From positions 1 through 51,775 of the forward strand of contig VGDY01000009.1 of the NCBI GenBank assembly GCA_016869555.1: a stretch of DNA of 51,775 nt. Reading direction: 5' to 3'. Every line of letters starts with the position of its first letter. The first letter of the stretch is position 1. The notes below the pieces were generated by a model. It was not told the origin of the DNA. It did no database searches and saw only the letters and a program-made list of their open reading frames with translations. This DNA comes from Alphaproteobacteria bacterium. GTDB lineage: Bacteria > Pseudomonadota > Alphaproteobacteria > Rhizobiales > Beijerinckiaceae. Below are positions 1 to 51,775 of this stretch, piece by piece. The position numbers and the translations under genes were made by a program.

Positions 1-24
1 CAGTCGAACTTCATCAGGGCCAGC

Positions 25-131
25 GGACATAAGCGCCGCGCCAAAAGGCCGGACATATGACCGAAACCCGCCACCCAGGTTCTCCGCGCCGAGAAAAAAC
101 CGCTTGCCAAGCGGGGCCGTCCACATATGAC
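25..131. repeat. three spaced GGACATA-type motifs at left edge
   Basis: Three related short words occur in 107 bases: GGACATAAG at 25-33, GGACATATGAC at 51-61 and CCACATATGAC at 121-131. Multiple short terminal repeats of this kind are known at the ends of some insertion sequences (IS21-type elements, for example), so this could be one end of an element lying left of the window. No transposase is visible, and chance or protein-binding sites are also possible. Confidence 0.25.
94..114 (-). terminator. Rho-independent terminator after pdhB
   Basis: Read on the minus strand this is a stem of CCGCTT and AAGCGG around a 3-base loop, followed directly by six T residues (the A run at 94-99 on the plus strand). 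It lies 50 bases past the pdhB stop. It suggests that the pdhA-pdhB transcript ends here and that the E2 gene (pdhC) is not directly co-transcribed behind it. Confidence 0.6.
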
Positions 132-163
132 AGTCCGCTATGCGTCGGTCCTTGCGCAATCAA

Positions 164-1558
164 TCACCGATACATCACCGCCTTCGCCGCCGTGACCACC
201 TCCGCCACGCTCGGCAGCGCGAGCTTTTCCAGATTGGCGGCGTAGGGCATCGGCGTGTCCTTGCCGGTGACGCGCAGCACCGGCGCGTCGAGATAGTCGA
301 AGGCCTCGCTCTGCACGCGCATCGCGATTTCGGCCGAGACGCCGCACTGCGGCCAGCCCTCTTCGATGGCGACGCAGCGGCCGGTCTTCTTCACCGATTC
401 GATCACCGTCGCGCTATCCATCGGACGTAGCGTGCGCAAATCGATCACCTCGGCGTCGATCCCCTCCTTGGCGAGTTGCTCGGCGGCCTGCAGCGCATAG
501 GTCATGCCGATCGAGAAGGAGACGAGCGTCAAATCCTTGCCCGGCCTGGCGATGCGGGCCTTGCCGATCGGCAGGACGAAATCCTCCAGCGCCGGCACTT
601 CCGACGTCTTGCCGTAGAGAATCTCATTTTCGAGAAACACGACCGGATTGTTATTGCGGATCGCCGCCTTTAAGAGGCCCTTCGCGTCGCTGGCGTTTGA
701 CGGCGAAATCACGATCAGCCCCGGCACTTGCGCATACCAGGCGGTATAGTCCTGGCTGTGCTGGGCGGCGACGCGCGCCGCCGCGCCGTTCGGCCCTCGG
801 AACACGATCGGGCAATTGATCTGCCCGCCGGACATATACAGCGTCTTCGCCGCCGAATTGACGATGTGGTCGATGGCCTGCATCGAAAAATTGAAGGTCA
901 TGAATTCGACGATCGGCCGCAGCCCCGCAAACGCCGCGCCGACGCCGACGCCGGCGAAGCCATATTCGGTGATCGGCGTGTCGACGACGCGCCTCGCGCC
1001 GAATTCCTGCAGAAGACCCTGCGTGACCTTATAGGCGCCCTGATATTCGGCGACCTCCTCGCCGATCACGAAGACGCTCGGGTCGCGCCGCATCTCTTCG
1101 GCCATGGCGTCGCGCAGGGCTTCACGCATGGTCATCGCCACCATCGCGGTCCCTTCGGGAACCTCCGGGGCGGTTTTTTGCGCGACGCTGGGCGGCGGCG
1201 CGACGCTGACCGGCGCGGGAGACGGCGGCGCGGTGGTTTGGATTTCAGCCTTCTCGGGCGCGGCAGCGCCGTCGCCGGGCGCGGGAGTCGGCGCAGGCGC
1301 GTCGGGAACCTCCTCGCCTTCCTCGGCGATTACCGCGATCGGCGTATTGACCGCGACATTCTCGGTCCCGCCCGGAACGAGGATGCGCGCCAAGACGCCC
1401 TCGTCGACGGCTTCGACCTCCATCGTCGCCTTGTCCGTCTCGATTTCGGCGATGACGTCGCCGGCCTTCACCGCGTCGCCTTCGTTTTTCAGCCATTTGG
1501 CGAGCTTGCCCTGCTCCATCGTCGGCGACAGCGCGGGCATGAGGACGTCGACGGTCAT
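164..1558 (-). CDS. pdhB: pyruvate dehydrogenase E1 component, beta subunit (lipoyl-containing)
   Basis: Beta subunit of the pyruvate dehydrogenase E1 enzyme, which with PdhA and thiamine diphosphate decarboxylates pyruvate and passes the acetyl group to E2. The 464-residue protein begins with a lipoyl domain (about residues 1-80) whose lipoylated lysine is K43 in the TDKATME motif. An Ala/Pro-rich linker (about 85-135) leads to the transketolase-like pyrimidine-binding and C-terminal domains. A fused N-terminal lipoyl domain on E1-beta is the usual alphaproteobacterial form. The start lies 11 bases after the pdhA stop, so the two form an operon, and a terminator follows the stop. No E2 gene is seen before the window edge. 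Confidence 0.96.
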
Positions 1559-1569
1559 TCAATCAATCC

Positions 1570-2574
1570 TCACGCCAGCACATCCGTCCACAATTCGGCC
1601 GGGTCCGGCTCCTTGTCGCTCATCGCGAAATCGGCGGCCTCGGCGACGATCTTGCGCGCATTGGCGTCGATCTTCTTGAGTTCGTCCTCGCCGACGCCGT
1701 CGGCGATCAGCCGAAGGCGGACCTGCTCGATCGGATCATGCTCTTCGCGCATCTTCTGCACTTCTTCCTTCGAGCGATATTTCGCCGGATCCGACATCGA
1801 GTGGCCGCGGTAGCGGTAGGTCTGCGCCTCTATGAGATAGGGGCCATTGCCCTTGCGGCACCAGTCGATCGCCTCATCCGCAGTCGCTTTCACAATGCGC
1901 ACGTCCATGCCGTCGATCTGCTGGCCGGGAATCGCAAAAGCCGCGCCGCGCTTCGAGAAGTCGGTCTGCGCGGAAGCGCGGGAGATTTCCGTGCCCATCG
2001 CATAGCGGTTGTTCTCGACGATGAACACGACCGGCAGCTTCCACAGCGCCGCCATGTTGAAGGCCTCATAGACCTGCCCCTGATTGGAGGCGCCTTCTCC
2101 GAAAAACGTCAGCGACACGCGCTTATCGCCGCGATAGGCGTTGGCGAAGGCCACCCCCGCGCCGATCGGCACCGGCGCGCCGACGATGCCATGCCCGCCA
2201 TAAAAATTGGCGGCGCGCGAAAACATGTGCATCGAGCCGCCCTTGCCCTTGGAGTAGCCGCCGCGCTTGCCGGCGAGCTCCGCCATGACGCGTCTGGGCT
2301 CCATGCCCGAGGCGAGCATATGCCCGTGGTCGCGGTAGCTGGTGGTGAACTGATCGCCCTCCTGCGCCGCCATCTTGACGCCGACGACGACGGCTTCCTG
2401 ACCGATGTAGAGGTGGCAGAATCCGCCGATGACGCCCATGCCGTAGAGCTGGCCGGCCTTCTCCTCGAAGCGCCGGATCAGCAGCATGTCGCGAAAGGCG
2501 GTGAGTTCCTGGTCGCGGGTAAAGGGCGGGACCGTTGGCGCGCCTTTCGTGACGCCGCCGCTTTCCTCGACCAT
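1570..2574 (-). CDS. pdhA: pyruvate dehydrogenase E1 component, alpha subunit
   Basis: Alpha subunit of pyruvate dehydrogenase E1, carrying the thiamine-diphosphate site. The 334-residue length is normal for the alphaproteobacterial heterotetrameric type. The Mg/TPP-binding motif runs from G159-E160-G161 to N189 (FGEGASNQG up to VENN). The conserved loop around YRGHSMSDPAKYR, typical of E1-alpha, is present near residue 255. It is the first gene of the pdhA-pdhB pair; 107 bases separate it from the DUF1499 gene upstream on the same strand. Confidence 0.97.
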   Translation of the reverse strand: MVEESGGVTKGAPTVPPFTRDQELTAFRDMLLIRRFEEKAGQLYGMGVIGGFCHLYIGQEAVVVGVKMAAQEGDQFTTSYRDHGHMLASGMEPRRVMAELAGKRGGYSKGKGGSMHMFSRAANFYGGHGIVGAPVPIGAGVAFANAYRGDKRVSLTFFGEGASNQGQVYEAFNMAALWKLPVVFIVENNRYAMGTEISRASAQTDFSKRGAAFAIPGQQIDGMDVRIVKATADEAIDWCRKGNGPYLIEAQTYRYRGHSMSDPAKYRSKEEVQKMREEHDPIEQVRLRLIADGVGEDELKKIDANARKIVAEAADFAMSDKEPDPAELWTDVLA

Positions 2575-2681
2575 TTCACCGCTCCCGTCGCCAAGCTTCG
2601 CCGTGCAGAATAATCGAAGACGCCACGAAAAACGAGCGTCTCGCCCTGCAGCTTGCCCTGCAGTTCAATTTGGGGAGCGGG

Positions 2682-3458
2682 TCAGCGCGTGTCGAGCTGC
2701 GACTGCAACTCTTCGGCGAAGGCGGTGATTCTCTTGGCGTTGGCGCCGAAGTCATGGCGTCCGTAGCGCGACGCCGACCGCAGATCGATGCGCGTCTGGC
2801 CGGGCAGCGGCTTGAAGCGGACGGTGATGTCGTCGTCAAATCCCATGACCAGGGTCTTGTCGATGAAATCGATATGGCCGTCGCCGCTGCGCCCGCCGGG
2901 CGACCGTTTGTCGACCAGCGTCCAGCCGCGCGCACTGGCGGTTTTCAGCACCAGCGCAAAAGCTTCATCGGTATCTAGATCGACGACGATCGGCTCGACG
3001 TCCGGATAGGCCAGACGTTGCGTCGCTCGCGTGCGCGCCGGCAGGCCCGGCGGCTGGAAGCCGCTGCGCGCTTCGACGGCGGCTTTGGAGAAGGAAAAAT
3101 GCGGCGGATTGGCGACATCCGTCGAAATGTCGGACAGCACCGGGAGGCGCACCGCCTCGAAGGCGAGATAAGCGGGATAGGCAAGAGTCAGCCCAGCGAG
3201 GAAAAACGCCGCCGTCGCCGCGCCCGCGCCGCGCCGTCCCTCCCGCCAGATCACCCGGCAGGCGGCGCAAAACAGCAGCAGCGCGATCAACGCCAAGGCC
3301 ATGGCCCCGCCAAGCGACGCTAGAGCTGAGGGCGGGTCGATGGCGCCAAGTCGCCCCAATAGGATCGCCAAAATCGCCACAGTCGCGGCGAAAATTGCAA
3401 AGCGTCGGCTCCATAGCGCGACTTTGGACCAGGGCTCGGGGGGAAGATGACTTCGCAT
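2682..3458 (-). CDS. DUF1499 domain membrane protein
   Basis: A 258-residue protein of unknown function. Three hydrophobic segments lie in the first 100 residues (about 19-40, 48-66 and 80-100). A soluble C-terminal DUF1499 domain (about 140-255) follows and ends with the family-typical SRYGRHDFGANAKRI stretch. DUF1499 proteins are widespread in proteobacteria and have no firm role. It may be read with pdhAB, which follows on the same strand after 107 bases, but the gap and the lack of functional link make that uncertain. Confidence 0.8.
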   Translation of the reverse strand: MRSHLPPEPWSKVALWSRRFAIFAATVAILAILLGRLGAIDPPSALASLGGAMALALIALLLFCAACRVIWREGRRGAGAATAAFFLAGLTLAYPAYLAFEAVRLPVLSDISTDVANPPHFSFSKAAVEARSGFQPPGLPARTRATQRLAYPDVEPIVVDLDTDEAFALVLKTASARGWTLVDKRSPGGRSGDGHIDFIDKTLVMGFDDDITVRFKPLPGQTRIDLRSASRYGRHDFGANAKRITAFAEELQSQLDTR

Positions 3459-3659
3459 CGGATCAGAAGCTCATGGGACCGCCTACGCGGCTGCGCAGCA
3501 TTTTTCGCAATTTTATAGCGAATGCAATGGCTCTCGAAAATCTCAAAAAAATTCGCGCCGGATTTGTCAGCGGTTCAATTCCTTAGCGGATCGTTAACTT
3601 GATGAGGACAATCCTATGACTCACGCCCATTGAGTCCCCTCCAAGCGTCGAGCTCACCC

Positions 3660-3872
3660 ATGTTGGACAAATATTCGATCGAGTTCAACGAGCCCCAGTC
3701 CGGCGGCCATCCTCACGATCTTCTCGCGCGTCTTTACCGCGAGATCGGAATTTCCGCCGTCGCCGCGGCGCTGGAGGTCGAGCAAATCGCCCAACGATCC
3801 GCGGCCGTGATTGAGCGTCTGGAGGATCGCCGCGTGCCGGCCGTTCTCCTCGGCGAAGAACTCGCCGCCTAA
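3660..3872 (+). CDS. small conserved hypothetical protein (70 aa)
   Basis: Reading from ATG at 3660 gives a 70-residue, mostly helical protein with the stretch DLLARLYREIGISAVAAALE at its centre. I prefer this reading to the opposite-strand frame because its composition is that of a normal soluble helical protein. It has no recognisable domain and no strong ribosome-binding site; an upstream in-frame TTG at 3630 is an alternative start. Function unknown. Confidence 0.5.
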   Translation: MLDKYSIEFNEPQSGGHPHDLLARLYREIGISAVAAALEVEQIAQRSAAVIERLEDRRVPAVLLGEELAA

Positions 3873-3939
3873 CCTGCTTCGCGACAAGCTTGGCGAATGC
3901 GCTCCGGCGGCTATATGCTATGGCCAGGAGGACAAAGCC

Positions 3940-4245
3940 ATGCGCAAGGCTATCGCGCTATTCCTGCCCATCGCAGTCGCCATCGCTGGTCTGACGGCGC
4001 CCGCCGCCGCCGATCCGCGCGTCCGAGGCTTCCGCGCCCCGATTCATCGCTCGGCGCCGCCGGCCTATTCCGACGACGGCTATTTCTCCAACTATGTGAC
4101 CGGACCGGCGGGAACCCGGACGCCCATCATGGAAGTTCCGGGTTCGGCGACCGTCATCACCCGCAAGATGATGGACGACATGCAATCGCGCAGCCTGTGC
4201 GACGCGTTGCGGCTTGCGCCCGGCGTCACGACCTCGGGCTGCTGA
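3940..4245 (+). pseudogene. truncated TonB-dependent receptor (signal peptide plus start of plug domain)
   Basis: A 101-residue frame with a good ribosome-binding site (AGGAGG, 8 bases before ATG 3940). Residues 1-24 form a signal peptide ending in APAAAD. From about residue 58 the sequence looks like the start of a TonB-dependent receptor plug: PGSATVITRKMMDDMQSRSL, then DALRLAPGVT. Real receptors run to 600-800 residues with a 22-strand barrel, whereas this one stops right after the first plug motif and the Nudix gene begins 25 bases later on the other strand. It is either the remnant of a deleted siderophore receptor or a short secreted plug-only protein; decay seems more likely. Confidence 0.6.
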
Positions 4246-4270
4246 ATCCAGCGCCCAGAGACGGCGCGAT

Positions 4271-4840
4271 CTAGTTGAAAAGCTCGGGGCGGCGAAGACG
4301 CAGCGCCTGAACCAGAACGAGCGTCTTCATGTCGACGAGGTCCCCCGCCGCCATCAGCGTGGCGAGTTTGGCGAGGCCCATTTCGACGACGCGAATTTGT
4401 TCATCTTCATGCGCGACGCCGCCGCCGTCGGCGATGCGATCCTCGGGCCGATATTCGGCGAGATAAAGCGTCATGCGCTCGGTCGATACGCCCGGCATCG
4501 ACCAGGCCGAGGCCACATGTTCGAGCGCGCCGAGCCGCAATCCGCCTTCTTCCAGCGCTTCGCGTCGCGCCGTCGCGGCGGGGTCGTCCTCGCCCTCGAC
4601 GCATCCGGCGATCGCTTCGAGCGAATGCGTCGCGCCGACCGACACGAGTTGCGGGGCGCGCAGTTGCTCAACGAGCAGCGCCGTCCTGCGCAGAGGATCG
4701 TAGGGCAGCACGGCGGCGGCGCAGCCATGGTCCTCGACGTCGCGCAGGACAGTTATTCCGTCGGGCATGCGGATGGTGGCGATGGACATGGTCGCCCAGC
4801 GCTTATGCATATGTTCGAGTTTTGTGACGACCGGTTTCAT
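4271..4840 (-). CDS. Nudix hydrolase (ADP-ribose pyrophosphatase-like)
   Basis: A 189-residue Nudix hydrolase from the start at 4840, probably splitting ADP-ribose or a related nucleoside diphosphate derivative. The Nudix box is near the middle (GCVEGEDDPAATARREALEE). It fits G-x5-E-x7-REUxEExGU except that the first Glu is Asp; the REALEE metal-binding core is intact. The flanking sequence (LLVEQLRAPQL, SLEAIAGCVEG) resembles ADP-ribose/GDP-mannose pyrophosphatases. A longer frame continues upstream into low-quality sequence containing a hairpin, so I take the internal methionine. Substrate is not determinable here. Confidence 0.85.
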   Translation of the reverse strand: MKPVVTKLEHMHKRWATMSIATIRMPDGITVLRDVEDHGCAAAVLPYDPLRRTALLVEQLRAPQLVSVGATHSLEAIAGCVEGEDDPAATARREALEEGGLRLGALEHVASAWSMPGVSTERMTLYLAEYRPEDRIADGGGVAHEDEQIRVVEMGLAKLATLMAAGDLVDMKTLVLVQALRLRRPELFN

Positions 4841-4858
4841 GGGCGCGGGTCCGAAACG

Positions 4859-4887
4859 AAGGGGCGAGAGCGCGGCTCCCGCCCCTT
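4859..4887. terminator. strong hairpin terminator next to displaced tuf 3' end
   Basis: A 13-base stem with one mismatch (AAGGGGCGAGAGC against GCTCCCGCCCCTT) closes on a GCG loop. On the plus strand it is followed by TTAATTT; on the minus strand by TTCGTTTC. Reading on the minus strand it lies just after the tuf-like stop codon at 4914-4916, where the terminator of a tuf gene would be. It separates the Nudix gene from vapB. Confidence 0.55.
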
Positions 4888-4912
4888 TTAATTTCGCCGC
4901 GTGTCGGCGTCG

Positions 4913-4939
4913 ATCACTCGATGATGCTGGCGACGATGC
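4913..4939 (-). repeat. tuf fragment: tuf 3'-end-like tag A
   Basis: On the minus strand these bases encode VASIIE followed by TGA, the exact C terminus of the EF-Tu encoded at 5836-7026. They match tag B (5762-5788) at 24 of 27 positions. The match to the true tuf end includes 16 identical bases across the stop (ATCATCGAGTGATCGA). The sequence before VASIIE does not continue as EF-Tu. It looks like the displaced end of a tuf gene left after an insertion. Confidence 0.6.
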
Positions 4940-4965
4940 ATATCTTGACGCTGCGTCGATGCGCC

Positions 4966-4986
4966 GTATATCCTTTTTGGATATAC
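4966..4986. promoter_or_regulatory. vapB promoter with palindromic operator
   Basis: A perfect inverted repeat, GTATATCC-TTTTT-GGATATAC, ends 17 bases before the vapB ATG. A TTGACG element at 4945-4950 and TATATC at 4967-4972 (16-base spacing) make a plausible promoter whose -10 box falls inside the left arm. VapB-type antitoxins repress their own operon from such palindromes, so this is the likely VapBC operator. Confidence 0.6.
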
Positions 4987-5003
4987 TTGCCTGCGAGACG
5001 AAA

Positions 5004-5237
5004 ATGACCACCGTCGCCACGACCATATTTCAAAACAATCGGACACAGGCCGTGCGCTTGCCGAAAGCCGTCGCCTTTCCTGATACGGTCAAGGAAGTGG
5101 AAATCGTCGTCGTCGGCGACTCGCGCATCGTGTCGCCTGCGGGCAAGAGATTTTCCGAGTGGGCGAAACGGCATCCGCGCTTCCCGGATTTCGAACGTCC
5201 CTCGCAGCCCCCGCTCGACGACGAAGCCATTTTTTGA
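5004..5237 (+). CDS. vapB: VapB-type antitoxin
   Basis: A 77-residue antitoxin with an AbrB/MazE-like swapped-hairpin DNA-binding domain at the N terminus. The diagnostic run is TTIFQNNRTQAVRLPKAVAF (residues 6-25), where NRTQAVRLPK is the usual VapB signature. The C-terminal half (about 50-77, acidic and proline-rich) should bind and block the toxin. The start at 5004 follows a GAGACG ribosome-binding site and the palindromic operator. The stop codon abuts the toxin ATG, so the two are translationally coupled. An in-frame upstream TTG (4979) would add residues without family similarity. Confidence 0.93.
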   Translation: MTTVATTIFQNNRTQAVRLPKAVAFPDTVKEVEIVVVGDSRIVSPAGKRFSEWAKRHPRFPDFERPSQPPLDDEAIF

Positions 5238-5633
5238 ATGCGCTATATGCTCGACACGAATATTTGCAGCGCCGTCATCAAGCGCCGCGACGCGCATGTG
5301 CTGGACAAGTTTGACGCCGAGGCGGGACGGATGTGCATCTCGGCGATTACGTTGAGCGAACTGCTGTTTGGCGCCGAAAAAAAGCGAAACGCGGCGCTCG
5401 ACGCCGCGTTGCGGGACTTTGCCGCCTGCATTGGGGTGGCCACCTACGACGAAGCGGCGGCGGCGCATTATGGGCAGTTGCGCGCCGAACTCGAAAGGCT
5501 GGGATCCCCGCTCGGCGCGAACGATCTCTTCATCGCCGCGCATGCACGGTCCTTGGGACTGACTCTCGTGACCAATGACGCGGCCTTCCAGCGCGCGCCG
5601 GGGCTGCGCGTGGAGAATTGGCTGCGAGGCTGA
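5238..5633 (+). CDS. vapC: VapC family PIN-domain ribonuclease toxin
   Basis: A 131-residue PIN-domain toxin, a Mg-dependent RNase that in characterised relatives cuts tRNA or rRNA and stops growth when free of VapB. The four acidic PIN residues are present: D6 (MLDTN), E41 (SELLFG), D96 (GANDLFIAAHA) and D114 (VTND). Length is normal, so it looks intact. It follows vapB with no gap (TGA-ATG). The pair lies between two copies of the tuf 3' end, which suggests arrival on a small mobile segment. Confidence 0.95.
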   Translation: MRYMLDTNICSAVIKRRDAHVLDKFDAEAGRMCISAITLSELLFGAEKKRNAALDAALRDFAACIGVATYDEAAAAHYGQLRAELERLGSPLGANDLFIAAHARSLGLTLVTNDAAFQRAPGLRVENWLRG

Positions 5634-5761
5634 TGTCTCGAAGCGCTTCCAACAATTTGAAAGGCCGCGTCGAATTTTTTAAGGCGGTCTAGCTCCATCC
5701 TTTAAGGGCCGCTGTCCAGTAGCCGGGAGGATGCCGCCCGGCCCCTCCCCGACGTCCTCAC

Positions 5762-5788
5762 ATCACTCGATAAGGCTGGCGACGACGC
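5762..5788 (-). repeat. tuf fragment: tuf 3'-end-like tag B
   Basis: On the minus strand the segment reads (A)GVVASLIE-stop, one residue different from the AGVVASIIE-stop of the EF-Tu encoded next to it, but with several different codons (GCC AGC CTT against GCA TCG ATC). That pattern indicates the 3' end of a diverged tuf gene and not a simple local duplication. It lies 47 bases downstream of the true tuf stop on the same strand. With tag A it brackets vapBC. Confidence 0.55.
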
Positions 5789-5800
5789 CGGCGCAGCATA

Positions 5801-5822
5801 GGAATGCGGTTGATCGCATTCC
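5801..5822 (-). terminator. hairpin downstream of tuf
   Basis: Perfect 8-base inverted repeat (GGAATGCG, 6-base loop, CGCATTCC) starting 14 bases past the tuf stop on the minus strand. There is no T tract behind it, so it may be a transcript-stabilising or Rho-assisted end and not a classical intrinsic terminator. Confidence 0.35.
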
Positions 5823-5835
5823 GTCGTCGCATCGA

Positions 5836-7026
<1,191 letters not shown>

Positions 7027-7119
7027 CGTTCTTGTTCCGGCTTTGGCAGGGCCTTCCCCGCGTGCGGCGGGGGTTTAAGGGCATTGGCGGCTAAGGGCAA
7101 GGGGGTCGCGGCTCTCCGG

Positions 7120-7731
7120 TCACGGATCGCCGTTGTCCGCCACGATCCAGTTCGCGGCGACCATATGAAAGTCCTTGAACGTCAATTCCTGCGGCTCCAG
7201 CTTCCGGACCCGCAATATGTCCGGCAAATCCACTTGAAATCTTTTGAATTCGGCTGCTATCGCCCGACCGCCCGGGACGCGCGCATCCCCGGCCTCGTCC
7301 CGAAACCAAGTCGCGATCTCCTCGACAAGCCGGTCGATTTTTCCCTCATGCGCATGAATATCCTGCCCGGCGATGTCCGAGATGAATTGCTGATAGCGAT
7401 ACTTCTGTCGGTCGAAGATGAGCGCCTTCTTTCTCGAACGCTTAGGCCCGAAATTGCGCGCGCCCAGGAAAAGGCCCAGTTCAAGGGGCATGTTGAATCG
7501 CGGTAAACCCGACGCCGCGTCCAGTTCCGTATTGGAAATATCATGGACGCCATATCGGCATTCGCCAATAATGCGGCAAATCTTCTCGATCCGCGCCTCG
7601 CCGCCATCGTCGTTTTCTCTAGCGCAACGCGGCGTATAGCCCGATCTCACGACGGTGAAGACGATGGCCTGAAAAAACTCTTCATAGTCCGGCGAAAACG
7701 GACAATTGATAAAAACGTCCTTATCGCTCAT
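7120..7731 (-). CDS. uncharacterised TIR/deoxyribosyltransferase-like protein
   Basis: A 203-residue soluble protein I cannot assign to a named family. Its layout recalls TIR-like and nucleoside-deoxyribosyltransferase-like folds: a first strand VFINCPF (6-12), then GVHDIS (61-66), then RFNMPLELGLFLGA (78-91), in which E84 sits like the Glu of the N-x-x-x-E-L-G motif of those enzymes. A second conserved-looking run is SDIAGQDIHAH (118-128). Such folds bind NAD or nucleotides, and many act in bacterial immunity; that role is inference only. Its ATG overlaps the stop codon of the 66-aa gene upstream by one base (TGATG), so the two form a coupled module. Confidence 0.6.
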   Translation of the reverse strand: MSDKDVFINCPFSPDYEEFFQAIVFTVVRSGYTPRCARENDDGGEARIEKICRIIGECRYGVHDISNTELDAASGLPRFNMPLELGLFLGARNFGPKRSRKKALIFDRQKYRYQQFISDIAGQDIHAHEGKIDRLVEEIATWFRDEAGDARVPGGRAIAAEFKRFQVDLPDILRVRKLEPQELTFKDFHMVAANWIVADNGDP

Positions 7732-7931
7732 CAGGCTCGCTTAGCGGCGCGAACCGTGGAAATGGCGTCTCGGATTTCTTTCTCCGAGAAATGAGTGGCC
7801 TTGCCTTTGGGTTTCAGAATGCGAACGCCATCCTTAGTCTTGCCAAGTACCTTGGGGGCGTTCACGAGCGAACAACCCGCAAGTTTGCGGACTTCGCGGG
7901 CACTGAGAGTTTTTTTGGAGCTTTTTGCCAT
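7731..7931 (-). CDS. small basic protein coupled to the TIR-like gene
   Basis: A 66-residue, Lys/Arg-rich protein (MAKSSKKTLSAREVRKLAG at the start) with two predicted helices, around SAREVRKLAG and SEKEIRDAISTVRAAKR. It has no recognisable domain; the basic charge would suit DNA or RNA binding, or a partner/antitoxin role. A longer upstream frame exists, but the ATG at 7931 gives a compact protein with normal composition. The stop overlaps the start of the 203-aa gene by one base. Function unknown. Confidence 0.6.
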   Translation of the reverse strand: MAKSSKKTLSAREVRKLAGCSLVNAPKVLGKTKDGVRILKPKGKATHFSEKEIRDAISTVRAAKRA

Positions 7932-8059
7932 TTCGAAATGATGCAGCGCCTTCCCGCACTTCGCAACCGATACAATAGAGCTTCCCAAAAAAACAGGCGG
8001 CCAGAAGGCGGCGAGGCGAGGGCTCGACCAGACATAGGCCGCTCGAACAGACGCCGGAT

Positions 8060-8404
8060 TTAGCTGCATCCGGAGCGACAGGTCACTTCCGTGATTACCG
8101 GATTTGTTTCGCCCACTGTGAGCACGTCGATCACGACGCCCTTGCGTTTCCATCGGAAGATGCAATTGGCCAATCCCGTTCGGGCGCAATTGACCGTTTC
8201 CGGCCGTCCCTTGCAGCGCGGATCGTCCTTCTGGCAAACGAAGCCCGCCTCCGGCTCGTGGACAGGCTTCCAGCCCTTTTTCACCAGAAGCTTGCGCGCC
8301 CTGGCGTAGGGCTCGTCCTTGGGAAAGCTCGGGACCTGAGCGAAGGCGCTGGAGCACAAGGACATCATGACAATAACGGCGATCGCGGCGAAAAGCGCTT
8401 TCAT
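8060..8404 (-). CDS. small secreted Cys-rich protein
   Basis: A 114-residue protein with a clear signal peptide (residues 1-22, hydrophobic core LFAAIAVIVMMSLCSSAFA). The mature part holds six cysteines (FVCQKDDPRC, VNCARTGLANC, VTCRSGC), enough for three disulfides in the periplasm. A GGGAGTGA ribosome-binding site precedes the ATG at 8404. No family recognised. It is 128 bases upstream of the 66-aa/TIR-like pair on the same strand, but nothing connects them functionally. Confidence 0.65.
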   Translation of the reverse strand: MKALFAAIAVIVMMSLCSSAFAQVPSFPKDEPYARARKLLVKKGWKPVHEPEAGFVCQKDDPRCKGRPETVNCARTGLANCIFRWKRKGVVIDVLTVGETNPVITEVTCRSGCS

Positions 8405-8609
8405 CAAAATCACTCCCAATATGGAAATAACCGCAAATTGATAAGCGTCCGTCGTGCAATGGGCAAGTGGCGCGGACAAGCGCTTCTCCGAGATTTCAAT
8501 CAGCCCGACCGGACGCGGCGGCGCGGTCAAATCTAAAGCGCCGCACGTTGAAAACCCCGCCCACCGCGCCAACTGGTTGTGTGGCGGGGCGTTAAATGCG
8601 GCTTCACCA

Positions 8610-9719
8610 GTGACGTATGATTTCTTCGATGATCCGGTCGACTGGGCGTTCGCCGCGCTCTTCGCCATGCTCGCGTTCGGCGCCTGGGCGTTGCGGCTTT
8701 GGGAGCCGTCGATCGGCGGGCCGCTGACCAATCTCTCGTTGAACTTCGCCGCGCTCGTCGCCATCCTGCTTGGCGCGCAATATCTGTGGCGGGCGGGTTT
8801 TCCGAATTACCCGTTCGGCGACGGAGCCGCCTGGCGGCGCCTTGCCGCCTATCCCCTGCGTCAGTTCATCTATGCGGCTGCGGGGATGCTTATCGTCAGC
8901 GGCGGATTCGAAGCGATTTTCAGTGGCGCCGCGTTTGACGTAATGGGGATTTCGGCCGGATCGCCAGCTCTGGCGGATCAATCCTTCGCCGATGTCGCGC
9001 GCGCGACAAACCAGATCGCCGCCTTCGCGCTCCCGGCCGGATTGATCGCCTATCTCGGCTTCGTCGCGCTGGCCGGACCGGCGCGGCGCGCGACGTCCAC
9101 GGCGCTTGTCGCCACCGCGCCACCCGCGGACAAGGCGCCGCTTTCGCCGCGTTTGGCGTTGATCGGGCGGGATCTTGCGCGCCGCATCCGCCTCACGGGC
9201 TGGATCGGGTTCTGGGTCGATTTCGTTCTTGCGTTCCTGACCGCGCCGCTCCTCGCTTTTGGCGCGGTCGGCCAGTCGATCAGCTCGACCATCTGGGTCA
9301 GCGATCCGATCCATTGGGGATATTTCGGGCTCGGCCTGTTGTTCGCGTCGCTGTTCCTCGACTTTTTTTCGACCGTCGCGTCGGACCGGCTGGTCAGCGA
9401 TCCTGCGCGCATGCTCGCCGCCGACCAGCCAGCGGCCTTATGGTTTCTCGGGGTCGGTTCGCTCGTTAACATTGTTGGCGCGGTCGTGTCGTTCACCGGA
9501 GTCGGTTTGAGCGTCGCCCTCCTTGTCGCCAAAACCGTCTCCCAGCCGCCGGGGATCGCGATCACCGATCCGGACAGGATCGTACGCGCGCTCGACGTCT
9601 TCATCTTAATGGCGAACTTTAACTTGCTTGTTGCTCATTTCATTGGGGCTGGAGCCTCCGTCTGGCTCAGCATGGAGGCGCTGAAGGCGCGTCACAGATT
9701 CGCGACCGTGCCGGCGTGA
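8610..9719 (+). CDS. multi-pass membrane protein (DUF3611-like C-terminal half)
   Basis: An integral membrane protein of about 369 residues with eight or so hydrophobic segments. The C-terminal part, from RDLARRIRLTGWIGFWVDFVL onward, resembles DUF3611 proteins of cyanobacteria and proteobacteria (GWIGFW motif, a conserved SDRL segment, a final helix pair). That match is from memory and modest. The start is uncertain: GTG at 8610 begins right before the first membrane helix, but the frame stays open to 8454. The next gene lies 58 bases away in convergent orientation. Function unknown. Confidence 0.6.
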   Translation: MTYDFFDDPVDWAFAALFAMLAFGAWALRLWEPSIGGPLTNLSLNFAALVAILLGAQYLWRAGFPNYPFGDGAAWRRLAAYPLRQFIYAAAGMLIVSGGFEAIFSGAAFDVMGISAGSPALADQSFADVARATNQIAAFALPAGLIAYLGFVALAGPARRATSTALVATAPPADKAPLSPRLALIGRDLARRIRLTGWIGFWVDFVLAFLTAPLLAFGAVGQSISSTIWVSDPIHWGYFGLGLLFASLFLDFFSTVASDRLVSDPARMLAADQPAALWFLGVGSLVNIVGAVVSFTGVGLSVALLVAKTVSQPPGIAITDPDRIVRALDVFILMANFNLLVAHFIGAGASVWLSMEALKARHRFATVPA

Positions 9720-9777
9720 GGACATCTTCAAGACATGTCGCGGCGCGGCGTCGCTCGGCCAAAGCGGCGCGCGACGA

Positions 9778-11079
9778 TTATTCTTCGTAAACGATTTCGC
9801 CGCCGACGACGGTCGTTCTGACCACGCCCTGCAGCAGCGCGCCGTCGAAAGGCGTGTTCTTGCAGCGCGAATGGAGCTTCGCCGGATCGACGACGAAGGG
9901 CGCGTCCGGGTCGAAGCAAATGATGTCGGCGGGCGCGCCTCTTTGCAGCCTGCCCTGCGGCAGTCCCAAAATTTTCGCCGGGCGGGACGTCATCGCGTCG
10001 AGCAGGCGGAGAAGCGTCACCTCGCCCGAGTGTACGAGACGCAGGCCGGCGGCGAGCATCGTCTCGACGCCGATCGCCCCATATTCGGCTTCGGCGAAAG
10101 GCAGTCGCTTCGTCTCCACGTCTTGAGGATCATGGTCGGAGACGATGACGTCGATAAGGCCTTCGCTCAGCGCCGCGACAAGCGCCTTGCGCTCGTCCTC
10201 ATGGCGAAGCGGCGGCTTCAGCTTGAGAAACGTCCGGTAGTCGCCGATGTCGTTCTCGTTGAGCGTCAGATGGTTGATCGAGGTCCCGCAGGTGACGGGC
10301 AAGCCCTCGTCCTTGGCCCGTCGCAGGGCGTCGAGCGACAGGGTCGTCGTCACGATCGCCGAATGGTAACGGGCGCCCGTCAGGGCGACGAGCCTTAGGT
10401 CGCGATCGAGCATGATCGCCTCGGCTTCGCGCGGCGCGCCGGAGAGGCCAAGCCGATGCGCGAATTCGCCTTCATTCATGACGCCGGCGCCGAGATCCGG
10501 GTCTTCGGCGAAATGGACGACCAGCGCGTCAAAGTCGCGCCCATAGGTCAGCGCCCGGCGCATCGCCAGCGCATTTTTCACCGAGCGCACGCCATCGCAG
10601 AACGCCACGGCGCCGGCCTGCTGGAGCAGACCAAGCTCGGCGATCTCCCTCCCCTCGCGGCCCCTGGTGAGCGCCGCCATCGGCGCGACGCGCACAAGGC
10701 CGGTGTCACGCGCGCGACGCAGGACGAAATCGACCACGGCCGGATCGTCCACGGGCGGCAGCGTCGCCGCGGTCGCGACCAGCGTCGTGACCCCGCCCGC
10801 CGCGGCGGCGAGTGTCGCGCTCGCGATGGTTTCGCGATGCTCGGCGCCCGGCTCGCCGACGAAGGCCTGCATGTCGATGAGGCCGGGCGCGACGACCTCG
10901 CCGGCGCAGTCGATGAGGCGCGCGCCCTCTGGCGCGTCGTCCGGCCGCACGGACTCGCCGAGTTCCGCGATGACGCCGTTTTGGGTCATGAGGCCGCCGC
11001 GCCAATCCCGTCCCGAGGCCGGATCGATCAGCCGGGCGTTGAAAAGAAGCAGCGGCGCTGGAGATTGGGGTGGCGACAT
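9778..11079 (-). CDS. pyrC: dihydroorotase-like protein with lost metal-binding HxH
   Basis: A 433-residue member of the type I dihydroorotase family (amidohydrolase fold). Overall similarity is clear: PGLIDM near 66-70, EPGAEHRET, SINHLTLNENDIGDYRTF and VSDHDPQ with D315. In active enzymes the first strand ends D-x-H-x-H, but here it reads DMQAFVGEPG, so both metal-binding histidines are replaced by Q71 and F73. Inactive PyrC-like proteins of this kind are known to pair with and stabilise aspartate carbamoyltransferase (PyrB) in some bacteria. No pyrB is adjacent. Catalysis is unlikely; a structural PyrB partner role is the best inference. Confidence 0.8.
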   Translation of the reverse strand: MSPPQSPAPLLLFNARLIDPASGRDWRGGLMTQNGVIAELGESVRPDDAPEGARLIDCAGEVVAPGLIDMQAFVGEPGAEHRETIASATLAAAAGGVTTLVATAATLPPVDDPAVVDFVLRRARDTGLVRVAPMAALTRGREGREIAELGLLQQAGAVAFCDGVRSVKNALAMRRALTYGRDFDALVVHFAEDPDLGAGVMNEGEFAHRLGLSGAPREAEAIMLDRDLRLVALTGARYHSAIVTTTLSLDALRRAKDEGLPVTCGTSINHLTLNENDIGDYRTFLKLKPPLRHEDERKALVAALSEGLIDVIVSDHDPQDVETKRLPFAEAEYGAIGVETMLAAGLRLVHSGEVTLLRLLDAMTSRPAKILGLPQGRLQRGAPADIICFDPDAPFVVDPAKLHSRCKNTPFDGALLQGVVRTTVVGGEIVYEE

Positions 11080-11209
11080 AGCGCTTGCTTAGGCCATTTG
11101 TCGGGGGTTGCAAATGCGCCCGCTGGCGAGAGGGCTTGACCTCCTTTCCCCTGCGCCTAGCTACTGCGAGACGGGAGCGTGAAGCGCGGACCGCGCCCGG
11201 GGGCAAACG

Positions 11210-12319
11210 ATGCGTTCCCTCAGCCGTTCCGAGTCCCCTTTAGCGCCGAACGCGGCCGAAGGCGGACGACGCCCCGATTTCGCTGCGACGATGGCGGCCG
11301 CCTTTGACGGAATCTTCGCGCTCGACGAGCGCGGGGCGATTCGCTTGATGAACGCCGAAGCGGCGACCTTATTCGGCTATCGTCCCGAAGACCTGATCGG
11401 CCGAGACTTCGGGATGCTGACGCCTGAATCGGATCGCTCCTATCGCGATGATCTGCGTCCCGAGGCGCCAATGTTTCGCCGGCGTATCGACGGCTTGCGC
11501 AAGAATGGGTCGATCTTCCCGATAGAGCTTGGCTTCAGCGAAATAGCCTGCGACGGCGAGCGCCTCCTTATCGGGCTGATCCGCGATCTCAGCCGATGCG
11601 GCCGCTTCGAAGACGGTGTTCACGAGCTTCAGGCGAACCGCCTTGATCTGATTGAAAACATGGCGGCTGGGCTGGCGCATGAACTCAAGCAGCCTTTGAC
11701 GGCGATTGGCGCCTATCTCAATTTCGCCCGCCGCCATCTTAAGGAAAAGGACCCTTCGGTCGCGAAAATTGCCGAAATGCTGGACAACGCCGATGCGCAG
11801 GTCTTCCGCGTCTCCGAAATCATGGACAATCTTCGCCAGTTCATCGCTCGTGGCGAGACGGGGAAATCCCCGCAAAATTTGAACGCCGTCGTCCGGACCG
11901 CCTGCGAGTTCACCGATGCGCTCGCCAAGCAACACAATGTCAAGACGACGATCGACCTCGCCGCCTCGCCGGACCTGGTCGTGATCAATAAGGTTCAGAT
12001 TCAGCAGGTCGTCGTCAATCTGAAGCGAAACGCCGTCGAAGCGATGCAGCACGGCGAACGGCGCGAGATGCGAGTCTCGACTCGCCTGCTCGAAGGCAAT
12101 CTCATTCGGACCGATGTCGCCGACACCGGTCCAGGCCTGCCCGAGGAAGTCAAAACCAGGCTCTTCGCGCAATTCACGACGACGAAACCGCATGGCCTTG
12201 GCGTCGGGCTCTCGATATCGCGTTCGATCATCGAAGCGCATAGCGGGAAAATCTGGGCGGAGCCCAACCCGGGCGGCGGCACGGTCTTCAGCTTCGTGTT
12301 GCCGCTGGCGGATGATTGA
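11210..12319 (+). CDS. PAS-domain sensor histidine kinase (FixL-like, no heme region)
   Basis: A 369-residue soluble two-component kinase. A PAS domain (about 25-130) is followed by the phosphoacceptor helix with H157 in GLAHELKQPL, then an HATPase with N box (NLKRNAVEAM), G1 (DTGPGLP) and G2 (GLGVGLSISRSIIEAHSG). The layout is that of FixL/DctB-type kinases. The PAS loop that carries the heme-ligand histidine in FixL is shortened here, so oxygen sensing through heme is unlikely. There are no membrane helices. No response regulator gene lies beside it, so the partner is unknown. Confidence 0.88.
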   Translation: MRSLSRSESPLAPNAAEGGRRPDFAATMAAAFDGIFALDERGAIRLMNAEAATLFGYRPEDLIGRDFGMLTPESDRSYRDDLRPEAPMFRRRIDGLRKNGSIFPIELGFSEIACDGERLLIGLIRDLSRCGRFEDGVHELQANRLDLIENMAAGLAHELKQPLTAIGAYLNFARRHLKEKDPSVAKIAEMLDNADAQVFRVSEIMDNLRQFIARGETGKSPQNLNAVVRTACEFTDALAKQHNVKTTIDLAASPDLVVINKVQIQQVVVNLKRNAVEAMQHGERREMRVSTRLLEGNLIRTDVADTGPGLPEEVKTRLFAQFTTTKPHGLGVGLSISRSIIEAHSGKIWAEPNPGGGTVFSFVLPLADD

Positions 12320-12520
12320 CGGCGCGGCCGGTCCCGCAATCACTGAAATAATGCCGACGCCTAGCGCAACCAGATGTTTCGCGCCGATCGTTAACTGCGC
12401 AGTGAGGTTGCGGCGTCAGCATTCGGCGATGCGGATGTGGATAAGAAGGGAGGAACTGCTATTGTTTCGCGGCGCGCCAGCGTCTCGAGCGTCATTGGAT
12501 TTTTTTGGAGAGAGGGCTTC

Positions 12521-13183
12521 GTGCTGAGCTTCGAGAACGTCGGCCTGCGTTATGGCGTCGGCGCCGAAACCCTTCGCGACATCAATTTTCAGATCGCGCC
12601 GCGCTCCTTCCAGTTCCTCACCGGCCCGTCCGGCGCAGGCAAGACCACTTTGATGCGCCTGATCATTATGGCCCTTCGGCCGACGCGCGGACTGATCAAC
12701 ATTTTTGGCAAGGACACGGCTGCGCTCAGTAATGAGGAGGTCGCCGAGACGCGCCGCGGGCTCGGCGTCGTCTTCCAGGATTTCCGGCTGCTGGACCATT
12801 TGACGCTTTACGAAAACGTCGCCCTGCCCTTGCGGGTGCTCGGCCGCGAAGAATCGAGCTATCGCGCCGAAGTGACCGAACTCCTGCGCTGGGTCGGCCT
12901 CGGCGAACGCGCGCATGCGTGCCCGACGATCCTTTCGGGCGGCGAAAAGCAGCGCGCCGCGATCGCCCGCGCACTGATTTCTCAGCCTAAACTGCTGCTT
13001 GCAGACGAACCGACCGGCAACGTCGACCCGACGCTTGCGCGGCGGATCCTGCGCCTGTTCGTCGAGCTTCACAAAGCTGGCACCGCCGTCATCATCGCAA
13101 CCCATGACTTGACCTTGATGGATCAGTATGAGGAAGCGCGGCGTCTCGTGCTCGCCGACGGCCGGCTTCACATTTTCGAATAG
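12521..13183 (+). CDS. ftsE: cell division ATP-binding protein FtsE
   Basis: A 220-residue ABC ATPase that with FtsX regulates peptidoglycan hydrolysis at the division site. Walker A is GPSGAGKTT, the signature is LSGGEKQRAAIARAL and Walker B is LLLADEPTGNVD. The GTG at 12521 is chosen as start: it follows GGAGAGAGGG by a few bases, gives the usual FtsE length and begins at the conserved LSFENVGLRY. Upstream in-frame ATGs would add 28 residues outside the family. FtsX follows 7 bases later. Confidence 0.93.
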   Translation: MLSFENVGLRYGVGAETLRDINFQIAPRSFQFLTGPSGAGKTTLMRLIIMALRPTRGLINIFGKDTAALSNEEVAETRRGLGVVFQDFRLLDHLTLYENVALPLRVLGREESSYRAEVTELLRWVGLGERAHACPTILSGGEKQRAAIARALISQPKLLLADEPTGNVDPTLARRILRLFVELHKAGTAVIIATHDLTLMDQYEEARRLVLADGRLHIFE

Positions 13184-13190
13184 GCGGAAG

Positions 13191-14159
13191 ATGGCCGTGA
13201 TGCGATTTTCGTCCCCGACCCGCCATGAAGCGTCCGACATCGACGCCGACGCCGAAGAATTTCCGGCGCAAAGCGCGCTGGTGCCGGCAGATTCGGTGCC
13301 CGGCCGTTCGCTCGTCATCGTCATTGCGATCATGACGTTTCTTGCCGCGCTTGCCGCCAATGTCGCCATTCTCGTCGCCGACGCCAGCGTGGACTGGCGC
13401 GGCGACATCGCGCGCGAGGCGACCGTGCAGGTGCGCCCGGCGCCCGGCCGCGAAATCGAGGCTGACGTCGCGGCTGCGGCGGAGGCGATGCGGCGGACGC
13501 CCGGCGTGCGGGAGGCGCGTGTCTACGCCCAGTCCGAATCAGAGGCGCTGCTGACGCCTTGGCTCGGCGAGGGACTGGACCTTTCGGAACTCCCGACGCC
13601 CCGCATGATCGTGTTAAAGTTCGAGACCGAAAATCGCCCGGATTTCGAGAGGTTGCGCACGGAGCTCGAGCGCGTCGTCCCCAGCGCCGTGCTCGACGAT
13701 CACCATGTATTTATTGAGCGGCTTGGCGACATGGCGCGCGCCGCCGTGGCGACCGCCGCGTTCATCTTAATTCTTATCCTCGCGGCCATGGCCGTCGCGG
13801 TGGCGTCGGCGACCCGGGCGGCGGTCGCCACCAATCGCGAGATCGTCGAAGTGCTGCATTTGGTTGGCGCCGCCGATGCTTTCATCGCCAGGGAATTTCA
13901 GCGCCGCTTCATGGCGTTGGGCTTGCGCGGCGCGCTGATCGGCGGAGGGGGCGCGATCGCCTTTTTCGTCCTGGCGCAGTTTCTCGCCCAGCAATGGCGC
14001 GTGACCGGCGGCGGCGAACAGATCGAAGCGATGTTCGGCGAATTTTCGCTTAGTCCCAGCGGCTTCCTTGCGATCGTGCTACTTGCGGGCGGGGTCGCGG
14101 CGCTGACCGGCTATTTGTCGCGAGTTATCGTGCTGCGTCATTTGTGGCGCCTCGGTTAA
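13191..14159 (+). CDS. ftsX: cell division protein FtsX
   Basis: Membrane partner of FtsE, 322 residues. It has a cytoplasmic N-terminal tail, a first helix near residues 45-65, and a periplasmic domain (about 70-180) that in relatives contacts amidase activators or endopeptidases. Three C-terminal helices follow, ending in SRVIVLRHLWRLG. The ATG at 13191 follows an AGGCGGAAG ribosome-binding site. A short hairpin (TGGCGCC/GGCGCCA, 14162-14184) lies just after the stop but lacks a T tract. Confidence 0.92.
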   Translation: MAVMRFSSPTRHEASDIDADAEEFPAQSALVPADSVPGRSLVIVIAIMTFLAALAANVAILVADASVDWRGDIAREATVQVRPAPGREIEADVAAAAEAMRRTPGVREARVYAQSESEALLTPWLGEGLDLSELPTPRMIVLKFETENRPDFERLRTELERVVPSAVLDDHHVFIERLGDMARAAVATAAFILILILAAMAVAVASATRAAVATNREIVEVLHLVGAADAFIAREFQRRFMALGLRGALIGGGGAIAFFVLAQFLAQQWRVTGGGEQIEAMFGEFSLSPSGFLAIVLLAGGVAALTGYLSRVIVLRHLWRLG

Positions 14160-14232
14160 GCTGGCGCCAATAACATCGGCGCCAAAATCAGACTATAGTC
14201 GCGTCAGAATCGCATTTCGCGCGTTTAAGGGC

Positions 14233-14955
14233 ATGGGCGAAGGACTCCAGAATTTGACGATGCCCCTGCGCCAGGGAGCGAGCAACGGGTCGAGCGCGGT
14301 CCGAAAGATCGCCTGCGCGATCTTGGCAGGCGCCGGTTTTGTCGGCGCGGCGTTTCTCTTTGGTTTTGCGAGCTTCGCGCTGTCGCTGCCGCGAGAGGAA
14401 TTCGCCGTACCGGCGCCGGCGGAGGGGGTTGTCGCGCTAACCGGCGGTTCGGATCGGGTGCTCGACGCCGCGACCCTGCTGGCGAGCGGACAGGCGCGCC
14501 GCATGCTCATCACCGGCGTCAATCGCGCCACCCGCAGCGCCGTCATCGCGAAAATACTGCCGGTGTCGCGCGAGCTTTTCGAGTGTTGCGTCGATCTCGG
14601 CTACCAGGCGCTCGATACGGCTGGAAACGCCAAAGAAACGCGCGATTGGGCTCGCCAGCACAACATTACCCGCACGCTCATCGTCGTCACCTCAAATTAC
14701 CATATGCCGCGCGCTTTGGTCGAAATCTCGGCCGCCCTGCCGGATGTCGAACTCTTTCCGTTTCCGGTCGTCAGCGAGCATATCGACGTCTCGGATTGGG
14801 TCAGCAATCTCCGCGTCGCGCGCTTCATCGGTAAGGAATATGTGAAATATCTCGGCTCGTTATTGCGCACCAAAGTCATGAGGGACTTTGACGATTCGGA
14901 GCCGCCGCCGCAGCTTCGTCACAGCTTCGCTTCGACTGCAAGCGATCTCCGCTGA
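14233..14955 (+). CDS. YdcF/SanA-family (DUF218) membrane-anchored protein
   Basis: A 240-residue DUF218 protein with one N-terminal membrane helix (about 28-50). The DUF218 domain shows GVVALTGGSDRVLDAATLL, ARRMLITGVNR and VVTSNYHMPRALVE, the last being the conserved SxYH.xRA-type motif. Family members (YdcF, SanA, ElyC) act at the cell envelope, some in peptidoglycan or undecaprenyl-lipid homeostasis; biochemical roles are mostly open. It sits 73 bases behind ftsX on the same strand, a common alphaproteobacterial order, which supports an envelope role. Confidence 0.87.
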   Translation: MGEGLQNLTMPLRQGASNGSSAVRKIACAILAGAGFVGAAFLFGFASFALSLPREEFAVPAPAEGVVALTGGSDRVLDAATLLASGQARRMLITGVNRATRSAVIAKILPVSRELFECCVDLGYQALDTAGNAKETRDWARQHNITRTLIVVTSNYHMPRALVEISAALPDVELFPFPVVSEHIDVSDWVSNLRVARFIGKEYVKYLGSLLRTKVMRDFDDSEPPPQLRHSFASTASDLR

Positions 14956-15046
14956 GCTTCAGGACAGTTCGTCGACCCACTCCAGCGCTCTGACCGACGC
15001 TGAATCAGGCCGCGAGGCAGCGCCTCCGCCGATCCGATCAGCCTCC

Positions 15047-16873
15047 TCAGGCGGCGGCGCCGGCGCGGTCGGTGTCGAACTGCAGTTTCGCCAGTCGCGC
15101 ATAAAGACCGCCGGCGGCGATCAGGCTCGCATGCGTCCCCTGCTCCACCAGGCGTCCGTCATCGATGACGACGATGCGATCGGCTTCAAGCACGGTCGCG
15201 AGACGATGTGCGATGACGAGGCTCGTGCGCCCCTGCATCACGTCATGCAGCGCCGCCTGCACCAGCGCTTCATTCTCGGCGTCGAGCGCCGAGGTCGCCT
15301 CGTCGAGGAGCAGCACCGGCGCGTCGGCCAATATCGCGCGCGCAATGGCGAGACGCTGGCGCTGGCCGCCCGACAGCGTGATGCCGCGCTCGCCGAGCAG
15401 CGTGTCGTAGCCCAGCGGCAGCGCCATGATGAAGTCATGCGCCTGGGCGCGTTTGGCCGCGGCGACGATTTTTTCGTTCGACGCCTGTTCGCGGCCGTAG
15501 GCGATATTTTCAGCTACTGAAAGACCGAAAATCACCGGATCCTGGGGCGCAAGCGCGATCGCTTTGCGCAGCGCCGCCGGATCGAGGTCGCGCAGGTCGA
15601 CGCCGTCAAGGGTAACCGCGCCGGAGTCGACATCATAGAATCGAAGGAGCAGCGCAAAGGTCGTCGACTTGCCCGCTCCCGACGGTCCGACAAGCGCGAC
15701 GCGCTCGCCGGGCTCGACGACGAGCGAGAAATTCTGCAAGGCGGGCCGGTCGGGCGCGGTCGGATAGGCGAAGCGCACATGGTCGAAGGCGATGCGGCCT
15801 TTCCAGCGCGCCGGCGGATGAACCGGCCGCGGCGGCGCGACGATGCGCGGCTCTATGGCGAGAATGTCGGCGATGCGTCCGGCGGCTCCGGCGGCGGCGG
15901 AGAGTTCGCTCCAGGTCTGCGAGAGCTCGCCCAATGAACTGGCGCCGAGCACCGCGTAAAGGACGAACTGCGACAGAACGCCGGACGTCATGCGCCCCTC
16001 GAGCACGTCCTGCGCCCCAAGCCAGAGCACGCCGACGACGCTGGTGAACACGACGAGAATGGCGCCGGCGGTCACCAAGGCGCGCAGCAGCGTCGCCGAC
16101 TGGGCGGCGTCATAGGCGGCCTCGACTTCGCGGGTGAATCGGCCAGTCGTATAGGCTTGCGCGCCATTGGCCTGCATCGCGCGCACGGCGGAGAGATTTT
16201 CGCCGGCATAGGCCGAGGCCTGCGCCAGCGTGTCCTGCGCGTGACGCGAGCGCCGGCGCACCGCCCGGCCGGAGCCGATGAGCGGCAGAACGATGATCGG
16301 GATCGCCGCGAGCGCCAGGCCGGCAAGCTTGGGGCTGGTCGCGACCATCATCACGATCGCGCCAAAGAACATGAAGAGATTGCGCAGCGCGACCGACGCC
16401 GACGAGCCGAAGGCGGATTTCAGCTGCGTCGTATCCGCGGTGAGCCGCGAGAGCAGTTCGCCGGTCTTCGCCGTGTCGTAGAAGGCGGCGTCAAGAGTCG
16501 TGAGATGCTTGAAGAGATCGGCGCGCAGATCGGCGACGACGCGCTCGCCGAGCGTCATGACGAAATAGTAGCGGGTGCCGGAAGCCATCGCGAGCGTCGC
16601 GGCGACCGCGATCATCGCCCCGAAATAGGCGTTCACCGCGCCGGCGCTATCGGCGGAAAAGCCGTGATCGATCATGCCGCGCACAGCAAACGGCAGGGTG
16701 AGAGTCGCGCCCGCGGCCACGAGTAGCGCGACAAAGGCGAGAATGATCGTTCGCTTGTAGCGCAGCGCATATGGCAGCAGGGGCCGAAGCGGCGCGAGAG
16801 CAGCCTTGAAACCGCGATCACCCTTGCGAGCCGCAGGGGCGGCGGCGTTAACGTCAGCGTTCTTCTTGGTCAT
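15047..16873 (-). CDS. MsbA-like ABC transporter, fused permease and ATPase
   Basis: A 608-residue half-transporter of the exporter type that should act as a homodimer in the inner membrane. A six-helix transmembrane domain (about 30-330) precedes the ATPase domain with Walker A GPSGAGKST, signature LSGGQRQRLAIARAI, Walker B VLLLDEATSALD and H-loop IAHRLAT. It resembles the MsbA/BmrA/lipid A export group, but the substrate (lipid, drug or peptide) cannot be read from sequence. It is convergent with the DUF218 gene. Confidence 0.9.
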   Translation of the reverse strand: MTKKNADVNAAAPAARKGDRGFKAALAPLRPLLPYALRYKRTIILAFVALLVAAGATLTLPFAVRGMIDHGFSADSAGAVNAYFGAMIAVAATLAMASGTRYYFVMTLGERVVADLRADLFKHLTTLDAAFYDTAKTGELLSRLTADTTQLKSAFGSSASVALRNLFMFFGAIVMMVATSPKLAGLALAAIPIIVLPLIGSGRAVRRRSRHAQDTLAQASAYAGENLSAVRAMQANGAQAYTTGRFTREVEAAYDAAQSATLLRALVTAGAILVVFTSVVGVLWLGAQDVLEGRMTSGVLSQFVLYAVLGASSLGELSQTWSELSAAAGAAGRIADILAIEPRIVAPPRPVHPPARWKGRIAFDHVRFAYPTAPDRPALQNFSLVVEPGERVALVGPSGAGKSTTFALLLRFYDVDSGAVTLDGVDLRDLDPAALRKAIALAPQDPVIFGLSVAENIAYGREQASNEKIVAAAKRAQAHDFIMALPLGYDTLLGERGITLSGGQRQRLAIARAILADAPVLLLDEATSALDAENEALVQAALHDVMQGRTSLVIAHRLATVLEADRIVVIDDGRLVEQGTHASLIAAGGLYARLAKLQFDTDRAGAAA

Positions 16874-17187
16874 CGGCAGCGGGTATAGCGTCCGTCTTCG
16901 ACGAAAACGAATTTGGGTGAACGGTTCGCGATCCTAAGGGGGATCACGAAAGCGCGTGGAAAACGAGACATGCGTTTCGCCAGGGAGTTGAGAAAGAGCC
17001 TTCGCTCATCGATTCCTTTTATCTATCATATAATTAGATACGCAAAATCCTGTGCGATCGATGATTGACTCAGCGCCATCTTATGCTAACCTCTGCCTGC
17101 GTCGAAATGACGCGCCCCGTTGGGGCGAGAACTCGCCGGGCGAACAAGGCGCGACTCAGGGAACGAAAATAAGAGGAGATAAGAGCA
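16874..17187. other. 314-base intergenic region
   Basis: Lies between the divergent ABC transporter and the 54-aa gene and so must hold both promoters. It includes an AT-rich patch (about 17014-17050, with ATCTATCATATAATTAGATA) unusual for this DNA and a TTGACT at about 17064. I cannot fix a confident -35/-10 pair. No coding frame or RNA gene is seen. Confidence 0.3.
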
Positions 17188-17352
17188 ATGGCTAAAGAAC
17201 TCGAAATCACCACCAACACCTACGTTTTCGCCGGCATCGGCGCGGTCATTCTCGGCGGTCTCGCCTCTGTCGCGCTTGGCGGCTTGGCGAACACGATCGC
17301 GGCGGCTGTCGTCGGCGGTCTCGCGGGCGGCTGCCTCGGCCTGTTCTTCTAA
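17188..17352 (+). CDS. 54-aa glycine-rich small membrane protein
   Basis: A short gene that reads MAKELEITTNTYVFAGIGAV at the start, followed by a Gly/Ala/Leu-rich hydrophobic stretch with GG repeats (GGL, GGL, VGGLAGG, CLGLFF) to the end. It would form one or two membrane helices like a small holin-like or glycine-zipper protein. The ribosome-binding site (AGAGGAGA, ending 8 bases before ATG) is among the best in the window, and a hairpin terminator follows 52 bases after the stop. That makes it a self-contained, probably well-expressed unit. Function unknown. Confidence 0.72.
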   Translation: MAKELEITTNTYVFAGIGAVILGGLASVALGGLANTIAAAVVGGLAGGCLGLFF

Positions 17353-17404
17353 TTTAGGGCGAATCGCGAGGCGCGGAAAGTTTCGGCCTTCCGCCCTCGA
17401 CGCG

Positions 17405-17433
17405 AAGCCGGCAGTCTCAATGACTGCCGGCTT
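17405..17433 (+). terminator. hairpin terminator after the 54-aa gene
   Basis: Perfect 11-base stem (AAGCCGGCAGT / ACTGCCGGCTT) with a 7-base loop, followed on the plus strand by CTCAGCTTTTG. The stem is strong and the T run short. It separates the small gene from the convergent acyl-CoA synthetase gene. Confidence 0.65.
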
Positions 17434-17485
17434 CTCAGCTTTTGACGCTGACTTTTGACATTTGGCGTAAATCATTGAGGGCCAA

Positions 17486-19144
17486 TCAGAGGGACGCCGT
17501 GGTCGCGCTCGCCGGCCAGATTTCTCGAGCGCGCTCCCGCAGAACATATTTGCGTATCTTGCCCGTCGAGGTCTTCGGCAGCTCGCAAAAGACCACGTGC
17601 CGCGGGCATTTGAAATGCGCCAAATGCTGACGCGTCCAGTCGATCAGCTCCGCCGCCGTCGCCTCTTCGCCGTCCTTCAATTCGACGAAGGCGCAAGGCG
17701 TTTCGCCCCATTTGTCGTCGGGGGCGGCGACAACCGCCGCGGCGCGCACCTTGGGATGGCGAAACAGCGCATCCTCGACCTCGATCGAGGAGATATTCTC
17801 GCCGCCTGAGATGATGATGTCCTTCGAGCGATCCTTCAGCTGGATATAGCCGTCGGGATGGCGCACGCCCAAATCGCCTGAATGAAACCAGCCGCCGTGG
17901 AAGGCCTTTTCCGAGGCGCCCTTGTTTTTCAGATAGCCTTTCATCACCACATTGCCGCGAAACATGACCTCGCCCATCGTGGCGCCGTCGCGCGGCACGG
18001 GCCGCATCGTGTCGGGGTCGATCACGTCGAGATTTTCGAGGACGAGATAGCGCACGCCCTGACGCGCCTTCAGCTGGGCCTGCGCGCCGCCCTCGAGCGA
18101 ATCCCAGTCGTCCTGCCATTCGTTGACGGCGGCGGGACCGTAAGTCTCGGTCAATCCGTAAAGATGGGTGACTTCGAAGCCGGCCGCCTTCATGCCGGCG
18201 AGCACCGCTTGAGGCGGCGGCGCCGCGGCGGTGAAGAAGCGCGCGATTCGCGTCAGCGGCCGTTTTTCCGATTCGCTGGCGTTGAGCAGCGTCGACATGA
18301 CGATGGGCGCGCCGCAAAGATGCGTGACCCCATGTTCGGACATCAGCTCGTAGATGTGGCTCGCGCGCACCTGCCGCAGGCAGACATGTATGCCGGCGTT
18401 GACCGAAATCGACCAGGGGAAGCACCAGCCGTTGCAATGGAACATCGGCAGCGTCCACAGATAGACCGGGTGGCGGCCCATGTCCCCGGTCAGCACATTG
18501 CCGAGCGCGGTCAGATAGGCGCCGCGATGATGATAGACGACGCCTTTCGGATCGCCCGTCGTGCCGGACGTGTAATTGAGCGAGATCGCGTCCCATTCGT
18601 CGCGGGGCGGCGACCATTGATATTCGGCGTCGCCCGAAAGCAGGAATTCCTCATAGTCGAGGGAGGCCAGCCGCTCGCCGGGACCGTCATATTCCGGATC
18701 GACATAGTCGATGATCAGGGGTTTCGTCTTGGCGAACGCCAGCGCCTCGAGAATGATTCCGGAAAATTCGCGATCGACGATCAGCGCCTTGGTCTCGGCA
18801 TGATCGAGGGTGAAGGCGAGGATCGCGGCGTCGAGCCTTGTATTCAGCGTATTCAGCACGCCGCCCATCATCGGCACGCCGTAATGGCATTCGAGCATCG
18901 CCGGCGTGTTGGCGAGCATGACGGAAATCGTGTCGCCGCGCCCAAGGCCGGCCTTTTCGAGCGCGCTGGCGAGCCGCCGGCTGCGCGCGTAAAATTCGCG
19001 ATAATTGCGCCGCAGCGAGCCGTGAACGATGGCGATGCGTTCGGGGAAGACGGCTGCCGCCCGCTCCAGGAAGGTGATCGGCGTCAGCGGCTGGAAATTC
19101 GCGGGGTTACGTTCGAGATCGCGATCATAAGGCGAGTCGGTCAT
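17486..19144 (-). CDS. acyl-CoA synthetase (AMP-forming)
   Basis: A 552-residue ANL-superfamily ligase that activates a fatty or other carboxylic acid to acyl-CoA via an acyl-adenylate. The AMP-binding P-loop is YTSGTTGDPKG (about 190-200), the A5 motif is LYGLTETYGP and the C-terminal hinge region contains KDRSKDIIISGGENIS. The C-terminal catalytic lysine region (TGKIRKYVLRE) is intact. It resembles medium- or long-chain acyl-CoA synthetases of the fadD3/AlkK group; chain length is not predictable here. Monocistronic by context. Confidence 0.9.
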   Translation of the reverse strand: MTDSPYDRDLERNPANFQPLTPITFLERAAAVFPERIAIVHGSLRRNYREFYARSRRLASALEKAGLGRGDTISVMLANTPAMLECHYGVPMMGGVLNTLNTRLDAAILAFTLDHAETKALIVDREFSGIILEALAFAKTKPLIIDYVDPEYDGPGERLASLDYEEFLLSGDAEYQWSPPRDEWDAISLNYTSGTTGDPKGVVYHHRGAYLTALGNVLTGDMGRHPVYLWTLPMFHCNGWCFPWSISVNAGIHVCLRQVRASHIYELMSEHGVTHLCGAPIVMSTLLNASESEKRPLTRIARFFTAAAPPPQAVLAGMKAAGFEVTHLYGLTETYGPAAVNEWQDDWDSLEGGAQAQLKARQGVRYLVLENLDVIDPDTMRPVPRDGATMGEVMFRGNVVMKGYLKNKGASEKAFHGGWFHSGDLGVRHPDGYIQLKDRSKDIIISGGENISSIEVEDALFRHPKVRAAAVVAAPDDKWGETPCAFVELKDGEEATAAELIDWTRQHLAHFKCPRHVVFCELPKTSTGKIRKYVLRERAREIWPASATTASL

Positions 19145-19313
19145 CCGGCGAGTCCATGATCCGAAAGGGCGCCGCGCGCCGCTTAGCGAGCGAATTTAAT
19201 CGCCGCGAAGACAAAACCCGCGAGCGCGATTTTAAGTGAGCGCGGAAGACGTCACAGGCGAAAGATACGCGCGAGAATGAGGTTGATCAATCGGCCCGAC
19301 CTTCCGTCCGGCG

Positions 19314-20027
19314 CTATTCGCCGAAATCGACGTCTTTCAGCCGGCTGAACACCCGGTCGGCGTCGAAATTGTCTTCTTCATCCGAGGGCGCCGCCGGTTT
19401 GGCCTTGCCGAAGACGTCTTCAGTCGTCGTCGGCGTGGCCCGCGGACTGGTGGTGACGCTCGCCGGCACCAGCGTCTGGCCGTGATCCTCGACCGGCGGT
19501 TTGTCCTTCGCCGCGCGGTTGACCTCAAAGTCGAGTTCGATCTGCGAGCACAGTCCGAGCGTGACCGGGTCCATCGGCGTCAACGCCGCGGAATTCCAGT
19601 GCGTGCGCTCGCGGATCGCCTTCAGCGTCGTCTTCGTGGTGCCGACCAGACGCATGATCTGGGCGTCCTTCAGCTCGGGGTGATTGCGCACGAGCCACAG
19701 AATGGCGTTCGGGCGATCCTGGCGGCGCGAAAGCGGGGTGTAGCGGGGACCGCGCGCCTTCTTGACCTCGGGCACGACCACCTTCGAAACGGAGAGATGA
19801 AGACGATGGTCGGAGTTTTTCTCGCCCTTCTCGATTTCCTCGCGGGTCAGCTGCCCCGACGTGATCGGATCATGCCCGCGGATGCCGGCGGCGACTTCGC
19901 CGTCGGCGATGCCCTTCACCTCGAGCGGATGCAATTTGCAGAAATCGGCGATCTGATCGAACGACAGCGACGTATTTTCGACGAGCCAGACGGCCGTGGC
20001 CTTCGGCATCAGCGGGGCGTTGCTCAT
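19314..20027 (-). CDS. trcR: cell cycle transcriptional regulator TrcR (DUF1013)
   Basis: A 237-residue protein of the DUF1013 family, found almost only in alphaproteobacteria and named TrcR for its role in cell-cycle transcription. The conserved part runs from MPKATAVWLVENTSLSFDQI through a helix-turn-helix-like segment (DAQIMRLVGTTKTTLKAIRE, about 125-145) to a Pro/Thr-rich, acidic C-terminal tail. The ATG at 20027 is preceded by GAGGAG. It stands alone between two minus-strand neighbours. Confidence 0.9.
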   Translation of the reverse strand: MSNAPLMPKATAVWLVENTSLSFDQIADFCKLHPLEVKGIADGEVAAGIRGHDPITSGQLTREEIEKGEKNSDHRLHLSVSKVVVPEVKKARGPRYTPLSRRQDRPNAILWLVRNHPELKDAQIMRLVGTTKTTLKAIRERTHWNSAALTPMDPVTLGLCSQIELDFEVNRAAKDKPPVEDHGQTLVPASVTTSPRATPTTTEDVFGKAKPAAPSDEEDNFDADRVFSRLKDVDFGE

Positions 20028-20187
20028 CTCGGAAACTCCTCGATCGAGACATAAAGGCGGCGTCCGGCGCCGCGCCTCCCGGCGCCAGCGACCCACAGAA
20101 CGACCGTCCATGTTGGGATGCCGCCTATATAATCCGCATCCGCCTAAAGCGCAATCAATCCCCTGGCGTCTGGGCTGCAGCCCAGCT

Positions 20188-21267
20188 TTACTCTCGTTCG
20201 CGGGCATGAGCCGGGCGCAATCCGCGCAAATGCGCCGGCAGAAGTTCGCCGATGGTTGCGCCAAAGGCCGCGCCATAGCGATGGAACATGAGCCCGAAGA
20301 CGATCAGCAGAACGCCGATCCCCGAAAGCGCGAAGGGGAAGAGGATCGAATCCTGAAAGACGCTGCTGGCGAGATAGCCGAGATAGGTCGTAACCCCCAC
20401 CGCGCCAAACACCGCATAGGCCCGCCGCATCAGGAACACCGACAGGAAAATCAGCGCGACGTTGATGACGCAGTAGAGCGCCTTGCCGAGTTCGTCGCCG
20501 CTGTGCTGCGCCGTCAACCCGCCCCAGAAGGCCATCAAACCGAATAGATGCAGCCAGAAGGCGAAATCGCCCCCGCGCCAGCGTTTGAGGTCGACGAGCC
20601 AGGCGACGGCGAGCACGGCAAGGCCGAAATACATGCTCACGCTCGCCCGCTGATCCCATGAAAACTCCTGAACGCCCATCAGCAACGGCGTGAGGTCCAT
20701 CGACATGAACCAGAGCGAGAAGGCGATGATCATCACGAGGAACGGGAAAGGAAAGGCGAGCAGCGCCAGGCCGGCTGCGCCGATCGTCCCCAGCTCCATC
20801 AGAAGCCAGCTCGATTTGACCCAGACGTAAAAATCGCCGTAGGGACGCGCCTCTCCGGCCGGGCTGACGCCGAACATCGATTGCAGCGCGAAAATCGCCA
20901 GCGGCGCCATGCCGACCGCGCAGGCGATAAGCAAACCGCCCGGCGTGCGCAGATCGCGCTTCTTCCATAGATAGGCGCCGGCAGAGGCGAACAGGACGCC
21001 ATAGACGAGCGCCGTGACGAGAAGCGCCTTGTCGCCCCAGAGGCCGAAGGCCGTCGTCGAGAACATGCCCATGGCGCCGAGCACGATCAGCGCGCCGGCG
21101 TACCAGAGCACATTGACGACGTCATAGCGCGGCGCCTGGGACGTCGCCTCCGCCGCCGCCGCGCGTCCCGACGCCAGGAATTGCGACAGCCGCTCGAATG
21201 TCGCGGCGTCGATCGCGCCCGCGTCGCGGGCGGCGGCGATATCATCGATGGTGTAACGGACCTTCAT
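20188..21267 (-). CDS. DUF2157-like multi-pass membrane protein
   Basis: A 359-residue protein. The N-terminal cytosolic part (about 1-50, TIDDIAAARDAGAIDAATFE) has the form seen in DUF2157 proteins and is followed by about ten membrane helices. The ATG at 21267 is taken because AAAGGAGC lies just upstream; an in-frame start 24 bases further upstream is poorer. Function unknown; transport and sensing are both possible. Confidence 0.65.
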   Translation of the reverse strand: MKVRYTIDDIAAARDAGAIDAATFERLSQFLASGRAAAAEATSQAPRYDVVNVLWYAGALIVLGAMGMFSTTAFGLWGDKALLVTALVYGVLFASAGAYLWKKRDLRTPGGLLIACAVGMAPLAIFALQSMFGVSPAGEARPYGDFYVWVKSSWLLMELGTIGAAGLALLAFPFPFLVMIIAFSLWFMSMDLTPLLMGVQEFSWDQRASVSMYFGLAVLAVAWLVDLKRWRGGDFAFWLHLFGLMAFWGGLTAQHSGDELGKALYCVINVALIFLSVFLMRRAYAVFGAVGVTTYLGYLASSVFQDSILFPFALSGIGVLLIVFGLMFHRYGAAFGATIGELLPAHLRGLRPAHARERE

Positions 21268-21415
21268 GGCGCTGCTCCTTTGCGGCGCCATTCAACATGA
21301 CGCGGCACAAGAAACTTTGTGCAAACGCACAACAGCGTAGCCCTTCCCGGCGGATTTGACAGCACCCGCCGCTTGCGCCCATCTAACCGCCAACGCCTCC
21401 TGCGCGAAGGATGAG

Positions 21416-22480
21416 ATGCAACAGCGAATGTCGGGCCTGACCTACGCCGAAGCCGGCGTCGACATCGACGCCGGCAATCGGCTTGTCGACATGATCCGAC
21501 CCGCCGTCCGTTCGACGCGGCGGTCCGGCGCCGACGGCGAAATCGGCGGCTTTGGCGGCGTGTTCGACCTTAAGGCGGCTGGTTTTTCCGACCCCGTGCT
21601 CGTCGCGGCCAATGACGGCGTCGGCACCAAGGTGAAAATCGCGATCGAATCCGGCCTCCATGACACGATCGGAATCGATCTCGTCGCGATGTGCGTCAAC
21701 GATCTTGTCGTTCAAGGCGCCGAGCCGCTCTTCTTTCTCGATTATTACGCGACTGGAAAGCTCGAGCCGAACGCCGCCGCGGCGGTGGTGAAGGGCATCG
21801 CCGCCGGTTGCGTCGAGGCCGGCTGCGCGCTGCTTGGCGGCGAGACCGCCGAAATGCCCGGCCTCTATGCGCGCGGCGACTATGATCTCGCCGGATTCGC
21901 GGTCGGCGCCGTCGAGCGCAACCGCCTCCTGCCCCGCGACGTCTGCGCAGGCGACGTCGTCTTTGGCCTGCCCTCCTCCGGCGTCCACGCCAACGGCTTT
22001 TCGCTCGTGCGCAATATCGTGAAGCGCGCCGGACTGGCCTGGAACGCTACGGCGCCTTTCGCGCGCGATCTCAATCTCGCCAAGGCGCTGCTGACGCCGA
22101 CGCGCATCTATGTGAAGCCGCTTCTCGCCGCTCTGAAGGCGACGCCGCATATCGCCGCCCTCGCCCATATCACCGGCGGCGGCTTTCCCGACAATCTGCC
22201 GCGCGTTCTGCCGGGCGGGCTCGGCGTCTCGCTCGATCTGTCGGCTTTCGACGTTCCGCCGGTGTTCCGCTGGCTGGCGGCGACCGGAGAGATCGCGCCA
22301 GGCGAGATGCTGCGCGCGTTCAACTGCGGAATCGGCATGGTCGTCGTGGCCTCGGCGCCCGCCGCCGGCGAGGTGGAGGCTGCGTTGCGCGCCGCTGGCG
22401 AAAAGCCCCTGCGCATCGGCGAAATCATCGACGCCGACGGCGCGGAGCGGGTCGTTACGCGCGGAACCTTGGCGTTGTGA
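21416..22480 (+). CDS. purM: phosphoribosylformylglycinamidine cyclo-ligase (AIR synthetase)
   Basis: A 354-residue enzyme of purine synthesis that closes FGAM to AIR using ATP. The N-terminal [17 protein letters not shown], the [12 protein letters not shown] substrate loop, the metal/ATP-site run GGETAEMPG and [16 protein letters not shown] are all intact. Start at 21416 follows AAGGATGAG; the ATG at 21428 (MSGLTYAE) is an alternative. It is the first gene of purM-purN-GST, in which each stop overlaps the next start. Confidence 0.95.
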
Positions 22481-23148
22481 GGCGGTTGCGCACCGCCATT
22501 CTGATTTCCGGTCGGGGCTCCAACATGGACGCGCTGATCGCAGCCGCAAAGGACGCGAGCTTTCCGGCCGACATCGCGCTCGTGCTCTCGAACCGTCCGG
22601 ATGCGCCCGGCCTCGCCAAGGCGAAGACCGCGGGCGTCGCGACCGCCGCGGTCGATCACAAGATTTACGCGGGCCGTGAGGAATTCGAGCGCTCGCTGCA
22701 ACTTCTGCTCGAGACCTATCGCATCGAATTCATCTGCCTCGCCGGCTTCATGAGGCTCTTCACGCCCTGGTTCATCAACCAGTGGCGCGGGCGGATGCTC
22801 AACATTCACCCTTCGCTGCTGCCTGCCTATCGCGGTCTCGATACGCATGAGCGGGCGCTGGCGGACGGCGTGAAGATTCACGGCGCCACGGCGCATTTCG
22901 TCGTGCCCGAAATGGACGAAGGTCCGATCGTGGCGCAAGCCGCCGTGCCGGTGCTCGACGACGACACGCCGCAAACGCTCGCCGCGCGGGTCCTCGCGCA
23001 GGAACATGTCATCTATCCGATGGCGCTGCGGCTGGTGGCGTCGGGCGCCGTGCGGATAGAGCGCAATCGGGTGATCGGCGCGCTTGCGCCTCATGAAGCG
23101 ACGCTTATCGTTCCTGACATGTTAGCGGCGCAAAAGAGGCTTTCATGA
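22477..23148 (+). CDS. purN: phosphoribosylglycinamide formyltransferase
   Basis: A 223-residue GAR transformylase that uses 10-formyl-tetrahydrofolate. Visible are the N-terminal [12 protein letters not shown], the catalytic [12 protein letters not shown] and the folate/GAR-site stretch [20 protein letters not shown]. The GTG start shares four bases with the purM stop (GTGA), a coupled arrangement usual for these two steps of purine synthesis. Confidence 0.95.
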
Positions 23149-23858
23149 CCATCACGCTTTATTGCTTTCGTCCCGCCGCCGGACTGCCCGACGCATCGCC
23201 TTTCGTGACGAAGGCGATGCTTCTCTTGAAGATCGCGGGGCTCGACTATGTCGAAGACCGCGGCGGCTTCTCCAAGGCGCCGAAAGGCAAGCAGCCCTAC
23301 ATCGATGACGATGGCGACATCGTCGCCGACTCGACTTTCATCCGTTTTCATATCGAACAGAAATACGGCGCGGACTTCGACGCGCATTTGAGCGAAACGC
23401 AAAAGGCCGTCGGCTGGTGCGTCGAGAAAATGTGCGAGGAGCATCTCTATTGGATCATCGTCCGCATGCGCTGGATGGACGACGCCAATTTCGAACGCGG
23501 TCCGGCGCGTTTTTTTGAGAGCGCGCCGGCGATCGTGCGCCCGCTGGCGAAATGGTTCATTCGCCGCCGGATCGCCAAATCTCTCTGGGCGCAGGGCATG
23601 GGCCGTCACGGCGCTGCGGAAATCGACGCGCTCGGCAAACGCGACGTCGAAGCGCTGTCGACGCTGATCGGCGACAAGCCCTATCTGTTCGGCGATGCGC
23701 CCTGCGCCGCCGACGCCACCGTCTTCGCCTTCGTGGCGTCGGTCCTATCGCCGATGGCCGAAAGCGCCGTTCGCGACGCCGCGCTCTCGAAGCCCAATCT
23801 CGTCGCCTATCGCGACAGGATCATGCAGAGCTATTTTCCGCAGACCGCGCGGTCCTGA
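23145..23858 (+). CDS. glutathione S-transferase-like (metaxin/Fax-type) protein
   Basis: A 237-residue protein with a thioredoxin-like N-terminal GST domain (about 1-75; KQPYIDDDGDIVADSTFI is the family loop) and an all-helical C-terminal domain (PYLFGDAPCAADATVFAFVA). This form matches the metaxin/failed-axon-connections-like GST group of bacteria, whose activity is largely untested. Its ATG overlaps the purN stop (ATGA), so it is probably translated with the purine genes although no metabolic link is evident. Confidence 0.83.
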   Translation: MTITLYCFRPAAGLPDASPFVTKAMLLLKIAGLDYVEDRGGFSKAPKGKQPYIDDDGDIVADSTFIRFHIEQKYGADFDAHLSETQKAVGWCVEKMCEEHLYWIIVRMRWMDDANFERGPARFFESAPAIVRPLAKWFIRRRIAKSLWAQGMGRHGAAEIDALGKRDVEALSTLIGDKPYLFGDAPCAADATVFAFVASVLSPMAESAVRDAALSKPNLVAYRDRIMQSYFPQTARS

Positions 23859-23872
23859 CCGGCGGTTCCCGA

Positions 23873-24295
23873 TCAGCCGACGATTTCGTTGCCGGAAAAG
23901 AACTGCGCGATTTCGATCGCAGCCGTTTCCGGCGCGTCGGAGCCATGCACCGAATTCTCGCCGACGCTCAGCGCATGTTCCTTGCGGATCGTCCCCGACG
24001 CGGCGTTGGCCGGATTGGTCGCGCCCATGACTTCGCGGTAGCGCGCGATGGCGTTTTCGCCTTCGAGCACTTGGACGACGACCGGTTCGGAAATCATGAA
24101 ATCGACGAGTTCGCCGAAAAACGGTCGCTCCTTATGCACGGCGTAAAAGGCTTCCGCCTGCTCGCGCGTCATGCGGATGCGCTTCTGGGCGACGACTCGC
24201 AGGCCCGCGTTTTCGATCAGCGCGTTGATCTTGCCGGTCAGATTGCGCTTCGTCGCGTCGGGCTTGATGATGGAGAAAGTGCGTTCGATCGCCAT
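23873..24295 (-). CDS. ndk: nucleoside diphosphate kinase
   Basis: A 140-residue NDK that transfers the gamma-phosphate between nucleoside triphosphates through a phosphohistidine. The active-site H117 lies in the NSVHGSD motif. The N terminus [11 protein letters not shown] and the RPFF/GELV loop are canonical. The ATG at 24295 (MAIERTF) matches family length; the frame opens three codons earlier. It is convergent with the GST gene. Confidence 0.97.
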
Positions 24296-24368
24296 AGAGC
24301 GCATCGCCTCGTCGTTGGAGAAAGGTCAGGCGTCGCGCTTATATCGGGCGTCCCGCGGGGCGGCAAGC

Positions 24369-25454
24369 CTACAGAGCTTCAGCCTTTTCCACTTCCCTGG
24401 TTTGCGGCCCCGGCCGTACCTGCGTCGCGGGATCGTTGCGATCCTTGCGCCAATAGGGATGGTGGAAATGCAGGACGCGATCGCCGTTGTAGGAGGCGAC
24501 GGCGTTATCGAAGGTGATCGCGCCGATCCGCCGCCAATCGCGGAACGTCCCCTTCTTGAATCCGGTGCGACCGGTCACTTCGCCATCGTCGGTGACCTCG
24601 ATGGTCAAGACAATGTTGCGCTTAGGGGCCGGATCGCCCTTGTCGAACATCATCGCCAGCAATTCGTCGCGTGAATCCAGTCCCTCTCCTTCAATTCGCG
24701 GATGGTTCGGCGCAAGCTTCAAGCGCATGAAGCGCGGCGCGCGCGTCGGAAGATTGGGAGGTTTGTCGAGTTCGGCGATTTCGTGGAGTTGGCGCTCGGT
24801 GGCGTTCGTATCGATGATGGTGAAAACCACGCCCGCGGCCATGATGATCGGCGAGGTCGGCCAATCATTCGACAGAGTGACATCCGGCGCGTTGAGGAAT
24901 TCGACATCGTTGATGTGGCGCGTCGTCGCGCCGACGATATCGTCGATTGTGAAGAAGTTCGCGGTGGGGAGCGGCTCTCGATGATTTGGGTCGGTCGTCG
25001 GGAAAAGCTTGCCGGCGATTCCCTGCCCGCGCGGTTTTCCGCGGTGCACCGCGCCGCCGTTCGAATAGCGCGCGACGATGAGCGCCCGACTGCCCTTCTG
25101 GAAATAGCCGGTGTAGCCGCTGTCCTCGGTGATTTCCCATAGTCCGGTCAGCACGACCCCCCAAGGATGAACGATGCGCCTGAACCCCTTTCGGTCAGGT
25201 CCCCACCTCAGATCGCCGCGCGAGTCGACCGATCGCCCAGCAGCTTGCGTGAGGAAATGCTTGCCCTTCCACAATTCGCGCATCACATCGAAAAAGGTCG
25301 GCATCACGAAGGGGAGCGGCGGCTCTCCCTCCCTGCCCCATACCTTTTGATAGGGATTGGCGAAAACCGCGTCGCGAACCTCGCTGAATCGTGAGCCGCG
25401 ATAAACGCGGTCTTCATCGCGCATTCCGATAGCGCCGAAATCGTTCGGGTCCAT
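24369..25454 (-). CDS. catalase-superfamily-like protein, divergent
   Basis: A 361-residue protein I place only loosely. The middle part resembles catalases: a histidine followed by G-rich sequence (H96 in HPWGVVLTG), then LWEITEDSGYTGYFQKGSR, ALIVARYS, RGQGIAGKLFPTTDP and ANFFTIDDI, parallel to the catalase H...G...E.T.D...YT, RFS, RG.A.K and PIFFIRD landmarks. The asparagine expected before the FF(I) landmark is not conserved and I see no heme-ligand tyrosine motif. It may bind heme with a different activity, or none. Start at 25454 follows AAGGGACAG. Confidence 0.5.
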   Translation of the reverse strand: MDPNDFGAIGMRDEDRVYRGSRFSEVRDAVFANPYQKVWGREGEPPLPFVMPTFFDVMRELWKGKHFLTQAAGRSVDSRGDLRWGPDRKGFRRIVHPWGVVLTGLWEITEDSGYTGYFQKGSRALIVARYSNGGAVHRGKPRGQGIAGKLFPTTDPNHREPLPTANFFTIDDIVGATTRHINDVEFLNAPDVTLSNDWPTSPIIMAAGVVFTIIDTNATERQLHEIAELDKPPNLPTRAPRFMRLKLAPNHPRIEGEGLDSRDELLAMMFDKGDPAPKRNIVLTIEVTDDGEVTGRTGFKKGTFRDWRRIGAITFDNAVASYNGDRVLHFHHPYWRKDRNDPATQVRPGPQTREVEKAEAL

Positions 25455-25544
25455 ACTCTGTCCCTTCATGCAATCAATTTCGAGAAATCGGGCCTCCTCC
25501 AATTGGATGACTTTATCGGGCCCAGATCGATTGTCCAGTTTTGC

Positions 25545-26297
25545 TCAGCAATAAGCCCTCGCGACGCCAATGAAATCATTGGCGACGAGGCTCGCGCCGC
25601 CCACGAGCGCGCCGTCGACATTCGCGACGCTCAGCAACTCACGCGCGTTCGACGGCTTGACGGAGCCGCCGTAGAGAATGCGAACGTCCGCGCTCTTGCC
25701 GCCGCCGAGCCGCGCCTCGATCCGTTCGCGAGCGAAAGCATGCATCTCGGCGACGTCTTCGACCGTTGGCGTCAAGCCGGAGCCGATCGCCCATACCGGC
25801 TCATAGGCGACGACGATGTGGCTCGGCGCATCGGCGGGCAGCGAAGCCTCGATCTGCGCACCAACGACGTTCAGCGCTTCGCCCGCTTCGCGCTCGGCGC
25901 GCGTTTCGCCGACGCAAATGATCGGCGCAAGCCCGGCGCGCAAGGCGGCCGACGCCTTGGCCTTGACGTCGGCGTCGGTCTCGCCGTGATCCAAACGGCG
26001 TTCGCTGTGGCCGACGATGACGTAAGACGCGCCGGCGTCCTTGAGCATTTCGGCGGAAATGTCGCCCGTATGGGCGCCGCAGGGCGCGGCATGGCAGTCC
26101 TGTCCGCCAAGCCCCAGGCCGCCGCGCGCCGCGATATCGCGCGCCAGCGCGATCAGCGTGGCCGGCGGGCAGACGATCAATTCGGCCCGTAGGCGGAGCG
26201 CCTCGTCATAAGCGGCGCCCATCGCCTCGATTTCGGCAAGCGAGGCGCGCAGACCGTTCATTTTCCAGTTTCCGGCGACGAGCGGGCGGCGGGTCAT
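25545..26297 (-). CDS. tpiA: triosephosphate isomerase
   Basis: A 250-residue TIM-barrel enzyme interconverting dihydroxyacetone phosphate and glyceraldehyde 3-phosphate. Catalytic residues N10 and K12 (AGNWKMN), H97 (VGHSERR) and E166 (AYEPVWAIG) are present, and the phosphate-gripper loop GGSV is intact. The ATG at 26297 follows AGGAGCG. In related genomes tpiA often lies divergent from ppiD; here the ars operon, a secreted protein and ppk2 lie between them. Confidence 0.97.
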
Positions 26298-26404
26298 GCA
26301 AAGCGCTCCTGACGTTCGAAATGGGTAACAGAGCGGCGGGCGCGCAACAATCCGCAGGGGAAAGCGCAACCGTCAGCGACGCGCTGTCATTGCGCTGTCA
26401 CTTA

Positions 26405-26423
26405 TTTCGATATATCTGGATTT
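26405..26423. promoter_or_regulatory. putative ArsR operator
   Basis: An AT-rich run (TTTCGATATATCTGGATTT) just before the arsR ATG, with the self-complementary core GATATATC at 26409-26416. ArsR repressors of rhizobia-like bacteria bind AT-rich palindromes of this type and release them on arsenite binding. The position next to the start codon would block transcription of the whole operon. Confidence 0.5.
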
Positions 26424-26753
26424 ATGGAAATAGAAACGGCGCTTGCCTGTCTCGCCGCGCTTTCACAGCCGACGCGGCTCGAAGCCTTCCGATTGCTTGT
26501 GCGGCATGAGCCCGAAGGCCTGCCGGCCGGGGACGTCGCCCGCGCGCTCTGTGTGCCGCAGAACACGCTGTCGGCGCATCTCAACGTCCTGTCGCAAGCC
26601 AGGCTCGTGGTCAGCGCGCGCAGCGGGCGCAGCATCGTCTACCGCGCCGATCTTTCGCGGCTCAACGCGCTGGTCCGCTTTCTCGCCGAAGACTGCTGCG
26701 GCGGCGCGGCATGCGCGCCCGCCGACGCCCTTTCACGCATCAAATGCGAGTGA
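26424..26753 (+). CDS. arsR: ArsR-family arsenite-responsive repressor
   Basis: A 109-residue winged-helix repressor. The recognition helix region is VPQNTLSAHLNVLSQARLV. Instead of the CVC pair in helix 3 of the plasmid R773 type, it has C91, C92 and C97 near the C terminus (DCCGGAAC), the pattern described for Acidithiobacillus-type ArsR, which binds As(III) or Sb(III) there. It is the first gene of arsR-arsC-acr3 and probably regulates the operon through the palindrome just upstream. Confidence 0.92.
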   Translation: MEIETALACLAALSQPTRLEAFRLLVRHEPEGLPAGDVARALCVPQNTLSAHLNVLSQARLVVSARSGRSIVYRADLSRLNALVRFLAEDCCGGAACAPADALSRIKCE

Positions 26754-26758
26754 CGACA

Positions 26759-27286
26759 ATGACCGACAAAATCTACAACGTGCTGTTCCTTTGCACCGGC
26801 AACAGCGCGCGTTCGATCATGGCCGAGGCGCTGCTGCGCGCACGCGGCGGCGGCCGGTTCAACGCTTTTTCCGCCGGCAGCCATCCCAAGGGCGAGGTCA
26901 ACCCCTACGCGATCTATACGCTGGAGACGATGGGCCTTCCTACCGAGGGCTATCGGTCCAAGAAATGGGATGAGTTCGCTCGCCCGGACGCGCCGCGGAT
27001 GGATTTCGTCTTCACCGTCTGCGACAGCGCGGCGGGCGAAATCTGCCCGGTCTGGCCCGGTCAGCCGATGACGGCGCATTGGGGGATCGAAGATCCGGCG
27101 GCCGTCGACGGAAGCGATATAGAGAAGCAGCGCGCCTTCGCCACCGCCTTCCGCTATCTGCGCAACCGGATCGATCAGTTCTGCGCCATTCCGCTGCATC
27201 GTCTCGACAGACTGGCGCTGAGCCAGCGTCTTCGCGAGATCGGCGATATGGAAGGCGCAACATCGCCGAAGGCCATTGCGGGGTAA
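26759..27286 (+). CDS. arsC: arsenate reductase (low-molecular-weight phosphatase type)
   Basis: A 175-residue reductase of As(V) to As(III). The N-terminal phosphatase loop C12-T-G-N-S-A-R18 matches C-x5-R, and the later VFTVCDSAAGEICPVWPGQP and HWGIEDPA segments are typical of this ArsC group, including two further cysteines for the disulfide relay. The start lies 5 bases after the arsR stop; acr3 follows 3 bases after its own stop. Confidence 0.93.
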   Translation: MTDKIYNVLFLCTGNSARSIMAEALLRARGGGRFNAFSAGSHPKGEVNPYAIYTLETMGLPTEGYRSKKWDEFARPDAPRMDFVFTVCDSAAGEICPVWPGQPMTAHWGIEDPAAVDGSDIEKQRAFATAFRYLRNRIDQFCAIPLHRLDRLALSQRLREIGDMEGATSPKAIAG

Positions 27287-27289
27287 GCC

Positions 27290-28357
27290 ATGACCATCTT
27301 CGAACGCTATCTTTCGCTCTGGGTCGCGCTTTGCATTATCGCCGGTGTCGCCCTCGGCCATTTCGTTCCCGGCGTGTTTCACGCGATCGGCGCGATCGAG
27401 ATCGCCAAGGTCAATCTGCCGGTCGCCGCGCTGATCTGGCTGATGATCACGCCGATGCTGATGAAGATCGACTTCGCCGCGCTCGCCGAAGTCGGACGTC
27501 ACTGGCGCGGCATCGGCGTGACGCTTGCCGTCAACTGGGCGGTGAAGCCTTTTTCGATGGCGCTGCTCGGATGGCTCTTCATCGGCTATCTGTTTCGGCC
27601 CTATCTGCCGGCTGACCAGATCGATTCCTATATCGCCGGCCTCATCCTGCTGGCGGCGGCGCCTTGCACCGCGATGGTGTTCGTGTGGTCGAATCTGACC
27701 AAGGGCGAGCCGCATTTCACCTTGAGCCAGGTCGCGCTCAATGACGCGATCATGATCGTCGCCTTCGCGCCGATCGTCGGGTTGCTGCTTGGACTGTCCT
27801 CGATCGTCGTGCCATGGGACACGCTGTTCCTCTCCGTGGTCCTCTATATCGTCGTGCCGGTGATCGCCGCTCAGCTTATGCGCAAGCGACTTCTCGCGGC
27901 GGGCGGCGAAAAGCGTCTCGCGAAAACGCTCGCGAAAATCGGCCCGGCGTCGCTCGTGGCGCTGCTCGCGACGCTCGTCCTGCTCTTTGGTTTTCAAGGA
28001 GAACAGATCATCCGCCAGCCCGCGATCATCGCCATGCTCGCGGTTCCGATATTGATCCAGGTCTATTTCAACGCCGGACTGGCCTATCTGCTCAATCGCG
28101 CGACCGGCGAGGCGCATTGCGTCGCCGGCCCTTCCGCCTTGATCGGCGCAAGCAATTTCTTCGAACTCGCGGTCGCGGCGGCGATCAGCCTGTTCGGCTT
28201 CGATTCCGGCGCCGCGCTCGCCACAGTCGTCGGCGTCCTGATTGAAGTTCCGGTGATGCTGAGCGTCGTCTGGATCGTCAATCGGAGCAAGGGCTGGTAT
28301 GAGCGCGGAGCGCTTCGATCTTCCGATCGAATCTCCGCGCCCCTCGATCTACCCTGA
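27290..28357 (+). CDS. acr3: ACR3-family arsenite efflux permease
   Basis: A 355-residue, ten-helix membrane carrier exporting As(III). The essential cysteine sits in LAAAPCTAMVFVWSNLTKG, and the conserved GASNFFELAVAAAISLFG stretch of helix 9 is intact. It completes an arsenic-detoxification operon together with the regulator and reductase. It is convergent with the secreted ClpP-like gene, with only two bases between the stops. Confidence 0.95.
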   Translation: MTIFERYLSLWVALCIIAGVALGHFVPGVFHAIGAIEIAKVNLPVAALIWLMITPMLMKIDFAALAEVGRHWRGIGVTLAVNWAVKPFSMALLGWLFIGYLFRPYLPADQIDSYIAGLILLAAAPCTAMVFVWSNLTKGEPHFTLSQVALNDAIMIVAFAPIVGLLLGLSSIVVPWDTLFLSVVLYIVVPVIAAQLMRKRLLAAGGEKRLAKTLAKIGPASLVALLATLVLLFGFQGEQIIRQPAIIAMLAVPILIQVYFNAGLAYLLNRATGEAHCVAGPSALIGASNFFELAVAAAISLFGFDSGAALATVVGVLIEVPVMLSVVWIVNRSKGWYERGALRSSDRISAPLDLP

Positions 28358-28359
28358 GC

Positions 28360-28797
28360 TTAGCAGAGTCGGTAACCGTAAGCCGCAAGCTGCCGCCCGG
28401 TGATGCGCAGCATCGGACCGGGCGCTTGATTGCCGTTGCGGTAGACATGCGCCATGAAGACCCGTCGCAAGGCGGGCTTATAATGGGCGGCGAAGACAGC
28501 GGTCATGCGTGGATCGATGACGCCCCCCTCGGGCCCGCCGAACCAGGGCGCATGGAAGCCGAACACCGCGCCTTCGGAAACGCAGGAATTGTGCGACGCC
28601 AAATAAAGCGTGCACGAGGAGTCGCACTCGGTCGGGCCGATCCGAATATGCTCGCCCCGAGACTCCGCCCGCGCAAGTCTGGCTTGATATTTCTCCACGC
28701 GTCCGCCGTAGTCCGGGGCCATCACGTCAAAGGCGTGCGCCGGAGCTGTCAACAGTACAGCCGTCATCATTCCTGCAAGACCAAGAGATCGCAGCAT
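28360..28797 (-). CDS. secreted ClpP-like small protein
   Basis: A 145-residue protein with a signal peptide (about 1-22, ending APAHA). The mature part has ECDSSCTLYLASHNSC, then AVFGFHAPWFGG and MTAVFAAHYKPALRRVFMAH. This G..C.S.CT.yL pattern followed by a GFHAP segment occurs in periplasmic proteins related to the ClpP/crotonase fold, with the Ser-Cys region at the place of the active-site serine. Activity is unproven. It could equally be a disulfide-bonded structural protein. Confidence 0.6.
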   Translation of the reverse strand: MLRSLGLAGMMTAVLLTAPAHAFDVMAPDYGGRVEKYQARLARAESRGEHIRIGPTECDSSCTLYLASHNSCVSEGAVFGFHAPWFGGPEGGVIDPRMTAVFAAHYKPALRRVFMAHVYRNGNQAPGPMLRITGRQLAAYGYRLC

Positions 28798-29169
28798 AGG
28801 ACTTCCTTTTTGGGGCGCTCGAAAGTGGGCGGTCGCGCCGCCGAATGGCTGTCAGGGCTCAGTCGACCGAGCGCATGTCTCGGGCCCTTTGGGAAGGGGA
28901 AGGGCTGCGACTCACGCCTCTTCCAGCTTCAGCGTTTCATTTTTTAAACAAGGGTGAATCGCTGTGCAAGCGGGGCCTTAACTTTGTGGTTAAATTTTTT
29001 TGAAGATGAAGCTTGCCGGGACCAAAATTCGCCCTAGCGCAGTAACCGAGACAGTTTCGATCCGCAGCCGAATTTGCTGTCGAGCAGCGCGGCGGCTACG
29101 TCCCGCGTTAGGCGGAATGTCTATGCCTGGAATGCGGCGGATTGACGATGCTGCTTACTGTAGCCGCAT
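28798..29169. other. 372-base intergenic region
   Basis: Lies between two minus-strand genes, upstream of the secreted ClpP-like gene and downstream of ppk2. It contains a weak palindrome TTAAC-TTTGTG-GTTAA (28978-28993) and two T-rich runs (about 28938-28946 and 28994-29001). No coding frame, tRNA-like sequence or convincing terminator was found. Confidence 0.3.
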
Positions 29170-30159
29170 CTAGCGCTTGCGCTTCTTCTCTACGTCCATC
29201 GCGAGCGACTTGCCCAGAATGTGCTCGTCGCGCCCGATGACATGCGCGCTGGCGCCGACGATGAGCGGATCGGGGCCATGAACGACGCTATGCGCCTTGT
29301 TCGGGTAATCGAGGCTCGACAGAAAGTGCTGCATGCAATTGAGGCGGGCGCGCTTCTTGTCGTCCGATTTGATGACGATCCAGGGCGCGTCGGCGGTGTC
29401 GGTAAAGAAAAACATCGCCTCCTTGGCCTCGGTGTAATCGTCCCATTTGTTCATCGACGCGCGATCGATCGGCGACAGTTTCCACTGCTTGAGCGGATCG
29501 TGCATGCGCGAACGGAACCGGCGCTGCTGCTCTTCGCGCGTCACCGAGAACCAATATTTATAGAGGCGCATGCCGGAGCCGACGAGCATGCGCTCGAGTT
29601 CGGGACATTGGCGCATGAAGTCGAGATATTCATTCGGCGTGCAGAAATTCATCACGCGCTCGACGCCGGCGCGGTTGTACCAGGAGCGGTCGAAGAAGAC
29701 GATTTCTCCCGCGGCGGGCAGGTGCTGGACGTAGCGCTGGAAATACCATTGGGAGCGCTCGCGCTCGGAAGGCTTCTCGAGGGCGACGACCCGGGCGCCG
29801 CGCGGGTTGAGATGCTCCATGAACCGCTTGATCGTGCCGCCCTTCCCGGCCGCGTCGCGCCCTTCGAACAGCACCACGATGCGTTGACCGGTCTCCTTCA
29901 CCCAATTCTGCGCTTTCAGCAGCTCCACCTGCAGCAGCGCCATGTGCCGCAGATAAACCTTTTCGCTTAGGCGCGTCTTGTAGGGAAATTCGCCCGATTC
30001 AAACGCCTTGCGGATCGCTTCGGAATCGGCGCGCAGTCCGCGAACGTCCCGGTGGGGCGCATGGACGGGCGTTTCGCCTGGGACCTTCTGAACGACCGCG
30101 GGCGCATCCTCGATTTTTACCGCCGGCGCCCCGGCGCCGGTTTCGGCGGTGTCTTCCAT
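29170..30159 (-). CDS. ppk2: polyphosphate kinase 2 (PPK2 family)
   Basis: A 329-residue PPK2 that transfers phosphate between inorganic polyphosphate and nucleoside (di)phosphates. Walker A is GRDAAGKGGTIKRF, Walker B is VFFDRSWYNRAGVERVM and the lid segment contains SRMHDPLKQWKLSPID. The size fits the single-domain class that mainly phosphorylates NDPs to NTPs. A roughly 60-residue N-terminal extension, Ala/Pro-rich, precedes the domain. The ATG at 30159 starts at MEDTAETG; the frame opens farther upstream but without protein-like sequence. Confidence 0.93.
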   Translation of the reverse strand: MEDTAETGAGAPAVKIEDAPAVVQKVPGETPVHAPHRDVRGLRADSEAIRKAFESGEFPYKTRLSEKVYLRHMALLQVELLKAQNWVKETGQRIVVLFEGRDAAGKGGTIKRFMEHLNPRGARVVALEKPSERERSQWYFQRYVQHLPAAGEIVFFDRSWYNRAGVERVMNFCTPNEYLDFMRQCPELERMLVGSGMRLYKYWFSVTREEQQRRFRSRMHDPLKQWKLSPIDRASMNKWDDYTEAKEAMFFFTDTADAPWIVIKSDDKKRARLNCMQHFLSSLDYPNKAHSVVHGPDPLIVGASAHVIGRDEHILGKSLAMDVEKKRKR

Positions 30160-30393
30160 TGTCGACTGCCATAGTTGGGTTTCGCCTCGCCCGCGCCGCT
30201 CCGGATGTCCAAGGCTCGGGCGCGGCGTCAGCTCGGGGCGAACCTGCAAGCTTTCGGAATATAAAAGCAACCGGGCATTTCGACGCTTCGGCGATCCGGG
30301 CGTCCGGCGCATTGCAACAGGGCCGCCTGCTCCCTATAGTCCGCCGCCAAAAGCCGGGAAGCCGGTTCGAACGCACCCAAGGAAGCACCCCTC

Positions 30394-32301
30394 ATGTTAG
30401 AAGGCCTGCGCGTCGCTTCGCAGAACTGGATCGGCCGCGCGATCATGGCGCTGGTGATGGGCGTCATCGTGGTCAGTTTCGCGATCTGGGGCGTCGGAGA
30501 CGTCTTTCGCGGCATGACGTCACAACGCCTCGCCCGCGTCGGCTCCGGCGAAGTCTCGGTCGAGGCCTTCCGCAGCGCCTATCAGAACGAGCTTCGTCGC
30601 ATTCAACAGCGGCTGCGGCGCGCGATCACCAATGAGGAGGCGCGCCAGTCGGGACTCGACCTGCAGATTTTGGAGCGTCTGGTCACCGAGGTGGCGCTCG
30701 ATCAAAAAGCGCGTCAGCTCCAGCTGGCGGTCAGCGATGAGACCGCCCAACGCCTGCTCGCGTCCGAAAAAGTGTTCCAGGGCCCGGACGGCAAATTCGA
30801 CGCCGCGCGTTTCAAGCAGATCGCCAATGACGCCGGCTTCACCGAGCGCGGCTTTCTCGCCGATCAGAAGAACGCCTATCAGCGCAAGATGATCACCGAC
30901 ATCGTCGTCGCCGGAGTCGAGCCGCCGAAACTGATGATCGAGGCGATCCACCGCTTCCGCAATGAATCTCGGACAATCGATTATGTCGTTCTGCCGCCGT
31001 CACTGGTCGCCGCGGCGTCCGCGCCGTCCGATGAGGAGCTAAAGAAATACTTCGACGAACGTGAGCAGAGCTTCCGCGCCAAGGAATATCGCAAGCTGAC
31101 GACGCTCGTCGTCAGCCCTTCGGCGATCGGCAAGCCGGAAAGCGTTTCGGCCGAGGACGCGCGCAAGTTTTACGACGAGGTGAAGTCGAAGCGCTACGGG
31201 ACGCCGGAAAAGCGCGACGTGCAGCAGATCGTGTTCAAGACCGACGAGGAAGCCCAAGCGGCGATCGCCAGGCTGAAAGCCGGCGGCGACTTTGAGGCGC
31301 TGGCGGCGGAGCTGAAACTTAATCCCAAGGACGTGAATCTCGGATTGGTCGAGCTACGCGATTTCGGCGATCCGAAAGTCGGGGCGGCGGTCTTCGCGCT
31401 CCCCCAGCCGGGACTGACCGAGCCGATCCACACGGCCTTTGGCGCCGTCGTGTCGCAGGTCAAAAGCATCACCCCTGCGGTCTACAGCAAGACTTTCGAA
31501 CAGGCCGAGCCGGAGCTTCGCGCGGAAATCGCCGCGCAGCGCGCGACGCCGGACGTGCGCAAGCTCCACGAGGCGATCGAAGATCAGCGCGCCTCCGGCA
31601 AGACGCTGGCCGAAGCCGCGAAGGCGGTGGGGCTGGAGACGAGCGTTTACGACGCCGTCGACGACGCCGGCAATGACCGAAGCGGCAAGCCGAACGCAAA
31701 TCTTCCCGCCGGTCCGGACCTCGTCAAGGCGGCCTTCGCGTCGGACGTCGGCGTCGACAACGACACTGTCGCGACGCGCGACGGCGGCTATGTTTGGTAC
31801 GAGGTCAATAGCGTCGAGCCGGCGCGGCAGAGGACGTTCGATGAGGTGAAAAACGCCGTCGCCGAGGCGATGCGCGGCGAGGCGGCGCAAAAGGCGCTGG
31901 CCGCCAAGGCCGAAGAAATCGTCGCCAAGCTGAACGCTGGCCAGCCGATCGAAGACCTCGCCAAGCAGCTTGGCGTTCAGACGCAGCGCGCCAATGAGGT
32001 GAAACGCGAAGCGCGTCCGGACTTCAACTCCAATGTGATCGTACAATTCTTCGAGGTTTCGCCGCGCAACGCCGGCTCTGTCGTCGTCGACAATGGACGG
32101 CTGGTGTTTTTCGTTCGCGACGCGACGACCCCTGTCTTCGATACAAATTCGATCGAATCGAAGACGATCGCTCAGCAATTGAAGCCGGCGTTGGATAACG
32201 ACCTGCTCGAGCAATATGTCGGCGGCCTGGAGAAGGCGCTCGGCGTCGACATCAACCAGCGGGCGCTCGAAGCCGCGACCGGAGCGGAACGCGACAGGTG
32301 A
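30394..32301 (+). CDS. ppiD: peptidyl-prolyl isomerase / SurA-N chaperone (PpiD-like)
   Basis: A 635-residue inner-membrane-anchored periplasmic chaperone. One N-terminal helix (about 17-38, IGRAIMALVMGVIVVSFAIWG) anchors it. A SurA-N-like domain (about 40-200) follows, then a parvulin-type PPIase domain (about 235-360) and a second degenerate domain, as in PpiD. It should assist folding of outer-membrane and periplasmic proteins. The stop overlaps the trpE start by four bases, so the two are co-translated, a known but functionally odd linkage in this group. Confidence 0.9.
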   Translation: MLEGLRVASQNWIGRAIMALVMGVIVVSFAIWGVGDVFRGMTSQRLARVGSGEVSVEAFRSAYQNELRRIQQRLRRAITNEEARQSGLDLQILERLVTEVALDQKARQLQLAVSDETAQRLLASEKVFQGPDGKFDAARFKQIANDAGFTERGFLADQKNAYQRKMITDIVVAGVEPPKLMIEAIHRFRNESRTIDYVVLPPSLVAAASAPSDEELKKYFDEREQSFRAKEYRKLTTLVVSPSAIGKPESVSAEDARKFYDEVKSKRYGTPEKRDVQQIVFKTDEEAQAAIARLKAGGDFEALAAELKLNPKDVNLGLVELRDFGDPKVGAAVFALPQPGLTEPIHTAFGAVVSQVKSITPAVYSKTFEQAEPELRAEIAAQRATPDVRKLHEAIEDQRASGKTLAEAAKAVGLETSVYDAVDDAGNDRSGKPNANLPAGPDLVKAAFASDVGVDNDTVATRDGGYVWYEVNSVEPARQRTFDEVKNAVAEAMRGEAAQKALAAKAEEIVAKLNAGQPIEDLAKQLGVQTQRANEVKREARPDFNSNVIVQFFEVSPRNAGSVVVDNGRLVFFVRDATTPVFDTNSIESKTIAQQLKPALDNDLLEQYVGGLEKALGVDINQRALEAATGAERDR

Positions 32302-33845
32302 GCGGCGCGCTGTTCGAGCCAGATTTCGACGCCTTCGGACCCGAATACGACGCGGGACGGCCGCAGCTCATCGTCACGCGCCTCGTCGCCGATCTCGAAA
32401 CGCCGGTCTCCGCCTATCTCAAGCTCACGCGCGATCGGCGCGGCGCCGCGTTTCTGCTGGAGTCGGTCGAAGGCGGCGCGGCGCGCGGCCGCTACTCGAT
32501 GATCGGCCTTGACCCCGACCTGATCTTTCGCGTCGTCGGAGACAGGGCGGAAATCAATCGCGCCGGGCTCGATGGCGCGAACGGCTTCACGCCTTGCGAC
32601 GCGGCGCCGCTTGCCGCCTTGCGTCAGCTCATCGCCGAGTCCGCCGTGCCGCAGGCTGTCGGCCTGCCGCCGATGGCCGCGGGCGTGTTCGGCTATCTCG
32701 GCTACGATATGGTGCGCCAGATGGAGCGCCTCGCGCCGGCGAAGGACGACAAGTTCGGCGTTCCCGACGCGCTGTTCGTGCGTCCGACCCTGATGATCGT
32801 CTTCGACACGGTCCGCGACGAAATCTCGATTGTCACGCCCGTCCGGCCAAGACCGGGCGTTGTGGCTAAGCCGGCCTATGAAGCGGCGCTGGCGCGTCTC
32901 GACAAAGTCGTCGCGACGCTGGAGGCGCCGCTCGAGCATCGCGACGGCGGAATGGACGCGCAGCTTCACGCTCAGGAGCCGGTCTCCAATACGCCGCAGG
33001 CGCGCTTCCTCGAAATGGTCGAGCGCGCCAAAGAATATATTCGCGCCGGCGACATCTTTCAGGTCGTGCTGTCGCAGCGCTTCACCGCGCCCTTCGCTCT
33101 GCCCGCCTTTGCGCTCTATCGCGCGCTGAGGCGCGTCAACCCGGCGCCTTTCTTATGCTTTCTCGATTTTGGCGACTTCCAGATCGTTTGTTCGAGTCCG
33201 GAAATCCTCGTGCGGGTCGCCGAAGGCAAAGTGACGATCCGTCCGATCGCCGGCACGCGCTGGCGCAGCGAGGTCAAGGCCGAGGACGAACGTCTCGCCG
33301 CCGATCTCCTCGCCGACGAAAAGGAACGCGCCGAACATCTGATGCTGCTCGATCTCGGCCGCAACGATGTCGGCCGCGTCGCAAAGACCGGAACGGTGCG
33401 CGTCACCGACAGTTTCACCATCGAGCGCTACAGTCACGTGATGCACATCGTCTCCAATGTCGAAGGCGAACTCGATGCGCGCCACGACTGCATCGAGGCG
33501 CTCGCCGCCGGTTTTCCCGCCGGCACCGTCTCCGGCGCACCGAAAGTGCGCGCGATGGAGATCATCGACGAGCTCGAGGCCGACAAGCGCGGCATCTACG
33601 GCGGCTGCATCGGCTATTTCGGCGCGGGCGGACAAATGGACACCTGCATCGTATTGCGCACGGCGATCGTCAAGGACGGCAAGATGCATGTGCAGGCCGG
33701 CGCCGGCGTCGTCTACGACAGCGAACCGGAATATGAAAACCGCGAATGCGTCAACAAGGCGAAAGCGCTGTTTCGCGCCGCCGAGGAAGCGGTTCGCTTC
33801 GCAGCGCGCGCGCGGCGCGGCGCGGCCAGTAACAATTCCGCATAA
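32298..33845 (+). CDS. trpE: anthranilate synthase component I
   Basis: A 515-residue chorismate-binding enzyme that makes anthranilate with ammonia supplied by TrpG. The C-terminal chorismate domain has PIAGTRWRS, LLDLGRNDVGRV and the GTVSGAPKVRAMEIIDELE run. GTG at 32298 overlaps the ppiD stop. trpG lies 2.6 kb downstream on the same strand, separated by DUF6163, ldtR and an M50 protease. I see no trp leader peptide; the coupling with ppiD argues against a simple attenuator here. Confidence 0.96.
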   Translation: MSGALFEPDFDAFGPEYDAGRPQLIVTRLVADLETPVSAYLKLTRDRRGAAFLLESVEGGAARGRYSMIGLDPDLIFRVVGDRAEINRAGLDGANGFTPCDAAPLAALRQLIAESAVPQAVGLPPMAAGVFGYLGYDMVRQMERLAPAKDDKFGVPDALFVRPTLMIVFDTVRDEISIVTPVRPRPGVVAKPAYEAALARLDKVVATLEAPLEHRDGGMDAQLHAQEPVSNTPQARFLEMVERAKEYIRAGDIFQVVLSQRFTAPFALPAFALYRALRRVNPAPFLCFLDFGDFQIVCSSPEILVRVAEGKVTIRPIAGTRWRSEVKAEDERLAADLLADEKERAEHLMLLDLGRNDVGRVAKTGTVRVTDSFTIERYSHVMHIVSNVEGELDARHDCIEALAAGFPAGTVSGAPKVRAMEIIDELEADKRGIYGGCIGYFGAGGQMDTCIVLRTAIVKDGKMHVQAGAGVVYDSEPEYENRECVNKAKALFRAAEEAVRFAARARRGAASNNSA

Positions 33846-33880
33846 GCGCGCGGACAGCAAAAAGGGCGGCGGCGTATCTC

Positions 33881-34387
33881 ATGGACGGCCCAACGATCTA
33901 CGACGACGGCGACGATCCTTCCCGCGCGATCCGCGTCGGCGAACCCAATGGCGCCGACGCCGCGAAATGGGGAATCCTGCTCTCGCGCTTCATGCGCATC
34001 GTCGCCCTGTTTTGGCTTGTACAGGGCTTGATGCAATGGCGGATCATTCTCGCCGCCGACCGTTCGATATTCGAAACCATGCCCCAGAGCGCCGCCTTCG
34101 CCGTCATTTTCTTCGCGGTGCTCGATCTGATCGCCGGCGTCGGCCTGTGGCTGGCGACGCCGTGGGGCGGCGTGTTGTGGCTGCTGGTGGCGAGCGCGCA
34201 GATTTTTCTCACGCTCAGCATGCCGAAATTCTTCATCGGCGGCTATTGGCTGATCGGCGTCGACGCCGTGCTGATCGCCATGTATTTCGGCCTGACCTTC
34301 GAGGCCGGACGCGACGTCGACGCGCAGCGCATGCGCGAACGCCGCCGTCGCCGCAAATTCGACGGAAAGCCGCCAAAACCTTCTTGA
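33881..34387 (+). CDS. DUF6163 membrane protein
   Basis: A 168-residue protein with four hydrophobic helices between about residues 38 and 143 and a very basic C-terminal tail (MRERRRRRKFDGKPPK). It matches the DUF6163 family that lies directly upstream of ldtR in many Hyphomicrobiales. That linkage suggests an envelope-related role with LdtR, but the function is not established. Confidence 0.75.
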   Translation: MDGPTIYDDGDDPSRAIRVGEPNGADAAKWGILLSRFMRIVALFWLVQGLMQWRIILAADRSIFETMPQSAAFAVIFFAVLDLIAGVGLWLATPWGGVLWLLVASAQIFLTLSMPKFFIGGYWLIGVDAVLIAMYFGLTFEAGRDVDAQRMRERRRRRKFDGKPPKPS

Positions 34388-34586
34388 GCGACAAGCTTCG
34401 TTAGCGGCGCATTAGCGTAAATCGAAGGTTTAGGTTCATCTCTCATTCACCGCAATGCGGCGGCGTCGCGGTAAACGCGCGATTCAGCCTGTTGCTTAAA
34501 CCGCTTTTCATCCGCCTCGATCTAATTTGACCTCATCAAACGCCGATCAAGAGATGCCTGACGCATCCGACGTGATGGAGAAGACG

Positions 34587-35096
34587 ATGAGCGCCGTGAC
34601 CAAGACCATGCCCCCGGCCCGCGAGAATCGCGTCGGCGAAATCCGGCCAGTGTATCTCGAGGCGCTGACGCTGGTCGAACGCCTCCATCGCCGATTGCTC
34701 GACGTCGTCAAGGACGAATTCGATCGCCGCGATCTCGGCGACGTCAACTCGGTGCAGGCGCTGCTGCTCTACAATATCGGCGACAAGGAACTGACTGCGA
34801 GCGAGCTGCGCACGCGCGGCTATTATCTCGGCTCCAATGTTTCCTACAACGTCAAGAAGCTTGTCGAGACGGGCTATATGCATTACGCGCGCTCGCGCCT
34901 CGACCGCCGCTCGGTGCGCATCAGCCTGACCCCGAAAGGCAAGCAAATTCACGACATCGTCGCCCAGCTTTATGAGAAACACGCGCTGACCGTTGAGCAG
35001 ATCGGCGGCGTGTCCTGCGATGAGTTCCGCAGCCTTAACGCCTCGCTTTCGCGGCTGGAGCGTTTCTGGACGGATCAAGTCCGTTATCGGCTCTGA
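34587..35096 (+). CDS. ldtR: MarR-family regulator LdtR
   Basis: A 169-residue winged-helix regulator. The sequence VNSVQALLLYNIGDKELTAS leads into the recognition region LRTRGYYLGSNVSYNVKKLVETGY, which is the highly conserved LdtR form known from Liberibacter and Sinorhizobium, where it controls an L,D-transpeptidase gene and stress tolerance. ATG 34587 is chosen because GGAGAAG precedes it; ATGs at 34554 and 34575 are in frame. Located in the usual place behind DUF6163. Confidence 0.88.
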   Translation: MSAVTKTMPPARENRVGEIRPVYLEALTLVERLHRRLLDVVKDEFDRRDLGDVNSVQALLLYNIGDKELTASELRTRGYYLGSNVSYNVKKLVETGYMHYARSRLDRRSVRISLTPKGKQIHDIVAQLYEKHALTVEQIGGVSCDEFRSLNASLSRLERFWTDQVRYRL

Positions 35097-35261
35097 TCCG
35101 GTCTCGCGCGTTTTCTCGTCTTTCGCCTGCTCTCTCGTCTCTCGCCGGCAAGCGCCTCAGGGCCGCTTCGCCGGCGCTTTTCGTTTCCGGACCCGCGCCC
35201 TAGCGCAAGCCGGCCGCCGGCCCTATCTTACGCACTGTCAACCACGACCCAGGACGCCCAC

Positions 35262-36374
35262 ATGAGATGGTCCGTCACGATCGGCTCCTTCAAGGGAACC
35301 GCCGTGCGCATTCACGTCACATTCCTGCTGCTCTTGGGCTGGATCGGCTTTGCGGCCTTTCAGCGCGGCGGCGCCGTCGCGGCGCGCGACAGCGTATTAT
35401 TCATCGTCGCGATATTCTTCTGCGTCGTGCTGCACGAGTTCGGCCACATATTGACCGCGCGCCGCTATGGAATCGTCTCAACCGAGATCACCCTGCTGCC
35501 GATCGGCGGAGTCGCCGACATGGAGCGGATGCCCGACAAGCCGGGACAGGAGTTGCTGATCGCGCTCGCGGGTCCGGCGGTCAATCTCGTCATCGCCGTC
35601 GCGCTGATCCTGTTTCTGGGCGCCGTCGACCTCACCGACGCGATCGAGATCGGCGATCCATCCGTCAATCTTCTGAAGCGGCTGGCCGCGGTCAATATTT
35701 TCCTCGCGGCCTTCAACCTGATCCCCGCCTTCCCGATGGACGGCGGCCGCGTGCTCCGCGCCGCTCTGTCGATCTGGATCGGCAAGGAACGCGCGACCCG
35801 CATCGCCGCCCAGATCGGTCAGGGCTTTGCGTTTCTCTTGGGTTTCATCGGACTGTTCGGCAATCCGCTGCTGCTGTTCATCGCGATTTTCGTCTATATC
35901 GCGGCCGCCAGCGAAGCGCAGATGACTTCGATGTCGGAAGCCGCGCGCGGTCTGAAAGCCGCCGACGCCATGGAGACGCGCATCGCCGTGATCGACCGCG
36001 GCTCGACCGTGCGGGAGGCGATCGACATTCTTCTGGCCACGTCCCAGGACGAATTTCCGGTCGTCGACGCCTCGCGCCGTCTGAGCGGCTTCCTGTCCCG
36101 GTCGAACATCATCGAAGCCCTGCGGGATTCCGAGCCCGGCGCGCCGATCGCGCCCTTCGTGCGCCGCGAGCCCGTCACCATCGGCGTCGGCGAGACCATC
36201 GACGCCGCTCTGCCCAAGCTCACCGGAGGCGAAACAGTCGGCGTGACCGACGCTGACGGGCGGCTCCTGGGCCTGCTGACCCGGCAATCGCTGGCCGAGA
36301 TCATGATGATCAGAGACGTTCGGCCGGACTGGCGCTTCGCGCCGCGTGACGACAGCCCTCGAACAGTTGCCTAA
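35262..36374 (+). CDS. M50 site-2-type protease with CBS domains
   Basis: A 370-residue intramembrane zinc metalloprotease. The zinc motif is HEFGH (in VVLHEFGHILTARRYG), and the second metal site is in NLIPAFPMDGGRVLRA, both within membrane helices. A pair of CBS domains (about 235-355) follows, with TVREAIDILLATSQDEFPVVD as the first. Proteins of this Rip/SpoIVFB-like type cut membrane-bound anti-sigma factors or other substrates; CBS domains may sense adenine nucleotides. Its partner is unknown. Confidence 0.9.
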   Translation: MRWSVTIGSFKGTAVRIHVTFLLLLGWIGFAAFQRGGAVAARDSVLFIVAIFFCVVLHEFGHILTARRYGIVSTEITLLPIGGVADMERMPDKPGQELLIALAGPAVNLVIAVALILFLGAVDLTDAIEIGDPSVNLLKRLAAVNIFLAAFNLIPAFPMDGGRVLRAALSIWIGKERATRIAAQIGQGFAFLLGFIGLFGNPLLLFIAIFVYIAAASEAQMTSMSEAARGLKAADAMETRIAVIDRGSTVREAIDILLATSQDEFPVVDASRRLSGFLSRSNIIEALRDSEPGAPIAPFVRREPVTIGVGETIDAALPKLTGGETVGVTDADGRLLGLLTRQSLAEIMMIRDVRPDWRFAPRDDSPRTVA

Positions 36375-36450
36375 GCCCGGCCGGCGGCCTATTGCACTCT
36401 TTAGAACCGCGCCAAAGAGCCCCAACCAGGAGCGCCGGACCCGCAGCCCA

Positions 36451-37065
36451 ATGTCCAACGTCACGCTCATCGACAATTACGACAGCTTCACCTTCAACCT
36501 GGTTCATTATTTCGGCCAGTTGGGCGCGAACGTCACCGTTCATCGAAACGACGCGGTGTCGGTCGCCGAAGTGCTCGCCGGCGGGCCCGACGCGATCGTG
36601 CTGTCGCCGGGCCCCTGCACGCCGCATGAAGCCGGCATTTGCATGGAGCTGATTTCGGCCGCCGCCGAGAGCGTGCCGATTTTCGGGGTTTGCCTCGGCC
36701 ATCAGTCTATCGGCGAGGCCTTCGGGGGCGACGTTATTCGGGCGCCCTTGCCGATCCACGGCAAGATGGCGACGATCCTGCACCACGGCGACGCCGTTTT
36801 TCGCGGACTCGACGGGCCTTTCCAGGCGACGCGCTATCACTCGCTGATCGTCAGTCGCGACACGCTGCCCGACTGCCTGCGGATAACCGCCGAGACGCCG
36901 GACGGGCTGATCATGGCGCTGTCGCACAAGACGCTGCCGACGCATGGCGTGCAGTTCCATCCCGAGAGCATCACCTCTCAGCACGGCCACAAGATTCTGC
37001 AGAATTTCCTGGATCTTGCGCGGGAATGGAACGAGGGCCCGCGGCGCCGCGAGAAGGCCGCGTGA
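36451..37065 (+). CDS. trpG: anthranilate synthase component II (glutamine amidotransferase)
   Basis: A 204-residue class I glutamine amidotransferase supplying ammonia to TrpE (and possibly to PabB for folate). The oxyanion strand SPGPCTPHEAG, the nucleophile cysteine in GVCLGHQ and the catalytic HPE of QFHPESITSQHG are present. ATG 36451 begins the conserved MSNVTLIDNYDSFTFN. It precedes trpD by 99 bases that contain a long inverted repeat. Confidence 0.95.
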   Translation: MSNVTLIDNYDSFTFNLVHYFGQLGANVTVHRNDAVSVAEVLAGGPDAIVLSPGPCTPHEAGICMELISAAAESVPIFGVCLGHQSIGEAFGGDVIRAPLPIHGKMATILHHGDAVFRGLDGPFQATRYHSLIVSRDTLPDCLRITAETPDGLIMALSHKTLPTHGVQFHPESITSQHGHKILQNFLDLAREWNEGPRRREKAA

Positions 37066-37073
37066 CAGGGTCC

Positions 37074-37143
37074 GGCAGTCGGCAACAGGCAGTCGGTTGT
37101 CGGGATAAATAGACTTATCGCCCACTGCCTATTGCCGACTGCC
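37074..37143. repeat. 20-bp inverted repeat between trpG and trpD
   Basis: Left arm 37074-37093 and right arm 37124-37143 are complementary at 19 of 20 bases (GGCAGTCGGCAACAGGCAGT against ACTGCCTATTGCCGACTGCC), with a 30-base loop. The words CAGTCGG and GGCAGT recur inside and just after it (GGCGACTGCCG at 37154-37164). It could be an extragenic palindromic element or an mRNA hairpin adjusting trpD relative to trpG. Confidence 0.6.
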
Positions 37144-37164
37144 ACCCCTTGTTGGCGACTGCCG

Positions 37165-38184
37165 ATGACCGACTTCAAACCCTATCTCGCCGCCCTCGCC
37201 TCCGGCGCGCCGCTCGCGCGCGACGAGGCCAAAGCCGCGTTTACCCTGATTTTCCAAGGCGAAGCCACGCCGGCGCAGCTTGGCGCCTTTCTCATGGGCT
37301 TGAGACTGCGTGGTGAAACCATCGACGAAATCATCGGGGCGGCGGAGGCCATGCGCGCCGCCATGACCCCGGTCGAAGCGCCGCCGGGCGCGATCGACAT
37401 CGTCGGCACCGGCGGCGACGGCGCCGGCACCTATAATATTTCCACGCTCGCCGCGATCATCGCCGCAGCCGCCGGCGCCATCGTCGCGAAACATGGCGGA
37501 AAGGCCGCTTCGTCGCTGTCTGGCGCCGCCGACGTGCTCGGAGAACTCGGCGTCAAGGTCGGAATCTCTCCAAGCGCCGCCGCCGCCTCGCTGCGCGAGG
37601 CCGGAATCTGCTTCATGGCCGGGACCGCGCACCATCCGGCCATGCGTCATGCCGCCGCGGTAAGAAGCGAACTCGGCGTGCGCACGATTTTCAATCTGCT
37701 CGGTCCGCTGTGCAACCCGGCGCGGGTCGAGCGTCAGGCGATCGGCGTCTTCTCCCGCGACTGGCTCGAACCGCTGGCGCACGCGCTGCGCGAACTTGGC
37801 GCCAGGCGCGTCTGGCTGCTGCATGGCGGCGACGGACTCGACGAAGCGACGACGACCGGCGTCACTCATGTCGTCGCGCTCGAAGACGGCGATATCCGCG
37901 CCTTCGAATTTTTCCCGGAAGAAGCCGGCTTGCCGCGCGCCACGACGCAGGCGCTCGTCGGCGGCAATGCGGCGCATAACGCCAGAGCGCTGCGCGCGGT
38001 TCTCGAAGGCGAGAAGAACGCCTATCGAGATATCGCCGCGCTGAACGCGGGGATTGCGCTGATCGTCGCCGGGCGGGCGGCAAATCTGCGCGACGGAGTC
38101 GCGCGCGCCGAGGCGGCGCTCGATTCCGGCGCGGCGCGGGACAAACTCGACGCGCTGATCCGTTGCTCCAACCGAGACATTTGA
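37165..38184 (+). CDS. trpD: anthranilate phosphoribosyltransferase
   Basis: A 339-residue enzyme that joins anthranilate to PRPP. The PRPP-binding [14 protein letters not shown], the [21 protein letters not shown] run and the [10 protein letters not shown]-type segment ([17 protein letters not shown]) are intact. The ATG at 37165 ([11 protein letters not shown]) fits the family; it lies just past the inverted repeat and has no strong ribosome-binding site, so the hairpin might affect initiation. Confidence 0.95.
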
Positions 38185-38301
38185 CCGCTGATCGATCGGG
38201 ATAGGATTGCGGCCCTTTATCGGCTATTCATAGCAGGCCGGCAGTCAACGGAATGAATTCGAGCGAGGCGGTCGCGGCCCGCCTTCGCCGCAGGCGAGCA
38301 G

Positions 38302-39141
38302 ATGACGGACATCTTACGAAAGATTGAAGCCTACAAGCGCACCGAGATTTCCGAGGCGAAGGTGCGCATGCCGATGGCGACGCTCGAGCGCAAGGTGCGC
38401 GATCATGATCCGCCGCGCGGCTTCGTCCATTCGATCGAGCAAAAGCTGAACGAGCGCCGTATCGCGCTCATCGCCGAAATCAAGAAGGCGAGTCCGTCGA
38501 AAGGGATCATTCGGCCCGATTTCGATCCGCCGAAACTGGCGCGCGCCTATCAGGCCGCCGGCGCCGCCTGTCTATCGGTGCTGACCGATGCGCCCTCATT
38601 CAAAGGCAGGCTCGAAGATCTTGAAGCCGCGCGAAAAGCGACGCATCTGCCGGCGCTGCGCAAGGATTTCATGTTCGACCCCTATCAGGTCTATGAGGCG
38701 CGCGCTTTCGGCGCCGACTGCATTCTCATCATCATGGCCGCCGTCGACGACGACGAAGCGCGCGCGCTCAACACAGCGGCGCATGATCTGCGCATCGACG
38801 TGCTCGTCGAAGTGCATGACGAGCGGGAGCTTGATCGCGCCTTGAAGCTCGAGACGCGTCTCATTGGAATCAACAATCGCAATCTCCACGACTTCAATGT
38901 CTCGCTCGACGTGAGCGAGAAGCTCGCCGAGAAGATTCCGCGCGATAAAATCATCGTCGCCGAAAGCGGCATCGCGACCCATGACGACTGCCTGCGCCTC
39001 GAAAAGTCGCATATTTTTACCTTCCTCGTCGGCGAAAGCCTGATGCGCAAGCACGACGTCGAAGCGGCCGCGCGCGAACTGCTGCATGGCGCTCAGGCCA
39101 ATCACAAGTCGGGCGCGCACAGATCTCCCGCCGGCGCCTGA
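38302..39141 (+). CDS. trpC: indole-3-glycerol phosphate synthase
   Basis: A 279-residue TIM-barrel enzyme converting CdRP to indole-glycerol phosphate. [12 protein letters not shown] carries the catalytic lysine, [19 protein letters not shown] the second, and [19 protein letters not shown] and VAESGI the phosphate site. The protein is complete. It follows trpD after 117 bases and abuts moaC, the frequent alphaproteobacterial trpD-trpC-moaC order. Confidence 0.96.
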
Positions 39142-39142
39142 G

Positions 39143-39622
39143 TTGAGCGCGCTCACTCACATCGGCGCCGCCGGCGAAGCGCATATGGTCGACGTGTCGG
39201 CAAAGGCCGAGACATCGCGCGTGGCGCGGGCGCGCGGCCAGGTGGCGATGGCGCGCGAAACCCTGCGTCTCGCCGTCGACGGCCAGGCCAAGAAAGGCGA
39301 CGTCTTCGGCGTCGCCCGCATCGCCGGCATTATGGCGGCGAAGAAGACGAGCGAACTCGTCCCGCTCTGCCATCCTCTCGCCTTGTCAAGCGTTACGGTC
39401 GAGATCACGCCCGATGAAGCGCTGCCGGGTCTGCGCGTGTTTGCCGAAGCGTCGGTCACCGGCAAGACCGGCGTCGAGATGGAGGCGCTCACGGCCGTGT
39501 CGGTCGCCTGCCTGACGATCTACGACATGCTGAAGGCCGTTGATCGCTTCATGCGGATCGAAGGCGTCGAACTCGTCGAAAAGCGCGGCGGCAAGTCCGG
39601 CGACTGGCGCCGCGAGCAATAA
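39143..39622 (+). CDS. moaC: cyclic pyranopterin monophosphate synthase MoaC
   Basis: A 159-residue enzyme that makes cyclic pyranopterin monophosphate in molybdenum-cofactor synthesis. Signature parts are [31 protein letters not shown] (active-site H) and [24 protein letters not shown] take the TTG at 39143, one base after the trpC stop, because it gives the family N terminus ([18 protein letters not shown]) and length. An earlier in-frame ATG would lie within trpC. Confidence 0.92.
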
Positions 39623-39689
39623 TTCGACTCGGGCCCCACGGCTCGATATCTTAGCAATTCGACACATTTAATGATTGCTGGAGGCCGCC

Positions 39690-40643
39690 ATGCGGCGTTT
39701 TCTTTTCACCCTCGCATTGCTGTTGTTTGCAAGCACGCCCGCGGTCGCCGACCGCGCCAGCGAATGCCGGCGCCAATGCGGCGACGATACAGCCTGCTAC
39801 CGGCGTTGCATGGGCTATTCTTATCATCATTATCGTCGTCCAGGTTCCTCCTATTGGGGCCCCTCAACTGGAGCCGGCGAGCCGCGCGCCTATCGCCGCG
39901 GACCATCGGTCCAGGCGCCGAGCCCGGCAGGTCCTTCGGAGCCGGTTGGCGGCGGCGGCCCCGCCGAAAAGCCCTCCATCCTGGGCACGGCCTATGATTT
40001 TCTTTACGAGCCAGGCGCTGAAACGGCGGGCTATGGCCTCTATTCCTATGTCATCCTGCCTCGACCCGGCGAGCGCGCCATCGCCTTTGTGCGCGAGCTT
40101 GTGGGCCGCTTTCCGGCAGCTTCAAACGTGACGGAGTCGAAGCAGCGGATCAATATTCTCTACCTGCCGACCAAGACGGGCGCGGGCAGGCAAGCCGCGT
40201 TCCCTGCCGATGTCGACGCGGCGGCGATCAAAGCCTTTCTCGACAAGAACTATGATTTCGCCATGGCGCAGGGCTTGCTGTATCATTTGTGCGACAGACC
40301 GGCGCCGGCCGTTGCGCAGCTTTGCGCGAATGATCTTTCCGGCGGTCCCTATCTTCTCACCTACGCGACCAAGGTCAGCGATCTTTCGCCCCTGCCGCCG
40401 CCCTTCCTGTTCGTCGATCTGACCAATGTGCGTCCGCGCGCCTTTCCGCTGTTCGTCGCCGAATATGCCGCACAGGTGAAACGGCCAGACTTCTCCGACG
40501 GCGAGCGTCTTTCCGACTTCCGTCTCCAGCTCCTCAATGTCATGTTGACCGCCGCCGATTGGGTGCAGCCGGTCAGCGCGGCGGTGGCGGACATCGCGCA
40601 TTTCGCCGAGGCCAAAAAGAACGGCGGGGAGGCTCCGAAATGA
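39690..40643 (+). CDS. secreted hypothetical protein with Cys-x3-Cys head
   Basis: A 317-residue exported protein with a signal peptide (residues 1-21, ending AVADR). Right after cleavage come two CX3C pairs (ECRRQC and ACYRRC), then a Tyr/Pro/Gly-rich linker up to about residue 95 and a folded domain (about 100-310) I do not recognise, with LYSYVILPRPGERAIAFVREL and LFVDLTNVRPRAFPLF. The ATG at 39690 follows TGGAGG. It is coupled to a 61-aa gene, and the pair sits between moaC and moeA. Confidence 0.65.
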   Translation: MRRFLFTLALLLFASTPAVADRASECRRQCGDDTACYRRCMGYSYHHYRRPGSSYWGPSTGAGEPRAYRRGPSVQAPSPAGPSEPVGGGGPAEKPSILGTAYDFLYEPGAETAGYGLYSYVILPRPGERAIAFVRELVGRFPAASNVTESKQRINILYLPTKTGAGRQAAFPADVDAAAIKAFLDKNYDFAMAQGLLYHLCDRPAPAVAQLCANDLSGGPYLLTYATKVSDLSPLPPPFLFVDLTNVRPRAFPLFVAEYAAQVKRPDFSDGERLSDFRLQLLNVMLTAADWVQPVSAAVADIAHFAEAKKNGGEAPK

Positions 40644-40825
40644 AATTGTCGCTTCCCCGAGTCATCGCCGTTTTTTTGCTCGCGATCGCTCTTGGCGTGG
40701 CGTTCACCTTCGCTTATCCCAGCGTCGATATTGACGCGACGCTTGCGACAGTGATCGTGCTGGTCGCGCTCGCGGTCGAGAGCCTCGGCGCTTTCATTTG
40801 CCGCCGCGTCGCGAACCGGGGATAA
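40640..40825 (+). CDS. 61-aa small membrane protein
   Basis: A small protein with two hydrophobic segments (about 7-27 and 34-54) separated by PSVDIDAT, ending in the basic CRRVANRG. Its ATG overlaps the stop of the secreted-protein gene upstream (ATGA), so both are translated together. No family recognised. It may act with the 317-aa protein at the envelope. Confidence 0.6.
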   Translation: MKLSLPRVIAVFLLAIALGVAFTFAYPSVDIDATLATVIVLVALAVESLGAFICRRVANRG

Positions 40826-40833
40826 GATTTCGC

Positions 40834-42036
40834 GTGGATAGGCTGCTTTCGGTTTCGGACGCGCTGGCGCGCGTGCTCGCTGGCGCCGCGCGCCTTGGCG
40901 AAGAATCGGCGCCGCTCACGCAGGCGCGGGGGCGCACGCTGGCCGCCGACCTCGTCGCGCGCCGCACTCAGCCGCCGGTCGCGGTGTCGGCGATGGACGG
41001 GTTTGCGCTGCGCGCCGCCGAGCTCGCCGCCGGCCCGCTGCGCATCGTCGGCGAAAGCGCTGCTGGTCATGGCTATGGCGCGGCGCTCGGACCCGGCGAA
41101 GCCGTGCGCATTTTCACCGGCGCGCCTGTTCCCGCCGGCGCCGACGCAATATTGCTGCAAGAAGACGCGCGCGTCGCTGAGGGCGCGCTGACGGCGATCG
41201 CGCCGCCCGGCGACCATATCCGCAACGCCGGTCTCGACTTTCGTGAAGGCGCGGTCGCGCTCTCCGCCGGGACCCGCCTCGGCCCAGCCGAACTCGCGCT
41301 CGCCGCGGCGATGAACCATGCCGCCGTTCCGGTCGCCCGCCGCCCACGGGTGGCGATCATCGCTTCCGGCGACGAACTCGTTCCGCCCGGCGCCGCGCCC
41401 GGGCCCTCGCAAATCATCTCCTGCAACAATCTGGCGGTCGCCGCGATCGCCGAAGACGCCGGCGCCGAGGTCGTCGATCTCGGCATTTTCCGTGACGATC
41501 TCACGGAACTCGAACGCGGCGTCGGACTTGCCCGCGAGGCGCGCGCCGACGTTCTCGTCACGCTCGGCGGCGCGTCGGTCGGAGACCGCGACCTGCTACG
41601 GCCCGCTCTGGCGCGTCAGGGCATGTCGCTCGACTTCTGGAAAATCGCGATGCGGCCGGGAAAGCCGCTGATCCACGGGGCGCTGGGCGACGCGCGAATC
41701 CTTGGTCTGCCCGGCAATCCGGTCGCCGCTTTCGTTTGTGCGCTGATTTTCCTGGCGCCGCTGCTGCGCGCCCTACAGGGCGATCCCAACGCCGGCGCCG
41801 ACCGGACCGAACTCGCATTCGCAGGAAGCGCCCTCCCCGCCAATAAGGGGCGGCGCGACTATATGCGGGCGCGGCTCGCGACGGACGAAAACGGAGCGCT
41901 CGTCGCCACGCCGCAACCGCTGCAGGATTCGTCGCTGCTCACTGAGTTGGTCCAATCCCAGGCGTTGTTGATCCGGGAGCCCGGCGCGCCGGCGGCGGCG
42001 AAAGGCGAAGCCTGCCGCATCCTTCGGTTGCCCTGA
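40834..42036 (+). CDS. moeA: molybdopterin molybdenumtransferase MoeA
   Basis: A 400-residue enzyme inserting molybdate into adenylated molybdopterin. Recognisable parts are the N-terminal SVSDALARVLAG, VAVSAMDGFALRA (domain II), RVAIIASGDELVPPG, TLGGASVGDRD and the MRPGKPLIHGAL / GLPGNPVAAFVCALIF run. The GTG at 40834 (VDRLLSVSDALA) gives the normal length and lies 8 bases after the small gene. Together with moaC it frames the two-gene insert. Confidence 0.94.
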   Translation: MDRLLSVSDALARVLAGAARLGEESAPLTQARGRTLAADLVARRTQPPVAVSAMDGFALRAAELAAGPLRIVGESAAGHGYGAALGPGEAVRIFTGAPVPAGADAILLQEDARVAEGALTAIAPPGDHIRNAGLDFREGAVALSAGTRLGPAELALAAAMNHAAVPVARRPRVAIIASGDELVPPGAAPGPSQIISCNNLAVAAIAEDAGAEVVDLGIFRDDLTELERGVGLAREARADVLVTLGGASVGDRDLLRPALARQGMSLDFWKIAMRPGKPLIHGALGDARILGLPGNPVAAFVCALIFLAPLLRALQGDPNAGADRTELAFAGSALPANKGRRDYMRARLATDENGALVATPQPLQDSSLLTELVQSQALLIREPGAPAAAKGEACRILRLP

Positions 42037-42120
42037 ACGAGCCCGCACCTTCGTGACTCTGGCGCCGCAACATGGCAAAGGAGACGCGCGCTCGTCGACG
42101 CGCCACGAAAGCAGGCCTGC

Positions 42121-42819
42121 ATGTCGATCATCGATTCCGTCCGCAAATCCCTCGTTCCGATCCATCCGGAAGGCTATGTTTTCATCGCCGGTTTCGCGGT
42201 CGCCGCTTTCCTGCTCGACTGGCTGTCGCCGACGCTGGGCTGGATCGGCTTCATCGCCACGGCCTGGTGCGCCTATTTCTTTCGCGATCCACAGCGCATC
42301 ACGCCGCTGCGCGATGGTCTCATCGTGTCGCCCGCCGATGGTGTGGTCAGCGCGGTCGGCTTCCATCTGCCGCCGGCCGAACTCGGACTCGGCGCCGAGC
42401 CGATGCAGCGCATTTCGGTGTTCATGAGCGTTTTCGACGTGCATGTGAACCGCGCCCCGATCACCGGCCGCATCTCAAGGATCGCCTATAAGCCGGGCCT
42501 GTTCCTCAGCGCCGATCTTGACAAGGCGAGCGAGGACAATGAGCGCAGCGGCATGGTCATCGACGCGCCGTACGGACGTTTCGGCGTTGTGCAGATCGCA
42601 GGGCTCGTGGCGCGCCGCATCGTCGGATTCGTCAAGGAAGGCGAACAGATCGGCGTCGGCGACCGTTTCGGCCTCATTCGTTTCGGCTCGCGCGTCGACG
42701 TCTACATGCCGTCATCGGCGCGGCCCATGGTCGCGGTAGGCTCGCGCGCCATCGCCGGCGAGACCATTCTCGCCGACATGATCGCCGGCGCGGCCGCGCT
42801 CTCCTTCAAGGCGGGTTAA
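42121..42819 (+). CDS. psd: phosphatidylserine decarboxylase proenzyme
   Basis: A 232-residue type II phosphatidylserine decarboxylase that makes phosphatidylethanolamine at the inner membrane. It self-cleaves between G189 and S190 (RFGS) to form the pyruvoyl group; the [11 protein letters not shown] and [13 protein letters not shown] segments carry the other active-site residues. Two N-terminal membrane helices (about 18-55) anchor it. It precedes pssA, which supplies its substrate, by 8 bases. Confidence 0.95.
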
Positions 42820-42827
42820 TTAGGGAT

Positions 42828-43670
42828 ATGGCTGATCCGTTCTTCTCCGGGCATGACGCGCAAGAGGGCTCGCTGACGCCTTCGGAACGGCGTCGGCTTC
42901 GTTTCCGCAATATTCCGCTGCGCATCGTTCTGCCCAATCTCGTGACGCTGCTCGCGCTGTCGATGGGGCTGACCGCGATCCGCTATGGAATCGAAGGACG
43001 GTTCGAAACCGCCGTCACCGCGATAATGGCGGCGGCGGTGCTCGACGGACTGGACGGGCGCCTTGCGCGCGCCATCAAAGGCACCTCGCGCTTCGGCGCG
43101 GAACTCGACTCGCTGTCGGATTTCGTCGATTTCGGCGTCGCGCCGGGCCTGCTGCTGTATCTGTGGACGCTGCATGAAATCAAAGGACTCGGCTGGTTCG
43201 CCGTGCTCGTCTTCGCCATCGCCTGCGCGCTGCGTCTGGCGCGCTTCAATGTGATGATCGACGATCCGAGCAAGCCCGCCTGGCAGGCGGAATTCTTCGT
43301 CGGCATGCCGGCGCCCGCCGGCGCGGTTACGGTGCTATTGCCGCTCTACCTGCATTTTTCGGTTTTGGAGCTGCCGGCGTCCAAGGCGATGACGCCTTTC
43401 TACATCGTCTATGTGCTGGGCATCGCCTTTCTGATGGCGAGCCGGATTCCGCATTTCTCCGGCAAACGCATCGGCCGTATCCCGCGCGATCTGGTCATTC
43501 CCGTGCTGTTCGGCGTGGGCGTCACGGCGCTGCTGCTCGCGATCTATCCGATGGAGCTGCTTTCCGTGCTGAGCGTCGCCTTCCTCGCCGCCATTCCGCT
43601 GAGCGTGCGGCGCTATAACAGACTGGCGAAGGCCGAGGCGGAAAAGGCGGCGCCTACAGAGGCGTCATAG
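42828..43670 (+). CDS. pssA: CDP-diacylglycerol-serine O-phosphatidyltransferase
   Basis: A 280-residue multi-helix enzyme that joins CDP-diacylglycerol and serine. The CDP-alcohol phosphotransferase motif D-G-x2-A-R-x8-G-x3-D-x3-D is visible from DGLDGRLARAIKGTSRFGAE through LDSLSDFVDFG. It is followed by six or so further membrane helices. It works directly with Psd in phosphatidylethanolamine synthesis and is co-transcribed with it. Confidence 0.95.
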   Translation: MADPFFSGHDAQEGSLTPSERRRLRFRNIPLRIVLPNLVTLLALSMGLTAIRYGIEGRFETAVTAIMAAAVLDGLDGRLARAIKGTSRFGAELDSLSDFVDFGVAPGLLLYLWTLHEIKGLGWFAVLVFAIACALRLARFNVMIDDPSKPAWQAEFFVGMPAPAGAVTVLLPLYLHFSVLELPASKAMTPFYIVYVLGIAFLMASRIPHFSGKRIGRIPRDLVIPVLFGVGVTALLLAIYPMELLSVLSVAFLAAIPLSVRRYNRLAKAEAEKAAPTEAS

Positions 43671-43689
43671 GCGCAACAGCAAGTGGTGA

Positions 43690-43908
43690 TCAAAAGCGGT
43701 CTTTGCGATCGCGGTAGTTCTCCGGCCTTGCTCCCTTTGCGATCCCTGCCAGCTGATCGCGTTCAGGAACGGGAACCAGCAGCACGCCGGATCCTTTAGG
43801 GATGAAGACGAACTCCTGACCAGCCTTCCATTTGCGCGCTTCGCGAAGTGCCTTTGGAATCGAGATCTGAAATTTAGCGGAGAGAGTGGCGGTGTCCGAC
43901 ATTTTCAT
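43690..43908 (-). CDS. AbrB/MazE-type antitoxin-like protein, no toxin beside it
   Basis: A 72-residue SpoVT-AbrB domain protein (SAKFQISIPKALREARKWKAG then FVFIPKGSGVLLVPV). The C-terminal tail (GIAKGARPENYRDRKDRF) matches the toxin-binding part of VapB-like antitoxins. The stop lies 20 bases from the convergent pssA stop, so there is no room for a toxin gene behind it, and none is upstream. It is an orphan antitoxin or a free-standing regulator. A start two codons later (MSDTA) is possible. Confidence 0.8.
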   Translation of the reverse strand: MKMSDTATLSAKFQISIPKALREARKWKAGQEFVFIPKGSGVLLVPVPERDQLAGIAKGARPENYRDRKDRF

Positions 43909-43969
43909 GCCTAAGCAAGATCGATAGTGGCTTCGTAAGAAAATAGGAAGAATTAGCTTGACAGCAAGC

Positions 43970-45121
43970 TCAGCGCGCGGCGAGCGGCGCCAAAGGCTGA
44001 ACCTCGACCTTCTGATTGACGGACGGCGGCGGCGCGGCGGTAACGGCCGTTCCGCCGCTAGCGTCGATGACGGCCTGGGTGTCGGCCTCGGCCGGCCGCG
44101 GGGCCGTGAGTTGCGCGCCGATGGTTCGCACCACGTCGGGCGCTTCGGCGAAGGCGCCGTGGCCGACGAAGTCGGTGGAGAAGGACGAAATATCCTGCAC
44201 GGCGACGCCGAGCCGATCGAGCTCCGCCCTGTCTTCAGGATTGTTCGGGTTCATCGCGCCCAGACGCGGACGGTCGCCGGCGATGCGCGACGAGAGCGAC
44301 AGGGCGCGATCATTATTCGCCACGAAGACCGACACATGCCGAGGATCGACGCGCGCGATCTGCTGGCGGAAGACATTGAGGTCGATGTCGGGCGCCGCGA
44401 GCATGACTTCGCCGAGCTTGCCGTCGAGGTCGGGATGGCCGGACTGCGCGACGCCGCGCAGCGTCTCCATCGTCAGCCAGGCGCCCATCGAGTGGGCGAG
44501 CACATGGATTCGTCCGACGCCGGGCGCATGCGACAGATCGACGAGGAGCTTTTCGAGCGCGTCGCGCGAGACCGTCGCGGCTTCCTTGTCCGATTCATAG
44601 TTGAACAGCCCGCCCCGGGAATTCCAGGCAAAGAGCGCAGGAACGCCGGAGAATCGTCCGTCGGCGACGATCTGGGCCAGCCGATAGCGCGCGTCCTCGG
44701 CGCTCGTATTGAAGCCATGCACAAAAAGCAGCACGTCGCGCGAATTGCCGACCCGACCGGAAACATGTGAGGCGACCTCGTCGCGGAACTCCTGTTCATC
44801 CATATTGCGCTTCGACAGCACCGTGAAATGCCGTCGCCGATCGGCGCCGCCGAAGCTTGGCCGTTCAACGCTTCCAGCGCGATGGTTGATTGGCACGCCG
44901 ATCGACGTCAGCGAAAAATGCGCGCGGCCGTCGTCGGCCGCGCCTTCCGAGCGTCGTGTCGACGCGACGAATATGGCGACGTTGGCGGGCTCGCCCTGCG
45001 GACCAGAGACTAATGACACCGCATTGTTGACATGGCCGTCGACCATGCGCATGCCGTCCGACACGCAGCCGGCAAGCGACGCCGCGGCAAGAAGCGCGCA
45101 TGAGCGCGTGAAGCTGTTCAT
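43970..45121 (-). CDS. DUF900 alpha/beta-hydrolase lipoprotein
   Basis: A 383-residue hydrolase-fold protein with a lipobox LAGC at cysteine 19, so it should be lipid-anchored. The DUF900 fold shows VLLFVHGFNTSAEDARYRLAQI (oxyanion region), the nucleophile elbow in HVLAHSMGAW, and VMLAAPDIDLNVFRQQI, with a histidine late in STDFVGHGAFAEAPDV. Substrate unknown; such proteins are usually called esterase/lipase-like. The frame stays open upstream, but the methionine at 45121 starts a proper signal sequence. Confidence 0.8.
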   Translation of the reverse strand: MNSFTRSCALLAAASLAGCVSDGMRMVDGHVNNAVSLVSGPQGEPANVAIFVASTRRSEGAADDGRAHFSLTSIGVPINHRAGSVERPSFGGADRRRHFTVLSKRNMDEQEFRDEVASHVSGRVGNSRDVLLFVHGFNTSAEDARYRLAQIVADGRFSGVPALFAWNSRGGLFNYESDKEAATVSRDALEKLLVDLSHAPGVGRIHVLAHSMGAWLTMETLRGVAQSGHPDLDGKLGEVMLAAPDIDLNVFRQQIARVDPRHVSVFVANNDRALSLSSRIAGDRPRLGAMNPNNPEDRAELDRLGVAVQDISSFSTDFVGHGAFAEAPDVVRTIGAQLTAPRPAEADTQAVIDASGGTAVTAAPPPSVNQKVEVQPLAPLAAR

Positions 45122-45415
45122 CCATAAATTGCGCAAGTTGATTGGCTCGATCCGGCGCCTGTTCGAGACGTGGCGCGCTTCGATGTGAGGCCTCGGCCTC
45201 CCCCGCGACCCTTTTGACCTGAGAAAGCGACGAAACCGGGGCGAACCGCCCACGGCGACAGGGAAAAAGTCTCATAATTTCATGGGGGCGCGCAAAACGG
45301 TCGCACTTGCGCGAAGGCCAGCCGCCTGCGCATAGTGCCAAGAAAATACAGCGCCAAGAAAACAACAGTAAGGGAGATTCGACGTCGCGGCGCGCCCGCC
45401 ATGTCGGAAAGGCGA

Positions 45416-46345
45416 ATGCGGATCAAGGTCTTGGGGGCGGGCGCCGGCGGCGGTTTCCCGCAATGGAACTGCAACTGCGGCAATTGCCGCGCGGTTCGCG
45501 CGGGAACGCCGGGTTTTGCGCCACGTACGCAGTCGTCGCTGGCGGTCAGCGCTAACGGCGTCGACTGGCTTCTGCTCAACGCCTCGCCCGACCTGCGGCA
45601 GCAAATCTCGGCCGCGCCCGAGCTTGCGCCTGGCGCCGACGATGGACTGCGGGCGAGTCCGATAAAGGCGGTGGCGCTGACCAACGGCGACGTCGATCAT
45701 GTCGCTGGCCTGCTCAACATGCGCGAAGCGCAGCCGTTCAGCCTTTACGCCGCTGGACGCGTTCTTGACGCGCTCGGCGCCAATCCGATCTTCACGATAC
45801 TGCAGACGCCGCTGGTGCCGCGCATCGAACTGCATATGGACGAAGCGGTCGCGATAAGAGGCGCCGGCCTCGATCTTGGGCTCGCCATCCGCGCCTTTCC
45901 GGTGCCGGGCAAGATCGCGCTCTATCTCGAAAACGCAAATGCGCCGAACTTCGGAACAAGCGCGGGCGACACGCTCGGACTGGAGATCATCGAAGCCGAG
46001 ACCGGCGACTCATTCTTCTACATCCCCGGCTGCGCGAAGGTGGATGCATCGCTCGCCGATCGACTTCGCGGCGCCAGGCTCGTCTTCTTCGACGGCACGC
46101 TGTTTCACGAAAACGAGATGATCGAGCAGGGCCTGCTCGGCAAGACCGGTTCGCGCATGGGCCATATCAATGTGAGCGGCGCCGACGGCTCCATCGCCGC
46201 CTTCGCGCCGCTTGGCGTCGAGCGCAAAATTTACGTGCACATCAACAATTCCAATCCGCTTCTCAACGAGTTCTCGGAAGAATATGCGATCGCCCAGGCG
46301 GCTGGCTGGGAGATCGGCGAGGATGGGATGGAGGTCAAGCTGTGA
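45416..46345 (+). CDS. pqqB: PQQ biosynthesis protein PqqB
   Basis: A 309-residue metallo-beta-lactamase-fold protein of pyrroloquinoline quinone synthesis, thought to hydroxylate the Glu-Tyr-derived intermediate. The N-terminal VLGAGAGGGFPQWNCNCGNC and the metal site TNGDVDHVAGLLN are characteristic. Start at 45416 follows GGAAAGG; 45401 is an alternative. The 294 bases upstream hold no pqqA-like frame with an E-x3-Y motif, so the precursor peptide gene must be elsewhere. pqqC overlaps its stop by four bases. Confidence 0.94.
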   Translation: MRIKVLGAGAGGGFPQWNCNCGNCRAVRAGTPGFAPRTQSSLAVSANGVDWLLLNASPDLRQQISAAPELAPGADDGLRASPIKAVALTNGDVDHVAGLLNMREAQPFSLYAAGRVLDALGANPIFTILQTPLVPRIELHMDEAVAIRGAGLDLGLAIRAFPVPGKIALYLENANAPNFGTSAGDTLGLEIIEAETGDSFFYIPGCAKVDASLADRLRGARLVFFDGTLFHENEMIEQGLLGKTGSRMGHINVSGADGSIAAFAPLGVERKIYVHINNSNPLLNEFSEEYAIAQAAGWEIGEDGMEVKL

Positions 46346-47112
46346 ACGAGATCGTAGCCATCGATTGGCGCGAGGCCGCGCCGCTTTCCCGCAAGGAATT
46401 CGAAGCCGCGATCCGCGCCGTCGGCGCCGAGCGCTATCACGACAAGCACGAATTTCATAAGCTGCTGCACGGCGGCAAGCTCAACAAGGACCAGGTCGCC
46501 GCCTGGGCGCTCAACCGTTACTGCTACCAGGAGGCGGTGCCGCGCAAGGACGCCGCCTTCATGAGCCGCGTCCACGACCGCGACCTGCGCCGCGAATGGA
46601 TTCACCGCATCCATGATCACGACGGTCTCGGCGAGGAAGGCGGCGGCATCGAGCGCTGGCTTGTACTGACCGACGCGCTGGGGTTTTCGCGCGATTATGT
46701 GACGTCGCGCCGCGGGGCCCTGCCCGCGACCAAATTCGCGGTCGAAGCTTATGTGCGCTTCGTCGTCGAACAGCCGCTCACTGTCGCTGTGGCGTCTTCG
46801 CTGACGGAACTCTTCGCGCCGTCAATCCATCGCGAACGCATCGCCGGCATGCTCGAAAACTACGATTTCGTCGACGACGGCGTCATGGCCTATTTCAAGC
46901 GTCGGCTGAGCCAGGCGCCGCGCGATTCCGAATTCGCGCTGGGTTTCGTGCTCGACAACGCCAGGACTCGCGCCGAGCAGGAGGCCTGCGTCGGCGCCGT
47001 GCGGTTCAAATGCGACGTCTTGTGGGCGCAGCTTGACGCCTTACATCACGCTTACGTCACGCCGGCGCTGATCCCGCCCGGCGCATGGCGGCCAGGAGAA
47101 GCGAATGTCTGA
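46342..47112 (+). CDS. pqqC: PQQ synthase PqqC
   Basis: A 256-residue cofactor-free oxidase of the TenA/heme-oxygenase-like all-helical fold, catalysing the last ring closure and eight-electron oxidation to PQQ. RYHDKHEFHKLLHGGKL (start of the active site), ALNRYCYQEAVPRKDAAF and RIHDHDG are family hallmarks. Start GTG shares four bases with the pqqB stop, and its end overlaps the next gene by 8 bases, so the three genes are tightly coupled. Confidence 0.95.
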   Translation: MNEIVAIDWREAAPLSRKEFEAAIRAVGAERYHDKHEFHKLLHGGKLNKDQVAAWALNRYCYQEAVPRKDAAFMSRVHDRDLRREWIHRIHDHDGLGEEGGGIERWLVLTDALGFSRDYVTSRRGALPATKFAVEAYVRFVVEQPLTVAVASSLTELFAPSIHRERIAGMLENYDFVDDGVMAYFKRRLSQAPRDSEFALGFVLDNARTRAEQEACVGAVRFKCDVLWAQLDALHHAYVTPALIPPGAWRPGEANV

Positions 47113-48577
47113 GGCGCACGCCGCGCGGTTCGTGATCGGCCCCGACTCGCGTCCGGCCTTCACGCGCTATGCGCGGCTGCACGAAGACCGCGCGCGTGCG
47201 CGCACCGTCATTCTCGCGCCAGAGCGCGCCTATGAGCTCGATCCGATCGGACTCATTGTCCTGCGCGCGATCGATGGCGCGACGCGCCTCGCCGATCTCT
47301 GCGCCCGGCTTGCCGAGCAATATGCGGCGCCGCTCGACATCATCACGCGAGACGTGAGCGCTCTACTGCAAGGGCTCGCCGACAAGCGACTGCTGCGCGA
47401 CGGGGCCGATCAATTCGCCGCGCCGGCGCCTTCCGACTTCGCCGCCTCGATCGCGCCATTTGCCGGCGGACCTGCGGGGCTGCTCGCCGAACTCACCCAT
47501 CGCTGCCCGCTGCAATGTCCCTACTGCTCCAATCCGCTCGAGCTCGAGCGATCGAATGCGGAGCTCACCGCCGACGAATGGGGCGAAACGTTTCGCCAGG
47601 CGGCGTCGATCGGCGCGCTGCAGCTGCATCTTTCCGGCGGCGAACCCACCGCGCGGCGGGATCTCGAAGACATACTCGCGCATGCCGTCGACGCCGGGCT
47701 CTATACCAATCTCGTCACCTCCGCCGTGCTGCTGACGAGAGAGCGATTGCAGCGTCTCGCCGAGATCGGCCTCGATCATGTGCAGGTCTCCATCCAGGAT
47801 GTCGTTCCAAAGAGCGCGGATCGCATCTCCGGCTTTGAGGGGGGCGTCGCCAGGAAGCGCGACGTGGCGCGCTGGACGCGCGAATTCGGCATGGGACTGA
47901 CGATCAATGCGCCGATGCACCGTCAGAACATCGCGCATCTGCCGCAGATCATCGATTTCGCGGTCGAGGTCGACGCGCAGCGCATCGAGATCGCGCATAT
48001 TCAATATTACGCCTGGGCGCAGATAAATCGCGCCGCGCTCATTCCGACGCGTGAGACCTTTATGGAGACGGTCGGAATTGTCGACGAAGCAAAGAAGCGT
48101 CTCGCCGGCGTTCTCAACTTCGATTTCGTTATTCACGATCATTACGCCAAGCGGCCGAAGGCGTGCACGGGCGGCTGGGGCCGTTCGATCTTGGCGGTGA
48201 CGCCATCGGGCAAAGCCCTGCCCTGCCACGCCGCGCAGACCTTGCCGGGTCTGGCCTTCGACGACGTGCGCGAGCGACCGCTTGCCGACATCTGGAGAAA
48301 CGGATCGGCCTTCAACGCCTTCCGCGGCACGGATTGGATGAAGGAGCCCTGTCGCTCTTGCGACCGCCGCGAGATCGATTTCGGCGGTTGCCGCTGTCAG
48401 GCTTTCGCGATCGTCGGCGACGCGGCGGCGACCGATCCAGCCTGCCATCTCTCGCCGGACCATGCGCGCTTCGCCGCTTACGCCGAAGTCGAGTCGCAGG
48501 CGCCGGCACCCGATTTCATTTACCGCCGCTATGGCGGCGCGGCGGCGTCGAAGGCGCGCGCCAAGGAGCCGGCGTAG
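47105..48577 (+). CDS. pqqE: fused PqqD-PqqE: precursor-binding domain plus radical-SAM enzyme
   Basis: A 490-residue fusion. Residues about 15-100 form a PqqD domain (RALYELDPIGLIVLRAI-type winged helix), which in other bacteria is a separate peptide chaperone binding PqqA. Residues 125-485 are PqqE, with the radical-SAM cluster C134-x3-C138-x2-C141 (CPLQCPYC), LSGGEPTARRDL, and a C-terminal SPASM domain with clustered cysteines (ACTGGWG, PCHAAQ, CRSCDRR, GGCRC). PqqE links Glu and Tyr of PqqA. Some methylotrophs fuse PqqC to PqqD; here D is joined to E. Confidence 0.95.
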   Translation: MSEAHAARFVIGPDSRPAFTRYARLHEDRARARTVILAPERAYELDPIGLIVLRAIDGATRLADLCARLAEQYAAPLDIITRDVSALLQGLADKRLLRDGADQFAAPAPSDFAASIAPFAGGPAGLLAELTHRCPLQCPYCSNPLELERSNAELTADEWGETFRQAASIGALQLHLSGGEPTARRDLEDILAHAVDAGLYTNLVTSAVLLTRERLQRLAEIGLDHVQVSIQDVVPKSADRISGFEGGVARKRDVARWTREFGMGLTINAPMHRQNIAHLPQIIDFAVEVDAQRIEIAHIQYYAWAQINRAALIPTRETFMETVGIVDEAKKRLAGVLNFDFVIHDHYAKRPKACTGGWGRSILAVTPSGKALPCHAAQTLPGLAFDDVRERPLADIWRNGSAFNAFRGTDWMKEPCRSCDRREIDFGGCRCQAFAIVGDAAATDPACHLSPDHARFAAYAEVESQAPAPDFIYRRYGGAAASKARAKEPA

Positions 48578-48789
48578 GGTCAGAGCGGACGCCGCTGCAA
48601 GCCGCCGCTACAGTAGCGTCGCCAATGCGCTCCCCCGGCTTGAGATCGCGCGTCGGGCTGGCGCGACGGCCACAGCCTGCAAAAAAATCACATCCGGTAA
48701 GAAAGGAGCAACTTCCGCTCAGCATATTAAGCCCTGTCTCGCGGAGTTAACAATTTGTTTCGCATAAGTCGCGTAACGGAGCTTGTCGC

Positions 48790-49194
48790 ATGAAGTCGCG
48801 GGATACGCTTGTCCGTCTGAAACGATTTCAGGCCGAGGAAAAACGCCGGCGTGTTGTCCAGCTCAACGGGATGATCGCCGAATTCACGCGCATGGCCAAT
48901 GAGCTTGAACGCGAAATCGGCCAGGAAGAGCGGCGCGCCAACATCAGCGACCTCAATCATTTCGCCTATCCGACCTACGCCCGCGCCGCGCGCGCGCGTC
49001 GCGAGAATATTCTCGCCTCGATCAACGAACTGCGCGGACAGCTCGATGAGGCGGAAGCGCAGTTCAAGGAAGCGAGCGAAGACCTCGCCAAGACTCAAAG
49101 CCAGGACGCGAGGGATCGCGGCGCCGAGCGGATGATCGACGTTGTCGCCGACCGCCGCCACGGCGAAAGGCCCGAAGCGCTTCGCCGCGCTTAA
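48790..49194 (+). CDS. fliJ: FliJ-like coiled-coil protein
   Basis: A 134-residue helical coiled-coil protein (charged heptads across about 1-115) with the segment NISDLNHFAYPTYARAARARRENI that marks the alphaproteobacterial FliJ-like family. FliJ helps deliver substrates to the flagellar export gate. No other flagellar gene lies here, but in related genomes this gene stands alone, often near ctrA. Its assignment as a true FliJ is by family resemblance. Confidence 0.78.
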   Translation: MKSRDTLVRLKRFQAEEKRRRVVQLNGMIAEFTRMANELEREIGQEERRANISDLNHFAYPTYARAARARRENILASINELRGQLDEAEAQFKEASEDLAKTQSQDARDRGAERMIDVVADRRHGERPEALRRA

Positions 49195-49769
49195 CGGCTA
49201 AACAGCCGCCAGCGCATCCTGCCGCGCGGCGGTCGCGCCCAGACTCCCACCGTTCTCCGACGAAGAGCGCTGACGTCGCCGCCTTTGGCGAGAGACGCTG
49301 CGATTGACGCTACGTCGAAGTCAAATCTTCGATGAAAACACGACGGGCCGGAACGCCCCGCCTCGACGAAGGCAAGTTCGAAGCGCGCGAGATCGACAAT
49401 CCAGACCGGCGCCAATTCGCGCCGCGCGAGACTCCTGTCGAGAAGGGCGACAAGCGCCGCCGCGTCTGCGCGGGTGCTTCCGTCTCTCGCGCGCCCGCGG
49501 ATCGCCTCCGCCAGAAGCGAGTCGAACCGGTCGCCCAATACGCGCGCGGTGAGCGGCAGCGCCCTGCGCGCATAGAGCGTGCGTTTGCCGATGAGGCTCC
49601 GCGCAAAGGCGTCCGTTTCACGCCGATCGAGCGACGCGAGGCGTTGCGCGTCATTAGCGCTTAGGCCGAAACGCGTCGAAACGGCGATCGGCGCCTCGAA
49701 GAATTCGCGGCGCAGATCATCATCGGTGAATAGGCGCGCCAACAGCGCCTGGGTTTCGGCTAACGCCAT
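49191..49769 (-). CDS. DUF2063/HvfC-like partner protein of the MNIO enzyme
   Basis: A 192-residue protein. The N-terminal part (MALAETQALLARLFTDDDLR, then RFGLSANDAQRLASLD and FARSLIGKRTLYARRALPLTARVLGDRF) has the all-helical form of the DUF2063 or putative DNA-binding partner proteins (HvfC/MbnC-type) encoded next to DUF692 enzymes. Such partners bring the substrate to the enzyme or complete it. The start at 49769 overlaps the DUF692 stop by 10 bases. I see no metal-binding motif of its own. Confidence 0.7.
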   Translation of the reverse strand: MALAETQALLARLFTDDDLRREFFEAPIAVSTRFGLSANDAQRLASLDRRETDAFARSLIGKRTLYARRALPLTARVLGDRFDSLLAEAIRGRARDGSTRADAAALVALLDRSLARRELAPVWIVDLARFELAFVEAGRSGPSCFHRRFDFDVASIAASLAKGGDVSALRRRTVGVWARPPRGRMRWRLFSR

Positions 49770-50596
49770 CGTCGATTTTCCACGAGCGTTGCGCGCGCCC
49801 GCTCCGCTTCCCCGATCAGTTCGGAGAACGGCGGAATATTTTCGTCGCGCTCGAGAAGGACGGCCTTGACCGGCGCGCGCGCCACGACGCGCTCGTAAAG
49901 CGTCCAAACCGCATCACTCGTCGGCGCGTCATGGCTGTCGATCAACAGGCCGTTGCGCGCGCGTCCGCCGGCGTAGTGAATTTGCACGAGCCGCTCCCAT
50001 GGCCAGCGCTCGAACTGCGCATCGAGATCGAAGCCGAAATTCATCGCATTGACATGCATATTGGCGACGTCGCACAGCCAGCCGCATCCTGTCGCTTCCA
50101 GCGTGCGCGTCAGGAATTCAGCCTCGTCCATTTCGGCGCCGGGAACGCGCACGACGCAGCTAATGTTTTCCAGAATCAGCGGCGTCTTGATGCGCCGGCG
50201 CAGATAATCGACATTGCGCGCGACTGCATCGATCGCCTCTTGTGTGTAGGGCAGCGACGCAAGATGGCCGATTCGAACGCCGCCGGCGCGCGTGAAGCAG
50301 AGATGTTCGCTCCACCAGGGCGGATCGATGCGCTCGATCAACGCGGCGATTTTACCGAGATAGCGCGGATCGACGCCGTCGGCGCCGCCGATCGAGAGAT
50401 CGAGACCATGCGCGACGAGCGGGAAGTGCGATCTTAGAAGGTCGAGTTCGTCGAGTTTCTCTCGCGTTGCGTCGAGATAGTGATCGGCGACGATCTCGAG
50501 AAAATCGATCCGGTCTCGATGAGCGAAGAGATCGGCGCGAAACTGCGGGCGATAGCCGATTCCGGAGCCTAGTGCCGGCGCGTCAATCGCCGCCAC
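49760..50596 (-). CDS. DUF692 multinuclear iron oxygenase (MNIO, MbnB/HvfB-type)
   Basis: A 278-residue TIM-barrel MNIO enzyme. Its apparent iron ligands are all in place: H63 (VAHGLDLS), H98 (SEHLCF), E143 (LENIS), D176 and H181 (CDVANMHVNA), H207 (QIHYAGG), D220 and H222 (DSHDAP) and E249 (LERDENIP). MNIO enzymes convert cysteines and other residues of peptide substrates, as in methanobactin (MbnB) or bufferins. The GTG at 50596 overlaps the stop of the upstream Cys-tailed membrane-protein gene; a start 9 bases earlier is possible. With its partner gene it forms a complete modification pair. Confidence 0.88.
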   Translation of the reverse strand: MAAIDAPALGSGIGYRPQFRADLFAHRDRIDFLEIVADHYLDATREKLDELDLLRSHFPLVAHGLDLSIGGADGVDPRYLGKIAALIERIDPPWWSEHLCFTRAGGVRIGHLASLPYTQEAIDAVARNVDYLRRRIKTPLILENISCVVRVPGAEMDEAEFLTRTLEATGCGWLCDVANMHVNAMNFGFDLDAQFERWPWERLVQIHYAGGRARNGLLIDSHDAPTSDAVWTLYERVVARAPVKAVLLERDENIPPFSELIGEAERARATLVENRRWR

Positions 50597-51500
50597 CGCT
50601 CGCACCGCCGTCGCCGCAACTGCCGCCGCAGCTCGACCCGCAATTGGAGCCCTGGCTTTGCGAGCCGCGGCTGAAGGTTTCGGCGAACATCGCCTCGGTC
50701 GTGCCCTTGAGCGGCGAGAATCCGTAAAGACCGATAAGAAACAGCGCCGCGCCATGGAACGCGCGCGCCTCCGGCCCCGGCGAGCCGATGTGCGCGACCG
50801 CCGCTTGCAAGCGCTCACCATAGGCGAGTCGCATCGCTTCGAGATAGGCGTGGCCGCGACGGCTCGCGTGGGTTCTGGTCATCACATAGGCGAGCGCGAA
50901 AAGCGCGGCGACGGAAGCGGCGGCGAGAAAGATGAGATAGGCGAGGTTCGCTGGACCCTTCGACCATTCGACGGCGATCTTCGCAAGCGCCACGCCAACG
51001 ATGATCAGCGTTCCGCCGATCTGCGCGCGCCGGCGCCAGATTTTCACCGACGCGGGTTTGATCAGCTCCTCCGCCGCGAGTTTGGCGCGGATCGGCGCGA
51101 GCTGCTCGAGAAGCCGTCGCCGCAGGCTGCGATCTTCAAACAGCACATGCGCCTTCGGCTTCGCCTGCGCGGCTTCAAGCAGGAGCGTCTCCATCGCATT
51201 GAGCTCGCCCGGTTGCGGCTGGCTTTCGGTGGGAATCACGTGATCCTTGGGCGCGAGAGCGATAAAGCCGCGCTGCGCAAGATCATAGATCAGCGTTCGG
51301 ATGACCTGATTGACGCCGCCCTGCAGGAAGGCGACTTCCATCGCATCCGGGTTTTGCGGCACAGGCGGCGGCGGACGCCGATCGGTGCGATCCGCGAGGC
51401 GGATGCAGAGATAAACGGCCGCCAGAACGATGATGACGACGAGCCCGAAGACATTGAGGAATTCCGGGCCGGGAAGATCGAGGATCGCAAAATTTTTCAC
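50583..51500 (-). CDS. TIGR04222-type membrane protein with Gly/Cys C-terminal tail
   Basis: A 305-residue protein with an N-terminal membrane helix (about 15-33), a winged-helix-like cytosolic region with QGGVNQVIRTLIYDLAQRGFIAL, and two central helices (about 168-210). It matches my recollection of TIGR04222, a domain found just before low-complexity tails. The tail is Gly/Ser-rich with C287, C291 and C295, each followed by Gly. GTG 51500 follows GAGG. The gene begins 9 bases after ctaA and overlaps the MNIO gene, making the tail a candidate substrate. Confidence 0.72.
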   Translation of the reverse strand: MKNFAILDLPGPEFLNVFGLVVIIVLAAVYLCIRLADRTDRRPPPPVPQNPDAMEVAFLQGGVNQVIRTLIYDLAQRGFIALAPKDHVIPTESQPQPGELNAMETLLLEAAQAKPKAHVLFEDRSLRRRLLEQLAPIRAKLAAEELIKPASVKIWRRRAQIGGTLIIVGVALAKIAVEWSKGPANLAYLIFLAAASVAALFALAYVMTRTHASRRGHAYLEAMRLAYGERLQAAVAHIGSPGPEARAFHGAALFLIGLYGFSPLKGTTEAMFAETFSRGSQSQGSNCGSSCGGSCGDGGASGGGD

Positions 51501-51509
51501 GCCGCCGCC

Positions 51510-51775
51510 TCAGTGCGTAACTACGTCTTGCGCAAGGCGTCGCGCCTGCAGCGTCGCCACCGCCAGAACCGCCATGCCGATCGCCTGATGCGCGAGCGCC
51601 AGGGCGATATGCGGCGCGCCGGCGAAGGGCGGCTCGACCAACACCAAGGTCGCGATTCCGAGCGCGATCTGCATCAGCACATGGCCGAACAGAATCGCGG
51701 CGCCGCGGCGCGCGCGTCCTTCCGCATTCATCCATGCGTCGATGAGATGCCCGAGCGCCAGGGCGAAAATCGCAT
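51510..51775 (-). CDS. ctaA: heme A synthase, C-terminal part (gene runs off window)
   Basis: The last 87 residues of a COX15/CtaA-type heme A synthase, which oxidises heme O to heme A for aa3 oxidases. The final helices (GAAILFGHVLMQIALGIATL and ALAHQAIGMAVLAVATLQA) are typical, including the heme-ligand histidine of ALAHQ. The 5' end lies beyond position 51775. It is the first visible member of the minus-strand run ctaA, Cys-tailed protein, MNIO and partner. Confidence 0.8.
   Translation of the reverse strand, partial: AIFALALGHLIDAWMNAEGRARRGAAILFGHVLMQIALGIATLVLVEPPFAGAPHIALALAHQAIGMAVLAVATLQARRLAQDVVTH

Follow-up and report, generated by a model that had tools for sequence, protein, structure and literature searches.

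We found that one branch of the genus Methylocystis, to which the window belongs, lacks both the cysteine-bearing tail of a TIGR04222 membrane protein and the enzymes encoded beside it (the window is the whole stretch of DNA analysed, 51,775 nucleotides). Here the TIGR04222 membrane protein, an MNIO enzyme and a TglI/MbnC-like partner form one minus-strand block, which is also carried by M. rosea SV97 and M. silviterrae FS. The block is probably a TIGR04222-MNIO-PME2 unit, in which the partner would bring the tail to the MNIO, and the MNIO would oxidise the motif cysteines, plausibly to 5-thiooxazoles. Antoine et al. 2025 (PMC12452194) have proposed the tails of TIGR04222 protein subsets as MNIO substrates, and the available sections of their survey describe the modification as still to be investigated. 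The sequence-only reading had seen in such a substrate a different architecture of cysteine modification; the substrate reading survives, but it had already been hypothesised in print. Thus the idea is not new, and the new point is the joint absence of enzymes and tail. MNIOs are known for peptide modification, and in the same sections a membrane-protein substrate is so far a proposal. Methylocystis is a copper-dependent methanotroph that offers a direct test, with relatives that have the same locus without the enzyme-plus-tail segment. In the open literature searched, we did not find Methylocystis together with MNIO.

The sequence and reading frames (49191-51500) agree with the earlier description of three overlapping minus-strand genes. 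The TIGR04222 gene (50583..51500, minus strand) starts with GTG and encodes a protein of 305 aa (NCBIfam TIGR04222, 85.6 bits, cut-off 43) that ends in NCGSSCGGSCGDGGASGGGD. By translation, its Gly/Ser/Cys tail covers residues about 283-305 (50586..50654, minus strand) with the core C287-G-S-S-C291-G-G-S-C295-G (CGSSCGGSCG), which confirms the three Cys-Gly units every four residues noted before. The MNIO gene (about 49760..50596, minus strand) was given a GTG start by eye at 50596, with an in-frame alternative at 50605, within the tail codons of the upstream gene. The partner gene (49191..49769, minus strand) encodes 192 aa and is PME-type-2-like according to Foldseek, with a helical domain followed by a short mixed domain. 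The 3' part of ctaA/COX15 (heme A synthase; 51510..51773, minus strand) is truncated at the contig end, and its frame ends 9 bp upstream of the TIGR04222 gene. PF02628 scored 22.9 bits on this fragment, under its cut-off of 29.9; relatives have longer CtaA frames at the same position, and a CtaA relative was present in 27/27 loci (L035-L061). The other edge of the variable segment is a convergent gene (48790..49194, plus strand), called FliJ-like by resemblance, with no family search behind the name; this neighbour is common to 5/5 enzyme-less Methylocystis loci and the g176 outgroup loci L103-L105. From CtaA through TIGR04222, MNIO and partner to the FliJ-like gene, each gene adjoins or overlaps the next. 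This leaves no room for an alternative precursor, and a free precursor peptide beside the MNIO was ruled out.

Like the TIGR04222-MNIO-PME2 clusters, the locus has a TIGR04222 domain over cut-off, Cys in the C-terminal tail and an adjoining MNIO. In the available part of the survey (PMC12452194), these clusters are also alike in a membrane protein lacking a signal peptide, a Ser/Gly tail with Cys and a PME-type 2 partner without DUF2063. Most of them are from Actinomycetota, whereas our locus is from a methanotroph lineage; the CGxSC motif, the genus-level co-variation and the counting of unlinked tails against MNIO presence are further differences from that text.

The TIGR04222 model (m3382ce3080a9, mean pLDDT 75.8) has long helices at residues 11-36, 150-178 and 186-208. 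Residues 279-305 have pLDDT under 50, and the tail is low-confidence and disordered-like. The segment 247-265 is borderline hydrophobic (KD 1.13 vs 1.90-2.81 for the other three) and is modelled as a helix of just 11 residues. If this segment spans the membrane, the tail would be periplasmic, as published for other TIGR04222 members in the sections available (PMC12452194), and would need modification before export; if it does not, the tail would lie in the cytoplasm, within direct reach of the enzyme. No PDB fold match at E<=0.001 and no plasmid relatives were found for this protein (P0001).

The second gene had been read as a DUF692 enzyme with its apparent iron ligands intact. This was borne out by PF05114 (286.1 bits, cut-off 25) and by the ligand-type residues E33, H62, H97, E142, D175, N178, H206, D219, H221, E248 and D250, which were identical in 35/35 aligned rows (34 distinct MNIO frames, mostly Methylocystis cognates, plus the window's enzyme P0002 repeated). 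N178, D219 and H221 align via 3bww with HvfB N175, D242 and H244, and replacement of these HvfB residues abolished its activity, as stated in the accessible text of PMC13419390. The remaining conserved residues may also be iron ligands, judging from the alignment. Among the curated models, the nearest was MNIO_BufB (NF050167; 249.6 bits, cut-off 310), then HvfB (NF003818; 191.1 bits, cut-off 360), and MbnB (TIGR04159) scored 50.5 bits against a cut-off of 325; none of the cut-offs was reached. Because BufB and HvfB, not MbnB, are the nearest, a thiooxazole is likelier than a product of the methanobactin group, and a methanobactin-type enzyme was ruled out by these scores.

The third gene had been called DUF2063-like. 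Its fold agrees with this in part, since the model matched TglI, the partner of the MNIO TglH (8hi7_A; Foldseek prob 1.00, E 3.1e-5), and weakly MbnC (7dz9_C; prob 0.69, E 0.54). However, no Pfam family was found in this protein (P0003) at E 0.01, hence no DUF2063 (PME-type 1) signature. NGO1945 (3dee), the type structure in the available sections of PMC12452194, was absent from the best 50 of its 112 fold matches. The partner adjoins the MNIO in 27/27 Methylocystis loci having the enzyme.

We infer the tail modification, its chemistry, the metal and the membrane side. The TglI-like-fold partner would bring the tail to the MNIO, whose iron cluster would oxidise the cysteines of C-G-x-S-C-x-x-x-C-G. 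The most plausible chemistry would be a four-electron oxidation to 5-thiooxazoles, as by BufB/HvfB-type MNIOs, for which published accounts, as far as accessible, report thiooxazole products. The outcome would be a membrane-anchored modified tail binding copper or another soft metal. The characterised thiooxazole substrates have Lys-Cys, Cys-Lys or EGKCG motifs in the part of PMC13097082 available; none of these occurs in the window's tail, and no Lys stands beside a tail Cys. The block is like the bufferin, oxazolin and fontiphorin systems (BufABC, HvfABC and FonABC, the 'captophorins') in its BufB/HvfB-nearest MNIO, Cys-rich substrate and adjoining partner, but differs from them in a putative substrate that is a 305-aa membrane protein and not a Sec-exported peptide, in the partner's missing DUF2063 signature, in the lack of Lys-Cys or Cys-Lys and in MNIO scores below the BufB and HvfB cut-offs.

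There is perhaps one chance in a few that the tail carries another modification: a methanobactin-like oxazolone-thioamide, a cross-link or some two-electron product. The sequence C-G-S-S-C resembles methanobactin-type cores, and methanobactin (MbnABC) is alike in that an MNIO and a partner act on Cys next to Gly/Ser. The MNIO is under the cut-off of every curated MNIO model matched and hence a distinct subfamily, and the enzyme of the fold-nearest TglI yields a different product. However, the low score of the MbnB model beside that of BufB speaks against this. The window's genome also has mbnB and mbnC.

We scanned 39 Methylocystis genomes for the block. A TIGR04222 orthologue was found in 33 and a cognate MNIO in 27, always beside TIGR04222; the cognates were 73-100% identical to P0002, and other long matches reached at most 40%. 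The sequence-only reading had named Cys loss beside a retained enzyme as evidence against modification. Instead, CGxSCxxxCG, with three Cys at 4-residue spacing, was present in 26/26 in-frame readable MNIO-linked tails (18 distinct sequences). The motif counts given here and below leave out the 27th MNIO-linked locus of the genus (L051, G416), in which the tail is out of frame with the core, L189 and L197 (contig ends), L031 (G087), in which the tail-bearing frame was not recovered, and G419, which reads X over the tail. The non-Cys tail residues vary, and identity among linked membrane proteins with invariant Cys goes down to 59%; the keeping of the three Cys appears to be more than chance. 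In the window's clade, the distal CGGCGG motif was lost or broken and CGxSCxxxCG was kept.

By contrast with these linked tails, the tail was absent from 5/5 readable orthologues that occupy the same locus but lack the enzymes. These proteins are 284 aa long and have at most 1 Cys at the end, and only 15-86 bp separate their genes from the FliJ-like gene. Four of these five relatives are metagenome bins. The joint absence is confined to one clade (96/94 support); several independent co-losses were looked for and none was found. On the tree, the co-absence goes back to a single event, for which one deletion may suffice. Apparently the enzyme-less state is the derived one, because in the outgroup genera g162 and g176 the MNIO, the partner and the Cys tail were found in 5/5 TIGR04222 loci over cut-off, and g176 also has the FliJ neighbour. 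The end of the tail adjoins the MNIO and partner genes, and a single deletion could remove all of them without a functional link.

We then compared MNIO-linked and unlinked tails beyond the genus, in a sampling that covered genomes outside Actinomycetota. The CG-x-SC motif was found in 29/32 MNIO-linked vs 0/32 unlinked tails, 26 of those 29 being of one genus. It was absent in 3/6 MNIO-linked proteins outside Methylocystis (G454, G576, G606), and the verrucomicrobial MNIO-linked locus L146 bears it as CGSSC. The terminal CGGCG motif was in 22/32 unlinked and 12/32 linked tails, and is therefore independent of MNIO. This separation of the motifs, CGxSC with the enzyme and CGGCG not, points to the relevant cysteines. 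At least 2 tail Cys were present in 26/27 readable unlinked proteins outside Methylocystis. Sixteen tail-bearing proteins come from genomes in which PF05114 was not found, and a further 10 from genomes whose MNIO lies elsewhere; the large scans scored only the best 7 (or 11) candidates per genome, and TIGR04222 genes may be missed. A Cys tail as a general mark of MNIO substrates was ruled out by the 16.

These counts bear on a further explanation, to which we give about one chance in five, that the tail works unmodified, by thiol/metal binding or structurally as a common part of TIGR04222 proteins, and that the target of the MNIO pair is something else in the cell. Both groups of unlinked tails and the MNIO-independent CGGCG agree with it. 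However, the block has no space for another precursor, within the genus the proximal motif persists solely alongside the enzyme, and the three further MNIOs of the window's genome each have a separate locus (one includes mbnB/mbnC, and two adjoin Cys-rich precursor-like genes). That the tail is an MNIO substrate, as first proposed, is consistent with the 26/26 linked and 5/5 enzyme-less proteins and with the lack of room for another precursor; the 16 tails without PF05114 and the single event behind the co-variation weaken it. It is quite improbable that the joint absence is a neutral, functionally uninformative deletion and the block a chance operon: the absence concerns one clade, a contiguous segment and short gaps in five loci, but the association is seen again in g162, in g176 and in one verrucomicrobial genome and is frequent in the available part of the published survey (PMC12452194), and the Cys stay invariant in the most divergent linked members of the genus.

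Among 20 neighbours of unlinked TIGR04222 genes, Pfam gave nothing for 8/10 and 2/10 in two sets, and the recurring families were only two radical-SAM genes and two IclR regulators. Plasmid relatives were not found for the G767 protein, and the 12 records for the G782 protein included 0 covering 80% of it. In G696 and G767, where no MNIO was found, a radical-SAM/SPASM gene lies 3 bp after the tailed TIGR04222 gene. The nearest models of this enzyme are the SbtM (TIGR04082, thio(seleno)oxazole) and ACGX (TIGR04340) maturases, an enzyme class unrelated to MNIO, and the scores are far below their cut-offs. We tentatively suggest, at rather less than even chances, that TIGR04222 proteins offer, in their Cys-Gly tail, a general acceptor for Cys-modifying enzymes that replace one another: MNIO and PME2 on an added CGxSCxxxCG in Methylocystis and on the CGSSC tail in the verrucomicrobium, and an SbtM/ACGX-like radical-SAM/SPASM enzyme in G696 and G767. 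If this is true, metal-binding tails that are anchored in the membrane and tailored by an enzyme would form a class of modified proteins regardless of which enzyme makes them; if the radical-SAM neighbours are real partners, two unrelated enzyme families would act on one kind of tail.

TIGR04082, TIGR04340 and the selenobiotic or ACGX system were absent from the open literature searched, and in the available text of PMC12452194 'radical SAM' appears solely in the references, with no SPASM or ACGX. A profile of both radical-SAM enzymes over 68 loci gave no further one adjoining TIGR04222. Its other hits were at 8 loci with 59.4 bits or less; 6/8 are PqqE, two of them PqqE-like fragments far from the TIGR04222 gene (L104, L105). 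G810, of the same order as G696 and G767, has no Cys tail and no radical-SAM gene within the available stretch. In this order, TIGR04222 was present in 6/48 genomes and the radical-SAM gene in 2, and in 3 of the TIGR04222 genomes the contig stops at the gene or shortly beyond it.

Re-reading the sequence confirmed the gene block and the Cys-Gly tail described in the sequence-only reading, and its coordinates (49191-51500, minus strand) and cysteines (287, 291 and 295) were correct. The window spans one entire contig (C9). On the minus strand, the end of the heme A synthase gene ctaA is followed by the TIGR04222 membrane protein gene, the MNIO gene and the gene of the 192-aa partner, with a convergent FliJ-like gene (named by resemblance only) beyond. 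As far as the latter, each gene overlaps or almost abuts the next. The MNIO gene begins at a GTG that falls within the codons for the membrane protein's tail, which suggests that the block genes are probably translationally coupled. The membrane protein is 98% identical to a homologue in a Methylocystis bin.

We compared the enzyme with curated families. The MNIO scored 286.1 bits against PF05114 (cut-off 25), and iron-ligand-type residues were identical across all 35 aligned MNIO rows (34 distinct frames plus the window's enzyme again, chiefly from the window's genus), in agreement with its earlier description as a DUF692 enzyme. The nearest curated subfamily was the bufferin maturase BufB (249.6 bits, cut-off 310), followed by HvfB (191.1 bits, cut-off 360), and MbnB was distant (50.5 bits, cut-off 325). 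Thus, by the curated rule the MNIO belongs to none of these. The partner had been called DUF2063-like; it matched no Pfam family and gave a weak NHLP-type match (24.8 bits, cut-off 40). Its structure model (mean pLDDT 84.8) resembles TglI (probability 1.00) and MbnC (0.69). In the terms of Antoine et al. (PMC12452194), the partner is of PME-type 2; according to these authors, at least 10% of TIGR04222 clusters include a protein of this type, and DUF2063 genes are absent from them.

In that 2025 paper, Antoine et al. gathered more than 3,500 TIGR04222 proteins, described how Cys residues are scattered through their Ser/Gly tails, and put subsets of them forward as MNIO substrates. C-proximal Cys were missing in more than a quarter of the proteins, one third of TIGR04222-bearing genomes had no MNIO, and the modification and role were described as awaiting investigation (PMC12452194). 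Therefore, the membrane-protein tail as substrate, which had been put forward as a different architecture, is the same idea as a hypothesis already published there, and its novelty does not hold. Membership of the block in this published TIGR04222-MNIO-PME2 kind is well supported.

Here, we explored the linkage in the 39 genomes assigned to the window's genus. A TIGR04222 orthologue was present in 33 and the cognate MNIO (orthologue of the window's enzyme, 73-100% identity) in 27; other matches reached at most 40% identity, save one 48-residue fragment at 44%. The proposed neighbourhood comparison found the cognate MNIO beside the membrane protein gene, followed by the partner, in 27 of 27 genomes. 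The tail was legible in frame in 26 of these, and C-G-x-S-C-x-x-x-C-G occurred in all 26. In the 27th, G416 (L051/L137), the TIGR04222 core continues into the MNIO as one 570-aa reading frame and the Cys tail lies in another, through either mutation or assembly error.

Six orthologues lacked the enzymes. The five legible ones were all 284 aa long and tailless, two with a single Cys near the end; the sixth (G419) was illegible at the tail. The cognate MNIO was likewise absent from all six genus genomes without TIGR04222, and some of the 12 genomes without it are incomplete (range 59% to 100%). At the five tailless loci the absence is visible, with the FliJ-like gene and PqqE on one flank and CtaA on the other in four of five, that is, wherever the contig extends that far. 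These five genomes form a single clade (support 96/94); the joint absence of tail and enzymes is one event, which a single deletion could account for. Because enzyme, partner and tail were found in 5/5 loci over the cut-off in two outgroup genera (g162 and g176), of which g176 also has the FliJ neighbour, the most parsimonious scenario is that one contiguous segment was lost.

The 26 genus tails represent 18 distinct sequences. All three Cys, the Gly after Cys 1 and Cys 3, and the Ser before Cys 2 were invariant in these enzyme-accompanied tails, with constant Cys spacing. Position 3 was occupied by S, T or M, with variation at positions 6-8. The terminal CGGCGG of sister lineages has disappeared or is disrupted in the clade of the window. 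In the last 60 residues of 64 readable proteins, CGxSC occurred in 29/32 MNIO-linked tails (26 of the 32 from one genus) versus 0/32 unlinked tails, and CGGCG in 12/32 versus 22/32. Outside the genus, CGxSC was found in three of six linked proteins, two of g176 and one verrucomicrobial (L146), the last accompanied by an MNIO of its own and a partner of 99 aa.

Beyond the genus, 27 unlinked proteins were readable, and 26 of them had at least two tail Cys. PF05114 was not found in the genomes of 16 of these 26, some of them incomplete, and 10 had an MNIO elsewhere in the genome. The Cys-Gly tail thus extends beyond MNIO-linked proteins, and must serve some purpose without MNIO or with another enzyme. 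In L197, L198 and L200, from one order, the contigs stop in or just past the Gly/Cys tail, concealing the downstream neighbour. Among the genomes covered by the verrucomicrobial scan, two have an IclR-type regulator after the Cys-tailed TIGR04222 gene (L185:6937-7734 and L187:4973-5776). Four unlinked proteins of 485-497 aa (L097, L030, L185 and L193) have an extra N-terminal region before the TIGR04222 domain, which begins at about 210-229; some carry VDEVWHQHL- or VDEAWHLHL-like motifs.

In G696 and G767, from two families of one order, mechanical frame calls placed a radical-SAM/SPASM gene 3 bp after the Cys-tailed TIGR04222 gene (pairs at L195:4747-6726 and L196:4780-6957). MNIO was found in neither genome, G767 being 77% complete. 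The best NCBIfam matches of these genes were to SbtM, 'thio(seleno)oxazole modification', at 114.5 and 142.3 bits (cut-off 350), and to the ACGX system, at 113.4 and 110.6 bits (cut-off 400). The enzymes are 66% identical and the membrane proteins 41%; the upstream genes differ (DUF2807 versus UvrD). This pairing, from two loci only, suggests that the tail serves as a target for Cys chemistries of more than one type.

The model of the window's membrane protein has three clear long membrane-type helices (11-36, 150-178 and 186-208), whereas its tail is modelled with low confidence. The hydropathy of a fourth stretch, 247-265, is borderline (1.13 versus 1.90-2.81 for the other three). Under the positive-inside rule, loop charges are read for membrane orientation. 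The rule decides little here, since loop 209-247 favours inside (6 K/R versus 3 D/E) and 37-149 is balanced (15 versus 15). With an outside N-terminus and a membrane-spanning fourth stretch, the tail would be periplasmic; it would be cytoplasmic if that stretch does not span the membrane. Modification of the tail by the MNIO is likely; thiooxazole is our best guess for the predicted product, and copper, by analogy with the enzyme's relatives and the organism, would be a guess for the metal.

The window's genome carries other MNIO loci. On contig C117 (L034:4344-5730) lie mbnB, scoring 441.3 bits, and mbnC, scoring 288.2 bits; directly upstream is a short Cys-containing reading-frame end resembling a methanobactin precursor. 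Contigs C4 (L032) and C8 (L033) encode BufB-type enzymes over the cut-off (377.1 and 371.9 bits). The precursor-like genes there contain Cys and have starts resembling signal sequences, with a weak BufA2 match at C4 only (22.9 bits versus 60).
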